From Seiridium cupressi (Eukaryota; Ascomycota; Sordariomycetes; Amphisphaeriales; Sporocadaceae), in assembly GCA_036674765.1 (NCBI GenBank), contig JARVKI010000028.1, positions 372,001 to 436,000 of the forward strand: a stretch of DNA of 64,000 nt, written 5' to 3'. The translations under genes and the position numbers were made by a program. The notes beneath the pieces are model-generated. The model ran no database searches. It was not told where the DNA came from and was given only the letters and a program-made list of their open reading frames with translations. Position 1 is the stretch's first letter; every line of letters begins with the position of its first letter. Of this stretch, positions 1-64,000 are shown piece by piece.

Positions 1-325
1 CGACTGTCATCGCACCGTGGATATCGAACCAGAAGCCATCGACAGTGGTCAATGCCACGATATCTTTCAGCCGTGCGATGATCTCGTCCGCCAGCTTCTC
101 AAACGCATCTCGTGTGACCATACCTCCGGGCAGAGCATGGCCAGTCAGCGCACCTCGCCACTCGGCTGCATCTCCCAGTGGCGTGCCCGGTCGAATGAAA
201 GGATACTTGGTTTTAATTTCATCCCCACGTAGCGGGTGGAAAGCAGGAGCAAGTGTCCGGGCGGGACTAAATGTCGAGTTTTCGCAGGCAAGTCCAGCAA
301 CGGCAATGACCGAGCGTTTTGACAT
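1..325 (-). CDS. MlrC-like M81 family metallopeptidase, N-terminal part (cut by window edge)
   Basis: Reading the minus strand from an ATG at 325 gives 108 codons with no stop before the window edge. The start (MSKRSVIAVAGL, then ENSTFSP) matches the opening beta strand of the M81 / MlrC family, metalloenzymes named after the microcystin-linearising peptidase. Later come DAAEWRGALTGHALPGG and, just before the edge, DGFWFDIHGAMTV, which corresponds to the family's DG-x4-D-x-HGAM metal-site block. MlrC homologues are widespread in bacteria and scattered in fungi, where the substrate is generally unknown, so microcystin should not be inferred. The gene is divergent from the next gene on the plus strand. 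Only the family assignment is supported; introns further along cannot be judged. Confidence 0.85.
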   Translation of the reverse strand, partial: MSKRSVIAVAGLACENSTFSPARTLAPAFHPLRGDEIKTKYPFIRPGTPLGDAAEWRGALTGHALPGGMVTRDAFEKLADEIIARLKDIVALTTVDGFWFDIHGAMTV

Positions 326-1248
326 AGTTCACGTTCTTTTCCTTGGCGGTTCGGGTTGGATGAAGCTAATCTACATGCCAATAGTCTTGCACGCTCAGAT
401 GATGTGGATGGGTCAGTAAGAATGAGAGGAGATGGGCAACTTCGCAGTTGTGCTCCTCCGCAATATCAGGCTTCTCCACCCACTTCCGTCGGTTGAGCTT
501 CCGTATGCCCCCCACTCGCTCTCGCCCTCTATCATCGTTTGCATTACCCTTGGACGCGATCATGCCGAGGGAAAACTCATGAATGAGGTCAATCGAAAGG
601 CTCACCGTAGACCGGATATCGCCAGTACCACTGGCCCAGACGATGCTAAAATCGAAGTCATGTAAACAAGAGGTGGGGCATCGGAGGTTTTGGCCTCAAA
701 GCTCCGGGTGTCATTTGAACCCCTGTTGGAGCGGTAAGGGTGAGCAGATTGGGTTCCAGAAGGAAGATTGAGATGGCTAAAATGCGTCTCATGGGCGTGT
801 GACACGAACAACAATAACAAAAGCACGGAGGCATGTGCTCACGCCATGTCTGAGGTTCACACAGGTAGGACACAGCTGGTGCTGTTTTCTGGAACAATTC
901 CGAAGCAGCGTGAATGCAACTAGAAGGACGCCGCGTCAGAGTGCTAATGAGCACACCAAACAAAAGCTCCGAGTGCAGCGGAGAGCCGACAGTGGCCAAG
1001 TCGCTGTCGCACCTCGCAGGTTTAGCCCCAACTCAATTGGGCATCGCGGGCGCTCACCTACTGCCTTGGTCGTAGCGTACGGTTATCTCCGATGCTTATA
1101 TGAAACAAAGGGGCCAGCTCAATGCTTCAGAGCCACGTGACCATCCCTATCCTTGAACATCCACCTGGCTTGATCAACATTGTCAGCTATCCTCCAGCTA
1201 TCATGCGAATTCGCGAATTCACACCAACCAACACTATGCACGACCGAG
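326..1248. other. intergenic, divergent promoter region
   Basis: About 0.9 kb separates two divergent genes. The open frames here are short, overlap one another on both strands and resemble no family, so I read the stretch as shared 5' regulatory and UTR sequence. I see no repeat or RNA gene. Confidence 0.5.
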
Positions 1249-3213
1249 ATGGCCGGCAAGCATGAGACCACAGAGCCCTCGTGGCGGCCTCTGGCGCAGA
1301 AGCTGTCGGGCTTGATTGTGAGGCAGGGCTCTGCAAAGAGCAAGAAGCTGCCGGAGACGACGGATGACAAGAGCTCTGTTTTCAAGTTCAAGAAGCAGAA
1401 GAAGGCGCCCTCGCCAGAGGGCCCTCTGGAATTCAAGCCACTTGAGGTCGACTTGGACAAGTTGGAGGCTATCCATCTGGCCGAGGGCTGGCTTGACGAA
1501 ACCACACAAAATGCCAGCCACGACCAGGAGCAGCAGCCGCCGCCCCCAACTTCAGACAACTCAACTACGCCAATAGCAGACCTGTTCGCGAGCAAGTCAG
1601 TACTTGACATCACAAGCTCGGGACAACTGAACAGACCCAGCTCGCCAAATTACAGCGTCAATGGCAGACGACCATTGTCTATGGTGGAGAACCAGAGCAT
1701 CACGTATGTTCGTACGTCCGCAGATCTCACTTCACTGCGCCAACCCCAGGCTGCGGGCAGCGTTCTCGATCGTGGGCGGCCTGTGGAACCCAAACGCTTC
1801 GTGACAGATCCGTTGCCCAAGACTAAGGGCTTACGGCAAGAGCTGCCGCCGCAAAGTAGCACCACTACCATTGAAAAGGTTGCGCCTCCGAAGGAGCCCC
1901 TTTCAAAACCACTTCAACGCGGTAGTGGCATCTCTATCACGAAGCACAACGCTTCCGCACCGCTTCGGCCGTCGGAGATTTCGGGCTCCATCAATCGTCA
2001 TTCCATGTATGCGATGCCTACCCCATCATTTAATGGGGGTCTTGCCAAACCGATGAGTGCTCAAGCACCGAGAAGTGCCTCAGCTATGCCCCTGGATCGT
2101 ATAAAAGCGTGGCAAAAATCCGTCACTTCAGCACCAACGTCGGCTCCTTCCTCCAACTCTAATTCAGCTTCAACTCTTGCTCCGAACCTAGCGGCCCCCT
2201 CTCAAGGAGCCGCACCGGTCCGCAGAGTGTCGACACGGGGCGTTGGCAACCGTCTAGCCTGGATTCGGGAACTTGAAGAAAAGAAGTCGAGCAGTTTGAA
2301 TCGCGATATCGGAGTCTTGAAGAAACAATCAGCCAGTGTTTCAGATAGACTGGCCATGTTCGAAAATAAACAAGCGGTATCGCGCCCACCACCACTCACC
2401 AGGTCCAATTCGACGACTAGTCGCCTCTCATCCGTAGGCTTGGAGTCCGCTTCTTCCGCGCATGGCAATGTCGCAGCTACTCCACGCACGTCGATAGACA
2501 CAGTTCAATCTAGCCACCGAACATCATCTGTTATGAACTACTATGATGACTCCTTCCGCGAGAAGATGGAATCCATGGTGAGTGGGTATGCAACCGACAA
2601 GGACAAGTCGGACGCGCAGAAGAAACAGCGGGTCACGAGTCAGTTTGTGCCAGTGAAACCGGAGAAAGGCGAAGAAGAGCCTCCATTCCGCCAATCGGAC
2701 GCTGGTACTTCCGAAATACAACCAGTGAAGACAGAGGAGGTGGAAGCCGGTACTTCCAATGTCGAGCCAGAGGAGAAAGAAGAGGTGCACCGACCTAACG
2801 AACTGGAAACAACTGCTTCCAGCGTCAGTTCAAAGTTGGCGGAGGACGCGACTAAACCTTCCCATTCAGGAGAAGATGCCCTTAACGCCGGACAAGAGAA
2901 GGCAGAGGTGTCTGAGTCTTCCCCGCCGGAAGCAGACATTTCCAATGCCGAATCAGAGAAGGCACAGGTGCCTGAAACTCTCCTACCGGAAGCAAATACT
3001 TCCAACATCGAGCCGGAGAAGGGGGTCATGTCTGACTCGCATCAATCAGAAACGAGTACGCCAGGCGTCGAAGTAGAGAAGACAGAGGATCTGCCGAAAC
3101 CTCATCAGCCGGAATTAGACGCATCCGTCGTTGGATCACAGAACGTGGCGGAGGACTCTCAACCAATCCAGGAGGAAACCGACGTTGAGAGGCCCACGAA
3201 TAATGATGCTTAG
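1249..3213 (+). CDS. large disordered protein, function unknown
   Basis: A single exon encodes 654 aa. I take the ATG at 1249 (accgagATGgcc) rather than the in-frame ATG at 1180, because the extra 23 residues look like leader sequence and the protein-like composition begins with MAGKHETTEPSWRPLAQK. The N-terminal 80 residues are basic (KFKKQKK), the middle is rich in Ser/Pro/Thr, and residues about 330-380 form the one ordered-looking block (GNRLAWIRELEEKK, then DRLAMFENKQ), a possible amphipathic helix pair. From about residue 480 to the end there are degenerate, roughly 20-residue acidic units built around EKAEV/EPEKG, PExxxSN and similar. No catalytic motif is visible. The overall style resembles fungal cytoskeletal or actin-patch scaffolds, but I cannot name a family. 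Confidence 0.75.
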   Translation: MAGKHETTEPSWRPLAQKLSGLIVRQGSAKSKKLPETTDDKSSVFKFKKQKKAPSPEGPLEFKPLEVDLDKLEAIHLAEGWLDETTQNASHDQEQQPPPPTSDNSTTPIADLFASKSVLDITSSGQLNRPSSPNYSVNGRRPLSMVENQSITYVRTSADLTSLRQPQAAGSVLDRGRPVEPKRFVTDPLPKTKGLRQELPPQSSTTTIEKVAPPKEPLSKPLQRGSGISITKHNASAPLRPSEISGSINRHSMYAMPTPSFNGGLAKPMSAQAPRSASAMPLDRIKAWQKSVTSAPTSAPSSNSNSASTLAPNLAAPSQGAAPVRRVSTRGVGNRLAWIRELEEKKSSSLNRDIGVLKKQSASVSDRLAMFENKQAVSRPPPLTRSNSTTSRLSSVGLESASSAHGNVAATPRTSIDTVQSSHRTSSVMNYYDDSFREKMESMVSGYATDKDKSDAQKKQRVTSQFVPVKPEKGEEEPPFRQSDAGTSEIQPVKTEEVEAGTSNVEPEEKEEVHRPNELETTASSVSSKLAEDATKPSHSGEDALNAGQEKAEVSESSPPEADISNAESEKAQVPETLLPEANTSNIEPEKGVMSDSHQSETSTPGVEVEKTEDLPKPHQPELDASVVGSQNVAEDSQPIQEETDVERPTNNDA

Positions 3214-3870
3214 AACCGGCTAAGGCATATAAGTAATTGTTGAGAAACACAATTTTTTCTCGTTTCCGGGGCGATTTATGGACATGCGAACTATCAGGAG
3301 CTACGAATTTGCTACTTGTAAATATCTCTAACTAAATCTTTGAATAATACCCACTTTGAATGAAGTCAACGCAGGCGATAGGTTCTGAAGTAAAGGCTAA
3401 CTAGACGTGGACTGCGCACAGTAAACAGCAGGTTTATGAGGACCCCTTCGCCGATCGCATTGGCGATCTCTACATACATACATGGAAATGGGTCTCAACT
3501 ACAGAGTACGAATACAAGTCTCGGGTAACAATGCCGATCCCTGTGAGATGATGAAGTAGTGCTAGTAGGTAGATTGAGTGAAATATTAAACTAACGTTCT
3601 TGGATATCCAATAGAAAAACACCAAGGCATGCTTTCTACGGTATGATGCTATGCAGATGCGCTAACTCCGTCATTTTCGGTATGTCCCAAAGCAGAAACC
3701 CCGACCAACATCCTTGACCAGGATGCGACGTAGCATGATGAGAAGAAAAGAAAGAAAAAAATGCAGAGACATCAACTTTCTAACAAACGCCAAGGTGTAA
3801 ATGCCGAAGATAATGGAAGTAACATAACGTGAGCAAGGAGGGATACTCCGCTACTCCGCTGCGAGGGGTA
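3214..3870. other. intergenic between convergent genes
   Basis: This 0.65-kb stretch holds the 3' ends of two convergent genes. It is AT-rich, with short A-runs (around 3740-3765) as expected of 3' UTRs. Nothing else is recognisable. Confidence 0.5.
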
Positions 3871-5268
3871 TCACGCCGACATCCTCATGGAAACTGGAGA
3901 CAGCGGCACATGCTTCAACAACTCCATCAAGCCCCCGGACAGATAGGCGGTCGCCAGTTTGGGCACCCTCTTTTGGTCCACCGACGTTCTGCGGCCTTGC
4001 GCGGAGCTGGAAACCCGGCGGCTCCTTGTCATCTCTGCCCATGCCTGGAGAAGATCGTCCCCGAACCCCTCGAGGGAGGTCTCGGGCCTGACGTGGTTCT
4101 TGACCGTCTCAGCCCATTGCGGGACACCGTCGAGATAGATTTGCTCGACCCTCGACGTGATGCTCGTAGCGTGCTGAGGCACACAGCATTGCGAGGGCAT
4201 GAAAGCCAGCGCCTCGACGTTGGGCGTCTCTGTCATGAGCGTGGTCACTCCGCTAGCCGCGGCCTCGAGCGGAGTGATGCCCAGCGTCTCGTATCGCGAG
4301 GGGCAGAGAAAGATGCCGTTCCGGCGAGTCGCCGCAAACAGGGCGTATAAATGGTCCTTGGGCAATCTTGGGAGGATGAGAAAGTGTCGTCGCTTGTCCG
4401 CCGGTACAGACTTGAGGAGCGCCTGGCGTCGGGCGTCATCGCCCTCAGGGTCACCGACGATCAGGACTCTGACCGGAAGACCTCGCTTCAACAGCTCAAG
4501 GCCAGATTCGACCAGCAGCTCGACATTCTTGAAGTAATCCAACCGTGCGACGGCAGTGAAGAGGAGCAACTTGGAACTTGCGATAAACGATTGCATTCTT
4601 TTGGGTAAAATGTTCGGGCTCTGACTTGGAGGGATTCCGATTGGTGGCCGAAGCGTCTTGAAACGCATCGCATTCAGACCTTCGTCTTCCAGTACCCGCT
4701 GCTGAAGTCCGGAGTGGGCCAGAACGGTGCCGAGATTGTCTTGAAGCAGCCGTTGGATTCCGGTCCGCTGTTGTTGGTCAAGAATGTCGACCTTGTCCGA
4801 GTCACCTCCAAAAGCAAGTCTTGCCAGCTCTGGGGAGAACTCTTGCGTAAAGTGAGAGACAAACGGACCATGGTGGGTGACACAGAACTGGTACCCTTGA
4901 GGATGGAACTGGAGAAGAGTGTCGGTCTGGTAATAGACAATCGGTGAAGACCTCTTGCTGCCCTGAATGGAGATATAGTCGAAAGCCTGACCAAGTGCTG
5001 ATGCGACACCCGGCTGAGACATGCGGAAGTGGAAGTATACAGTCACCACTGGTATGCCGTTCCAGTCCTCCTCCGCCTCGCAGTAAGCCTCGCATAGCTC
5101 TTCATTGCGAGAGTATAGGACAACTCCGGATAGCACCTTGGCTTCGAGCAGAATGCGCAGGACAGAGAACGTGAAAGAACTGGCACCAACTTGAGCTGCG
5201 CTGAGTGCATCTCTCGGGAAATATTTCTTGTTGAGCACAACAATGCCAGGAGCGAGATTAGCGTCCAT
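3871..5268 (-). CDS. GT4-family glycosyltransferase (GT-B fold)
   Basis: A single exon gives 465 aa from the ATG at 5268; the frame extends a little upstream but only to a TTG. It looks like a nucleotide-sugar-dependent glycosyltransferase of CAZy family GT4. An N-terminal Rossmann half (residues 1-210) carries THHGPFVSHF. The C-terminal half starts near FTAVARLDYFKNVELLVE, where R242 and K247 are the usual phosphate-contacting pair. It continues with VLIVGDP and the diagnostic E-x7-E (E327...E335 in SRYETLGITPLEAAASG). There is no signal peptide or membrane segment, so it is probably cytosolic or peripheral. The acceptor is unknown. The lack of introns and a body reminiscent of bacterial GT4 enzymes leave horizontal acquisition open. 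The last 45 residues are basic and low in complexity. Confidence 0.85.
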   Translation of the reverse strand: MDANLAPGIVVLNKKYFPRDALSAAQVGASSFTFSVLRILLEAKVLSGVVLYSRNEELCEAYCEAEEDWNGIPVVTVYFHFRMSQPGVASALGQAFDYISIQGSKRSSPIVYYQTDTLLQFHPQGYQFCVTHHGPFVSHFTQEFSPELARLAFGGDSDKVDILDQQQRTGIQRLLQDNLGTVLAHSGLQQRVLEDEGLNAMRFKTLRPPIGIPPSQSPNILPKRMQSFIASSKLLLFTAVARLDYFKNVELLVESGLELLKRGLPVRVLIVGDPEGDDARRQALLKSVPADKRRHFLILPRLPKDHLYALFAATRRNGIFLCPSRYETLGITPLEAAASGVTTLMTETPNVEALAFMPSQCCVPQHATSITSRVEQIYLDGVPQWAETVKNHVRPETSLEGFGDDLLQAWAEMTRSRRVSSSAQGRRTSVDQKRVPKLATAYLSGGLMELLKHVPLSPVSMRMSA

Positions 5269-7171
5269 ATTGGCAGTGTGGTGGTTTGATATTTTGAAAG
5301 CACTGAGGATACTGGACAAAGAAAATGCTGTGATATCCTAGTATGCAATAACAGATCAGTCTCTGGGTAAGACGAGATTGGAATGTTATATTGTGAAACT
5401 GATGAGTAGTAGAGTATTGTCTGGTCTATAGCGTTAAGGATCCTGGTGTTGCTAGATAGTGGGCGACGCCCATCTTTTATTTCTTCAGATGGCCTCAAGA
5501 CTGATACTCGGTCGACTCATATCCCCCAACTCGGTAAAGGACCTCCTCATGCAGGTTCCAGATTGATTCTGACGAGGGTAATACGGCGACCCCTCCTGGC
5601 AATGATTTCAGGGTCGCGGACCGTACTCTCACCTGTCTGGGTGATATCATAACTCTAATTATCTACACACTCAGGGGCGACGGCCCGAAAATCGTGGCTC
5701 ATCTCTTGCTTCAACCCGCAGGTTCGGTCAGTGTGCACTACATTTGGTTACTTGGGTCAAGGTATTGAGCGAATCGGGATAGGGGATCAGTAAGTCTTTC
5801 TTGCACCTCTCCAGGCTTCTACCCCGTGGCCTCAGGACGGCAGAATTGTCATAGCTGCGCCTCAGCCCTACCCGGTGTGATTACACCGCATGGTCCACTT
5901 CCACGTGCGTAGTGCTGATCTAATTCTACGTTTTTAGTTTTTCGGCTTACACATTGCAGTGTGCCAGCTGTGGTGACTAACGCCACGAGTAACCTATCAG
6001 GCCCATGCCCCCTAGGGATTTGGGTTTACCTGCTACAAGGCATTTTCGCGGTCATGACCATCGGAACTAACAGCCACCCTGATTGGAGGCATTCCAACAT
6101 GGAGGCTCTGTGCCTGTGACCTGCGACATTTGAATAGTCGGTCAACCGGTCTAGCTACGCCCCCACTACACACAGCCTCGTATTTCCATAATAATTTCAG
6201 AAGGCCATTCGAGAAGATACTGAGTGAATCATCGCAATGGTACAAAAAGCTGTCCAATAGGTAGAATTGCATGTCAAGTCATGATGACATAATATCTCCT
6301 ACGTTCCACAGGCCTTGTGTATTAACAATCTCAAGTGCGGTGTAGTCGGGAGGCTATGGTGCTAGTCAATATTTCCTATTCTATGTCTAGTGTATATTTA
6401 GTAGATCATTGTATTAAAGTAATCATCATATCATGCTCAAGGCTGTCACCGAAGTGGCCAGAACCCCCCTTCACACCTGAAGCATCAGATCATTCATCGC
6501 TGCGGCATGAGGATCAGGCAGGCGCCAAGAGAATGAGGCTCCAACCCACAATTTTCCAAAGCTAATTCAACAACTTGTGAGCGTTGTTTGATAGCTGTTA
6601 GTACTTAGTCATTGCAATGTTGTCCCCGGTTGCTGGGTGGTGGTGGTGTTGGTGGTGGCTGGTGGTTGGTTGTTGGTTATTGGTTTTCTATCACAAGACG
6701 CGGAATTGCGTGCCATGTAGCCTCGTCACAAAAAAGCTCCATAAGCGTGCATGAGTTCGGTGAGACGTTACATCAGTCTTCACCTTAAACTCATACCATC
6801 GCACATGTACCGTGCCGTTCAACAAGGAATTTACAACTAGAAGTCACTGCTCTTACCAATGGAAATTTTCACTGCCTTTCCAAGTACTAGTGAAAGATTT
6901 TCTCCCCCACCTCGAACAAAGAACTCCATAGGCTAGATTTCCCCAGAGCTTCTTTACATGTACCCATGCAGCACCATTGCCCAGAGTGTCACTCAGAGCT
7001 TGATCAGCACCAACACCTAGAGTTCTCAATTCTTGAAGAATTCTGAGAATATCCACCAAGATTCTGTTCTTGATAAGGAACACTTCCACGCAACTCCATC
7101 ACAACCATTCTCAAGATTTCGCACACCAATCAACTGGCGGCCGCGCATTGTAGCCCCCAGACCAATCGCAG
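5269..7171. other. intergenic region, 1.9 kb
   Basis: The stretch lies between the divergent GT4 and UNC-93-like genes. Open frames are short and mutually overlapping. The only structure I see is a G/T-rich low-complexity tract at 6628-6686. From about 6850 the sequence is probably the 5' UTR of the downstream gene. Confidence 0.5.
6628..6686. repeat. TGG/TTGG low-complexity tract
   Basis: The plus strand is almost pure G and T, with irregular TGGTGG, TTGGTGG and GGTTGGTTG units over about 59 bases. This is an imperfect microsatellite with strong strand asymmetry. Confidence 0.8.
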
Positions 7172-8769
7172 ATGGATCCGGCCACACGTTCTCGGCGTCT
7201 CACGTCCTACGTCAACGGCCCCTTCACACAGAACATCGCAGCTGGCATCGGCATCGCCTTCTCCGCGGGCGTCTTCGTATCCCTGAACCTGCTCGGCGCA
7301 GGTGGTGGCAGGCCGGAATCTGCCCACATTATTCAAATCGCCAATGCCATCTTGTCATCAGTATGGTTCTTGTCAGCCTGCGTCGGGGGCACCTACCTCA
7401 ATCTCCTTGGCCCGGGTGTGACGTAAGTACAAAACTTCCCATTTCTCACATCCATTTCCACTCGTCTTTTTTCGGGCCGGTCGAAGCACTGCCAGGGATG
7501 GACCAACCGGACATCAGCAGAACACTTTATCCGGCCCTCAACAACTAGATAAGCTAACAATATTTTTTTCTTTATCGCAGTATGTGCTTTGGTATTTGTA
7601 CGTACGCGTTGTATGTAGGTTCCCTCTGGTACTATGAGTCAACGGGCCAAGAGACTTTTCCTCTCGTTGGCGGTGCGGTCATTGGTGTGGGTGCGGGGGC
7701 CGTTTTCATCACATCGGGTTATATCCAGGTGGCTTATTCCAGCGATGAGAACAAGGGCAAATTCATCGCAGTTCAGAATTCACTGCAGGCTGGAGGGTCG
7801 ATCATCTGCAGTATCTTACCCGTGGTATTGAACCGAGAGAACGCTTCGCGATCGGGTGTCCCAGCAGCGGTCTATATTACCTATATTGCCGTGATGCTCG
7901 GTGTGGCTATGCTCTCGCTTGTCACACTCCGCCGGCCGGCCGAGCTGAAGAAGCCCGTACCTGAAGCTTCCGGCCTAGTCAAGAAGAAATCCTTTACCGC
8001 CGAATTGCGCGTCAATCTGGCCGTTTTCAAGGATTGGAAGCTCCTCGTCCTGCTTCCTGCCTTCCTCCCGGCCGGATCTTTCCTGATCTATCTTGGTTCC
8101 ATCAACGCTTTTGAGAACAATCTCCGCGCCCGGTCTCTCTTGTCCTTCATCGCACTTGTTGTCCAGATCCCCTTGGGCCATGTTCTGCATCTTATTCTTG
8201 ACTATCGTAAATGGTCAAGACGAAGACGTGGGTTGACAGGGCTGTGCTTTGTAGCTGTGCCGCTATGTGTAGCCTGGATCTGGGAGATTATACGGACTAG
8301 GAATCTCAATCGCGCCAGCCCACCGGAGCACCCAGTCGATTGGACGGAGCCGAGATACGGACCCGCAATGGTTCTGTTCGTGATGAACTGGACTGCGTCA
8401 ATCTTGTGGCAGTACCTAGTGCCTTGGTTTATCGGCAACCTCGACATACCGGAAGAAAAAATCAGCCACTACATGGGCGTGCAGCGAGGCTTTTTGGCCG
8501 CTGGTGAGGCGATCTGCTTCGGTGTGGACGCTGCGAAGATACCATACGTCGCTTTTGCGGGGGCCATCTTTGCTTTCTACGCCGTGGGCATAGCGGCCCT
8601 TGCGTACATGGGGTCGTGTCATCTAACCGCCCCCAGCCGGGCCCAGCCGGAGATGGGGGTGTTCGGTGAGGACGGAGCATGCGGCGGAGAGGAGGAGAAA
8701 GATGAGGCCTTATCTGCCATTGGCACAAATTCCACAGGCACGAAACAATCGTGCCATGTCCAGGTTTGA
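7172..8769 (+). CDS. UNC-93-like major facilitator protein
   Basis: Two exons, 7172..7422 and 7581..8769, join in frame (GVT-MCFGICTYALY) to give 479 aa; the 158-nt intron has GTAAGT and CGCAG ends. Many hydrophobic segments are visible, including IAAGIGIAFSAGVFVSLNLL, ILSSVWFLSACVGGTYL, AVIGVGAGAVFITSGYI and a pair near the C-terminus. The order NGPFTQNIAAGIG, GPGVTMCFGICTYALYVGSLWYY and GGAVIGVGAGAVFITSGYIQVAYS is that of the fungal UNC-93-like (DUF895) branch of the MFS. Animal UNC-93 regulates a potassium channel; fungal members have no established substrate. A cytosolic loop lies near residue 210 (LRRPAELKKPV), and the C-terminal 50 residues form an acidic hydrophilic tail. Confidence 0.88.
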
Positions 8770-9984
8770 CAGGGTGCAACACGTCCCCACAGCATCGTCA
8801 CATAAGGCAGAAAAGCCTGGGGTCTACAGCTAGCCATGTCAGCAAGAACACGGAAACAAACCACTAGCGTCTCGACAGAGACTGCAAATTTCGGATGGAC
8901 TATGACTATAATGGGTGAAGGCTGTGCAGATGTAGATGAGTCAGACGGTTTCAGCCGTCACGCCTCACATCCGCAACTTGGCAGGATCCCCCCGGGCTTG
9001 ACCGGAATAAGCACCGCCTCAAAGTCTCGTTTCCTGTTGTCGGTCAGTCACGCTCTTTCTTGTGACATGAGTCACAGAACACTGCAGCTATTTTGCGCAT
9101 CCTAATCACTACACACCCGTCAATCCGACGAAGGTAGGATTACATTCTGATCCAGCACGTTTCATGTTTGATACCACTCTATTAATAATATTTGACCATT
9201 GAGTAAATGATGGTATGTTAAACACTTGGTAGTATTGCGGCTATACTCTTTTTTTTTTCTTTTTCCACTTATCATTGCTATCGCCCAGGTCCCACTCTCT
9301 CAATATGCAGATTTGTGACTATTTCCCGCTCACTCCCGCCAAGAGAGAAGAGTAGAAGCAATCCATGATGACAATTGCTCCGTTCTAGTTCGTCCATTAA
9401 TCACACTGTTATTAGAACAATGTCGCAATGTCTTTCGTACTCATTTCCTTCGATACTATACACGATCTACTATAGTCTAAGGCAAGGTAGTGCAGGTTAC
9501 TGTCATCGACATTTTGAATGGTCAAATCAGCATGAGAGAGAGATGGGTGCAAGGCCCATATCGCAAACATCTACCGGTAACACCAGGAAATCGAATGGAA
9601 CTATATCCCATGTTATTAGGCCCCTTTCTTAAGAACGACAGGTTGAGGTTCGTTGGTACTACTGATGATACCGGATTTTTATATAGTTGTAATCGGTGAC
9701 TTGTACAAGACGCAAGGCGTACGAGAGGTCAGGAGAACACGAATGATAGACTCACTTGGTGCTAGTTCTCGTTCATGGATATGTCTAGTTTTGGAATTTA
9801 TCATGTAAGAAGATCGATATTCATTATGACACTGTATAGGAGACGTTCCCAGTCATACACCCAATGGACCACCTTGTGAGTCGCCACTTAGCGAGAGATA
9901 GTTTCAATGAGAGTTCCCACAAAGAGCCCCGGCGCTGGAATAATCTATGCCAAGTGCTGCTCGCAGACAAGACGCCCATCCGAC
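8770..9984. other. intergenic between convergent genes
   Basis: About 1.2 kb separates two converging genes. A T-run with few interruptions lies at about 9247-9266. Small open frames such as 8836-9105 show no family resemblance, and I see no RNA gene. Confidence 0.5.
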
Positions 9985-10509
9985 TCATAGCTTGGCTTCA
10001 TCCTTTATGACGTCTCTAAGCAGCTTCAGAGCTTCTACAGTAAATCTCTTCATGTTTGCAACCCTGTCAGTCCCAAGCCCAGTATTGAGTTCTCTCACAA
10101 ACGTCCCCTTGTCGCAATCAACCGCCAGGGCGAGATAGCCAGGCGTGCGATTTGGGGTGTCGCCTCCAGTAGGCCCGGCAGTACCGCTCTCAGAGATCGC
10201 ATATGTCCCGCCCAGGTCCTTCCGCACGTGCTTTGCTAGGCCGCTGACAATCTCCGTTGTCGGGCCCTTGTATCCTTTGGTGTTTTCCTGCGTCCAGCCT
10301 CCGTATGCGATACGAGATGACAATGTGTACAGTGTCGCTCCGCCTTGGTAGTAGCTACTCGCGCCAGGAGTTGACAGTAACGAGCTGCTAATCAGGCCGC
10401 CGGATGCTGTCTCGGCGACGCTGACGGTTTCTTTGCGGGCCTTCAATAGTGATGTCAGCTCGTGCAGGATTTCCTGGATCTCAGTCGGGGGAAAGTCTTG
10501 TGCTGACAT
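9985..10509 (-). CDS. CinA C-terminal / PncC-type amidohydrolase
   Basis: A single exon gives 174 aa from the ATG at 10509. The protein is essentially one CinA C-terminal domain, the fold of bacterial NMN deamidase (PncC), which converts nicotinamide mononucleotide to nicotinic acid mononucleotide. Diagnostic blocks are VSVAETASGGLISSSLLSTPG near residue 35, YYQGGATLY, and YAISESGTAGPTGGDTPNRTPG near residue 110. The N-terminal molybdopterin-binding domain of bacterial CinA is absent, as is usual for stand-alone fungal copies. It is probably cytosolic, with a role in NAD-related salvage or repair; the fungal substrate is inferred only from the family. Confidence 0.9.
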   Translation of the reverse strand: MSAQDFPPTEIQEILHELTSLLKARKETVSVAETASGGLISSSLLSTPGASSYYQGGATLYTLSSRIAYGGWTQENTKGYKGPTTEIVSGLAKHVRKDLGGTYAISESGTAGPTGGDTPNRTPGYLALAVDCDKGTFVRELNTGLGTDRVANMKRFTVEALKLLRDVIKDEAKL

Positions 10510-11203
10510 GTTGACTTGCAACTGTAGAGTTATCTTCTACGACTGGATAGGGATAGAAGAGCTTTGAATCTATAGTCGCTGGGTCTCGTGCTTCAAGTGT
10601 TGTTGGGAGTTGATGCGTACATGTATGTATATGGTATTGGCATTGGCATTGGCATTGGCATTGGCTGCGGGGCTGCTCGGTGCCCTAGCTTACAAATAGC
10701 TTCCGATTGAGCCGTTGGTCCCACCTACCAACCGATGGATACCTTGTATATTCTGTTAATAAACAAGAATCCTGTAATCATAATTGACAATATATTCTTT
10801 AGTAAGGAGATCTAGATACTTGCCAAGAAGGAAGCGAAGTCGTCCTAATCTTCCAACCATAGCCTCCATACGTCACCAAACAAGATGAGCTCCGGGATGG
10901 AGTGTCCTTACTACGTGTCTACCAACCAATTGGACTGGTCGGCCATATTGGGTATCAACATAACTCTTCCTTAAAAGAGACGGTATCTGAGACGAGTATA
11001 AGCACAAAAAAAGGACCTGAGAATACATCAAGCGCTTGCAACACCGCACAACAGCTGAATGAAATAAGCACCGAAAGCATAGAAACAGGTACGAGACTTA
11101 CGACGTCAAATAGTTTCAACCTCACTTCCATATGAAAATGGACGGACATATTGCCGTATCTATACATTCGAGAATTGCTGATCATATTACTTTCTCTCCT
11201 GCA
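10510..11203. other. intergenic region with hexamer repeat
   Basis: The upstream side of the CinA-like gene and the downstream side of the Clr5 gene. It holds the hexanucleotide repeat at 10636-10665. A 27-codon ATG frame at about 10884 has no recognisable family and I do not call it. Confidence 0.5.
10636..10665. repeat. (ATTGGC)5 microsatellite
   Basis: Five perfect tandem copies of ATTGGC lie about 125 bases upstream of the CinA-like start codon. Read on the gene's own strand the unit is GCCAAT, so each copy contains a CCAAT pentamer, the core of the fungal CCAAT-binding complex site. Confidence 0.92.
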
Positions 11204-12966
11204 CTAACCAATTCTTAGTATGGGAGGGTTGATCGGTAGATTCAAACCATCAAATGTCGTTCTCAAGCCGACCTTACTCTGTAGTACATTGTCGGTCTGT
11301 ATGCATTCCCATGTGCACTCATCTTGGTACGCCTGCTGTGTCCTTTCCGCCGCTTCAGCTTCCCCACGTCGCCTATAGTACCTTTCCAAGCTAGACAATA
11401 CGCTTAAGATGCGCGGATGACCCCTGGGCGTCTGGCTAATCGCCACTTTGAGGGCACCTTTGTAATACTCCTCAGCACTCCTAAACTTCCCTATGGACTC
11501 CTCTGTGGCACCTATCGTTGCCATTAGATCAATTTGTTCGTTGTTTGTTTTGTGCAGTGACGTTTCACGGTGCCATTCCTCGAGCCAGTGTACAGCTGCG
11601 CCGGTGCGATTTGACGGTGGTAGGGTTGAGGATGGGGAGGAGTCTTCGTCTCTTAACGAGACGGTAAACATCCTAGCCCATGAGAGCAAGTACCGACCTT
11701 CGACGCTTTCGGGTGCAATGGTTTTGCTCGTTTTGTTGATCGTCTCGTCTGCCAGCAGCTCCACTGTCTTGCTGTTCTCAATGGCCTCTGCGCTCCGCAG
11801 CGTTCTATGCAAGAGCAACGTCGAGACGAACCAGAACGGGTTGGTAAGCTCGACGAAACTCTGCATGACTTCGTACTGAGTGCTTAGAATCCGGAAGCAG
11901 GCCTGGCGCGCCTCGTCCAAATCCATCGTGGATAGGGTTTCGCAAAAGTTCGTAAAGGGATGGCCAGGCCCGAGATCGATCTGGCATATACCAACTGCAT
12001 ATCTCATGAACAGCATGGCAAGATCCTCACCAACCCTGGATAACTGCAGAAAGGATATGTACGTTCCCGCAACTAAACCGAAGTCTTCTTTGCGCACGAT
12101 CGAGCGGTACTGAGCGCAGCATTCGTTGAGAAGTTCGAAGCTGGCGGCTGAGTTTGGACGTTCCTTGATCCTGCCAGCAGCTAGGTGCATATCGGCCCAC
12201 CAATCGACGCTAGGTTTATGGCTATAGTCACCACTGAAGATGTCCCATTTTACTTCAAAACATTTCCTAGTGTAGATAGCTACAGCATGCAGCGCCTTCT
12301 CATGATTGTACAAACTGACTGGTAGCTCCAATTGTGTCGACAGCGGAGATATTGCACGGCCTCGGGTTTCAACGTCTCGAGTCACAAGGTTAGTCTCAGT
12401 TTTCGTATCAGACTTTGGTGCTTCGATCTGGCTGTTGTGATTAGGCGAAGGGGTCTCTTTCGAGGGCATAATTGCCTGATGCGTCACCGCCTCGACAGAG
12501 TCCTTGGAAGGGATGACGCCTGCGTGATATCGCTCAACGACCTGGGGATTGCGGCTAATCGATCTACGCAGCCGATCGTCCTCGATTCGCCTGCCATTCA
12601 AAAAGAACACGAGCTGCTCACCGGCGCAATCTTTCGAGCGATTTCGGAAAGATCCCAGTATGATCAAGATCTGGAGCAAATGCTCTTCTCTTAACTTCTT
12701 GCCGATACCCCATTTTAGAAACCTTTTCTTGTACATCCTCGTGCTATTCCCATTAGCATATAACATGGGAGGCTCATCAAAAGCACGTACGTAGCTTTGA
12801 AATCATGCTCTTGCGCCATAATGGCCATGACCTCGACCAGCCTTCGGTTCTGGTCGCGATATAATTCTGTTATGACATGCCGCTTTCTATCCCAGTCGGC
12901 ATTTGTGGCGTAACGAGAAGCCTGTCTGGCTACGCGGTCTCTAGACGGAGTAGAAGCACTCCTCAT
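11204..12966 (-). CDS. Clr5-domain protein
   Basis: Two exons, 12791..12966 and 11204..12743, with a 47-nt intron (GTACGT donor, TGCTAAT branch, AATAG acceptor) give 571 aa. The start is the ATG at 12966; the frame upstream offers only a GTG. Residues about 24-75 match the fungal Clr5 domain (WDRKRHVITELYRDQ, LVEVMAIMAQEHDFKAT, RMYKKRFLKWG). The splice junction falls inside the domain, which confirms the model. The domain is named after fission yeast Clr5, a silencing factor. Residues 90-200 are polar. The rest is helical, with a TPR-like stretch near the end (ESIGKFRSAEEYYKGALK). It is probably nuclear and DNA- or chromatin-associated; the target is unknown. Confidence 0.88.
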
Positions 12967-14527
12967 GGTCACTCTTTCTCTGGGCTTGCTCGATCGAAGC
13001 AGACGATTGGTAGCAGGCTGTTCGTAAATTAAAGGTGCGAAAAATACTGCCGATTGCTTGTTGCTATCGGATGAGTTTCTTTCAATCCAACATGTTAGGT
13101 GCTACTATGAGAATCACATCGAAGGTGTTAATGGGTGTTGAGTGGGTGTTTGTTGCTCGCTCCATGATGAAATTCCGAGGCACAACACGGTGAGGTTGAG
13201 GTCCGCAATTCGGTGCCAAGAGCATAGAGGCGGTGCTCCTTATCAATCTGCTTGCTCAGATCAGCACTAGTACAGAGGAATGTCAGATAACCGTCGCATC
13301 AGAAATCGCGATCGGCGACGGACTTCTGCCAAAAAATCGTCACATAATCGTAGACGCTGATGTAAGACATTTTTCCTGGTACACAGTGACAAACTTGTAC
13401 CAGTGCAGCGTCCATGATCTTGGGGGATACAAGATGCTATATCGCATTTGCGAAAAGACCCCTGGACGTGGTGCGACGATGCCTACATGTACATGTACCT
13501 TACACATCGCTATAAGTAGATCTCGGCCCCCGTATGGACCTAGAGAGCCAGGGGTCACCCAGTCGGTACCAACGAAAGGGAGAGCAAGCATCAAGTACCG
13601 AGACACGTGATTATTCTACTCCCTGGGGCCAAAACCTTACGAACGAATCCTACGCACCAATATCACGAACAAGTGAGCGGCAGCTATTCCCCAAGCCGCA
13701 GGAACCTACCGTGGCTGCGTTTTGAGATACTTGGCGATCCTTCCCTGCAACTTCTGACGTATATCTTAGCTGCATGCATTCGTGCCGCCCATTACGAAAG
13801 ACACTTCTGTGCCGACTCTCAGACGATAGTCAGCAGGAATAGAAGGGTTACAACCCAACCTGCATAACGCACGGTGAATCCACAGGGTAACATGTCTCCA
13901 ATGTGCCATGGCATGAAAGCATGCCCATTCGTGCTTCCTAGAGAATAAAACTAGCTGCGACAGAGGAGTATATTTAGATCCTATCAGGTCTGGTACTCTT
14001 TCGTATCAAGTCACTGCACTTAACGAAGTGGGGGTGAAATTTGATAGTCATTGGGAGTGCAAGATATTAATCAATTATGATCGAAGTTTTAGCTAAGACC
14101 GTATCTACGGTATAGCATCAGCCATGCTTACGCGAGTGCAGTTGATTCATCATGGTCTTCCTGCCAGGGTCCAGCTCTAATCGAGGAACGAGAATGATTA
14201 ATTTTATGCCTGTGTGCACTAAGTAGCACGAGTCGACCCAGGCCGGCCTTGCTCACCAGGAATTACGTTTTCAAGTCTTGCCAATCTGGCCAAATGTTTG
14301 GTGAACCTGTCCGAGACTGTGAAAACGGAAGCAGGGGTTTATCCATACATATGTTACATGATGAGCTATTGTGTGTACATTTATTTTGACATAGTAGAGC
14401 ACCGTATCACTGACCCAAGCCTTAGCTTCCTCAAGGTCTCGGTGACCTGTGAAAGTGACCTCCCTGGGTATTCGCTTACGGATACGCTTCTGAATCCCCT
14501 TGATGACGTCTCGCCGGAGCTAGCTCA
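12967..14527. other. intergenic region, 1.56 kb
   Basis: The promoter side of the Clr5 gene and the 3' side of the bL27m gene. Short open frames on both strands overlap and lack ATG starts or family resemblance. No repeat or RNA gene seen. Confidence 0.5.
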
Positions 14528-15505
14528 TTATACCTGAGCCCTCGGCGCCGATTTCGTGGGCGGGGGTACAGCACCAGCTGCAGCTGTAGCCTCCTCTGCC
14601 TTCTTCCTGGCGTAATAGTCTCTGAACTTCTTCTGCTTGGCCGCTCTCTGCTCGTCTAGAGCCTCCTTCCTTCTCGCGATCTTATCCTCGCGGTCCCTGC
14701 GCATCTCAGCCAAGATGGCTTTGCTCTTGCTCCTCCTGTGCTTCATGGCCACTCTGCGGGAGCCCATCTTGCGCTTCTCCGTCCGGACGAGACTACCCAG
14801 CCTCCAATTCTCCTCGCGGTAGGCATAGCTGCCATCCTTCTGCAGCTTGTAGATACGCTCCTCTCGCGGGTGCGGGCTGCGACCGTAGCCCTGTCGTACG
14901 ACCTGGTTCGGGATGCCCGAGGCACTGATCGCAGGCTCGGGCTTGGCTTCGGGGATGACGGAGGCAACCATATTGAGCTTGCGCTTACGCATCGCATGTG
15001 AGTGATAGGGTAGCTTGTCGTCCTTGTCGAAGACGACACCAATGTACTGGCGGTCGGGGTGCTTTGCTGGATCCTTGTAGTATTTCACGTAGCCAGTGAC
15101 TTTGGCGAAGAGGGTGTGGTCGCGACCCATGCCAACATTCTCGCCCGGGTGCCATTTCGTGCCGCGTTGCTTGAAAAGGATATTGCCTGGAATCACATAG
15201 GAGTCTGTTGTATGTCGAGATTAGTATCCCATCTGCTGCCGGCTGGGAGGAGATTAATCAGACATACCACCAGTCTTCTTAGCACCCAGCTTTTTTGGAA
15301 TTGTGCTCGAGTCTCTGATTCTGTACGCTCCCTGTGCCTTGACGGAGGCATACCTCCTTCCCTCGACAACATTCTGATTCGCACCTCCTATCCTCAGGCC
15401 CGAAAGCGCCTCTTGCAATTGTCGAAGCGCGATGCTGCTCCTTGGCACTGAGGATGTGCTGGAGGCAGCAGCAACGATGGGCCGGTGCAATTGTGCCAGC
15501 CGCAT
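14528..15505 (-). CDS. mitochondrial large-subunit ribosomal protein bL27m
   Basis: Exons 15268..15505 and 14528..15204 with a 63-nt intron give 304 aa. The N-terminus ([16 protein letters not shown]) is basic and hydroxylated like a mitochondrial targeting sequence. The bL27 core spans about residues 65-125 across the junction: [18 protein letters not shown], then [20 protein letters not shown] and [16 protein letters not shown], which is the family signature. Bacterial L27 is about 85 aa. The long C-terminal extension (about 180 residues, ending in a K/R/E-rich helix) is typical of fungal MRP7-type proteins. It acts at the peptidyl-transferase side of the mitoribosome. The gene is divergent from LCL2, with 317 bases between the start codons. 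Confidence 0.95.
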
Positions 15506-15822
15506 GTTGGATGACTGTGTGAGAACCGAGTTGAGTTGAGATTCCCACGCCGTGGAGCTTGAAGTCGAGGTTGGCGTCGAATTGGGAGCTCGGGTCCAAG
15601 TTCGCGAAAATTTCCGCTTAGCTAATTGGGAGGACGGGAGACACCAGCAGGGGTCAAGTCGGCTCACTAACGCCAGCTAGGGCCGATAGCGATAAGTACT
15701 GTGATCCCTTGAAAGTTGACAGCAATGCTTCAAACACCAACGCTGACCTGGCATTTATCCAGAACATCGCATTCTCTCGCCCATTGTCCTGTCGTCTTTC
15801 CATAGGCCCAATTACTGCCAAG
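15506..15822. promoter_or_regulatory. bidirectional promoter region, bL27m / LCL2
   Basis: Only 317 bases separate the divergent ATGs of bL27m and LCL2, so both promoters and 5' UTRs must lie here. I saw no obvious TATA box. Confidence 0.6.
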
Positions 15823-16363
15823 ATGAGGACGTTCTCGCCACTGCTTCTGGTGCTTGCTGCCTTCTTGTCTACCGCGACGGCGCAATTTGGCTTCTTCGAT
15901 CAGATGTTTGGCGGAGGGGATGGACAGCAGCAGCAGCAGCAGCGCCAGCAACCGAACGTGCCTAGCGATTCGACCATATACCGACAGAACTTTGAATCGT
16001 TTACGTGCGACAACTACTTGTGTCCCGATACACTAGGTAAGCTGTAAAGCCATATCTCCTTGTGATCGTAAACCAAAGGGAGATTTGAACATTGACCTCG
16101 GGATATTGGCGTCCTTTGGGCTAGACTATGAGTAGACAGCCTCTAGAGTCTCGCCTTTTGGCGCCTACTTCTGTAAAACGAGTGTACTGATGTGTTTGCC
16201 CACAGCCTGTGTACATTTCCCGCACCATTGTCCTTGCCCATTCCCAGCAAACGAAGACAAGGTCGAGACAACCGATGGACACCGGCTATGTGTTTCAAAG
16301 GGTGGATTTAAAGCTGGCGAGGCTATGCGCAAGGTCGAATTGGCGAGAAAGGGCATGCTATGA
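15823..16363 (+). CDS. LCL2: long chronological lifespan protein 2 (LCL2)
   Basis: Exons 15823..16036 and 16206..16363 with a 169-nt intron give 123 aa, the usual family length. There is an N-terminal signal peptide ([20 protein letters not shown]), then the family hallmark [12 protein letters not shown], a Q-rich spacer, and the cysteine pattern [22 protein letters not shown]. It ends in [28 protein letters not shown]2 is a secreted or ER protein; the yeast gene is named for a chronological lifespan phenotype and has been linked to ER-associated degradation. The splice junction (DTLA-C) lies inside the conserved cysteine region, which validates the model. Confidence 0.95.
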
Positions 16364-16863
16364 AACTCATCACAATTCGATTAGAGATGGGCATGGCTGA
16401 GACGACATACCATCAGCACGGGGCTATCATGGACTATCCGGGACTTTTGCTGCGAGGGCAAGGAATGAGTTTCATGCTATAGTACGGTACTTCATCAATC
16501 AACAAGAAAATTCTGGCTGATATAAAACCATCGCGAAAGAGCTATCTAATGCTGCATGACCGATGCAACGAACACACTATTCTTAAGCAGGCAGAGGGGC
16601 GCAAAGCCCCTATTATACATGATTGGCAATTGCTTCTCTAAAATAGCCCTGTTCTTAACGCGTATGCTCTGCCGAGGAAGCAAAACATTGAAACGATTGT
16701 TCGCACCGCACTCCATCGCGGGGTGTTCAATATGCGTACCCTTGTATGCGAAGCCCAGTACCGTGAACTCCTAGTCCCTATGCATCCTTTACCACAGCGT
16801 ACCTCGTGTCTTTGATATCCCGTTGTTCGTAAATTGAGAAGTGTTCGTGGTGAACTCCACCAA
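16364..16863. other. intergenic between convergent genes
   Basis: About 0.5 kb of 3' UTR sequence between LCL2 and the phosphatase-inhibitor gene. Nothing further recognised. Confidence 0.5.
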
Positions 16864-17701
16864 CTATACGGATGGGATCTTGGGAACAGGTGGAACCTTG
16901 TTCTTCTCGCCTTGTCTATCGTCCTCGTCGTCATCACCTTCCATTTCCTCATCAACAACCTCTGGGTGTCCTAGTAGACCCACCGCCTCACTCATTTCGT
17001 AGTGCTTCTTCCTCAGCTCCTCGAACCGGCGGTGCTTCTCTCGCTCCTCGGCTGTCATGCCCAGCATGTCCGCATCAGCATCATGTAAAGGCGTAGCATC
17101 CTCGTCGCTAACATGAACTTTGCTCTGCTTACGGCCGGCAGCTGCGAAGTCGTCTTCGGGGACCTCCTCCTCGGGCTCGCCAAGACTCAGACCAGGAATC
17201 TCCGAATGCGAGCCGTCCAGATCCTCGTCGTCATCGTCTTCTGAAGGAGAGTAGTGCTTCGCATACGGTGTCTTGGGCTCAGTGATCTTCATAGTCGAGG
17301 TCCGTTCTTGCTCGGTCAGGTATAGGTTTGCCTCGTCCCACTTGAGGCGTGCTTCGGGCGGGGCATCAGGGTCCTGGTGGGCGGCTGTCGAAGGGGTGCG
17401 CTCAGACTGGCGGCGGGGTCCAGCTGGTCTAGAGGCAGCGGAAGAAGAGCGACGGTGGCCCGCATTGGTTTGAGTGTTGTGCAGCACGATGTCCTTCTCG
17501 TTCATCTCCTTCTCCTTGGCCGGCGAGACAGGCGGTGATTTCTGGAACGAGTTCTTGAGAATGCCTGCACCGTCGTTAGTCTTAAGCGGTCCTCAAGTAG
17601 GATAGGACCCAAAGGAAGGGAGTGATCATACCTCTCGGGCGCTTGGCCGTGGGTGGCGGGGGTGAGTGAAGCTCAGCTGGCGGGCTAGTTTGTACTTCCA
17701 T
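16864..17701 (-). CDS. protein phosphatase inhibitor 2 (IPP-2 / Glc8 family)
   Basis: Exons 17632..17701 and 16864..17564 with a 67-nt intron give 256 aa. The family's three PP1-contact regions are present in order: KRPRGILKNSF at residues 20-30 (the KGILKN motif, created across the splice junction), KWDEANL at about 98-104, and KITEPKTPYAKHY at about 116-128. T122 in the PKTP motif is the site phosphorylated in characterised members. An acidic cluster (EDDDDEDLDG) and a C-terminal helix (EEREKHRRFEELRKKHYEM) follow, again as in the family. It binds and modulates type-1 phosphatase in cytosol and nucleus; yeast Glc8 can act as an activator. Confidence 0.93.
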
Positions 17702-19681
17702 CTTGCTATAATTCGGCGTGGAGTTTCTGGTGGTGAGGTATTTCTTGGAGGCGTGGGAAATTTCGAGTTTGATGAGAAAGTGAGGATGCGAATTGAAGCT
17801 TTGTGGAACGCGGGTGGTAAACGGTAGACGGTGGACGGTGCAAAGTCAATATTGGAGCACCCCACGGTCAGTGTCCCGGCAGAGCGAATCTTGGGCCCGA
17901 TGATGAAATCACGCGGTAGTAGTTCCGGAACCCACGCTTTTAGTGAAGCTTGGGGAGATTATCGCGGGGTCGACGTCCGTGTGCAGGCCGTTCGTGCAGA
18001 AACACGTGCGGGAGTGCAAGTGGGCTTGTGTGATCGCTGTCAAGGGATGGCGACGGTTGGCTTGTGATCCTCAGTTGTTTCTCGGATAGGTCGTTGTGTG
18101 GGTTGGCTGGTGTAACTTATGATCGAGAACACTTTAAAAGGGTGGGCGGGACGTCGGATTGGGCCGACCTAACTTGTGACGGCGGGTGGTTGAGAATATG
18201 TCAATGGGTAGATACGAACAGACAGGCGATGTGGAACGAGCAGAGTAGAACTTGGAACAGGCGGGAAGGTTCTCTAAGAAGATGGTCTTTTGAGGAACAA
18301 ATGGGCATCAATGTTACTTGGTAGATGGGCTGCAATTGTTTTCCAGTGGCCCCGTCAATGGAGGGGTTGGGGGCATTGATAGCTGAGGGCATTCCCCCGC
18401 CTTTTGCCGTCGCGACATAATGTAGCAAACGAATTTCCCCGTTGGCTCCGCTGCAGTGGCATATGTCACGATGGCATCGGGCGGCTCTTGCCCATCACAT
18501 GGTCTGTTCTCAGCTTGATGCGGCCTGTACTAATGCATGCAGATAGCCTTCACCCTGCCTACCTACACACATACATCAAACTCGGGCTTCTGCAGTTTGC
18601 ATGTCTCCATCTTCCCCAGAACTGCCTTCCCTGCGTTAGTATGCGCAATGTCAGTTCGCATGGTGGAAATCTCATGCAGGGGTCTCGCTTCGGGCATGGA
18701 TTGACATCATCGCCCGGCCTCCGCATTCGACCATGCCCCATTATCACAAGCCTCCCAGCATTGCATCCCAGCAACGGACGCAGTGACCTCATGGCACATC
18801 ACAGCGTCGCGAAACCTTGTCGCGTGTGTCTCGCCTCGGTACACCAACTCCATAGATTGGGCTTTTGCATGACTCTTAAAGTGCATACGAACATGCGATC
18901 AGCTGATGGCTTCAAGCGCAGATGACCCTGTTAAATTCTGGCACTCACAGTCGCTATACTGCCATATCCGAGTGTCCTTGGTAAACTTGAACCTATCGTA
19001 ATACCTTGTTTGGCTATAGCATCCACAATTTGGTGGAGTCATACAGAATCGGAACATCTTGTCAGTGGCCGAAAAGGAGCGCAGCAATACTGTACTCTTA
19101 TACAACCTACAGTTTAGGCTTCTCTTGTCTTTGTTGAGCATAGCCAGGACGAGTAGTGCCAACGTCAAGGTCCAGATTCTATGGTGCAGCTAGAATATCA
19201 TGCCTACATAGTACAATCGTAGGCAACTTCTTGTCATGGCCTGCAATTCAATGGTGTATTGACTTGTAGTCAATCTACTTTGCCAAAACTCGGCCACAGC
19301 CTTATCCTAATGCCATTTTCTTACTCGTCAAACAGCTAGCGTCAAAACAGCTCAAGGGCGTCCAAGCATTGTGGCAGTATCTTTATAAGCACAGGACTGA
19401 TTTAGTTGCTCACGTTGAAACAGCTGTTGATTGCTGACTAAAGGAATTATGTATCACTACCATGTAAGATGTGCCAGATAATGCTTGTATTGGTAGTATC
19501 TTACAACCCATATGATGGCATCTTGTTCCCATGAAGCAACATGCACATTCCATCATGCTAGTCGCTGCTATGTTCATCAAGTGCAAAGTTTAGACCAGCC
19601 ATCGGCTCCATCAGCGTGGTCGCTCCTGTTTTTCCTCAACAATCATAGGGCGCCTGTCGAGATGGATGAATCATAGTACAC
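17702..19681. other. intergenic region, 2 kb
   Basis: Upstream of the inhibitor-2 gene and downstream of UVE1. The longest open frame (18404-18925, plus) starts with TTG and reads as low-conservation sequence, so I do not call it. No repeat or RNA gene seen. Confidence 0.45.
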
Positions 19682-21886
19682 CTAGTCTTCGTCTTCTTCT
19701 TTCTTGACTTTCGCCTTGCCCTTTTTGGCCTTTTTCTCATCACCTTCCTGCGGCTTCTTCTTCACCTCCCTCTTCCTTGGTTTGAGCCATTCCTCCATGC
19801 CGACAGGCCAATATACTCGACGATTAGGGCCTCCCATGCCAATCTCCTCGGGGGGTATCTCGAGTGGGGAATGAGTTTCCGCTTCCACCATCTCCATGTC
19901 GTCGTCCTCCTCGGTGCCTTTCTTTCCAGTACGTTTCTTCTTCGGCGTCTTGGGTTTGGGTGGTGGCCTGTTTTCGTCATCTCTCTCGTAAGGGACAACG
20001 TCGTTGAAAAGATCCCAACCGGGTAGTTTGTAAGTGCGCATCAGTTCAAAAACAGCCTGCTCCTTGTCCTTGGCCTCAATCATCAGGTCCATGTCATTGG
20101 CGCATGGCGGTAATACCACAACTCTTGGTCTGTGCTTCCGTCGCTGTCGTCCAGTTATAGCCTCGGGGCATGGTTCGCTGTAATGCATCTTCTGTGTGAT
20201 CCCTTTCCTGTCCCACGTGGCCTTGATTCTTGGATAGAGTTCCATGATGTCTTTTGTCCCTTCCCTAATCTTCTCCTTGTCGAACAGAATGTTATGATGA
20301 TGATAATCGAGAACCATTGGAATGTTCAACTCTTCGCACATCGGCAGAAGGTCGTGCACATGCCAGCATACATCGTCATTCTCGAGTACCAATCTCGCCT
20401 TGATGCTTTCTGATAGTTGGGAATAGTTTTCTCGAAATCGTTGAAGTGTTGCCTCCTTGTCACCAAATACGCCGCCCATATGCAAGATCATGACGGCATC
20501 CTTGTTCTGCTGCTCGGGGAGCTTAAGTAGCGAGAGCAATTCATCGTGGTATTCGAGATCACGAACGGCATTCTTCACAACCTCTTTTCGTGGCGATCCA
20601 AGTTGGGTAAACTGCAAGTGGTAAGCATGAGATTGGCGTTCACGATGGGTGAACCTACCTGACCCGGATGTGTTGTAAGCCGATGGCCCAGCTCGCCTGC
20701 AACTCTGCCTGCTTCTGCGAGGACCTCAGACGCGAAAGGCGCTAGCTTATATCCGTACTCTTCGTGGCTAGCGAATGGAAACATTTCCGAGCTAAGGCGC
20801 ATGAATCTTATTCCGTATTTTTCGTTCCAACGAAGCATCTTGACGATATCTCGAGCGTTGGTGAGACCGAGGGTTTCCACATATTGCTGACCTCTGGCGA
20901 TATCCGCCGGTTTATTCTTGTCGGGTCGATTCTTAGTAGCATGTTCTGGTTGGGAGGGATCTGATAATGGGTGTCGGTGTTCGAGGATGGAGGCTATCCT
21001 GCAAGTTCGCGAACTGAATACAGGTGGATTGGAAAGCCGCAGATAGGTATTGAGGCAGGCCTGGGAAGCGTCAGCTTGGCCAATTTTTTCCGTCACCCGA
21101 CAGACGGCCGAAGATACTCACATATCCCAGTCGTCCTTTCCATGGCACTGGTAGATAGTCACTATTGACTGGCGGTGGTCTTGCACCCTCTTCTTTCAGA
21201 GCAGCCACATCTTCCTTCTCAACCTCGTCTCCAATTTCAGCATCTCCTACTGCAGCCTCGTCCGCGAGCTCAGGTGTTTTGTTTCCGTCTTTCCTGGAGG
21301 GTCTTCCTTTCTCTGCCAGCTCAGGGTATCCATCGTCATCCAGGTGTGCCTTGTCCTTTGTGATAGCAGGAGTGAATACCTTGCTCTGTGCAGACATGAT
21401 GGGGTCCCGCAGCTTGCTCGAAAGAGCACTGGAATTGATGGCCAACTTTTGTCTCTTGACGGACTTTCGAAACTTCTCTTCCATTTCTTGTAGGTCATCC
21501 ATGGCATGGTCGACCCCGGCGTGGATGGAGCTCTTCTCCTTGTCGGTCCCCCCTCCTCCGTGACCTGCCGAGTCCGATTCTTCATTCTCTTTGTGGGTAA
21601 AGTCGGCATTGGAGTACTGTTCGATGCCACTGCTGCGTCTGATGTTGCGGCCCGACCTACGGACCGGCCCCTTTTGTGGCCCATCGCCAATAGGTGGGAG
21701 CTCTTGATGCATTAACGCCATGCTGGACTTCTTTCGCTTTTGCACCATGATAGCTAGGTTCCAGCGTACGTGTGCCGGGCCGCGTGAGACGGATATAGGT
21801 GATCTACGTGCCGGAGCAAACCGAGCGGTGCGTAGGTCAGGAACAAACCTAGTGAAACGAATGGTAGAGCTTGTGTAATTCGGCAT
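19682..21886 (-). CDS. UVE1: UV-damage endonuclease UVE1 (UvdE family)
   Basis: Exons 21122..21886, 20659..21060 and 19682..20611 (introns 61 and 47 nt) give 698 aa. UVE1 is a TIM-barrel, metal-dependent endonuclease that nicks 5' to UV photoproducts. The barrel starts across the first junction (RLGY-ACLNTYLR), followed by NPPVFSSRTCR, FMRLSSEMFPFASHEEYG, GHRLTTHPGQ-FTQLGSP, MILHMGGVFGDK, RLVLENDDVCW, VLDYHHHNI and KMHYSEPCPEAI, which are the metal- and DNA-contacting blocks. The 250-residue N-terminal region is disordered. Residues 1-46 are Arg-rich and almost free of acidic residues, like a mitochondrial presequence; a second ATG at 21748 (MVQKRKK) would omit it. A Lys-rich C-terminal tail follows the barrel. 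Confidence 0.95.
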
Positions 21887-22878
21887 GCAATCCGATGGTG
21901 GGTACTGCTAAAGGCGAGGCAAAGAAGAGGATGAATGCAGCGCGAGATGGAGTCACGTGGGGGCGTTGTGTGAAATGTGGTGGTGAATGAGGGTCAGGAC
22001 GGCTACAATATGCGACAGAATCGAGATGGGACAAGGGAAGTTACAGCCAACCACACATGCAGTTCGCAGGATAGCCGGAGCGAAACGTCCTGGCTGATTG
22101 GAAAGTTAACTCCTGAGGCTGTAGATCTGCCACATTCTGGAAAGGTCGCCAACAATGACGACGGAGCAGGCGTCATGGCATGTAGTTATCCACTAGCAAA
22201 CACGGGTGCCCTGCTCCCGTTTTCTCATTTCTTCCCCTACCGTGGGTGAGCGAACCTACCGGTGAATCCAATGTGGTCTGTGGGAGAGGTCAAGGACGTC
22301 ACTAACACAACTTGGGCGTTCGATCACGTCGAGAAATAAAGATGTTTAAGACGGGCGCGGCTGACCATTATGTCATAGCTGTGGCGCTTGCATCTGCGAT
22401 GGACAAAAGTGGGCCGTCTGCGTTCGGGATCTGCAGGGCCTGGAGCTTCTGAACCGTCGTAGCCGCCCGTGAGATAGTTGTGTCCAATGGCCGTCCTTTC
22501 TGACCGGAGAATCATCCGATGGCATTTAAAACTACTGCAAATGTAGGTAGAATGTATCAGTGAAGCAAGGCTCATGACTTTCAACGTTTCAGAAGAGAGC
22601 GTTCCTTATTCGTCATTAAGACCTTCCTTTCAATGATTTCAACTCATGTGCTCATCTAATGTTCACTAATCACGGCGTGGTTGAAAACGGTATGCCAATT
22701 TCTATGTTAGATCGACCCGCTGGGTGCACGTACAGGCATCGGCATGGGGCATGCACACCGACACGAACATATGATCATATCGGCCGAGCATACGTCGCCC
22801 TTGACATTGGTAATCCTTTGTTTTGCCTTAACTGTTCATTAATGTATGCCACGCAATCAGTTAATCCATCAGGATCCC
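21887..22878. other. intergenic region, 1 kb
   Basis: The UVE1 promoter side and the 3' side of the RING gene. Open frames here start with GTG or overlap with no resemblance to known families. Confidence 0.45.
21954..21959. promoter_or_regulatory. CACGTG E-box upstream of UVE1
   Basis: A palindromic CACGTG lies 68 bases upstream of the first UVE1 ATG. It is the only perfect bHLH-type site I noticed close to this start. Function is inferred from position only. Confidence 0.3.
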
Positions 22879-23729
22879 TTAGAAGAAAGGCATAATCGGC
22901 ATACTTGACTGGTATGGTACCTCTTCCCTATGGGACAAGCTGTTTTCCACTGGTTGATAATATATCCTTCTGCAGACCGGACAGTCGTATCGTTTCCTCA
23001 AAAACCATGACGCCAGACATCTGCCATGGAACATGTGCTGGCACCGCTTCATCTTCACCACATCATCATCAATCGGCTGCGGTTGCCACGGTTTTGATTT
23101 CTTCTTCTTGTCCGAGAAACCAGAGACTGTAGACGATGCATTACCCGAGCCAGTCGGCTGGGCCTTGGCCGAGGTAAGCTGGGTGTTGGCCTCGAGGTCG
23201 AGATGTAGCCCCGTGATAGACTCCAGCTCTTCTGGTCCCGAGTAGAGAGATGCTAGGCAGATGGGACTGCGCATTGTCAGACACCTGATCAGCTGGTTCG
23301 AGAGTCTCGTAAAATCAGACTTACCATTCCCTCTCATCACAATCACGCTGCCCGCTTCGATGGCCTCGATAATCCGTCACTGCTGCGAGCTCCGTGATAG
23401 CTCGCTGTAGCGACTTCGGCAAACTTGGCCGCTGTTTCTCTCGTTTCTTGAATGCACCATGACACAGCCTCGACAGCCTTGTCCGGAAGAAACTGTACAT
23501 TCTTAGACAGTGTTTGGGGTGCACTTGATGTCTCATGGCTCGGAATTGCTTACATAGCAAGTAAAAGCAGTAGACCGAAGGCGCTGAAGCAGGCAATTAC
23601 GATATTTTCCCAGGGATGATTCACTGGGCCCTCGCTGGCGTGCTCATCGCTGCGGGTTGCGCTCGACCCCTGCCAGGCTCGGCGTTGGATATGACTATCG
23701 TCGAAGCTGACACTTGCGAGTTGGTGCAT
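22879..23729 (-). CDS. membrane-anchored RING-H2 E3 ubiquitin ligase
   Basis: Exons 23554..23729, 23325..23492 and 22879..23266 (introns 61 and 58 nt) give 243 aa. A single hydrophobic segment (IVIACFSAFGLLLLLAIFF, about residues 43-61) spans the first junction. The second junction creates the first zinc ligands, RECPICLASLY. The rest of the RING-H2 is CQHMFHGRC, 11 residues, CPVC, so the order is C-x2-C-x71-C-x-H-x2-H-x2-C-x11-C-x2-C. The 71-residue loop between ligands 2 and 3, containing a Lys-rich patch (SDKKKKSKPW), is much longer than usual. It probably acts as an E3 on an internal membrane. The frame is open upstream of the chosen ATG, so an extra 5' exon is possible. Confidence 0.8.
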
Positions 23730-24487
23730 CCCGCCAGCGCCTCGGGTCGAGTTGCGTCTCGGGCTTTTGGTATCAGTGCCAGTGCAGGTAGGTTTCCTCG
23801 ACCTCAGCGACGATTGCCAGTAAGCTTATGATTGGGGATGCTAGTGATGGGCTATTGACTAGGATGAATGTACGAGAATGAAAACAGGCGGCATCTATCG
23901 TTGGGAGACTTCGTCTTGAATGATCCCTCAAAGCAGCACAGCTGTTTACGTGGGGAGTAAAGGATGGGCGCATTCAGCCAACCTAGGCTATAGTAAAGAA
24001 TTAAGCGACGGTCGGCGAGCGTGCCCAAACCCCTCCATCCGTTTCGCGTGAGACTATGGTAGCGAGATCACACGTTGAATGTCCAATCAACATGAACATA
24101 TGAGTAGAACCGTGATCGGTTCCACGAATCCGGCAATTCTTGTTGTGCTTGCCAGATTGTCACTTATCCAGAGGACTTCCATATGCGCATATTGGTTCAA
24201 AATTAGGTTACAGGTCCCTCTAGTCAGCACCTTAATTTCTACGTGGATGGGCACGCTGGCGCCCTTTAGCCCTAGCAATGGGCCAATCTTGCAGAATTAA
24301 CGCGGAAGTAACGGCATGTGGCCGTGAAAGAGTGGTAGTGGGGGAGGCACGCATTGGATGAATTCTTGACAGCACAAAAAGATCTGCAACTCTGCAAGCA
24401 TGGATACTGTTCCTTGCAGCTGCTCAGCCCTACCACACTCTATGTTTAACTCCTTAAGCGCCCTTTGATACATTTCTTGTCTATCGA
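23730..24487. other. intergenic region, 0.76 kb
   Basis: The 5' side of the RING gene and the 3' side of the SET-domain gene. Short frames only; part may be 5' UTR or an unrecognised first exon of the RING gene. Confidence 0.45.
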
Positions 24488-26181
24488 TCATCGTGAAGTC
24501 TTCTTCCGCTTAGCTGAAGGCTCGGCCGCATTTGCCGATCCATTCAGCTCGCTCATCTTCTTCTCGGCAAACTCCATAGCCTCGTTCAACACGTTCTTCT
24601 CGCCGACGCGGACAATCGCGGCCAGCCTACGGCGGTGAGATGATCTGATAATGTCCTGGATGTTGTCTGGCCTGAGAGGATGAGTGAGGGACTTCTGCGA
24701 TGCAAGCGCCATATTAAGCCGCTCAACGGATTCAGTGACGACTTGGAAGTCTTGAGCTTCCGTTGTCGGATATTGCGCCCGACGGAGCTGGAGTGCGCGG
24801 TGGACAGCGGCGAGGGATATCTCGTCGCGTTTACGCTTGTCGGGTATTGACGCAGGGCTCGCCTTTCGTACGGCTCTGAGAAATGTCGCAATCTGTTCTT
24901 CGAGATCTGCCGGCAGCTGCTTGAAATACTTCTCACCTTGCGGCTCGCCCCTGGAATCCGGACCATCCATGTCTCTGTCCAAAACAAAAACGTCCTCAAT
25001 CTCCTCTTCGTCAAGATCATTAATCTAGACTCATTCAGTCGCCCGTTTCTATAGTAGTGGCACCCGGAATTACTAGCACTTACCGCCTTTCCCCAGACGT
25101 TCTCACTCAACCTCAGCTGCTCTTTCAACACGGATAGTATGATTTCCCATGGAAGCTCAACGACGTCATACCGCATGTGCTTTTCCGTGACATAGCCATA
25201 GCGCCTCAGGAGGTCGCCGTTCGAGAGTGGACCGTAGTAGTTATAAACTTCCTCACCGGCTGCTATAGGCCTCAATGAAGTTGCTGTCAGGCTTCCTTCT
25301 TCGTGATTGATGTGGGCCTGGAAAGTTTAGCTTCAAGTGCCGATCTGTTTCACATAGAAGTCTTACGTTGAACTCTGCATCGGCATTGAGGATATCCGCC
25401 ATTGGTACCATGCCCATCATCAATTTCCCATCCTTGTCTTCCATCCACTCGTCGTCTTCCTCCTCCGGATTTGGTTCCTCGTCATCGTTCTCGAGATCAA
25501 AAGCGTAGGCCATGATGGTACTGCCCATCCGATGCGCCAAGGCCATGAGTTGGTCCTCGGTCAATCTCTGAGCGCTGGCGGGATAGAAGACATCTGCATG
25601 TTCCTGAATGGTTGGGATCACTTTGGCACGGAACATGTTGTCTGCTTCATCCTTTCCAATTTTGGAAATGATGGCGCTGGCTTGAAGCTCTTCGAGTTCC
25701 TTGTCAGACCAAAACATGAGCGTGTCAAACTCGGTAGGGAGCACATCAATGTAGGGTTTCCACCTCGAATTGCCGTCTTGCAGAAATTCATATATCATAA
25801 CAAGGATAAGAGACGCCCAAGAATCTGGCGGCCCTGTGGTATCACCATCCTCGTCTGCCTCATTATCAGCGTCTTCGAGACCTGTCGTCGAAGCCTCAAA
25901 GATCTGAGGTATCCTCTTCGGCAAGTCCGATGTGATGGTGTTGATTATGGCATCCCTGGGAATGGTGAAGAGGACCGTGTCTTCGGGGATATCTGCCGTT
26001 GCAACTACGTCTGTGGTCAGTAGCACTCATCGTGCGATTTGACACTTGTCTTACCAATTCCTCTGCCACGGTTGCTTTCTCTCAAGTCTTGAATTTGGAT
26101 ATGTGGGTGGAAAGTTGCCCCTGGTAAAGACTGGAACCATTTGAGGAACGATTCCGTCCTCGACTCAAAAGTCTGCGCCAT
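24488..26181 (-). CDS. SET-domain protein lysine methyltransferase, RKM4/SETD6-like
   Basis: Exons 26055..26181, 25367..26010, 25084..25317 and 24488..25024 (introns 44, 49, 59 nt) give 513 aa, close to yeast Rkm4 (494 aa). The split SET domain begins with RGIDVVATADIPEDTVLFTIPR and ends with MVPMADILNADAEFN-AHINHEEGS, then PIAAGEEVYNYYG and LLRRYGYV. These are the AdoMet-binding and catalytic-Tyr blocks of the Rubisco-LSMT/SETD6/Rkm class. A helical substrate-binding domain follows (residues about 300-490), ending in the nuclear-type basic tail KRKKTSR. Yeast Rkm4 monomethylates ribosomal protein Rpl42; that substrate is inferred from the family. An acidic insert (ENDDEEPNPEEEDDE) sits inside the I-SET region. 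Confidence 0.9.
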
Positions 26182-26555
26182 GACGGGAAAATCTGTGGCA
26201 CTGAAACTTCGAAAGGCAGCAAATAATTGAGACTCCAGTGTGAGCAGATCTCACCGTCGCGACCCACCAGTGGTGAATAAGATTCGCGAGGTTTTCAGTG
26301 GATACATCAATGTACCCCCACCTGGCTGTCACCTGGGAGATTAACGATTGACGGCTGACGAGTCGAGTAAAGCGTTTGAAAAGTGGGTAGAAAGAAGGAA
26401 GGTAACATATGTACTCTGTAGGGTGTGTGCCGCAGATCGAGGCATTGAACAATCATCCTATACAAAATCGTGGGATTTATAGCTTGCTTGCATATATTCC
26501 CGTCGGGCCCCACTGCCTGGTTTCAAAAACTGTTTTCTATTGATGTAACCGCTCT
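26182..26555. other. intergenic region
   Basis: A 374-base gap between the 5' end of the SET gene and the 3' end of the glutathione-transferase gene. Nothing recognised. Confidence 0.5.
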
Positions 26556-27419
26556 TCACGGCAATTTTTCCCCCTTGCGAGTCGACTGTCCAACCTGCGA
26601 CTGTGTCTTGTCCTCAGCATATCTCTGGTATGCCTTGATGTAGTATTCCTCATCGCTCCACGTGTCCTTGACGCTCTGCCGCTCAGACACAGCGTTATAC
26701 CATTGCAGCCAACGATCCCAAATCGCAGAGTCCTCGCCGCCCTTATCAACTGGTATATTCAGGCCACCTGGTTTATAGTGATCGAGCAGGAACAGCCTCT
26801 TCGCCCAAGGCGCCAGCATCACGTCAACCATACTGAACCTGTCACCCAAGAACCACGGACCACTATCGGCCATCTCGCTGACGAGTGTCTTGATGTGGGC
26901 TAGGAAATCGGAGCGTGCCAGCTCGATGGAGTATTCTTTCTCTGGTGTGTGCTGGATAAATTTGTAGAACCCAGGGACGATCTTGTTACTGATATGATCG
27001 ATCCACAGTCTGCACCGTGCTCTCTGATATGTGCTCTCTGGGTACAAGTCCGGGCCGTGCTTGCTCTCATCCGCAAACTCCTCGTTCAAATATTCACAGA
27101 TGATGCTGCTTTCGTATATCGGCTTTTGCACTTTGCCTTGTCCGTCTACCGGCACTGCAAGTGTTGGCACCAGCCCGCGTGGGTTCAGGTCGAGAAACTC
27201 TTTTGCCTTCTTATAAGGGTTGATTTCCACATATTCGTATGGCACCTTCTTCTCCTCAAGGACGATCCAACTGCGTTGCACAAAAGGGCAAAACCAACCT
27301 GCGTACAGCTTCAGTGGGTGCTCGTTCGCATGGGCCGCGACAGTCTTAGCCGCGACCCCGCTGGCGTGGGCATGCAGACCGGTGTCTACTTCGGCCATCT
27401 TTCTGAGGGTTCTGAGCAT
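26556..27419 (-). CDS. omega-type glutathione S-transferase
   Basis: A single exon gives 287 aa from the ATG at 27419; an in-frame ATG at 27398 (MAEVDTG) would give 280 aa and is an equally good start. The thioredoxin-like N-domain has KLYAGWFCPFVQRSWIVLEE, with C44 in the position of the catalytic cysteine of omega GSTs. It is followed by YVEINPYKKAKEFLDLNPRGLVPTL with the cis-Pro, and by YESSIICEYLNEEF with the Glu-Ser that binds the gamma-glutamyl group. The helical C-domain has GPWFLGDRFSMVDVMLAPW. Family members act as thiol transferases or dehydroascorbate reductases in stress defence. It is probably cytosolic. Confidence 0.92.
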   Translation of the reverse strand: MLRTLRKMAEVDTGLHAHASGVAAKTVAAHANEHPLKLYAGWFCPFVQRSWIVLEEKKVPYEYVEINPYKKAKEFLDLNPRGLVPTLAVPVDGQGKVQKPIYESSIICEYLNEEFADESKHGPDLYPESTYQRARCRLWIDHISNKIVPGFYKFIQHTPEKEYSIELARSDFLAHIKTLVSEMADSGPWFLGDRFSMVDVMLAPWAKRLFLLDHYKPGGLNIPVDKGGEDSAIWDRWLQWYNAVSERQSVKDTWSDEEYYIKAYQRYAEDKTQSQVGQSTRKGEKLP

Positions 27420-27722
27420 CAATTTCGACTTTGGTGAGACCAAGCAGTGGCTAATTGGGTTTTGGCGACCATATTTGCTGATTGGATTTCAAGTGCCACA
27501 TGGTTGTGTGATGATGACATCACTGTAGTGGCATGTCATCGGATACCACCGACGCTGCACTTGCAAGGTAACACCCACTTTGAGAGCACATTACTTGCTA
27601 GACCCCGCCTCGGTACACGGTCTGGGCATCCTTGATATTCACTCAGCGCATCTGTATATTGGGTATCAAATATTCATGATCAGTATTTTACAAAATTTCA
27701 CGTATCAGAGCTTGTGCGAGCG
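27420..27722. other. intergenic region
   Basis: About 0.3 kb between the 5' end of the GST gene and the 3' end of the CFEM receptor gene. Nothing recognised. Confidence 0.5.
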
Positions 27723-29866
27723 CTATTGACCTGCTCGCCTGTTGGTAAACTTTGAACTCAACCTCTCCGTGGCCGTATGGGTCCAGGTGTCGCGAGTCGA
27801 CCATGTGTCGCGAGATCTGTTTGACTCTAAATCGTGCGAAGCCATCTTATTCAGGTAGAGACTCATGCTTTTTTCCAGTATGTTAGGGTCTGTCGGCGAA
27901 TCAGGTTGGTGACTCCACCGATTGTGAATCGGTTCAGGAGGGACAACTCCCGAGTCCTGAAACCTCGACGTAGGTGCCCTGAGTGGTGATTCCGGTAGCA
28001 TATTCCATTGATCGCTAAACCTTAACGATGTCATTGCAGACATTGCGAAGGACGAAGTCTTTGTGTGGTTACTAAATCGGGTCGCATCGCTCTCAAAGAC
28101 CGCCAGACTGCCCGCCCGGCTGTGCTTCGATTTCCGGTCCGTTTCCGTATTGGAGTCGGGTGGAGGCAGTTCGCTTCCAGACTTTCCGGTCCGCGGTTTG
28201 CTCCACTATAACACTTAAAGTTAGCAATTCCTTCTTCATGTGTTAGAGAGACATCAAGAGATGGAAACTCAGGGCTCAAGGGTAAAGATGCTGGATCAGG
28301 AAGCGGGAACTCCTGCAACAGGCTTCAAAGGGCATGTTATAACTCTTCGAATTGCTTACAATAACAGTGATATTTGGGACGATTTTGTTGACCCATGGTC
28401 TCAACGGAGGTAAACTTCCCAGGAAGACTGCAGTGAGAAGTTCTATCAAGGACCAGATGATCACATCGACGTTATCCCCTTTATAGGTCAGTCTGTTTCG
28501 ATAAAAGCAGACCGGTATCAACTTAAAAGTCGAGTCAAATGTGTTCGCAAACATGACTAAATACTTTAGTTGTATCATGCTCGTTATCGTCGCGCTGTCG
28601 CTCCCTGTTAGCTTGTGATATGCTAGCATTTCTCGATCATATACTTACAAGGAAGCAATGCCAAAGATGGCGAATAACACGACCCGCTGGCGCATCATAA
28701 CTTGCAGTTTACGCAGTTCTGCAACGGGCAGGATGATCAGAATGATATCCTCGACTATGCTGATTCCCGCGCCCACGAATCCCACGATGGTAACGTCCAC
28801 GCATTGGCCGGTGACGTTCTTGTCCCAAATCGAGTATATTGGCCAACATTGAAAAATGCTGACCATGATAAAGATCGTACCGTGGCCAAGCATAAATGTA
28901 ATGAATATTTTGAGTGTTAATCGAATCCAGCGGGCAGGGAAGCTGCGAATAAAAAGGCATGCGATCGAGACCTTGGCAGAAATCTGGATCATGATGTACA
29001 GCAACTGGGCGACGTAGAATAACTGCAAGAGAGCCTGTTAGACCGAAGAGCTTGATTGGTTTCACCTTAAACCTTACCTGCAGAAGCACAGCACCATCGC
29101 CCACTCCTACATTCCAGTAATGCATTCCGAATCCCATTCGAGAACTTATTCAGACGGTCAGCCATTGGAGTTTCCCGCAGCGAGTTTAGTTATTAACTTA
29201 CTTATATATTCTATTACAGCCAGTCCCGTCAGTAAGACCTACGAGGGAAATCAATATAGATTGTTCTGCGTCATGCAATAGAGTGCTTGGTACCAACCAT
29301 TCCTAGAAGTGCAGTCCAGTCATCGAGCCAAAGTCTCTTCGTCGTCTGCAGTCTCGCCGCACACCGGGCTAGTACTATGGGAACCGACAATGCCAACGTC
29401 ACTATAGCCGCTATCTGGACTTCTCGCGTCCTCGACTCTCTTGGGTAAGTTACGCAGAGGGAGTCCTCGGCAGTACTTGCAACTTCGGCCAACGTCAGGA
29501 ACATGGGGAACACACAAAGGCCTTTCATTTGACTCACGAACTTGGTCGCTAAAGTCGCACGACCTTTGAGTGCAGGTCGATATGTCCGACAACAAGGTCG
29601 CATTTTGGCATACACAGTCGCTCATTAATGTGATATTGGTCATTGGGCATCCTGCTGCTACTAAATTGTCGACGACACATGGAAGCTGATACTGACTGTT
29701 AACGATGCTTCTTCACAAGAACTTGACTAATGGGGATTTTTGAACGTACGGCGCATTTCGGAATGGAGGCGATGAGATCGGATACGCTTGTTGCTTTCGC
29801 CGCCTGCAGAAAACCTATACACCAAAAGATCGCCACGAGGGACGTCAAGTTCCGCAGAGGGTACAT
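27723..29866 (-). CDS. CFEM-domain seven-transmembrane receptor (Pth11-like)
   Basis: I reconstruct nine exons: 29750..29866, 29538..29685, 29294..29482, 29202..29238, 29078..29144, 28649..29022, 28360..28594, 28253..28312, 27723..28205; all junctions keep frame, giving 569 aa. A signal peptide (MYPLRNLTSLVAIFWCIGFL) precedes a CFEM domain (residues about 28-95: IPKCALPCVVDNLVAAGC, then MSDCVCQNATLL and STCTQRSCDF). Seven hydrophobic segments follow, starting at REVQIAAIVTLALSVPIVLA and including LFYVAQLLYIMIQISAKVSI and IIWSLIELLTAVFLGSLPPL. The last 180 residues are a Ser/Pro-rich cytosolic tail. This is the architecture of Pth11-type fungal receptors, linked in plant pathogens to surface sensing. 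The weakest junction is the GTCTCT donor of the 28206..28252 intron. Confidence 0.85.
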
Positions 29867-31689
29867 AGTGGAAAGAAGCTTTGAGATTCAGAAAAACGAA
29901 GACTTGAAATCGTTGAAGGAGAAATTCAGGGTATAGAACGAATGAGCAGCAGCAACACGGGTTCCCGACTGAGTGAATGGCCGCCAGGACAGCATTCAAT
30001 AACCCCCACTCCCCCTTCCATCGTCGCAACGACGGTGCAATCGAGAAATTCGTCCGTTCAATGCGACGGTGCATTGCGACTCTTTGACATTCATGGCTCT
30101 AGCCGTGCAGGTGGTCATTGGCTAGTGCACACCTCAGGTCAGTGCACCTTCCGAGGGTAATGGCATTGAGGTCGATCATAAACGGCCGTGCGCCTAATGG
30201 GATGGGGTGTGCGGTCCCCTCATATCAATGTAGACTCTTCCGGCGAGAAGGCCTGTGGATAACAATCAAGTACGCAGTGACTGAACTTCCTAATAGAGAT
30301 CTGAAAGTATTCGGCCTCTCAGCTGCAATCGAGTTCACGGTCGCTCCCTCTTGGTTAATGGTGATTAAGCCAGCTGACAAGCTCCACTAGTCTGCTCCTC
30401 AATTGCGGCAACACATCAGCAATTGAAAAGCAGTAATCGAATATGGAGATATGTTCATTGGCATGTTATCGCTCAGGCATGCTTTATCGTGACCAGCAAA
30501 AAATAAAGGGTCTTGATTTCTCCTTGATTCTCATCTCGCATGGTCCGCAGTCGAGCCAGGACGTGGCTAGCACTAGCTTCAAAATTGGACCCAGCTTTAT
30601 CAGCTAAGCTGTAGGTTCGTGCGTTTCAGGGTGATAAAGCCTCTTGCCAGCATTCATAGGATACTAAAGATATGCGCGAGAGTGCCCAACTGAATATATA
30701 TACTACTCGATAAGAGATCGCCGTCAAGGTTATTCTTATCATGCTAAGACCAGTGAGTCTTCATCATCGGAATCCACAAAGAGCCAACGGGCAGGGTATG
30801 CTACGAGTGAGTTCTCAGGTGAATAAATATTCAACAAAATTGTCGTAAATCCAGCCAGCATAACAGTGCAAAAGGCGACTGACAGACCAAAGGAATTTAG
30901 CTGGAAGTCGGCCACTCATTGATGGGCACACTGGTCTAAGTGCCGACTGGAAATAAAACTCAGGTTGACGTTCGGTCCAAGCGTACATATTTTAGCTCAA
31001 GTCGATCTAGCCATATTCGTTGAAACCCCTGCTACTACCGTTCAGTGCCGGTTTCACTAGGTTAGGGTCACGCTCCAATGCCTCTTTCGGGTGTTTGATG
31101 CTTGTAATGGTTGCGCGCCCGCTACTTCGCAGCAATTGTGGACGAGTCACGAACAGTCGCATTCTATACATGGCTGATCATGCGAGATTTCGACATTTGG
31201 TCAAATTCATCTGCACTGCTACGTTTACTATCAGTGGTTTGTTTTCGATTTCCCCTCATTCGACCAATAATCAGTTACTGCGACATATGAGAGTCAAGTA
31301 ATATATTTGGAAATTGGTGTTGCCCTACTCGACTAAAACGTATTAACTAACATATCGTTCGGTTCACCATGATAGGCAGAAGACTGCGCCAAACCCCGCT
31401 CGAAAGCAGTAATTTGGCAACAGTATTTCAGTCAGTCACATAAACTGTCAAGACCAAGATGGACCAATCGTTAATAGTGACCACATTGATTCTAGTTTTC
31501 TTGACTACTAACATTCGTCTTTATGGCTACCTATACTATCTCTCAGTACACAATTGTTAATAGCGCTGGCTTAAGTTGTAAAATACCTCTGCCTTCTGGC
31601 AAGATCTTAACTGGATCTGGGCATGAGCAGCACATCGCCAAGGTTGTCAAACGGTAAGAGGTTGGACAAGACGAAGAGACCGAGATCAG
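29867..31689. other. gene-poor intergenic region, 1.8 kb
   Basis: The promoter side of the CFEM receptor, then AT-rich sequence with no frame longer than about 90 codons and no family resemblance. Around 31440-31560 there are intron-like fragments (CTACTAAC then CTCTCAG) that may belong to the decayed GNAT gene just downstream. Confidence 0.45.
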
Positions 31690-32151
31690 GCGTGTTGCTG
31701 CTAGTATTGTTTGGGATCCGGATCAAGAATCAGATGCACTATCAGAACCTGTTCTCAAGATCGAAGACGCGATTTTAAAAAGCAAATCTCGCGTGTAGAA
31801 ATCTGGGACCCAGATATCGAAGCCATCTCATTCTAACAACGTACAGGCCTAGATTACCTAGCCGTTTATCGGCGGAACCAGAGCAAGGGGATTACTACCA
31901 AGTTAGTAGAAAGTAGTGTAGAACAAGTAAAGAAGCCGGGTTTGGATATCTACGTACTTTCCTTCCAGGCCGGTAAAGGAGTATATAAGCGTCTTGGGTT
32001 CCGTATCGAAAGGGAACTCGTTCAAGATGACTATATATACGGGGGTCGAGGCGATTATGCCGTGTATTTTACGATTTATGAGCCAAGGGCGCAAAGCTTG
32101 AAAGATATGCAGGGCTCAATAATAATGCGTGGAGTGACTTGTTCGAAATAG
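31690..32151 (+). pseudogene. GNAT acetyltransferase relic
   Basis: The frame after about 31837 reads LDYLAVYRRNQSKGITTKLV, then YVLSFQAGKGVYKRLGFRIE, then DYIYGGRGDYAVYFTIYEP. This matches the second half of a GNAT fold: the LAV-x2-x3-Q-x2-GI acetyl-CoA loop, then VYKRLGF. Upstream, a separate frame (31692-31797) reads IVWDPDQESDALSEPVLK and stops, and a TAA sits directly before the QRTGLDYLAV segment. No ATG-initiated frame covers the family. I read it as a decayed gene; one or two unrecognised introns are the alternative. Confidence 0.5.
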
Positions 32152-32380
32152 TGGTTATAAAGCAGAGATTTCCGCCTATAGAGTGATATTATACAGGTCC
32201 CTGATTGGATAAATGGTTGGGTTTTGGAAGAGAATCGGTTTTCCTAACTCGCTTAGGTCGTAGTGAAGCCGATCATTTACTGGCGACCTTGTGCTCCACG
32301 AAATAGCAGGTCCCTTTTGGCCATTTTAGAAAGAAAACAGGTTCTGTAACACCGATAAGGTGTATTGCCAATGCCTCATC

Positions 32381-33466
32381 TTAGATTTCAACCCTGGTAT
32401 CTCTGGCGTGGCCACTGTTGGCACTTTCAGGGTCCTTTTCTAGGAGCCCAGCGCTCTCGGACATGCTCTCTTCCCGAGCTGAAAGAGCCAAGTAAACGGC
32501 ATCTACAATCAGCTGCACCACAAAAGTGAATCCAACGATCCAAAATGTGATAACGCCATTCCACGCCATAGGTCCGGACATCTCGGTGTGCACACCCGTG
32601 GCGAATGCGAAGAGGATCGGCATGATAATGTTGAAAGGGATTAACCACTTGGGGAACAGAGGCTTGGAGCGTCCGTCTAGTATGATGGCGTAGACGAATG
32701 CAAAGTTCTGCACCATGAATGTTGGCCAGGGCATTCTATGACGTCGAAAGTTAATGAGAGATTCACACCAGGTTGGCCGACCGTTCTCGGTATCAAAGTG
32801 AACAGTATGGAGCTTACAGGGCAACAATCCAGAAGAATTCATTCAACATCTGAGTAATCTCCGCCGGTCTGTCGGGGCGAAATGAAGCGATACACAACAC
32901 TACGCCGGGTAGCATGAACGTCCAGATTCCAGCTGCGGCGGATGACAACTGCAATTGATGTATCATATAGGGAACATTGGGTATACGACGGATCTGGTTC
33001 GAGATAGCAGCAGAGAAGGGCAGGTAAAAGCCTCCGGAGATCATGAGGATTGCACCGCCCGCACGAATGCGAGTGATATGGTCCACATAAACTGTTGATA
33101 AGTCAATAAACCTGGATCTTACAGACTGCGTGGGATATGATATTGTTCCACGGACGAAAATAAACGTATTATCAAACTGTGAGTTACTCTAAAGGGCTGT
33201 CAGTAAGGTTCGAAAGATGAGTAAAGTATTATGGAAAAGAAAGTCGCCAAGATCACAGGGCCCTACTTACTACATTGGGAAACTGTCTCGGCATCCCATG
33301 ATGGATGAGGAGGGGGAATGAATCCGGCGATAGCAAAAGCCAGTATGAACATTATACCAGCAGCTGCACCGCAAGCTGCGCAATAGTACTGGACAGCGGT
33401 GTAGCTTAGTAACCAAGAGCGAGACATGCTCGCCGTGAGGCGGTTAAGATACCCATTGATACTCAT
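32381..33466 (-). CDS. fungal integral membrane protein, function unknown
   Basis: Exons 33271..33466, 32818..33091 and 32381..32735 (introns 179 and 82 nt) give 274 aa. About six hydrophobic segments are visible, including CAACGAAAGIMFILAFAIAG, GGAILMISGGFYLPFSAAIS, AGIWTFMLPGVVLCIASF, ITQMLNEFFWIVALMPWPTF, LIPFNIIMPILFAFATGV and GVITFWIVGFTFVVQLIV. The motifs GFIPPPHPSW, ITRIRAG, RPDRPAEITQMLNEFFW and PMAWNGVITFW recur in a Pezizomycotina-only membrane family often found near secondary-metabolism genes; no function is established. The 179-nt first intron is longer than its neighbours and is the least certain part. The neighbouring P450 and regulator relics suggest a former cluster. Confidence 0.78.
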
Positions 33467-34580
33467 GGTGCCTATAATAACCTTGATATGTAGGGGAGAA
33501 TAAGGCGAAGCTCAGAGATAGAAAGATAGGCAATGTGGGTAAGGTAAGGTACAATAGAGGATAAAAGAGGATGAAGAGAAAGTAAAGGGAAAGGAAAGGT
33601 TTACATAGATTATAAGTATATATACATATATCCAAACCCATACGTAGCGCAAACTTTGTGTACGCTGCGGCAATTGAATGCCTCGTCATACTTGTTCTAA
33701 TATGCCATATCGTGTTATTAATGCGATACTAATATGAGGTCAAACATCTTCGTTACAAGTTTTGGTCTCTTTCTCGGCGCCGAGATTCTGGATCGAGGCA
33801 AAATGTGGAGAAACAGTGGTCCCTGGGAGTAGGCGGTGGGAAGCCGACCAAGGCCAGAGCTGGTGACTTCGGCTAGCAATGCGACGTGAATTTCCTTGTG
33901 CACCGAGCTGATTCAGGGACACGTTGATTTCAATGGCAACCGAAAACTCGATATATACGCCATGCCCCAACACGGAAGTCGGCGGGTATTTGCACCAGTT
34001 CACCTCAACTCGGTGGGTGGAGCCGGTCTTGCGAGACCTGTAGATTGCGTACTGAGCGAGATGTTTCGTCTAATGCCCAAGGTTAGAGAGTCGTAGTAAA
34101 GAACTAATATGATCATGAGCTTGAAACTACGTGCTATCGACCTACCAGCAGAGAGTCATATCGATGCTCCATGCCTAATGCTCGATGTAGAAGCTCATTA
34201 TGCTGCATCTAGATCATTAGTACTTGATCTCAAGACAAGCGGAAGTATGAATTGCATAGTAGTGCATCTACCCCAAACCGTGATTTAAGAAATACTCATT
34301 GCTAGGTATTTCGGATATTTCAACGAGAGGGTGGTTATCTCCGCATAGTGAATGCGCACGTATCTAGTGTGGTTATATTATTCACGGGCACTCAATGCAA
34401 CCTTCATAGTCACTGATGATTAATCTTCAGCGATTAGTCTGAGGAGCTCGTTGCTTGTAAAAGAAAGCCTGAGACGGACTAAGAAGCATGGGGAATGGCC
34501 ATAGTTCTGATTGAAATAAATAAGGACTGTATCTAGCCGGCTCTGAATGAATGAATCTATAGTTCCTCTAACTCCCGTCG
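33467..34580. other. gene-poor intergenic region, 1.1 kb
   Basis: A purine-rich stretch upstream of the membrane-protein gene (33490-33600) is probably promoter or 5' UTR. Beyond that only short frames are seen. Confidence 0.45.
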
Positions 34581-35400
34581 TCAGATCTTGATCGGCATTT
34601 CTCCTTGAATAATGTTGAAAGCTTCAAATCTCGGTAGTTGGAAGTCTGGACTTGGCGGAACAAACTCGTAACGATAAACCAGCGACGCCAAAATGATGAT
34701 TTGTTCCAAATATGAGATATTGCGCCCGATGCAGCCTCGCTCACCGGTGGAGAATGGGATAAAGGCAGGCTCTCCGCTTCCGACCCTCCACGTCTAGCCA
34801 TCATCTCGGGTTAAATTCCTCCGGGTCAGGGAAGATCTGGGGATTCGATGCGCGGTATATATAGTCATGCTAACACTTGTGTCACCGGGAGTCCACTCGT
34901 CCATTATATGTGCACCCTCCTGTGGCGTTCGTCGAGGTAGGCCAGCAGATGTTGCTGGGAAGATTCAGAGTGCCTCATCAATGCATGTGCGGAGGTATGG
35001 AAGGTCTTTGACTTTATCGTACAGTGCAATGACATCATCCTCGTCTAGAACTGAGTCCACCTCGTTCCTAAGCTCTTGCATATCCTTGGGTGCTTTATGA
35101 GCAGTTCGAGGACGTGCGTCAGGGCAATGCCAGGGGTATCGGAGCCGGCGTTGATGATAGCGCCAATCTATGAGACGATTTCACCCCATTCAAGGTTGTT
35201 AGGTGTGCCTGTCTTATCTTTCATGAGGCATGAGAAAAGAATGTGGAGCTATGAGATGCTAGGACTATACGTCCCAACTCGATATGCTGAATCCCGAGGG
35301 CTTGACACGAATCTGTGAATCATATCTGAGGAAAGCATTGACCTCCATCGGGATCACGTTGCTGATAATAGATAGGATCAAATACAGCATATCGTGTATG
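34581..35400 (-). pseudogene. cytochrome P450 relic (C-terminal half)
   Basis: The minus strand carries successive P450 landmarks in shifting frames. They are the I-helix (IGAIINAGSDTPGIALTHVL), the K-helix region (KDLPYLRTCIDEAL, then a TGA where the ExxR arginine belongs, then IFPATSAG), and the PERF region (NPQIFPDPEEFNP). The haem loop is FIPFSTGERGCIGRNISYLE with the thiolate cysteine still present. Stops occur at the ExxR arginine, just before the I-helix and between PERF and the haem loop; the last gap also needs a frame change. The N-terminal half is missing. The CGA-to-TGA change at the ExxR site fits RIP-type C-to-T decay. Confidence 0.88.
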
Positions 35401-36449
35401 CCAGTCTTACTCAAATGATTTGAGCGCAGCTACCTGTCTGGATTCCGATGATTGGTGTTCAGAATCAGAAGATAAACCATCGTCGAGGAAACAAATCTTC
35501 AGAACATGTGTACGCCAAACAAGGATGCGATTTGTCTCAATCATAAACGTCAGCCGATTGTGCCTTGGAAATATCTGTACAATCATGGGTAAGGGTTACC
35601 GGCAGGCGAAATGGGCGTCGATATAATAGGACGGACCAGATGTCTTGTCGTAACGCGATCATACAGACTGAAACGCATATTAGACAGGTTGGAGATCCAT
35701 AAGACTGTGGCGTTTGGCTCTGTCCTAGTACAAAACTAAGCAAATCAAGCTTCCCATCTTTCTGAGCCTGGAAAATTGCCTTGACTGCATTCATGTAGGT
35801 CTCTTCATCCAGTCTGATGAAGTGTTCTGTCGGGAATGCCAGTTCTTCTATACCGGTCAACCTTGATATGCGAGAACCTACTATCGACCTGTTCATGATA
35901 TCGTAGTATTGTGAGAGCTATTATCACGTTGGTATTAGCCGAGCTTGAGGGGCCAGCTGAGGCATCAATCAGATACGAGATGCATGCATTGTGGTAGTGG
36001 AGAGCCGACTGTTCAGTAATCTCGGGTAGGGCTATGCCATCGAATTCCACGGGGCGATCTGGAGCTTGTTGGATGCAGACTTGATAGAGATAGCGAGCCG
36101 CGACAATACAAATGGCGTTCAAGAGAAAATGAATCTTCATAGCCCGCAGAGGAACTACCGTTGTATAATGATGAAATCGGTCGGTCGTGTCAAACTTAGA
36201 AGGAGTGAGCTTTTGTCAGTACTGGGGGATGAGTCCGGATTCTGCGACTGGACAATGGCATAACGAGAAGACGGGTACTCGTGATATACTTACTGCATTT
36301 GTTAGCTTCTCAACGAAGCAGCGCACCAGGCAAGCCTCTTGTAACGGCAACCTGACATGTGCACAGTTGGATGGCATAAATCCAGTAGTACTGACTCGAG
36401 GCCCATGACCCAAGACAGGGCGTGGCACTTGGCTCAAGTCTTGACCCAT
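35401..36449 (-). pseudogene. fungal Zn2Cys6-type transcription factor relic, regulatory domain only
   Basis: The minus strand reads LPLQEACLVRCFVEKLTNA, then after a 103-nt intron-like gap FDTTDRFHHYTTVVPLRAMK, then IHFLLNAICIVAARYLYQ and ANTNVIIALTILRYHEQVD. After a further short intron comes AFPTEHFIRLDEETYMNAVK, then IALRQDIWSVLLYRRPFRLP. This is the order of the middle-homology region of fungal Zn2Cys6 regulators. A one-base frame change is then needed to continue into ETNRILVWRTHVLKICFLDD, and no DNA-binding Cys6 motif is visible upstream. I therefore call it a truncated, decayed gene. It lies directly against the P450 relic, in the same orientation. Confidence 0.75.
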
Positions 36450-38857
36450 CAGATCTAACTGACTGTATCGTGGGTGAAACCGAGGGATCTTGCAGTGCAG
36501 AGACTGCTCGTCATTTAAAATATTGCCAGAGCGGCAGATATGCAGCTATATCATTGACATCCTGTTCAAGTGAAGTGTCTTATATATGTGGGCGTGATCG
36601 ATCAGTTGTGGCGTTGCTCTTGGCGGGATGAGAGATTGGCGTCCGAAGAAGTAACAACCGGTCGAAAGCGGATCCTGTCTTTCAGAGGTTTACATTCAAA
36701 GCCTGAACTGCTACAATTTGCGTATGGCTCACCTCCATCACCTATTCACAAAAAGAATGGTCAACTTGGTAATGTTGGTTGATCGAGCGTGAATGGTCAG
36801 AATTGTAGGCACATTTGAGATGTCGTTCTACTAATGGTCGGTCATTAGCCATATATTGAGCTAGGTGAGTTGAGATGGATTACCTCTACATTTCTTGTAG
36901 GGGTTATTACGTGGCCGCAGCTGGCTTTTCTGAGGCATCTAGATCCATCGATGAGCTGTCAGTCTATTCCTGCTGTACTCAGTAACGTTTACTGAACGAC
37001 AAACAGAGGAAGAACTCGCCGAACAGAGGCTGAAAGGCGGGGCTCAGGCAGGGCCTGTGAGCGTGAACAGAGACGCCTGGCAAAGCCTAGGTTAGCGCTT
37101 CCGGTGCCCGGCACAGCAAGTTGTGTTGGACCAAACCCTACAATGTAAGCAGTTCCCCACTGTAACAACAGGCAGCAGGGTGGTGGCCATCACTGCACTT
37201 GAGCTTCCGGTTTCTTTGCCCCGCGTTTGATGCGAACCCAAGGCCAATCCCCGCACACCATGCTATGCCGCCTCGTGTCTCAGTCTACCTGCTCTGCCCC
37301 ACGGGGTAATGATAGATTTCGGCGAAAAAATTTCTCAATTAAGGAAGGACAGCCAAGAGCCAGAGCCTCTGGTCGGTCCCATACAGAGCCACATGCACTC
37401 CACAAACTGCCGATCAGGCGAAGGGCTGGCGGATAGTCTGAAGGAACGAGCTACATCAAACATCATTGGTAGAATAAGTAACGCACTTGGTAGTGGCGAT
37501 CTCGTACACGGCTATTGACGTTGGACAGCATATCCGACACGATATCAGCTTCGATTACTAGATCTACATGTTTGACGAAACATCAGTGATGGCCCAAGAG
37601 CCATCAATAATAAAACCCTGAAAGAAAGCGTCTAATTTCATCCTGTACCAAGTCGCCACGAAGCTAAACCTGTGGCATTTTATTATTTTATCAAGTATAC
37701 TTGTTAAAGACGTATGCACCGAGTTTCTGATTGTGTTCCGGTCGTTTGGAATAAGTGTTCTCCTATTTCATCATGTTGTGCACTCTTCGACCCTGTCTAC
37801 CATTCATATACGGGTAGCATATGGTTTAAGTAAGAGTCTAATGTCAGTATAACCAGGATCTAGAGAAACGTCGTAATTATTCCTTACTCGACCCCCACTC
37901 TCGTTTGGTATATGACCTATCTTCTAGCAGTAAGAGATATGATGAATATGCGCGTTGGTTTGTGTAATTATTAGTCGGGTTGTTGACGAAGTAAGGGAGG
38001 GCTTGCTCTTTGAAGGCTCTGCGACTTAATCTGACCCAGTACTCCTAGTTCTACGTGGGTATATCAATGCAGATGATTAGATTAAAAGATACTGGGAGGC
38101 TCTTTTTGCTCTTATGGTCGTTATTCTGCGGATTTTTCGCGTCGTCCGATGAATTATATGCTTGTTCCGACGTTATTCGCTTTTCCAGTAATGTTACATG
38201 GTGCATTGCTTGATCATAGCACTACACGTCAACTCGATCCAGGTTCTTCCCAAATAAATTTACTTTTGAGAAGCATTCAAGGTCTTGGTACCGTGCCGTT
38301 AAAAGTCGTACGGTGGCGGTAAGTATATCTACTGCTCAGCCTTTTGATATCTACTCCTATTCCTTTCCGATTCGTTGCCTATGCGTTAGAGGCAGATAAC
38401 CAAAGAAAGGAATACATAAAACGATGTACGTCGAAAACGATCAGAACACTTGTATAGTGATACATGTAAGGTCCAGGATTATTTGGTCTCATGATATTTT
38501 AATCGTATGATTTAAATCGTTAATCCGAACTTGAATGAAAATCAGTACGTCTTAGACTTGGCCATCACTGCTGTGATTGCAGGCCGGAAAGAGCGATGAC
38601 CAACCCACCCTAACCAAGCAACAGTGTCCCTCCTTTCTACCAAGCTGGAAGCTACGATGCATCATTCTCATTCGATTAAAGTTGAATTTAGATCTTACAA
38701 ACAACAAATGCCAGATCTGCACACAACAGTCGCCAAATCTTCGCACCACATTACCAGCTAGGAGTCGCATACGCCTGTCTAGTCCGCCAACGTCTTTCAC
38801 TTGACATCGTTCTATATACCTGACACAACATCTGCATCACAACATCCCGTATTGAGG
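36450..38857. other. gene-poor region, 2.4 kb
   Basis: Between about 37.5 and 38.5 kb the sequence is visibly AT-rich with many stops on all frames. This is compatible with decayed repeat DNA, but no element ends could be recognised. No RNA gene seen. Confidence 0.4.
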
Positions 38858-40621
38858 ATGGCAGATTCACGTAAGCGACATGCTCAGGACGAACATGCAA
38901 CGACTGGAATGGCAAAGAAACACCATCGCATGCGCGCCGAGAATGTGTCGCATCAAAACCTAGACGATTTTCAGGGATCTCTACGACACAGCAGCGCGCT
39001 AACAGAGACCTGGGGACATATGTTCAATTCAAGTCACTCCCGACAGAATCATAACGAACTACTTGTACATGGAAGGGAGTCGATTCGGGGATATGAACTT
39101 TCTTCCTCGGAACTCAGGTCACACGTGCACCTGCCCACTTACGGACAACGCAACACGCCCGAGGCAAGAACTATGGGCAAACATCTGCCTAATTCAAGGC
39201 ATCCCCAACAAATTGACGGCGATGGAAGATCAGGAGCCAGTTACGAATGGCCGGCTGAGGGGGTCACACTTTCTCGAGCCGAAGCCATACAATCCGATCA
39301 CGCCTCTATCCTCAAACCACTTCAGCAAACCAGCGAGCTTTCTGGAACGCGTCATAGTTACCATGCCCAAGAGCACATTTACCCTCCGAGCAACGTATCG
39401 ACGCGTAAAGCCACGCCCGTAGTCCAGCCTATCGGACAAGTCGGCGCCGGATCGCCCGGTGTAAGAGACCCCCCAGATGACATGGACGATGTACGTTTTT
39501 GTGTTGTGGTTTTCTTTTAGCGATTTCGTGGTTACTAACCTGGCCTTAAGCCCGACACCTATTCTGATGATTTTCGGCCCGAGAACGACCTAGGCATCAA
39601 GTTCGCTAGGTATCTACGTCCGAAACAGCTCAGGACACCCATTCAAAGCTCTAAAGACTTATTATGGCAACATATGAAGTCGTTGCCACAAATTGAGGTC
39701 GACCGAATGGAGCAACTCCCACATATTCCTGGAGAAGTTTATATCCACGCAAAATTACCTCGTGTACGAAATATCGAGTTAAACCCGCGCTTTAGAGGCA
39801 GCAAAAAGTTCAACCCGAAATGGGGATCCAACAGTCTCGCCCTCGTCGTATACCTTACTGGCGAAGAAGCGGAGACACCATGCAAATCCTGCGCCAATCG
39901 ATCTGGACCCTTCGTTGGCTGCGTTCTACCGCATAAATCGACGCATGCTCATCTATCCATGATCTCCTGTGCCAACTGTCGATACAACTGGCAAGGGAAA
40001 ACATGCGACCATTATGTGGATATCCGTAGAGCTCCGCCTACTGTAATGGATGAGAATATGAGCTCTGAATCACGCACTGACCAATCCATCCCCGATCAAT
40101 CCATCCCCGACCAAGCCGCTGCTACTGCTTTTCCCAAGAGGGAGCAAAGCAGGCTGGAAGCTTTCCTCGATTCCCTCCCGGAATGCCGAGAGGTCATCGA
40201 CCAGGCAAGACACTCTTTGATGGTGAAACAAGAGTTCAAGGCTGAAGAAGATGTTGCAAATGTACCCCAAAGCGAGCCAAACACCGAATGGGAGGCTGCT
40301 CCGGGAATTTGGCGCACTCGGAATGGCAATCGACGATTTGCCTATTCAGCGTCATACCTCAGAAATAATGGCCGCGAAGTCCCTGTCCACGAAGGCGTGG
40401 GCGTACGCATAGTGACGATTAATCCCAGTACGACTTTGCGGATTCAGGGCAATTGCCTCTGCTTTGTCCATGATGGCACCTTGCAGTTGACGGTCGGAGA
40501 TGAACAAGTCAATATCTCGTCCAACGGAATGTTCAAAGTATTTACGGGGAATGACGTGGATGTTATGAATCTAAGTGCACTCGATGTCACTATGCATGTC
40601 GTCGCCTTGGATTGGAACTGA
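38858..40621 (+). CDS. DUF3716-like zinc-binding protein with cupin-like C-terminus
   Basis: Exons 38858..39490 and 39551..40621 with a 60-nt intron (GTACGT donor, TACTAAC branch) give 567 aa from the ATG at 38858; the frame upstream opens only at a TTG. Residues 1-230 are His/Ser/Arg-rich and disordered. At about residues 324-370 lies a cysteine module, CKSCANRSGPFVGCVLP then SCANCRYNWQGKTCDHY, the pattern of fungal DUF3716, probably zinc-binding. A short repeat DQSIPDQSIPDQ follows. Residues about 458-567 form a compact beta-rich domain (GVRIVTINPSTTLRI, LQLTVGDEQVNISSNG) that looks cupin-like. Function unknown; DUF3716 proteins are expanded in some ascomycetes. It stands alone inside decayed sequence. 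Confidence 0.75.
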
Positions 40622-41188
40622 GCGGGAAGCTTCGGCTGGGCTGGCATCATGAAGGATCCGATTGACACAGCGTCACACATGGGGGACCGTGACTCGTTAT
40701 AGCTTCATCGATATTCAGCCGTCTTGTTCAATGAAGCGTGAGCCCACTTGCCATTCTATGTCTGGGCGTGTACAATGGGTGGTAGGATTTCTGGTTCTTG
40801 CGTTCTTCCGTTGTTCATTTTCACGGTCTCTTTGCTCGATTTGGGGGAACTAAAGACGATAATATAGCGTATAACCACGTTGAAATTGTATGGTAGCTAA
40901 AGAAAAATCATTACGTATTCCGTTCGGGACTTGGTCAGTCATAACAAGGCATCCTTCTATCGTGCATTGCATTATCCTATTGAACGAGAAGGAACTTGAC
41001 TTATTTTATAGTAAAAGCAGTTAAAAGGGGGGGAAAAAGCAGAGTAAAGGCAGAGAATTAATCCCCAGGCTTTTCTATATAATAGAGGGTAATTCCGTTA
41101 TTCGGAATCTTTTCTTGCCCCATTTTTTTCTCCATTTTCTTTATCACTTTTCTTGGATTTGATTAGGCGAGTGTTATTTCAACCAATA
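40622..41188. other. intergenic region upstream of tRNA-Phe
   Basis: 3' UTR of the DUF3716 gene followed by AT-rich sequence leading to the tRNA gene. No further feature seen. Confidence 0.5.
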
Positions 41189-41334
41189 GCGGGGATAGCT
41201 CAGTTGGGAGAGCGCCAGGTGAGTAACCAAACCGAATAATCCACTATTAGTTCAATTACTAACAATCCCATAGACTGAAGTCAAACATCAGTTCTTAAAT
41301 CTGGAGGTCATGTGTTCGATCCACATTCACCGCA
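41189..41334 (+). tRNA. tRNA-Phe(GAA) gene interrupted twice
   Basis: Exonic parts are 41189..41218 (positions 1-30), 41274..41280 (31-37) and 41299..41334 (38-73). Joined, they fold as tRNA-Phe: D stem GCTC/GAGC, anticodon stem CCAGA/TCTGG, loop CTGAAGA with anticodon GAA, T stem ATGTG/CACAT around TTCGATC, discriminator A. The acceptor stem pairs except for one G5:A68 mismatch. Box A (TAGCTCAGTTGG) and box B (TGTTCGATCC) are intact, and a T5 terminator lies at 41344-41348. The 18-nt intron at 41281..41298 follows position 37, the standard nuclear site, and contains TTC able to pair with the GAA anticodon. The 55-nt insertion at 41219..41273 is not a normal tRNA intron and is listed separately. 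Confidence 0.88.
41219..41273 (+). other. spliceosomal-type intron inserted in tRNA-Phe between positions 30 and 31
   Basis: The 55-nt insert opens with GTGAGT, carries TACTAAC at 41257-41263 (branch A eleven bases before the end) and closes with CATAG. These are the three signals seen in the protein-gene introns of this window, at the spacing and length typical of them. Removing exactly this segment restores five perfect anticodon-stem pairs. It contains no TTTT that would end Pol III transcription early. The flanking AG (CCAG before, ATAG at the end) fits insertion at a proto-splice site. Confidence 0.75.
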
Positions 41335-41343
41335 CTAACTCAG

Positions 41344-41348
41344 TTTTT
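41344..41348 (+). terminator. Pol III terminator of tRNA-Phe
   Basis: A run of five T begins ten bases after the discriminator base, the usual place and form of a Pol III stop. Confidence 0.8.
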
Positions 41349-42506
41349 GCCCATAAATTGATGTATTCTTTTGAATTTCGATGCGCTTTTGTTCTTTTTG
41401 AATTCATAGGTTTGCATTGTGGTCTTTCTCTTTCCAGAGTTTCCTAATATTGGCTGGCGAGTGTAGAGGTCATCATGAGACCTCCCCGTCAGTGTTTTGC
41501 GTGAGGGGTAGTAGGTATTTAAGCGGAGTGGAGGCGTCCTAGGGCTGCGGTTAATGTGGGTGATTTTGAAGGCTGTGGAGCGACGACCCAATGAATGTGT
41601 TTAGAAGGCCCAGGTACGCGTAATACGTATGACCTTCAAGTTGGAGACCACACACGTAAGAGGGGATGTAGTTACAAGGTCTCGTAAGCGCTAACTATGA
41701 ATGGGAAGCATCATTCGCAAATGGCAGCATATGTCAGGGGTTGGGCTTGTGAACTACAGTATCACGTCGGTCTAGTGTTTGTTCGTATCAGACTTCTGGG
41801 ACATCGATCCAAAATATGGAAAGTCTAATCACAATTATGATTGGATTAGAGTTGCGGTCCGAGCCGAATATACCTAGGTAGATACCTAGTTTGGTTTGGA
41901 GCACGAGAGTGCATACCATGGCACAAGCTCAACAGCAAGATCAGTTCTCCCACGCTCGGGTGGATGAGTGTATTAAACCTATTTGTACAACAAACTCTGG
42001 GTTCAAATCTCTCGGAAACACAACTGTGTCTTGGCTCCTGTCAGCAACCTTCTTACACAAACACCAAGTGACGTAGTTCAAAGACAATGGGAGTCGTACA
42101 TGCATTTCGAAAACTGGGGGTGGTATTGACGTAAATAACCCTGCCGATCTTCTGCTGTCTTGCGCCCAATCACAAGAAAGGCGCGTCCGCTAGCACCATG
42201 CACTGCGGATCCTTCAGCTCGAGGCAGGCTGGCAACTCGGCCTTTGATCAGCTGAGCGCGTGTAATTACAGATGGCTGTGTCTGCGCTGAGGTGTGCAAA
42301 GCCAAGCTGTCTGTGAAACCTCAACGTTCTTGCTCAGTAGGAAGGAGGTGTCGAGAAAGCAGCCTTGATCGGTCTAAAAGTACCATCCCTCTCTCTTCGT
42401 CAAGTAGGCCCTCTTGGAACGCGGACGCTATTCGCTTTGCGCCAGTCTGAGATGATTGAGTAACTGTTTCGAAGCTACGCCGCTCGTGCCACGCTGGGGT
42501 TTGACG
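41349..42506. other. intergenic region, 1.2 kb
   Basis: Between the tRNA and the hydrolase-CorA gene. Short frames without ATG starts or family resemblance; the last few hundred bases are probably promoter of the downstream gene. Confidence 0.45.
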
Positions 42507-45500
42507 ATGACAGACGCGCCTACAAGCCACCATGGAGCCAATGCTGGCACTGGTCTCGAGGTACAAGACACAATGCGCGCTAGAGCCTCATCGGAACCAG
42601 GTCGTCGTCTCACACGGCATGAGCCACTCGATACTGACGGTCAAGAAGACCAGTCAGCTCGTCGCAGTTCCTCAAATTGGGACCCAGAGCCCGGCTTTGC
42701 TCAGGTCGATGGTGACGTTAAAGGACCTGGTTACAATGAGACCAAAGTTGATATCATCGCCATTCCGTGCCCTGGCGCCTCACCCATCGAGACTTGGACG
42801 CGGGATCCGTTTCCTGATGGATCCTTCGGGTCTCCCCCGAATGACTTGTGGGTTCAGCAGGGACTACGCAGCAAGATCAACATAGCACGAGTACTGCTCT
42901 ACAAGCATCGTGAGCTACACGAGGGTCTGACCCTTGAAAACCTAGCCGATGACTTGTTGGACCGTCTGAGCCGAATGCGCGAGAGTCATGAGGGCGCTCG
43001 GCCGATGTTCTTCATATGTCACAGTATTGGCGGACTGGTCGCTAAGCATGCGCTTGTAAAGGCAAGTCGGAACAAGGATTTGCTTTGGATCAACTATAAT
43101 TGCCATGGCATGACTTTCTTTGGTAGGCGCAAACCAAGAATCGCCCAGCCCGCTCGCCTAGCTTACATGAATAGCAACACCTCATCGGGGATCTAGCTAC
43201 TTGTCGATGCCAAATCTTCGGGATAGTATCCAACATCTTCTATACCTAGCGCGGCCTCTACCAGATACACTCAGTGACCAGCTTCGCCTAAACAACAAGC
43301 CGCTACTAAAGCTGCATAGCCAGTTCATAGACATTGCGAGTGAGATGCATATATGGACTTTCTATGAGACCCTGGATTCTCAGCTATCTGGTTTTGGTGC
43401 ATCACACATCGACCAAGTTCACTTCAGCGCACCGCTTGCGTCCATCAAATCGACCCTCGTGGGAAGTCGACACGAGCAGGCATTTTCTCTCGAAAGCGAA
43501 CACGCCGTATGCGCATCTTTCGGCCAGAGAAATTCTCAGATCCTGGTGTCGTATTTAGACGATCTCAAACAAGCCGTCCAAAAGGCAGAAAGGATTAGTT
43601 CCGCCCATATCCACACACCGCTCAAGCTTGCCGAGCATGTGAAATTAGAGCTTATCGGCTTCTATGATGACCCTGATCCTGAGACCATCTCCGATGTGCG
43701 ATTATATGTCTCGAAGCATCCCTTGAACGAGTTCCTAGAGAAAGGTCCGGAGAAATGTTTGAGTGAGAGGCTCAATACCATGGCGGCAGATCCACGTCGT
43801 GGGAGTCAACTGTCAAGGTCACATTCCAGGCCAATTAGCTCGGGCGGTTTGAGCCAGATAGCTGCCAATACCCTTGGAATTTGGAGCAATGTACATGACT
43901 TTGGTCAGAGAATCCTCAGCGGAGGAAGTCCTCGCTCCGACCGCTCGCCAGATAGTCCAGAGCAAGCTGAAGGTCCGGAAATTGTGGTGACAAGCCATAT
44001 ACAACGCCCTTCTATCACTGATGTCCGGCCGACAACATCTGAGCCAACGATAATGCCTCGCCAGGCTCGTGGGCTCAGTATTCCGCCGCTTACCACGCCG
44101 GGCTACCATCGACCGGAGAGCCGAAGCAGCAGTCGAAGCGCTAAGGATAGCAACGAAACTGCCCGAACAGTCTCTGACCTAACAGGAACCGAGCTTTCGC
44201 CACACACTGCTGGCGACAGCGCGTCGCTTCAACCCCAATTCACTGGTGATGCTGTGCCTGGCATAGACGAACGTGATTTCAATCCAGCTTCGAGGCAGCG
44301 CAAAGACAGAATCAGCCGTGCGTCTGCTCTCCAAGACTTGACTGCCGGATTCTCAAGGCCGGATCCGACAAAGAGGAAGTTCATGTGGATTCACCTCCCT
44401 TACAATAACCCACATTGGGTCAAAGTTAGTATTATTCCATATTCAGGCTTTGTTTTTATGCTGACGTAAAACAGAGCATCTTCGATAAACTCTCAGATAC
44501 TCAGCGCTGCAACTACAAGAATTTGCTGCGAGATGAATACTGGTCTGACAGACATATTCAGGGGCGACATGGGCAGGCTCGTAAGGACTTTCTTACCTTC
44601 TTGGCTGTCTTCTCGGTGTTAAGTTGATGTCTTGAGAGTCAAATACTCTTTTTGAAAGCCTTTTCATCATTCTCAGAACTATCTGTAAGAGCAACGGCTA
44701 ACGCGTGTTTGATATAGATGCTTCATATGTCAAGCCTGGCTGCGGTTTCGTGCCAGCAGAAGCCCGTAGGTTCTAATACTGCACTGGCTTTAGGTATCAA
44801 CTAATGGGATCAGACTCTCCCCGTCCGTCGAACATGGGCGGAGCTAGCAATCCACCATTCGACAGCCCAAATCACATTTGTAAGTATGCTAAATGTGCAG
44901 AGACTTTTCCTTATTTCCCTCGACTTTCTGAGAGCTAAAGACCATCTTTGTCACAAAAGGAACCCTCTTTCCGCCTCGTACAGAAGCTCACATTCTTTTG
45001 TCATCAGATCTGTATCTTCCATACTTGCACTATGACACGTATCAGAACCTTATCCGGCGACGAAACATCGTTCAAAGACGAATGGAACATGGTCGGGCGA
45101 GGCCTGTTCCTAAGGACGTTGCGGACAATTCATCGCTCGATATGAAAGTTATTTGGGAGTTCATTGGTCACGACCCGCCACTCAACGCTCGACGGACTCT
45201 TGATCAATACGGATACCCGTCACTTCGGGATACCTATGCCCGCGATGACGATCAGATGATGTACAAGCTTACCAAAGAGCGAGTACCATTCGACAAAAAG
45301 AAAACTGACATGTTTGGTACTCGAGCAATGAAGGAGCAATCTCCAATATCCCCGGCCGACCGTTTAGCGTCAGCGGTAAATGCTATCAAGTCAGAGCTAG
45401 TTATGTATGGCGACCATGAGCCGGCGGCTAAAGTTGAGAATGACATACTTGATGGAAATATACTCATGATCGATCAACTTTGGCTTTGGGCAGTTGATAC

Positions 45501-46873
45501 GACTACGATTGCGACATTCTTCCCAAAGAGAGAATCACCCCCTACGGAAGGTCCCATGTTTCAACAGGCCGATCTCAGAAACAGCGTGTATAACGAGCTT
45601 AACGGAGACTTGACCGGACGATGTGAGAATGCACTGGACCTTGCGGCCTTTGTCGCGCTCCATGCCGTCACCGTGCTGCTCGATCGCACCTCACATCCAG
45701 ACCTGGAGGTGTTCCGCATCTTCGAGGAAGCAATCGGTATTCTGACTGAGCGCATGACTTCCGCACTCAAGCGCTTCCGAATGCAGACTTTCAGGGACAC
45801 CATCCACGACTCAGACTCCAGCGATTCGGAGTTCGACGACTACCGCTCAGAGTCGATTAAGAAGCGACACAAGCGGGAACTCGAACAAGCCGAGCGCGAG
45901 AATCGCGAGAACACGTCGGCACTTCTCGAGCTGCGAGACATGGATGACGAGCTCAAGACCCTACGCAGCCTCTTCAGTGAGCAGACTCTAGTCATCAAAA
46001 AGATGCGCGACCTATATAGTAAAGAAGAATTGCGGGAATATGCCCAGAACGGGCGGCGCTTCCTTGACGAAGCACTTTCTCGGATTGGAGGTTATGAGAA
46101 GCAGGTCGAGGATATGACCACTCGGATCGCAGCTACCCGGACGGACTATGAGAAGCTGCTCGAAATGGTGCAGCGAAAGGCGCAGGTCGATGAGGTGCGG
46201 TAAGTGACTCTCATAGTATCTCACTACCTCATTCAACCTGTTTCCTTCGACATTTTAAGAGGTCGCTCGAGACGGTATTTGTCATTCGTCCTAGAAAGGT
46301 AACACTAACCCTTGATTGTCTCATTCTAGATGGAGTCGGTTGCAGACGGAGCTCGCCAGCACACAGAACCTAAGCGTCATCATCTTCACCACATTCACCG
46401 TCATATTCTTGCCCCTAAGCTTCTTCACCAGCCTATTCGGCATGAACACATCCGATTGGGCAGGAGACGAAGGGAATTCCTATATAAGCTTGAAAAGCAT
46501 AGGCGCCATCTCTCTTCCGAGCTCCTTTGCCATCATCGCACTGGCTCTCATAGCCGCGTTTAGCAGCCGGGTGCAGGGTGTCGTCGACTCTCTTTTCAAG
46601 ACGGCGAGAAAGGGATGGGACGGTGCGAAATACCGGGTCTCCAAGATGCAGTCGGACAAGCATAAGGAATCGAAGCTGGAGAAGAGGAGACTGAAGCAGG
46701 AGAGAGATAGGCTAAGTAAGAGGCAGAAGGAGAGAGGCTATGATTTCTGGGAAACGGTACGCTTGGAGCGGCGGACCCAATACCAGATCCCAGAATTGAA
46801 TCGAAGAGGAGCGACCAGGCGGAGATTGGCAGGAAGAAAGTCATGGAGAAGAGGTCGCCGGAGGGACCACTAA
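42507..46873 (+). CDS. alpha/beta-hydrolase and CorA-like membrane domain fusion protein
   Basis: Seven exons, 42507..43122, 43175..44424, 44475..44580, 44718..44765, 44814..44879, 45008..46199 and 46330..46873, give 1273 aa with every junction in frame. The N-terminal third is a SERAC1/DUF676-like hydrolase: VDIIAIPCPGASPIETWT, then FFICHSIGGLVAKHALVKA with S173 as presumed nucleophile, then FFATPHRGSSYLSMP formed across the first junction. A Ser-rich linker follows. The central region (NHIYLYLPYLHYDTYQNL) leads into a long coiled coil (about 930-1090). The end has the CorA-type hairpin FTVIFLPLSFFTSLFGMNTS, with the GMN motif at about 1130-1132, then a second helix and a very basic tail. 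The family is common in fungi and uncharacterised; a membrane-linked hydrolase is inferred. Confidence 0.88.
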
Positions 46874-47210
46874 GTTTGGCGGTTGCCGCTTTTGTGATTA
46901 TAGGGTTCGTGGCTCTTAGCCAGCATGCATGAATCTTATGTCCAAGAATGGGGAACGACAGAGACAGAATGTTTACAGAAGCCTGCGATTTGTCCATACG
47001 AATGTTATATTGCTTGATGTTTTATACACCTGGCCGTCTATGTCATCAAAGTCGTAATATTTCCATTGTCGTAACTTAACCACAGCGTGAGCCACCAGCC
47101 GAGAGTGAAGTTGATTAAGCCCATAATACCTATCCCAAACCCCAGAAACGCCACGGCAGCAATCAAGATAGGACAAGAGATGTCAAATCTAACTATGTAA
47201 TGTGCAGTTG
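46874..47210. other. intergenic between convergent genes
   Basis: A 337-base 3'-to-3' gap; nothing recognised beyond UTR-like sequence. Confidence 0.5.
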
Positions 47211-48442
47211 TTATCTGGAATATGAACTCCTGCCAGCGCTTCGCGCTTCGAGTTCAAAATCATCTTTCTGCCGCACTGGGGGGTTATATTCTATCGCCCG
47301 TTGCTTCTCCCGACTCGACGCCACCGACGGTGCGGGCAACGCCTTGGGCAGTGTCCTTGACCGCTGCTCAAAGTCGAACTCACGTTCCAGCTCCCCGATG
47401 TCGTGGTACTTGCCCACGTGGTTCACCAAAGACTTGACTGTCGGACAAATGGCATCGCGATCCCGATGTCGGGTGCAGATCACACAGGCAAACTCCCCAT
47501 CGGGCGTGTGGCACTTGACAACGAAGCGCTGGCCCAGGTGGAATTCGCGCTCTTCGATTACCTCTCGCTCGTACCGACCGTCTGCGACCAGGCGAGGCGC
47601 CCGCTTGTCGATCTCCCAGAAGTCGTCGGATTCCACGTCTAGCCTGACACCGCACTCGGGACATCGACAGCTGCCCCCTGGAGCAAACGTGGCAGCCAGA
47701 GGCTTGTTTCGAACATACTGCAGGTCAAGCGCGTATCTGCAATACAACGGCTCGACATCCATGACGGTCGAAGCGCGTCTCGGTGACGGAAAGCCCTGTG
47801 GAGGTGGTCCCTCAATAGCCAAGGTCTGGCGCTGACGCTGCTGGCGGAGAGCATCTAGCGAGCCGTCTCGTGCCGCATTCGATGCCGCAATCAGCTTGGA
47901 CATGTCGTACGAGTCCAGCTGCCGCCCGCTATACAGGGCATCTTGAAGGACGTTGATTACCGTCTGCTGGAGGGCAATGACCTGCGCCTGCAGCCTGTTC
48001 TCTGTGATTGTGTCGCCCACGGCGAACCGCCTGCCGAGACGCGCATAGCCCTCGTCAAACTCCCGGCTGACTGCGGCACCCGAGCGCTCCAGCGCAAACC
48101 CTACGTCGTCTCTATCCCTGTCGCCGCCGCCTCGCTGGCTCAAGCGGTCTATGCGATCCTCCTTGTCCTTGTTGCGCTTCTCGGAGTCGTCGATTTGGGC
48201 TTGCAACTTTGCGATCTTGTCATCTTGCTTCGTATCGCGCTTCTTTTGCTGTTGGCGGTCTTTGACGCGGTCCCATAGGCCGATGGAGGAGGTAAAGGTA
48301 CCGACGAGGGTAGAGCAGAGGGTTGCTATTATGTAGGTTTTCTAGTAGAGAGCATAGTGTGAGCGAAGGGGTCTTCAAGTGAAGGAAAGGACTGGGCGCA
48401 TACCTTGAGGTGCTTCTCCTCAATCATGTTGGCGTAATTCAT
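47211..48442 (-). CDS. membrane-anchored protein with C-terminal zinc-finger-like cysteines
   Basis: Exons 48404..48442 and 47211..48341 with a 62-nt intron give 389 aa. The 13-residue first exon (MNYANMIEEKHLK) joins to KTYIIATLCSTLVGTFTSSI, one membrane segment at about residues 15-33. Next comes a charged coiled coil (RVKDRQQQKKRDTKQDDKIA, EKRNKDKEDRIDRL). The C-terminal half has a CxxC pair (SCRCPECGVRLDVESDDFWE) and a second set, CVICTRHRDRDAICPT with VNHVGKYHD, which together could bind zinc like a C2H2-type finger. I do not recognise the family. It probably faces the cytosol from a membrane; function unknown. Confidence 0.82.
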
Positions 48443-49500
48443 CTGGGTGATGGTGTTCCAGCTTTGCCGCTAGCAGCTTGGGGTCATGCAGGGAGATGCT
48501 ATGCACGCGGAAAGGGAAAAGAAATCAAGCACCGACGGCGCGAAAGTAGTGCAGGCGGCTCGGTCAAAAGAGAAGCAAATGCGATTTTCCTACGTTATGA
48601 TGATCCTCGAGGGTGGAAAGCGGAAGAATTCAGTATTAGGTGGTCGGAACACATATATCAGGCACAGGACGAAGGATCACGAGCCGCGGTCATGTTCTCT
48701 GCCACACATTGGCGGGGTGGTGGAGGGGGAGGGTACTGCACGATGATGCTAATGCACCCATAACCGACTGACCGCAAGTTTCACACTCCATAATGTCTTA
48801 ATGCTAAACCTCGCCAATCGTGACTAGTTCCGACCCCAACTCCAGATTGGGGTTGAAATTCCCGCATGCGTGGAACGGTGAAAGCAGATGTGGATGGGGA
48901 GATTCGGGTGGCCCGTGACGTCACCAGCACACGAGGACGATTCGCGCCGCTGAGAGGACTAAGGTTTCCGTTAAGGTTTCCGTTTCTCGTTGCGGCAACC
49001 AGCCAGTGGCTGCTTTTGGGGGTCCATACTCGGCGTCGGAGACTATTCTCGTCTCCCCGACGCGGACGGGTCGGGATCGGCCGTCTTAGGATCGCGAAAG
49101 TGCTAAAAGGGAGGTCGATGCGCTGTCACTCATATGAGCTTACCCCTTATTGGTTTAACACTTCTCCCGCCTGCAAAACCCCATGCATAATGTTGTCAGA
49201 AGGAGACACGATACTCCGCATTCAGCACATTCTCAATGCACACAGGGTCTATGATTTGGCATTCTAGAATCGAGCGCAGACTTGAGAGAGAAACCCCCTT
49301 CTCAAAGGCACCAACCCGATCCACGTCGGATTGCGTCGCTCGAATAGAAATCCCCATTGTCCTCCCGCACGGCTTCGGCAGTTGCAAATCAGGCGCCATG
49401 TGTAGATCTTCGCGATGTGCTGCATTTGACCACAGTAGCTACCATCAGGTGATTGCCATCAATATGACTTTACCCAGAGACTGACATGCGTGACTGATAA
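48443..49500. other. promoter-side intergenic region
   Basis: Upstream of the coiled-coil membrane protein. It includes a perfect CRE (48916-48923). A 67-codon ATG frame at 49196-49399 (minus) reads as protein-like sequence but matches no family I know, so I do not call it. Confidence 0.45.
48916..48923. promoter_or_regulatory. CRE-like palindrome TGACGTCA
   Basis: A perfect ATF/CREB-type octamer lies 474 bases upstream of the start of the gene at 47211-48442. Assignment as a bZIP site rests on sequence identity alone. Confidence 0.35.
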
Positions 49501-52500
49501 ATTAGGAAATCGTAGCTGATTCAACGTTGGCCACGATTATATCGTCCCCCCACTATGAAATCCTATGAACACTATACGCACAATGCCCTCTGTCTGTCTT
49601 AATTCCTCAGGTGACCGTCTGCAAGCCACGAACGATTCACAAATCATTCAATTTGACCCGTTCAACACGTATTGAAAAGCTGATCCTTTTTTTCCGCCCT
49701 TGCATTTTTCCTCCTCCCGTGTCGAAGAGGATCAATAGCTCCAAAACAAATGTTAATAACTGAGAAAGCCAAGGAGAAGGGGAATAGGGCACGGCTTGCC
49801 TTGGTCCCCGGCCGATATGCCGCTTCTGGGGGGCTTCATCGGACCATTAAATGACATGATCCACCGCATTAAACATGTTATAGGTCCAACACTCCGTTAT
49901 GAGTGACAGCTTTCAATGCTTGGATGGCACCATCCAACTGTAGCATCAATTTGAAAATATGTTTGAAATGGCTAAACTTCCCTTCCACGCGCGTTAAAAC
50001 TTTGAAGCAAGACGTTACACTATTTTAAAGACTCACATTCTCGTTATAAAATGCCTGATTGCCGTTTCACTTCCACACAGTTTCCGTGAATCTGCCTATG
50101 AGGGAAGGAATACATATCGACTTATTTAATGCTGGATCCTTCACGTACCCTGTCTAACTGTATGAAACATACTTTACCAAACCCGTCCTTTGCTCGGTAT
50201 CGTCGTAGACCGAGGTGATCGAAATAAGATTGAAGCTACTACCGCAATAAAGTTCAGCATTTTGGGCAGTCATTATGGTGAAATGCACGATGTCCTTCAC
50301 TGGATACATGTAATTCCGAACAGTGATACTCTCAAACTCTGAGCACATCTGACTTGTTTCTTGCTCCATGGGCAGCCAAGAGATTGGGCTCCACATTATT
50401 CTGACCTGGACGTGCATCCGAGCGACTTGTGCGAGTACTCAAATCCCTGGTGTCACGGGCTGGAGTTAAGGAGGGTATCACAGTATTTCTGTTGACGCAG
50501 CTGCTTTCCACCTTCGACGGCCCGGCAGGATATTTGTATGTCAATAATACCTTGCGGCCCACCTTGCTATCCTAACAACAACCTCTTCATTCATATTGGC
50601 AATGAACGTCGTCATAAGCGATGTTATTGAGCCTAGGCACCAAGGGAGGGTCATGGCAGGCTTCAAGGCTGTGTCACGCCTAGACAAAGCCTGGGATATC
50701 TCACATACCTCTCTTAGCAACTACGAATGCCTCCTGCTGATATACGATGTAATCCGGGGAATTGATCGCATAAACACGAGGTAACAGCGCCGTTTGAGGT
50801 AGTTTTGCTAGCATTTATTGCCGCTATTATCTACGTCAAGTCTAGAGAAGCACAGCATTGTCTTCTGAGTGTCTGAATCCATCAATTCCCTTTCAGGAGG
50901 CATTCCACTGGAACGGCCCCTGGATGCTTCTCAGCAGGCTGATGTTTTGGTAGAACATAACCATGACCATCATATAGCATTCTCTACCTCCAGATATTCC
51001 AAAGCTTCCATGCTATTCTTTATAGGTGATGAGTTGATTCGAGACGAGGCACTTTTAGCGATGATTTGAAACCCCCGAATTTGATCTCTTCCTTCTTTGA
51101 GCGAGATTCTAGCATAGAGACTTGTTATTAACTGTTTCTGCTGTTGGGACACACAGCTTGACATATATATCGGAGGACGTTCTCTTATAATTATTGGGTT
51201 TGTGGTAATCTAGTGCCCGTCTCAAGCTGCTCCCCCCTGCCATTTGTTCTAGCTCTGCTCCCAGGACCAAGGGCGTCATAGCTAGCATGTGCTCTTCTTG
51301 GCAACGGTATGTGATGAACGCACAGACCACGTGGGGTGGATCAGTGGGGTTCTTAGTCTTAGGCCTTCACGGCAGCAGAGGGGAGCTTCCTTCTCCCTTC
51401 ATCATCATCCTCACGGAGGACCTCAATATACGGATTTCTCCCCATATTGCCGTCCATCAGTATGTGACTATTAACTTCCTTGCGCTTGTCTAGAACGTCG
51501 CTAGACTTGCTCCTCGAGGTGCGTTCGGTTTGGCATCTTCTCCCCCTTGCTGGAGTAGTTAAAGTATATTTGACGATCTTCTTCAAGGTAGTGCGTACGC
51601 TTTGTTTGAGTCTTGCTATTGCTTACAGCAGTCTAAAATACCGATACAGATCATTGCAATCCTTGGAATGGGCGTTCTCATGCCTCCAAAGTTACCTTCC
51701 CCAGATCTGGAGGGGAAAGGTGAACCAGGCCGTCGCAGGAGGTAGTCTTACAGTAGGAATCCAGTAATTGGTTTGGACGCTATGCCGCCAGGCCTTGTAG
51801 TCGATTCATGGATAAAAGGTTGAGAAGGACTTTTATAAGCTTACCGTCTCGCCACAGGACGATTATCAGCTATGGATTCGGTGGAACAGTCTACTAAATC
51901 TGTTACAACCACATGACAGATCGTCCGTTGGTCGTAATATCGTTTATTCTGTTCATCTGGTGTGTCAGCTTATATATTGAAATTAGTCTCATTCTATTTA
52001 CGTATACGGTCAGATAGACCGTAGGGCCAGCCACTCATCAACGCCAAGCCATCAGCCTTATGAGAACCATGGCCCGTGACCAATTGTTGTTGGATTTCTA
52101 TAATAATATGTCCGACTCCGGTAAAATGCCGACACACCAGCTGAACAGAACGGATGACACCGAATCCATTAGGTCGGATATGCTTCTTGCCAGGTCTGTG
52201 GGAAGAAGTCATGTTGGTAAGTTTTTCTTCACGGAAGAGGGAATATAAATCAATGCATTCGCCATGCTCCGCGAGATGATCGTTGACAGAAAGAGAGCCA
52301 ATCAGCAAGACCTAGCTTATTAAGTCATTCATCTCTGCCTACACAGCTTTAATTCAAGATGCAGATAAGCACTGTTGTTTCCATAGCCTTCCTCAGGCTT
52401 ACCAACTTCGTCACCGCCAGCCCGACACCCGCCACTGCACTTGATGAGAGAGGCAATGTCACATGCCAAGTCATCCCGACATAAGTCAAACTTTTTTCCT

Positions 52501-54350
52501 GTTAAGCAAACCAGAATTTTACTAATTTTTGACTCATAGACGTTGCGCCGATAGTACACTGCTGAAACGAGATGACACACCCAAGAGTTGTTGTGGATGC
52601 TGGGGATGTTGCTGAGGAACAGCTGATGGCCGAAGTCGCTGTTATGCTGTACTTCTGGTATTCCACTTTCTGAAGAAACTGAAACTGTTTACGGGATTTA
52701 TAGCTAGAATAAATTTATGACAGCGGCCATCAAATATGCACATTCGGATTAAATCATGCTATCTTGAGCGAGATTTCAAATAATAGGGTAATATGTATAT
52801 CTCTAGGTCACCTTAATACACTATATTCTCTGGATTCTCACAATGATGGCTTGCTCTGTATCTTTAAAAAGACGTCTTGCTTTATCTGCTATAAATCCTC
52901 CCTATGATGCGGTGCCTAGCTGGAACTCTATAGCCGTGCCAAACCGCCATGGACAGTGACAACTACTCTTTTACCGTAATAAATTGACATTTTTAATACA
53001 AGGATAAGCGAAGTATTCCAATATTTGCCATTATAACACCAGGAAAATAAAAATTAGACCCCTGTGTTGTTCCTCATATACGGCAGTTCAGGACAGTTCC
53101 ACATTCCACTTACACCAACTACTGGTGAGCTGAATTTGTCTTCCTTTACAACATAATCGCCAGTTTCGTCTGCGTTTTTATGGAACTATTTCATGCAGAA
53201 TCCGTATATAATCTTGGCCAGGCTTAATGCGGAAGACCTACCTGATAATCTGTTATACCTTATAAATATATGATACGAGAAAGATGAAAATGCCACCAGT
53301 TTTGAACCCTCCAGGGATGGACGATCAACTTCCTTGCCGTAGACTGGAAGAAGATAGAATTGACTTCTCCTGCTGATTCCTCGCGTAAGGATGACGAACG
53401 GAAACAAGTAAAACCGCGTGCTTAAATGTGGATTTGACATTTCAAGAGACGATTTGTAAACTGCCAAGGAATTTTCACCATCGGCTTAGATATTAACACC
53501 CACTGTTGTTAACAGGCGGCTGAATATAGAATATTGTACATGTATGTGATAATACATTACTCGGCATGCTGCTGCCTTCCAATCCTGCACTTTGTTCACC
53601 AACGTGTCTCAAAACCAGGACAATTGCAAGCTTGAGTAGCTCGAAATTGGTACGTAAGGAGATTTACTCAATCTTAATGACATCTGCCAGATTTTTCTAC
53701 TAGCAATAGTCCCCATTCATTGAGAAAACACGTCGATCGAGCCATCATCATATTTAAATCGAATGACAGGATTGAATTTGAGTGTGACATAGAAACAAGT
53801 GTGACATAGAAACAAGGTTGAAAATAGTCGGCACATGAATACGGTGCCTTAAACAATGTATCAACTTCTCAAGACACAAAGCGATCCCTCCTACCTGCTT
53901 ATTGCTAGCTGATGGCATTGGCACATTTCGGGAGAGCGCATAGAGCGAGAGCATGAATAGAAGGGAACATAGAGCGTCATCCGGCCTGGTAACTGGCCAC
54001 TCTCGTCAGGCTTCAGCTTCATCGCCGGCGGTGACGTCTCCGGGCATAGGCGATCCAAGACTTGATACTCGTCCAAGGTGTTAGCTGATCGGGAATGGCG
54101 GACTGGTTAGCTTCTCTGATCCAGGTCGCGACGTATGCGGCCGGCTTGTGCTAACAATCGACTGCCATGCGTCGCCTCCTCATTGGCCGCCTCGGCCTCC
54201 AGGTGCTTCCCATCAAGCACCAGACACTTGAGGCAATGCAGCAACTGAGAAGAATCGGCCGCAGAGCCCTCGATAGCCAGACTCAGCAGCGCGTCTTCAT
54301 AGGTCTGAAAGCGATTCAAATCTGAGATGAAATATTCTGCTGCTAACTAC
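49501..54350. other. AT-rich gene-poor region, 4.9 kb
   Basis: No frame exceeds about 105 codons and none resembles a known family. AT-rich blocks with many TA steps dominate between about 51.8 and 53.7 kb. This fits old, mutated repeat DNA, but I find no terminal repeats, transposase or reverse-transcriptase motif. A short plus-strand ATG frame at 52060-52248 (62 codons) is noted without function. Confidence 0.4.
53782..53815. repeat. two-copy 17-base tandem repeat
   Basis: The unit GTGTGACATAGAAACAA occurs twice head to tail with no mismatch, inside the AT-rich gene-poor region. Confidence 0.85.
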
Positions 54351-55830
54351 CTACTGCTTCTCTCAAGAGCAATGTTGACTACTTGAAGTCGCAAGAAGCA
54401 GAAGCAAATCGTTATCTGAAAAGAGGAATCGGTAGATATGAAGATCTGTTCGATGATCCAGGATACCTGGAGCCCTTCGCTCTATGGCAAGCTTCGCGGG
54501 CCCGAGACTGCTGGTCAAGGCCTTGGCCGCCGACGTCAATGCCGCGATCAATCTGCTTATCAACCGTGATGGCGCTCAGCTGAAGTTGGGGGTGATATAG
54601 ATCTTATGAGCGCGACCAAACAGGGGGCCCCTGTGTCGGTTCCACGCGTGGAAACTAGAAGTGTTCCGACACGACATACGCGATGATGCCGCACTTTACG
54701 GTCGAAATTGGCCTAATGCGGGTGGGCAGTTTCGGTCGGCCCCTCCCTGAAGCACAAGTTGACGCGATGATTGGAGCGACGGCCCCAAGACCTGCAGCTA
54801 TGGGCAGTGCCTGGTGAGACTATCTTGCCGCTGGACTAGCAAATCAGCAGTCTCGTCGGGAGTTGCATGGTGTGCTCTCCAGGATTCTTCTGCAGCTAGG
54901 CCCCTTGCGCGAAGCATCAGCACAGACTTGGATGCATAAACCAACAGGCAAGACGGAATTCAATTTAGGACCAAGAGAGACACTAGCCCCACTGAAGCTA
55001 CCTGGAGGTGGGGCGCTACAGGCACTAAAGACCGTTTCCTAACCGTGCCTCCCCAGTCGCCGGCTTCTGATTGGAACAACACGACGAATACACCAACACC
55101 ACGCGTCCGCAACACGCAGAACACGATCATCCCCCATCCCACAATTTGGCGGCCTGCCAATCTCGCTTTTTCCATTTGCCCATTCCTCCCCGTCCCGTTT
55201 CATTACTATCCCGTCATCTGCCATTACCACCTGCAGGACGCTTGTTTGAGGCCTGAGCGTGCGATTGCCAATCTTTCGGATCTCATATACCCTCTCGCAT
55301 TGCCCATCGCCATTCGTTCAATCAGATCCTCGCTCTCCCCCAAGGTCCCGAATTGAAGCTCCTCTCTGGCTGGCTAACAGCGGGCGCTTGCTGATTCCAC
55401 CACGGCCTGCTAAACCTGACGTGCAGCTTTCAAGACGAGTTACACCTTCACTCTCTCGCCCTCGTCCTACCCGGGCCTCGTCCATCGCGGCCACCTTCCC
55501 CACAGGACTCGCTCTGGAGCATTCGCACACCTGAGGTTGCAATAAGACGTTCTGATTCCCTCCTCCACCGCCTCGCCACCTCTCTTCGTCCTTTGCTCCC
55601 CCACCTCCACTTCTGAGTCTATTTTGAGGATACCCATCACTATCCATTCAAGTCGCAGACCAGCTCATGAACGAGAGAAATAAACAAACAGAAAGAATCT
55701 GGTAACATCATTCATTTGGTTCAGCAAGCATCAGTCACCTAGTGTCGTGCTTGGCACACTTGGTCGAGCTCCTCTACATAGCTCAGTCCGCCATCTGGAT
55801 TTGTCTATCTCGTCAGCGACACACTCCACC
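54351..55830. other. intergenic region upstream of the KEN-box protein gene
   Basis: Base composition returns to that of the genic regions. A fragment at about 54480-54600 (plus) reads LYGKLRGPRLLVKALAADVN then AAINLLINRDGAQLKLGV before a TAG; it looks like a decayed helical protein but I cannot name it. A 14-base palindrome lies at 54640-54653. From about 55.0 kb the sequence is C-rich on the plus strand, as in a long promoter or 5' UTR. Confidence 0.4.
54640..54653. repeat. perfect 14-base palindrome containing ACGCGT
   Basis: TTCCACGCGTGGAA equals its own reverse complement. The centre is an MluI cell-cycle box core, but it lies 1.2 kb from the next start codon. Confidence 0.7.
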
Positions 55831-57258
55831 ATGGCAGCTGTTACGCGTCAACCCTTCGCGCCAATTGAGGCATCTCGTCTGCAGACGCTAACAAGCTTGA
55901 AGAACAAACAGAATGGTATGTTGTTGCCTCGATCCGACCCAGTGATATATACCATCTCAATCAAACACCCAATATCCATTGCGCTCTAGTGTGCCGTTTC
56001 GTTCGCCGACCAGAACCTGCCAAAAGTTTAATGTGCAATACTCAAGTTGTGGCTTTCTGCGCCCTGTTATAACCGTTCCAGCCTGCTCAATTGCATCACA
56101 GACCGATTCCAATTGTCTTGAGCATTTGCTAAACATGACACAGCTGTTACTATAGCCTCGCCTGTGAAGCGAAAGGCGTCCGACATTGTGGACGCAGACG
56201 ACTTCGAGAATGTCGATCCGGTGCTCTCCTCTAAGCGATCCAAGGGCTCCGATAGCTTCTACCCCACCAATGATTTCGTCAAGCCCTCGAACTTCATTCT
56301 CACCAAATCTGCATCTACCAACAACATTGCCAGTCCGCTCAAGCTTGCCACTCCTCACCCCCGTAGCTTACTGCAACCGAAGTCGCCTGCAGCCAGGCTG
56401 AATACTGGCATCGCCAAGTCGTCTCCTCTATCAGCCCCTGCTGGTCGGTCTCCTACCCGTGGCAAGCGCACCGGTCTTCTCTCTTCTCGCCGTCGGACCG
56501 CAGGACCCTACACTCGCGTGGATCCTCCCGTCCTTGGCTTAGGTGCCTCTGTCACTTCATCGCCTGCGCCATTCTCGCTGGATGCTGCTCTCAAGGGTAC
56601 TATTCCTAGCTACGCAAGTCGTAATGCCGCCTCCGTCGCTTCTTCCAGCCGCTCTTCTGGGCCCAGCGACCTCCATGGCTCGAGCATGAAATCGGATTGG
56701 TTCTTTGACATCCACGAGGACACTGCCGAGCAGGAGATGACAAATTTGCTCCAGCACAGTACCTGCGTCTTGGATATCAGCTCGGACGAGGAAAGCGAAA
56801 GCCGTCTAGAGAGGGAGCGTGTCGAAGGCAAGGAGAACGTGCCACCTGTAGACGACATGTCGCAGACTTCACGTCCACGAGCCGCCCGCGCGGTGGCGGA
56901 CATTGATGACATGATCTTCGAGAAGGAGCGTAATCCTCTCGGTGAGATGAACGTCAGAGATTACTATGCTGAGGGTTGTGACGAGGCGAGCATCATCTTC
57001 ATACTAGGTGATGACGAGGAGGGGGCTAAGACTGAGTACGAATTCGCACCTGAGGTCCAAGTGGAACAGGCGCCGGTCCCAGTGCCAGAGCCTATACCAG
57101 AAGACGGTTCCAAGTCAGTGGATGAGTTGTTGCAGAAGACGGATGAGCCGGCACCTAGCGCCGCTCTTCTCCAACCCATTGATGGCACTGGCGAGAGCTT
57201 TGAGGTCTGGGAAAGTGGCAGCGCGAAAGACGAAACAGAGGCGGTAGCCGTGTGCTGA
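55831..57258 (+). CDS. disordered protein with KEN box and RxxL motifs
   Basis: Exons 55831..55915 and 56156..57258 with a 240-nt intron give 395 aa (ccaccATGgca is a good start context). After the start MAAVTRQPFAPIEASRLQTL come ASPVKRKASDIVDADDFENV, several Ser/Pro-rich stretches, the block PAPFSLDAALKGTIPSYASR, the acidic helix SDWFFDIHEDTAEQEMTNLL, and GKENVPPVDD with a KEN box at residues 254-256. RxxL matches occur in KRTGLLSS and PRSLLQPK. No enzyme motif is visible. I do not recognise a characterised family; the motifs suggest a nuclear cell-cycle protein turned over by the APC/C. It lies head-to-tail upstream of thymidylate kinase. Confidence 0.8.
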
Positions 57259-58096
57259 CAAGCGAAAAAAGAGATTCACGAGGGCTACGATCACGATGGG
57301 ATGCAACTGACCTAATACTATCACTAATGAGGTTGAGTCCAAGGGAAACGGCGTTTATGGTGTTCAAGGAACAAAGTTCAGCGTAAGAATCACAGATTGG
57401 GTTGTTTTTCGATAACCGTATGAGTTATGTATATACGCTATCACGCTTTCGGAGTTTGGATGGGCAAATTCCGTTGAATACTGACTGTTTTACATCCTAT
57501 GCAGCTTTGAGCCTCCCTACACTTGCGTTATACCACTTTCGATGTTCTTGATGATCCAAAGCCAGGGTCTTCACCTCTCCACTTAGACCAGAGCAGGCGG
57601 AGGCTCGAGAGTCTATCTGCGTTGTAGCAGACCCCGAACCATGGCTACCAATGATTGAATGTCTCTGCTTCCATCAGCGCTTGCTTCATACCTTCCCTCC
57701 TGCATCGAGACACTGAGGAGCTGATCTTGCGCGCAAATATGGGATCACTCAAGCGCTGATTGTAGATATCGCGGCCCTGTGCTGCGGCAACTGTGGAGCC
57801 ACGTGATTTCCACTAAACGCGTCTCGTCGGAAGCTTCTCACGTCGCGACAGCTCATAGTGGAACCACGGCGCTTCACACGTCATGCTATTGCATCTCATG
57901 AATGTCAGGAGTCTTGACTACATATATACGACCAATTGATGTCCAATCGATTGACGCCAGGCTTGGCCTACTCTTTGTTTCACCAATTTCGCTCTTCGCT
58001 CACCAATTGGACCTTTATCCTTGCGCTTGACTTGCTTTTCGCTATCGCTTATTCACCCCATCTCGAGAAGTTGTGCCTCAGACACTTACAGGCAAC
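57259..58096. promoter_or_regulatory. upstream region of thymidylate kinase
   Basis: A 0.84-kb gap contains a CACGTG at 57800-57805 and an MCB-type ACGCGT at 57817-57822, about 275 bases before the thymidylate kinase ATG. Yeast DNA-precursor genes such as CDC8 use MCB elements for G1/S expression; its use here is inferred. Confidence 0.4.
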
Positions 58097-59448
58097 ATGG
58101 CGTCTATCAACGACCTAGCCACGGCGGCAACTATAGCATCATCTGCCGTGGCCCTGCAGTCATCGCCACAACAGGCAGCACGGTCGGCCTCCCAGTCTTC
58201 GCCGCCTCCGCCGGCACCCCTATCACCATCTGCAGAGACCGCGGCCGCCAGCACATCAGCCCCAGCTGTCACACCTGTTCCAGCCCCTGCACCCGCCCCG
58301 GTACCACCACAAGGATCGCCACCGTCCTCATCGGTGTTGGCCGCACCCCAGACCTCGCCGCCAAATCCACAGGAGGCTCAGATTCCACCTCCTGCATCGC
58401 CGCCTCCTACACAATCGGCAGAAGCCGCAGGAGCAAAAGTCGCAGATGGAGCCGCCGAGGAATCCGCAGCACCGGCATTACCCGAGGAGAAGAAGAAGCC
58501 GGTCCGCGGTGCCTTCATTGTGTTCGAGGGCATGGACCGGGCCGGCAAGACGACGCAAGCGAAGTTGTTGCAGCAGCGATGCATTGAGGCGGGTCGCGAC
58601 GTGAGATTCATGAGATTTCCCGGTACGTCAGTAGAGAGAAGAAGCTATCTGTGAATGCCGAGGTTATTGGATGACTGACTCAAAAAGCCTTAGACCGCAC
58701 TACGCCCATTGGGCAGATGATTGATTCATATCTCAGGGGCCAGACGGAGATCGAGGACCACGTTATTCACTTGCTGTTCAGTGCGAATCGATGGGAAGCT
58801 CTGTAAGTTCTCTCGTTGCGGTAACTCAGTTCCAACTTCGAACCATCAGTTCTCGATTATCCTTAGAATTGCTCCTACATATCATGCTGCATAGCTAACA
58901 TATCCCCAAGGACAACAATCCACGCCGCACTATCCAAAGGGCAAACCATCATCTGTGACCGCTACTACCACAGCGGTATTGTCTATAGTGCCGCGAAGCA
59001 GAACCCTTCTTTGCCTCTGACTTGGGCCAAGGCACCCGAGGTTGGTCTACCGCGCCCGGATCTTGTGCTTTTCCTCGATCTGGAGGAGAGCGTAGCTCGA
59101 GAGCGTGGTGGCTGGGGCGGTGAGGTCTACGAGAAGGGCGAGATGCAGAGGCGAGTGAGAGAGCTGTTCTGGGGCCTGAGCATGGGCGATGTCTCAGGTG
59201 CCGCGGGGCAGGGTAAGGGCAAGAGAGTTGAGAATGGCAATGCCGCAGAGGGAAGAGGCGAAGACGGCCAGGGATTGAAGCCCCATGGAGAGAAGGGCGA
59301 GTTCAGACAGGAGGAGGAAGACCTACAGATTGTTGATGCCGACCTAGGGGTTGAGGAGTTGAGTGAAAAGGTCTGGGAGCACGTTCTTCCCCGGCTAGAA
59401 CAAGTAGAAAGGGGCGAGGTTGGGGAGAACGTTCGGGTTGTGCGATAA
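58097..59448 (+). CDS. thymidylate kinase with long N-terminal extension
   Basis: Exons 58097..58622, 58694..58802 and 58911..59448 (introns 71 and 108 nt) give 390 aa. It phosphorylates dTMP to dTDP for DNA synthesis. The kinase starts at about residue 138: FIVFEGMDRAGKTTQAKLLQ with the P-loop lysine at 151. RFP-DRTTPIG is created across the first junction (the TTAG acceptor at 58693 is needed to restore the family's DRT). CDRYYHSGIVYSAAK and LPRPDLVLFLDL follow. Yeast Cdc8 is 216 aa. The extra length is a Pro/Ala/Ser-rich N-terminus of about 135 residues with no internal Met, plus a Gly/Lys-rich insert after the LID region (MGDVSGAAGQGKGKRV onward). It is not obviously a targeting peptide. 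Confidence 0.93.
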
Positions 59449-60000
59449 TTGGTGAGCAGAACGTCCCATATAGGGAGTCACCGAACGCAGAAAACTTATG
59501 CTAAGAAAGGTCAGAGACCCTCGAGATGCTGCCAGCGTTTATTCGCATAGCATTATGACGAGGCCTAGATGCGGCAGAATATAAGTTGGTCTTTTTATCA
59601 ACAGTTCCTTCACCATCCTTCCATCACCAGGTCTTGCTGGGCAATTGCGAAAAAGGAGTAGACGTAACATGAAATGCAATTCGGCCAGCTGGGCATTGTA
59701 CCAAGCATTTCATAGTGCTTCGTTTCAATCCCCATCAATATAACGCAGACACCGTGTGGCATACGATCCAGCTTGCTTCACACTATAGTTGCTGGCTTGC
59801 AGCACGTAAGCGGGTGCCGGGCACGGCAAGATCCGAAGCGGCTCCATCAACGGTCGCTTCCGAAGAATGGGAGTTCTATCGGAGGCCGAGGTGACGATAA
59901 CGCATCAACCCATCAGCGTTAGAGGAATGAAGCTTCAATTATTGTTTCAACATAACACAACTTAGGTGCGACCTTGAGAATCCTTGAAGTCTCGAGCACT
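59449..60000. other. intergenic region
   Basis: About 0.55 kb of 3' UTR and promoter sequence between two head-to-tail genes. Nothing further seen. Confidence 0.5.
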
Positions 60001-61413
60001 ATGGGGCGCATTATTATAACGAATGCTACCATCTTGAGCCTGGATGACCAGGATTCCTTCTTCTATCCTGGGTACTTGGAAATCAGAGATGATCGAATCT
60101 GGAAAATAGGGCAATGGGCTGAGGACGTAGTAGAACAGTATGATGGAGAGACTCAAGTCATTGACGGCACGAACAAGCTTGTGATACCTGGAATGGTTGA
60201 TCTGCATTTCCATACCAGTATCGCCAAGGTTGGTGTCCGTCGCTCAATGTTGCCAAAGTGTACCTGTCACTAAACAAAGTAGGGATTCAACGATGACTTG
60301 CCTCTTTGGGAATACCTGGATGAAGTGTGGTACCCAGCTGTTCGTGCAGTCACACCAGAGACCGCCAAGCTCGCCGCGTTATACTCATACATCCAGGCGG
60401 TGAAGTCCGGGACGACCGCAGTCAACGACATGTATAGACATGTGCCTGCTCTAGCAGCAGCAGCAGAGCAGATCGGACTACGCGCTGTCTTGTCGAACGA
60501 TGTGGCTTTGCCAGAGCACCGCCTCGACACTGTGGAGGATAACATTGCCGCCTTCCATGAGGTGGACGGCGCTGCCAGTGGTAGGGTCAAAGTGTGGATG
60601 GGGATCGAATGGCTGCCGCTCGCGGACTTGGACCTCCTGAAACAAGTCGCTCAGGCCAAGAAAGACCTGCAAACTGGACTACACATACACCTATGCGAGT
60701 CGCGTTCCGAAATCGCTGACTGCGGAAAGAGGTTCGATGGCAAGCGTCCGGTACAAGCCGCCTATGAAGCCGGTTTGCTGGGTCCTGATACCGTGGCAGC
60801 ACATTGCGTGCATTTGTCCGACGATGAAATCGAACTCCTCGCTAGAACTGGGACGCACGTGAGCGTAAATTCAGGCAGCAATGCTAAGCTGGGAAACGGC
60901 ATCATGCGACTTCAGGATCTTGCTGCGGCGGGTGTCAATTGCGGCATGGGAGTAGATGCATGCGAGTGCCACAACAGCTTCGACATGTTCGAGGAGATGA
61001 AGATCACGAGTTACATGCAACGCGGCCTTCACGAGAACCCGTCTCTGGGTAAGCCGAGCCAGATCTTGCGCATGGCTACGAATAATGGCGCAAGGGCTTT
61101 AGGTATCGACGCAGGGACTTTGGAGGTCGGCAAAAAGGCCGATGTGGTGATTTTGGACCTGAGGAGGGATATGATGTTTACCCCACTACTCAAAGCGCCT
61201 CTTCAGGCACGAAGGAAACAGCTGGAAAGTCATCTAGTGTTTGGGTGTAATGGAACGGCTGTTGAAATGGTCATCGTCGATGGGAGGATCGTTGTCAAAG
61301 ACAGAAAGGTCTTGGGGGTCGACGAGGACTACATCAGGGAGCAGATGGATACGGTTTTTGAGAAAATCATGGTTGATGTAGAACGCGAGAAGATGACACG
61401 GTCCAAAGAATGA
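60001..61413 (+). CDS. AtzA/TrzN-type amidohydrolase (deaminase family)
   Basis: Exons 60001..60228 and 60283..61413 with a 54-nt intron give 452 aa; upstream the frame opens only at a TTG. It is a metal-dependent amidohydrolase with TIM barrel. Features are the small beta domain IIITNATILSLDD, then GMVDLHFHTSIAK with metal ligands H69 and H71, HIHLCESRSE (about 211), AAHCVHLSDDE (about 249) and GMGVDACECHNSFDMFEEMK with the catalytic Asp at about 300. It ends in GTLEVGKKADVVILDL and VEMVIVDGRIVVKDRK. This order and the DMFEEMK block are those of the chlorohydrolase, MTA/SAH deaminase and cytosine-deaminase-like group. The exact substrate (adenosine-type, guanine or triazine-like) cannot be read from the sequence. 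Confidence 0.92.
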
Positions 61414-62023
61414 CACCACAAGTAGCATTACTGGAAATCGAACTGGCGAAACATACTGGATGGCTTTTTCTCACAGATAACGAGTACCCGTGTCGTTGTG
61501 TTTGTTCCCTTATACGGCTTTGCTCCGCGCCCATGTGACAGAAAACTGTGCCTAAGGTGGGAAGAAAAGAGCGTGGATGGAAGAGTATCGCAAGTAATGA
61601 CTGTTAATACAAAGTAGGATGAAAGGATGGAGGCTTAGTACGAACCCATATCAGATAGAGGGTGACATGCAGCTAGATCATATATGCATACATCATAGTT
61701 TTGGGCTGGCAAGAAAGAAGCACGCGACCCCGCCATAATGTACCTACCGCTACATGCTGAGACCTGTAAATTTAGTTGCACGTTTTATTGCATTAAGCAA
61801 ATTTGATATGAAGTGATGCACGGACCATTGCCTAGTCCTGCTCGTAACTTGTTTTGGCCGTGATTCATATCACAGCTTTTCAGCCAGTTCACAATCTACT
61901 GGCCAGGCAACAACCCTCTTACTATGTCGTGTGATTTCAAAACTTTTGAATCTGCAGGCCGTCCTCGTCCGTCGACGATATGATACATTTCATCTTCATT
62001 TAACCTCCACCAAGCACGGATCC
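61414..62023. other. intergenic region
   Basis: 0.6 kb between two head-to-tail genes; AT-rich in the middle (61660-61830). Nothing recognised. Confidence 0.5.
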
Positions 62024-62746
62024 ATGTTTCGAGTCTTTCGACAGGGCTGGCGGAGGCTCCCAGCCGCTAAGCCCCATTTCAGCCCGAAGACTACAGCGCA
62101 ATTTCGCATGTTTCACCGCCCTCAAAAGCCAATGCAGCCCTCTTTGGCTGGCAGAAGGGACCAGGATAAACAGCATACGGTATTAAGGTCGGGCATATAT
62201 GGTACCATCTACCTGTCGATCGCCTTACTGGTCACAGATGAGAGCCTGGACTGGACCACGCGCCAGAATGCAGGGATCGAAGCTGTCCAGGGAATCACCC
62301 ATGCCGAGACACATGAGGAGCAGTTGGAGCACTTCTGGGCACTTGGGCCGGCACTGTTGAAAGCACATACTGGCGTTGAGGTGCAACAACATGAGCCAAT
62401 CCAGCCGACGGAGGACTCAGGGCTAGCTGAGGACCTCGAGGTTCGTCTCATGACAGTGCCGGATCCAGAATCTCCAGGTGCGACATTGGTTCTGTGCCAG
62501 GCTGCTTTTGTGGACGAGGAGGAGCCGGAATTCTATGTGGCAACACATCACGACCGCATGTCTGATGCAGCACACTCCCTTTTCCCTGCCTTTGAAGAGT
62601 TTGCGAAAAGCAACAACGCGGCCAAGGGTGCTTTGTTGATCATCCATCCCGACGGAAATTGGTATTGCCTCTATTTCGATGGCCGGCGGTGGCTCAACAT
62701 GATCTTCCTAGAATGGCAGACTGCTGCGTCAATGGGTATACCGTGA
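62024..62746 (+). CDS. hypothetical protein with presequence-like N-terminus
   Basis: A single exon gives 240 aa from the ATG at 62024. The first 50 residues (MFRVFRQGWRRLPAAKPHFS and on) hold many Arg/Lys and no acidic residue, as in a mitochondrial presequence. Residues about 55-72 (SGIYGTIYLSIALLVT) are moderately hydrophobic. The body is acidic, with a block LVLCQAAFVDEEEPEFYVAT and a C-terminal LLIIHPDGNWYCLYFDGRRW. I recognise no family. Codon usage and lack of stops over the full length support a real gene. Confidence 0.65.
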   Translation: MFRVFRQGWRRLPAAKPHFSPKTTAQFRMFHRPQKPMQPSLAGRRDQDKQHTVLRSGIYGTIYLSIALLVTDESLDWTTRQNAGIEAVQGITHAETHEEQLEHFWALGPALLKAHTGVEVQQHEPIQPTEDSGLAEDLEVRLMTVPDPESPGATLVLCQAAFVDEEEPEFYVATHHDRMSDAAHSLFPAFEEFAKSNNAAKGALLIIHPDGNWYCLYFDGRRWLNMIFLEWQTAASMGIP

Positions 62747-63424
62747 TCAAGACAATATGACCTCTACTGGGTGTGGCGCTCAGAATTGGCAGGAAATGGG
62801 CCTCGGAGAGAGTTGGAGACTGAGTTCAGCATCCAGAAACTGAATCTACTCAAGAGCCGGTCGAGGATAATTGTATTGGTTGAGCGGCCATGTGATATCA
62901 ACTACTGGGAAACTGAAGCTAGAAGCAAAGGATGCAATCACTGGACATCCAAAGGCCACATTCGGAGCTATGCTGCAGCCATCGACTGCTTTTTCAGAGT
63001 CTCTGACTAAGGAAACGCATCTGAGCTAGGTCACTGAGAAAGCGAGGAATTGAATCATGCGACAAAGAGTGCCGGATCAATTGCACCTCGAGACGAACAG
63101 CCTTTTGATCAAAAAAAAAAAAATAGAAAACGTCTTGATATGAACGTAATTGTAGCTGCCGGCTCTTCGTTACACAACACATTCCAGAGAAATACATACA
63201 TTCCCACTAGGTTATATTGAATTCGGATTTGCACACTCGAAAGCAGCCAGGCCTGGTGATTCAGGTGAGGACAACGCATGCCGTCCCTTGTCCAAATTGA
63301 TGCCCCCATTTACATGAAGCACATTGTGGCATTCCTTGAATACGGACTAGAAAAGACCACCAACTTTGAGTTACCACGGCCAAACTATTTAGCTTCATTG
63401 CATGTCTAAGTCCTGACGGTTAAC
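62747..63424. other. intergenic region
   Basis: A 13-base A-run at about 63110-63122 is the only low-complexity feature. An open frame at 62771-63010 starts with GTG and is not called. Confidence 0.45.
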
Positions 63425-64000
63425 ATGCTGGTGAGACCGGGTAAGAGGGAGCTGAGTGCACTCGGGGTGCTTGACTCAGACAATAATATCATTTTCTGGC
63501 GACGAAGTGTTGAATGAGAGGTGGTCCAAGAGAAAAACTAGGAAAGCTATCGAGAAAGGGCTGAGGAGTGGAGACGGCCAAAAACGGGGAGGAAGAGACG
63601 ACTCGGATACCTCCATCAGCATCAACAAAAGTAGCGACAGTGATTGGAAACCTCAGCGAAAGCGCCGTATCTATCTGAGCGACTCTGCTTCAGAGGACGA
63701 TCCGCCAAAGCGCCGTACCACGAAGGAGCCGAGGAGTGTAAGGGGAAATGTTAGAGGAGATCGCAGTAGAAGACATCCGAAAGATCTGAAAGAGCACATC
63801 GGGGGAAAACGTCAGAAGGAGGACAGCAGGAAGGATCCCCCAGAGGACCACCCGAATGAAGCCAGCGGTAACGAGAATTTGAAGAAAGATGAGGATGGCG
63901 ACAAGAAAACGGAGAGTTCAGGAAAGAATCCTAGCAGCGGTGTAAGCGGCGCTGGGCACGGGGGCAATGCCGAAGCTGCTAGCCCGTTGGCAATGACAGC
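63425..64000 (+). CDS. charged low-complexity protein, 5' part (cut by window edge)
   Basis: From about 63475 to the right edge one plus-strand frame stays open with clearly protein-like composition: GDEVLNERWSKRKTRKAIEK, KSSDSDWKPQRKRRIYLSDS, DPPKRRTTKEPRSVRG, then Lys/Glu/Asp/Ser-rich sequence. In that frame a TGA lies just upstream. A 49-nt intron 63431..63479 (GTGAGA ... GACTCAG) would connect it in phase to an ATG at 63425 (ATG CTG), which I propose as start. The alternating basic and acidic Ser-rich blocks resemble nuclear RNA- or chromatin-associated proteins. No domain is visible in this part. Confidence 0.5.

Follow-up and report, generated by a model that had tools for sequence, protein, structure and literature searches.

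Spliceosomal introns in ascomycete rDNA were reportedly described by Bhattacharya et al. in 2000 and Cubero et al. in 2000, and there they interrupt non-coding RNA genes that are not transcribed by Pol II. Their removal from Pol I transcripts is reported for lichen fungi and for yeast, in which lichen introns of the spliceosomal class are spliced out of Pol I rRNA (PMC8527467). Fungal U6 snRNA and U3 snoRNA genes carry GT-AG introns within small structured RNAs, and in 2017 another article named U3 and U6 as the only RNAs of this kind known to be often intron-interrupted (PMC5832005). The tRNA genes of archaea, Cyanidioschyzon merolae and nucleomorphs may hold two or three introns, some at the positions considered below; a 2014 review ascribes these to the tRNA endonuclease acting on bulge-helix-bulge-like (BHB-like) sites, or to an unknown route where the introns are very short, and no word starting with "spliceosom" stands in its main text (PMC4090602).

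The nuclear tRNA-Phe gene described here very probably carries a U2-type spliceosomal intron while remaining a working Pol III gene, and at least nine candidate introns of this kind, distributed over eight tRNA genes, can be recognized from sequence. Unlike the rDNA cases, the hosts are Pol III tRNA genes of several isoacceptors, each with an endonuclease-type intron at 37/38; in contrast to U6 and U3, the host is of a new kind, a tRNA whose promoters lie inside the gene and which also holds another, unrelated intron. The inserts also differ from the archaeal, Cyanidioschyzon and nucleomorph introns in their GT-AG boundaries, in their branch site and in lacking a complete BHB, and from the canonical eukaryotic introns at 37/38, present in all eight genes, in position, boundaries and presumed enzyme. 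The novelty would lie in a known intron class within a new class of host gene, with two splicing systems acting on one RNA. The preliminary description of the locus knew of no spliceosomal intron in a nuclear tRNA, and searches of open-access literature brought up no report of one.

Anatomy and sister copies of the tRNA-Phe gene

The window, meaning the whole 64-kb stretch of DNA analysed, corresponds to C28:372001-436000 of a genome assembly of 45.4 Mb in 228 contigs. The gene and its parts are as follows.

41189..41334, + strand: nuclear tRNA-Phe(GAA) gene with two introns, 146 nt
41189..41218, + strand: exon 1, covering positions 1-30 of the tRNA with box A, the D arm and the 5' side of the anticodon stem, same sequence in the C9 and C50 copies
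41219..41273, + strand: 55-nt spliceosomal-type intron at 30/31, GTGAGT...TACTAAC...TAG, missing in the C9 sister and diverged in the C50 sister
41219..41224, + strand: 5' splice site GTGAGT with exon CCAG upstream, by pattern match
41257..41263, + strand: branch-site motif TACTAAC, 10 nt from the insert end, by pattern match
41271..41273, + strand: 3' splice site TAG, by pattern match
41274..41280, + strand: exon 2, positions 31-37, anticodon GAA, from sister alignment and ARAGORN on the spliced form
41281..41298, + strand: canonical 18-nt tRNA intron at 37/38, from sister alignment
41299..41334, + strand: exon 3, covering positions 38-73 and including A73, the T arm and box B GTTCGATCC, from sequence, sister alignment and ARAGORN on the spliced form
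41344..41348, + strand: T5 Pol III terminator, from sequence

These coordinates confirm the preliminary description, which had recognized a tRNA-Phe gene interrupted twice, by 55 nt between positions 30 and 31 and by an intron of 18 nt after position 37. Its account of the insert also stands: GTGAGT, TACTAAC and TAG are matched by pattern at fungal spacing, with the branch motif 10 nt before the end, TTTT is absent, and the internal boxes and T5 terminator around it are intact. The anticodon stem that excision had been said to restore is indeed complete, the doubly spliced sequence being read by ARAGORN as a 73-nt tRNA-Phe(gaa). A G5.A68 mismatch in the acceptor stem had been overlooked; it is common to all three copies of the gene, the insert-free one included.

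In its unspliced form the window gene is missed both by ARAGORN and by Rfam cmscan of the 64-kb window. With the intron option, ARAGORN converts the unspliced gene into Lys(ctt), and the gene freed of its insert but retaining the 18-nt intron into Tyr(gta); moreover, a tRNA is still called when the excision is displaced by several bases. The program is blunt on boundaries, so the exact boundary of the Phe insert rests on the sister genes. Among the window ORFs, none of at least 200 aa overlaps 41189-41348. Elsewhere in the window, the ORF at 3871-5268 on the minus strand encodes a 465-residue protein that is 95% identical over its full length to Seiridium cardinale SCAR479_00146, with next named matches in Truncatella (73%) and Neopestalotiopsis (70%). 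Judged by this one protein, the fungus belongs to Seiridium or to a near relative (Sporocadaceae, Sordariomycetes). At 47200-47903 long ORFs of 211 and 230 aa overlap on both strands.

Patterns derived from the D arm and from the T arm, applied to the whole genome, recover three genes with the same tRNA-Phe body: C9:176481, the window gene on C28, and C50:189348. All 73 of 73 exon bases are identical among them. The preliminary description had called for a genome search for tRNA-Phe copies free of the insert, and the C9 gene, with identical exons, is such a copy; the C50 gene carries a 55-nt insert at the same site, diverged in sequence and ending in AAG. A fourth tRNA-Phe gene, C2:364528, is built on another body and lacks any extra insert. 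When the Phe insert is compared by BLAST with the 45.4 Mb, there are two matches, C28 and C50, both in tRNA-Phe. Additionally, a decayed 3' tRNA-Phe copy with exon mismatches lies at C9:176785 (L009), about 210 bases past the intact C9 gene.

Insert-bearing tRNA genes and their splice signals

The proposal of a spliceosomal-type intron beside the normal tRNA intron, first made for the window gene alone, is strengthened by the insert-free C9 sister, the diverged C50 insert, and six more genes with seven more inserts. The eight genes hold nine inserts at five sites (26/27, 27/28, 30/31, 46/47, 53/54): two tRNA-Phe genes at 30/31, three Pro-AGG genes at 26/27, one Pro-CGG gene at both 27/28 and 53/54, one elongator Met gene at 46/47, and one Lys-UUU gene at 46/47. 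A 37/38 intron is also present in 8/8. The genes other than tRNA-Phe are listed here, with a slash at each exon border given.

C13:124207: tRNA-Met(CAT), AAGG/GTTCGT...TACTAAC...TAG/TC at 46/47
C26:60226: tRNA-Lys(TTT), AAGG/GTAAGC...GACTAAC...CAG/CT at 46/47; 37/38 intron of 25 nt
C38:299609 and C59:114257: tRNA-Pro(AGG) genes C38a and C59, GATT/GTAAGC...TAG/CTCGC at 26/27
C38:309569: tRNA-Pro(AGG) gene C38b, GTAAGC...TACTAAC...CAG at 26/27
C46:111935: tRNA-Pro(CGG), insert 1, GTTTGT...AACTGAC...TAG at 27/28
C46:111935: tRNA-Pro(CGG), insert 2, GTAAGT...TGTTAAC...CAG at 53/54

Insert-free sisters fix the insert boundaries for Phe and for two Pro-AGG genes. Specifically, the Pro-AGG sister on C16 has no insert and shares 72/72 exon bases with C38a and C59. 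Two tRNA-Met sisters, on C20 and C185, are continuous across 46/47 with no insert. The register of the insert shifts over 2 nt in Phe, where AG at both flanks creates the ambiguity and GT...AG appears in only one of the three equivalent registers, over 1 nt in Met and Lys, and over 0 in the three Pro-AGG genes (Pro-CGG left out). In Pro-CGG, which contains a 23-nt intron at 37/38 besides its two inserts, box B (GTTCAAATC) takes its G from the AG of the 53/54 insert and is thereby kept on the DNA. Splicing in silico yields the expected tRNA by ARAGORN in 8/8 genes (Phe twice, Pro(agg) three times, Pro(cgg), Met and Lys(ttt)), and unspliced, without the intron option, 0/8 are detected. A second tRNA with a TTT anticodon lies at C41:354628 (L050), its D arm resembling that of an Arg-UCU tRNA. 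Should it prove not to be a genuine Lys tRNA, the insert-bearing copy on C26 may be the sole Lys-UUU gene found.

Eight genes is a lower bound, the tRNA survey being incomplete: in one search the matches covered were 100 out of 430, those on contigs C1-C14. The cloverleaf scan is passed by 70 distinct nuclear places, which come partly from targeted searches and from which no fraction is to be drawn; C174, taken as mitochondrial, is left out of them. Eight of the 70 exceed 125 nt, namely seven insert-bearing genes and L103, and the remaining insert-bearing gene, Pro-CGG, does not pass, owing to its divided T arm. Searches combining a branch site with box B return the known genes along with chance matches. 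They were judged at inspected loci for 21/25, 11/14, 21/44 and 14/35 matches and from the matched text for the others; at the inspected loci, beyond the known insert genes, only an ordinary tRNA-Glu (L066) passes the scan. One pattern each against bacterial and archaeal genomes and viral contigs gives no matches, as expected for a fungal gene.

Several other tRNA-like elements appear in the survey. L103 (C2:634383-634539) is a 157-nt element whose acceptor, D and T arms are well formed, whereas its long middle repeats TTGGACTTCG and shows no clear anticodon arm. L112 (C8:549087) and L115 (C10:613692) are tRNA-like, with box B and similar 5' parts (TGGTGTAACTGGCAAAA, TGGCTTCACTGGCAAAA), and are possibly Pol III SINE-like. 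L008 (C174:28842-28987) comprises two adjacent, near-identical tRNA-Val-like copies on a tRNA-rich, probably mitochondrial contig of 42 kb.

The inserts display the features of U2-type introns, with GT...AG at the exon borders, a branch motif near the 3' end and a fungal length. They measure 49-60 nt, and YTRAY ends 9-14 nt before the 3' end. The pattern GT[AGT]NG[TC]...[CT]T[AG]A[CT]-N4-20-[ACT]AG, written after the inserts were seen, is matched by 9/9 of them and by the intron of a U6 gene described below; as it is post hoc, the fair measure is the contrast with 37/38 introns and genomic windows rather than 9/9 alone. None of 44 distinct 37/38 introns, a few of them doubtfully parsed (class II Leu genes, L103), matches it; four begin with GT and one ends with AG, none doing both. 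In the 64 kb, 20 of 767,354 windows of 48, 49, 54, 55, 57 and 60 bases on both strands match (2.6e-5), a count in which the Phe insert is contained, together with whatever genuine mRNA introns have these lengths. Weaker signals occur among the inserts, with GTTCGT and GTTTGT as 5' sites in two, an AAG end in one and a TTAAC branch in one.

Introns predicted from ORFs of this genome, a noisy set, are similar in shape to the tRNA inserts. Under the strict setting, 21/22 measure 47-66 nt (one 93) with a branch spacing of 8-17 nt, against decoy counts of 1, 8 and 3; only this setting is usable, the loose one giving 37 matches against 28 and 31 for decoys. TTTT is absent from 9/9 inserts, which is weak evidence, being absent also from 37/45 ORF-predicted introns (40-codon setting, a set that includes the tRNA insert itself).

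The same contrast bears on whether the tRNA endonuclease could instead be the enzyme that excises the inserts, which would then be non-canonical tRNA introns like those of archaea, Cyanidioschyzon and nucleomorphs; this reading is very improbable. The 2014 review places archaeal non-canonical introns at the same or similar sites (30/31, 45/46, 53/54, 25/26) and describes tRNAs with two or three introns (PMC4090602), and in the three Pro-AGG genes 3/3 putative BHB outer-helix pairs are present. Against this, endonuclease introns need neither GT-AG boundaries nor a branch site, signals found in 9/9 inserts versus 0/44 introns at 37/38, and no insert forms a complete bulge-helix-bulge. Across the nine inserts the central helix has 3, 3, 1, 1, 0, 2, 2, 2 and 2 of 4 pairs, the outer helix 2, 2, 3, 3, 3, 1, 1, 0 and 0 of 3, and the inner helix 0, 1, 0, 0, 0, 0, 0, 0 and 2 of 3, in a simple pair count with no shuffled control for which random bases would give 1.5 central pairs. 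With sites off 37/38 and the three helices together in none of the inserts, the endonuclease assignment is rejected, and the earlier preference for a spliceosomal-type intron holds.

Exon conservation, decay and the origin of the inserts

Comparison of insert-bearing paralogues reveals exons that are identical beside inserts that have diverged. Between Phe C28 and C50, exons differ at 0/73 positions and inserts at 6/55 (Fisher p=0.005); between Pro C38a and C59, exons differ at 0/72 and inserts at 11/57, with five gap columns in addition (p=7e-5). Nine exon positions distinguish Pro-AGG C38b from C38a, and eight of them form four compensatory pairs (3-70, 5-68, 7-66 and 28-42), three of the four spanning the insert, while the ninth is G/A at 57. 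This compensatory case is one gene pair; its exon-versus-insert contrast is not significant (p=0.15), and the two insert cores are not significantly alike. The 5' flanks of Phe C28 and C50 match at 94/150 bases, compared with a mean of 78 and a maximum of 87 for unrelated 150-mers in 200 draws, and the other 150-bp flank comparisons give 75-86 matches. Exon identity could stem in part from gene conversion or recent dispersal; had conversion kept the exons alike, a matching likeness of the inserts would be expected.

These comparisons weigh most directly on the possibility that the insert-bearing genes are dead, their mRNA-type introns never being spliced from Pol III transcripts and intact sisters supplying the tRNA. 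Insert-free sisters do exist (one for Phe, one for Pro-AGG, two for Met), and together with the second TTT gene on C41 they mean that the insert loci need not be essential. The G5.A68 mismatch of the Phe acceptor stem likewise speaks against function, and by MFE folding, a test that is uninformative here, the spliced Phe sequence gives no cloverleaf. Dead genes are nonetheless improbable in light of the two pairs with zero exon differences beside diverged inserts and the third gene with compensatory changes, a pattern that would not be expected under free decay. Splice signals are retained in the diverged inserts, the truly decayed Phe fragment near C9:176785 does show exon mismatches, and three of the four Pro-AGG genes found would have to be dead. 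With 0/73 and 0/72 exon differences, and with boxes and T5 terminator intact in the window gene, assignment as a tRNA pseudogene is rejected; the exon conservation contradicts the inactivated pseudogene that the preliminary description had held out as its alternative.

As to where the inserts come from, their presence in five tRNA families at five sites suggests gain on more than one occasion. Spread of an introner-like mobile element through the genome, of which the inserts would be copies, is scarcely credible. Such elements are reported in fungi, and the core of the Phe C28 insert has a slight likeness to the Pro-AGG C38a core and to that of Pro-CGG intron 2 (for each pair, about 0.001-0.002 relative to shuffles). 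BLAST with the Phe insert, however, finds its own two loci only in the 45.4 Mb, with no dispersed near-identical copies, and the Met and Lys inserts, although at the same site, are not alike. Assignment as an introner-like element is rejected on that search, made with the Phe insert only.

Shuffle tests with splice signals trimmed quantify the likeness of the cores. The Phe C28 score is reached by 44 and 29 of 20,000 shuffles against Pro-AGG C38a and by 25 and 30 of 20,000 against Pro-CGG intron 2, values drawn from 45 screened pairs and not significant after allowing for them. For their counterparts on C50 and C59 the likeness is weaker, the score being reached by 374 to 863 of 20,000 shuffles, and no likeness is found for Met/Lys or C38a/C38b. 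The stretch CGAATAA.CCACT...ATT..GTTC recurs in the inserts of Phe C28 and Pro-AGG C38a and in the second insert of Pro-CGG C46. There may be only a hint here that introns were copied between tRNA genes; limited copying of this kind is possible and would leave the spliceosomal reading unchanged. Group I and group II introns are rejected, the insert being 55 nt and the window having no Rfam match at gathering scores; a permissive Rfam search of 40000-43000 gives one unrelated weak match. The best reading is that the inserts are functional spliceosomal introns of Pol III tRNA genes rather than endonuclease introns, introner copies or pseudogene damage.

Proposed maturation, precedents and meaning

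In the proposed pathway for the window gene, Pol III, relying on the A and B boxes that lie intact inside the gene, would produce a full-length transcript ending at the T5 terminator. In the nucleus the insert would be excised by the spliceosome, with U1 on GTGAGT, U2 on TACTAAC, a lariat intermediate and TAG at the 3' end, and this removal would rebuild the Phe anticodon stem. The normally folded pre-tRNA would then be end-processed and exported, after which tRNA endonuclease and ligase would remove the 18-nt intron at 37/38. The tRNA endonuclease finds its site by measuring on the body of the folded tRNA. Because it needs this body, which the insert breaks, the spliceosomal step probably precedes the endonuclease step. 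Elements disrupted by the inserts include the anticodon stem (30/31), the junction of D arm and anticodon stem (26/27) and the T arm (53/54).

The genome itself offers a parallel in the U6 gene L022 (C33:71722), which contains a 50-nt spliceosomal-type intron, AAGG/GTAAGC...TACTAAC...AAG/ATGACACGC, whose AAG 3' end is shared with the Phe C50 insert. Given this intron, the fungus probably already splices one Pol III transcript by the spliceosome. Two further U6-like loci, L021 (C55:27051) and L023 (C12:574434), score above the Rfam cut-off, diverge from the C33 gene and have no such insert; they may be U6 variants or pseudogenes. The preliminary description had pointed to spliceosomal introns in fungal U6 genes, and these are documented in published work (PMC5832005), with one of this type present here. 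Support for spliceosomal activity away from Pol II comes from U6 and U3 (PMC5832005) and from rDNA introns of lichens and yeast (PMC8527467).

As far as the sequences allow, it is likely that a share of the tRNA-Phe, -Pro, -Met and -Lys of this fungus is made by way of the spliceosome. Ordinary introns, acquired on separate occasions or copied between tRNA genes, would occupy five sites in eight genes, with Pro-CGG on C46 holding two besides its endonuclease intron, and tRNA levels would be tied to splicing capacity. If the inserts are used, these are to our knowledge the first nuclear tRNA genes known to need the spliceosome. Single RNAs would then be matured by two unrelated systems, a protein-only endonuclease and ligase and RNA-catalysed splicing, and the spliceosome would handle short Pol III transcripts beyond U6, linking tRNA supply to splicing. 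Use of the inserts would also explain tRNA genes overlooked by gene finders, and it would make the paralogues with and without inserts a natural set for intron gain in structured RNAs.
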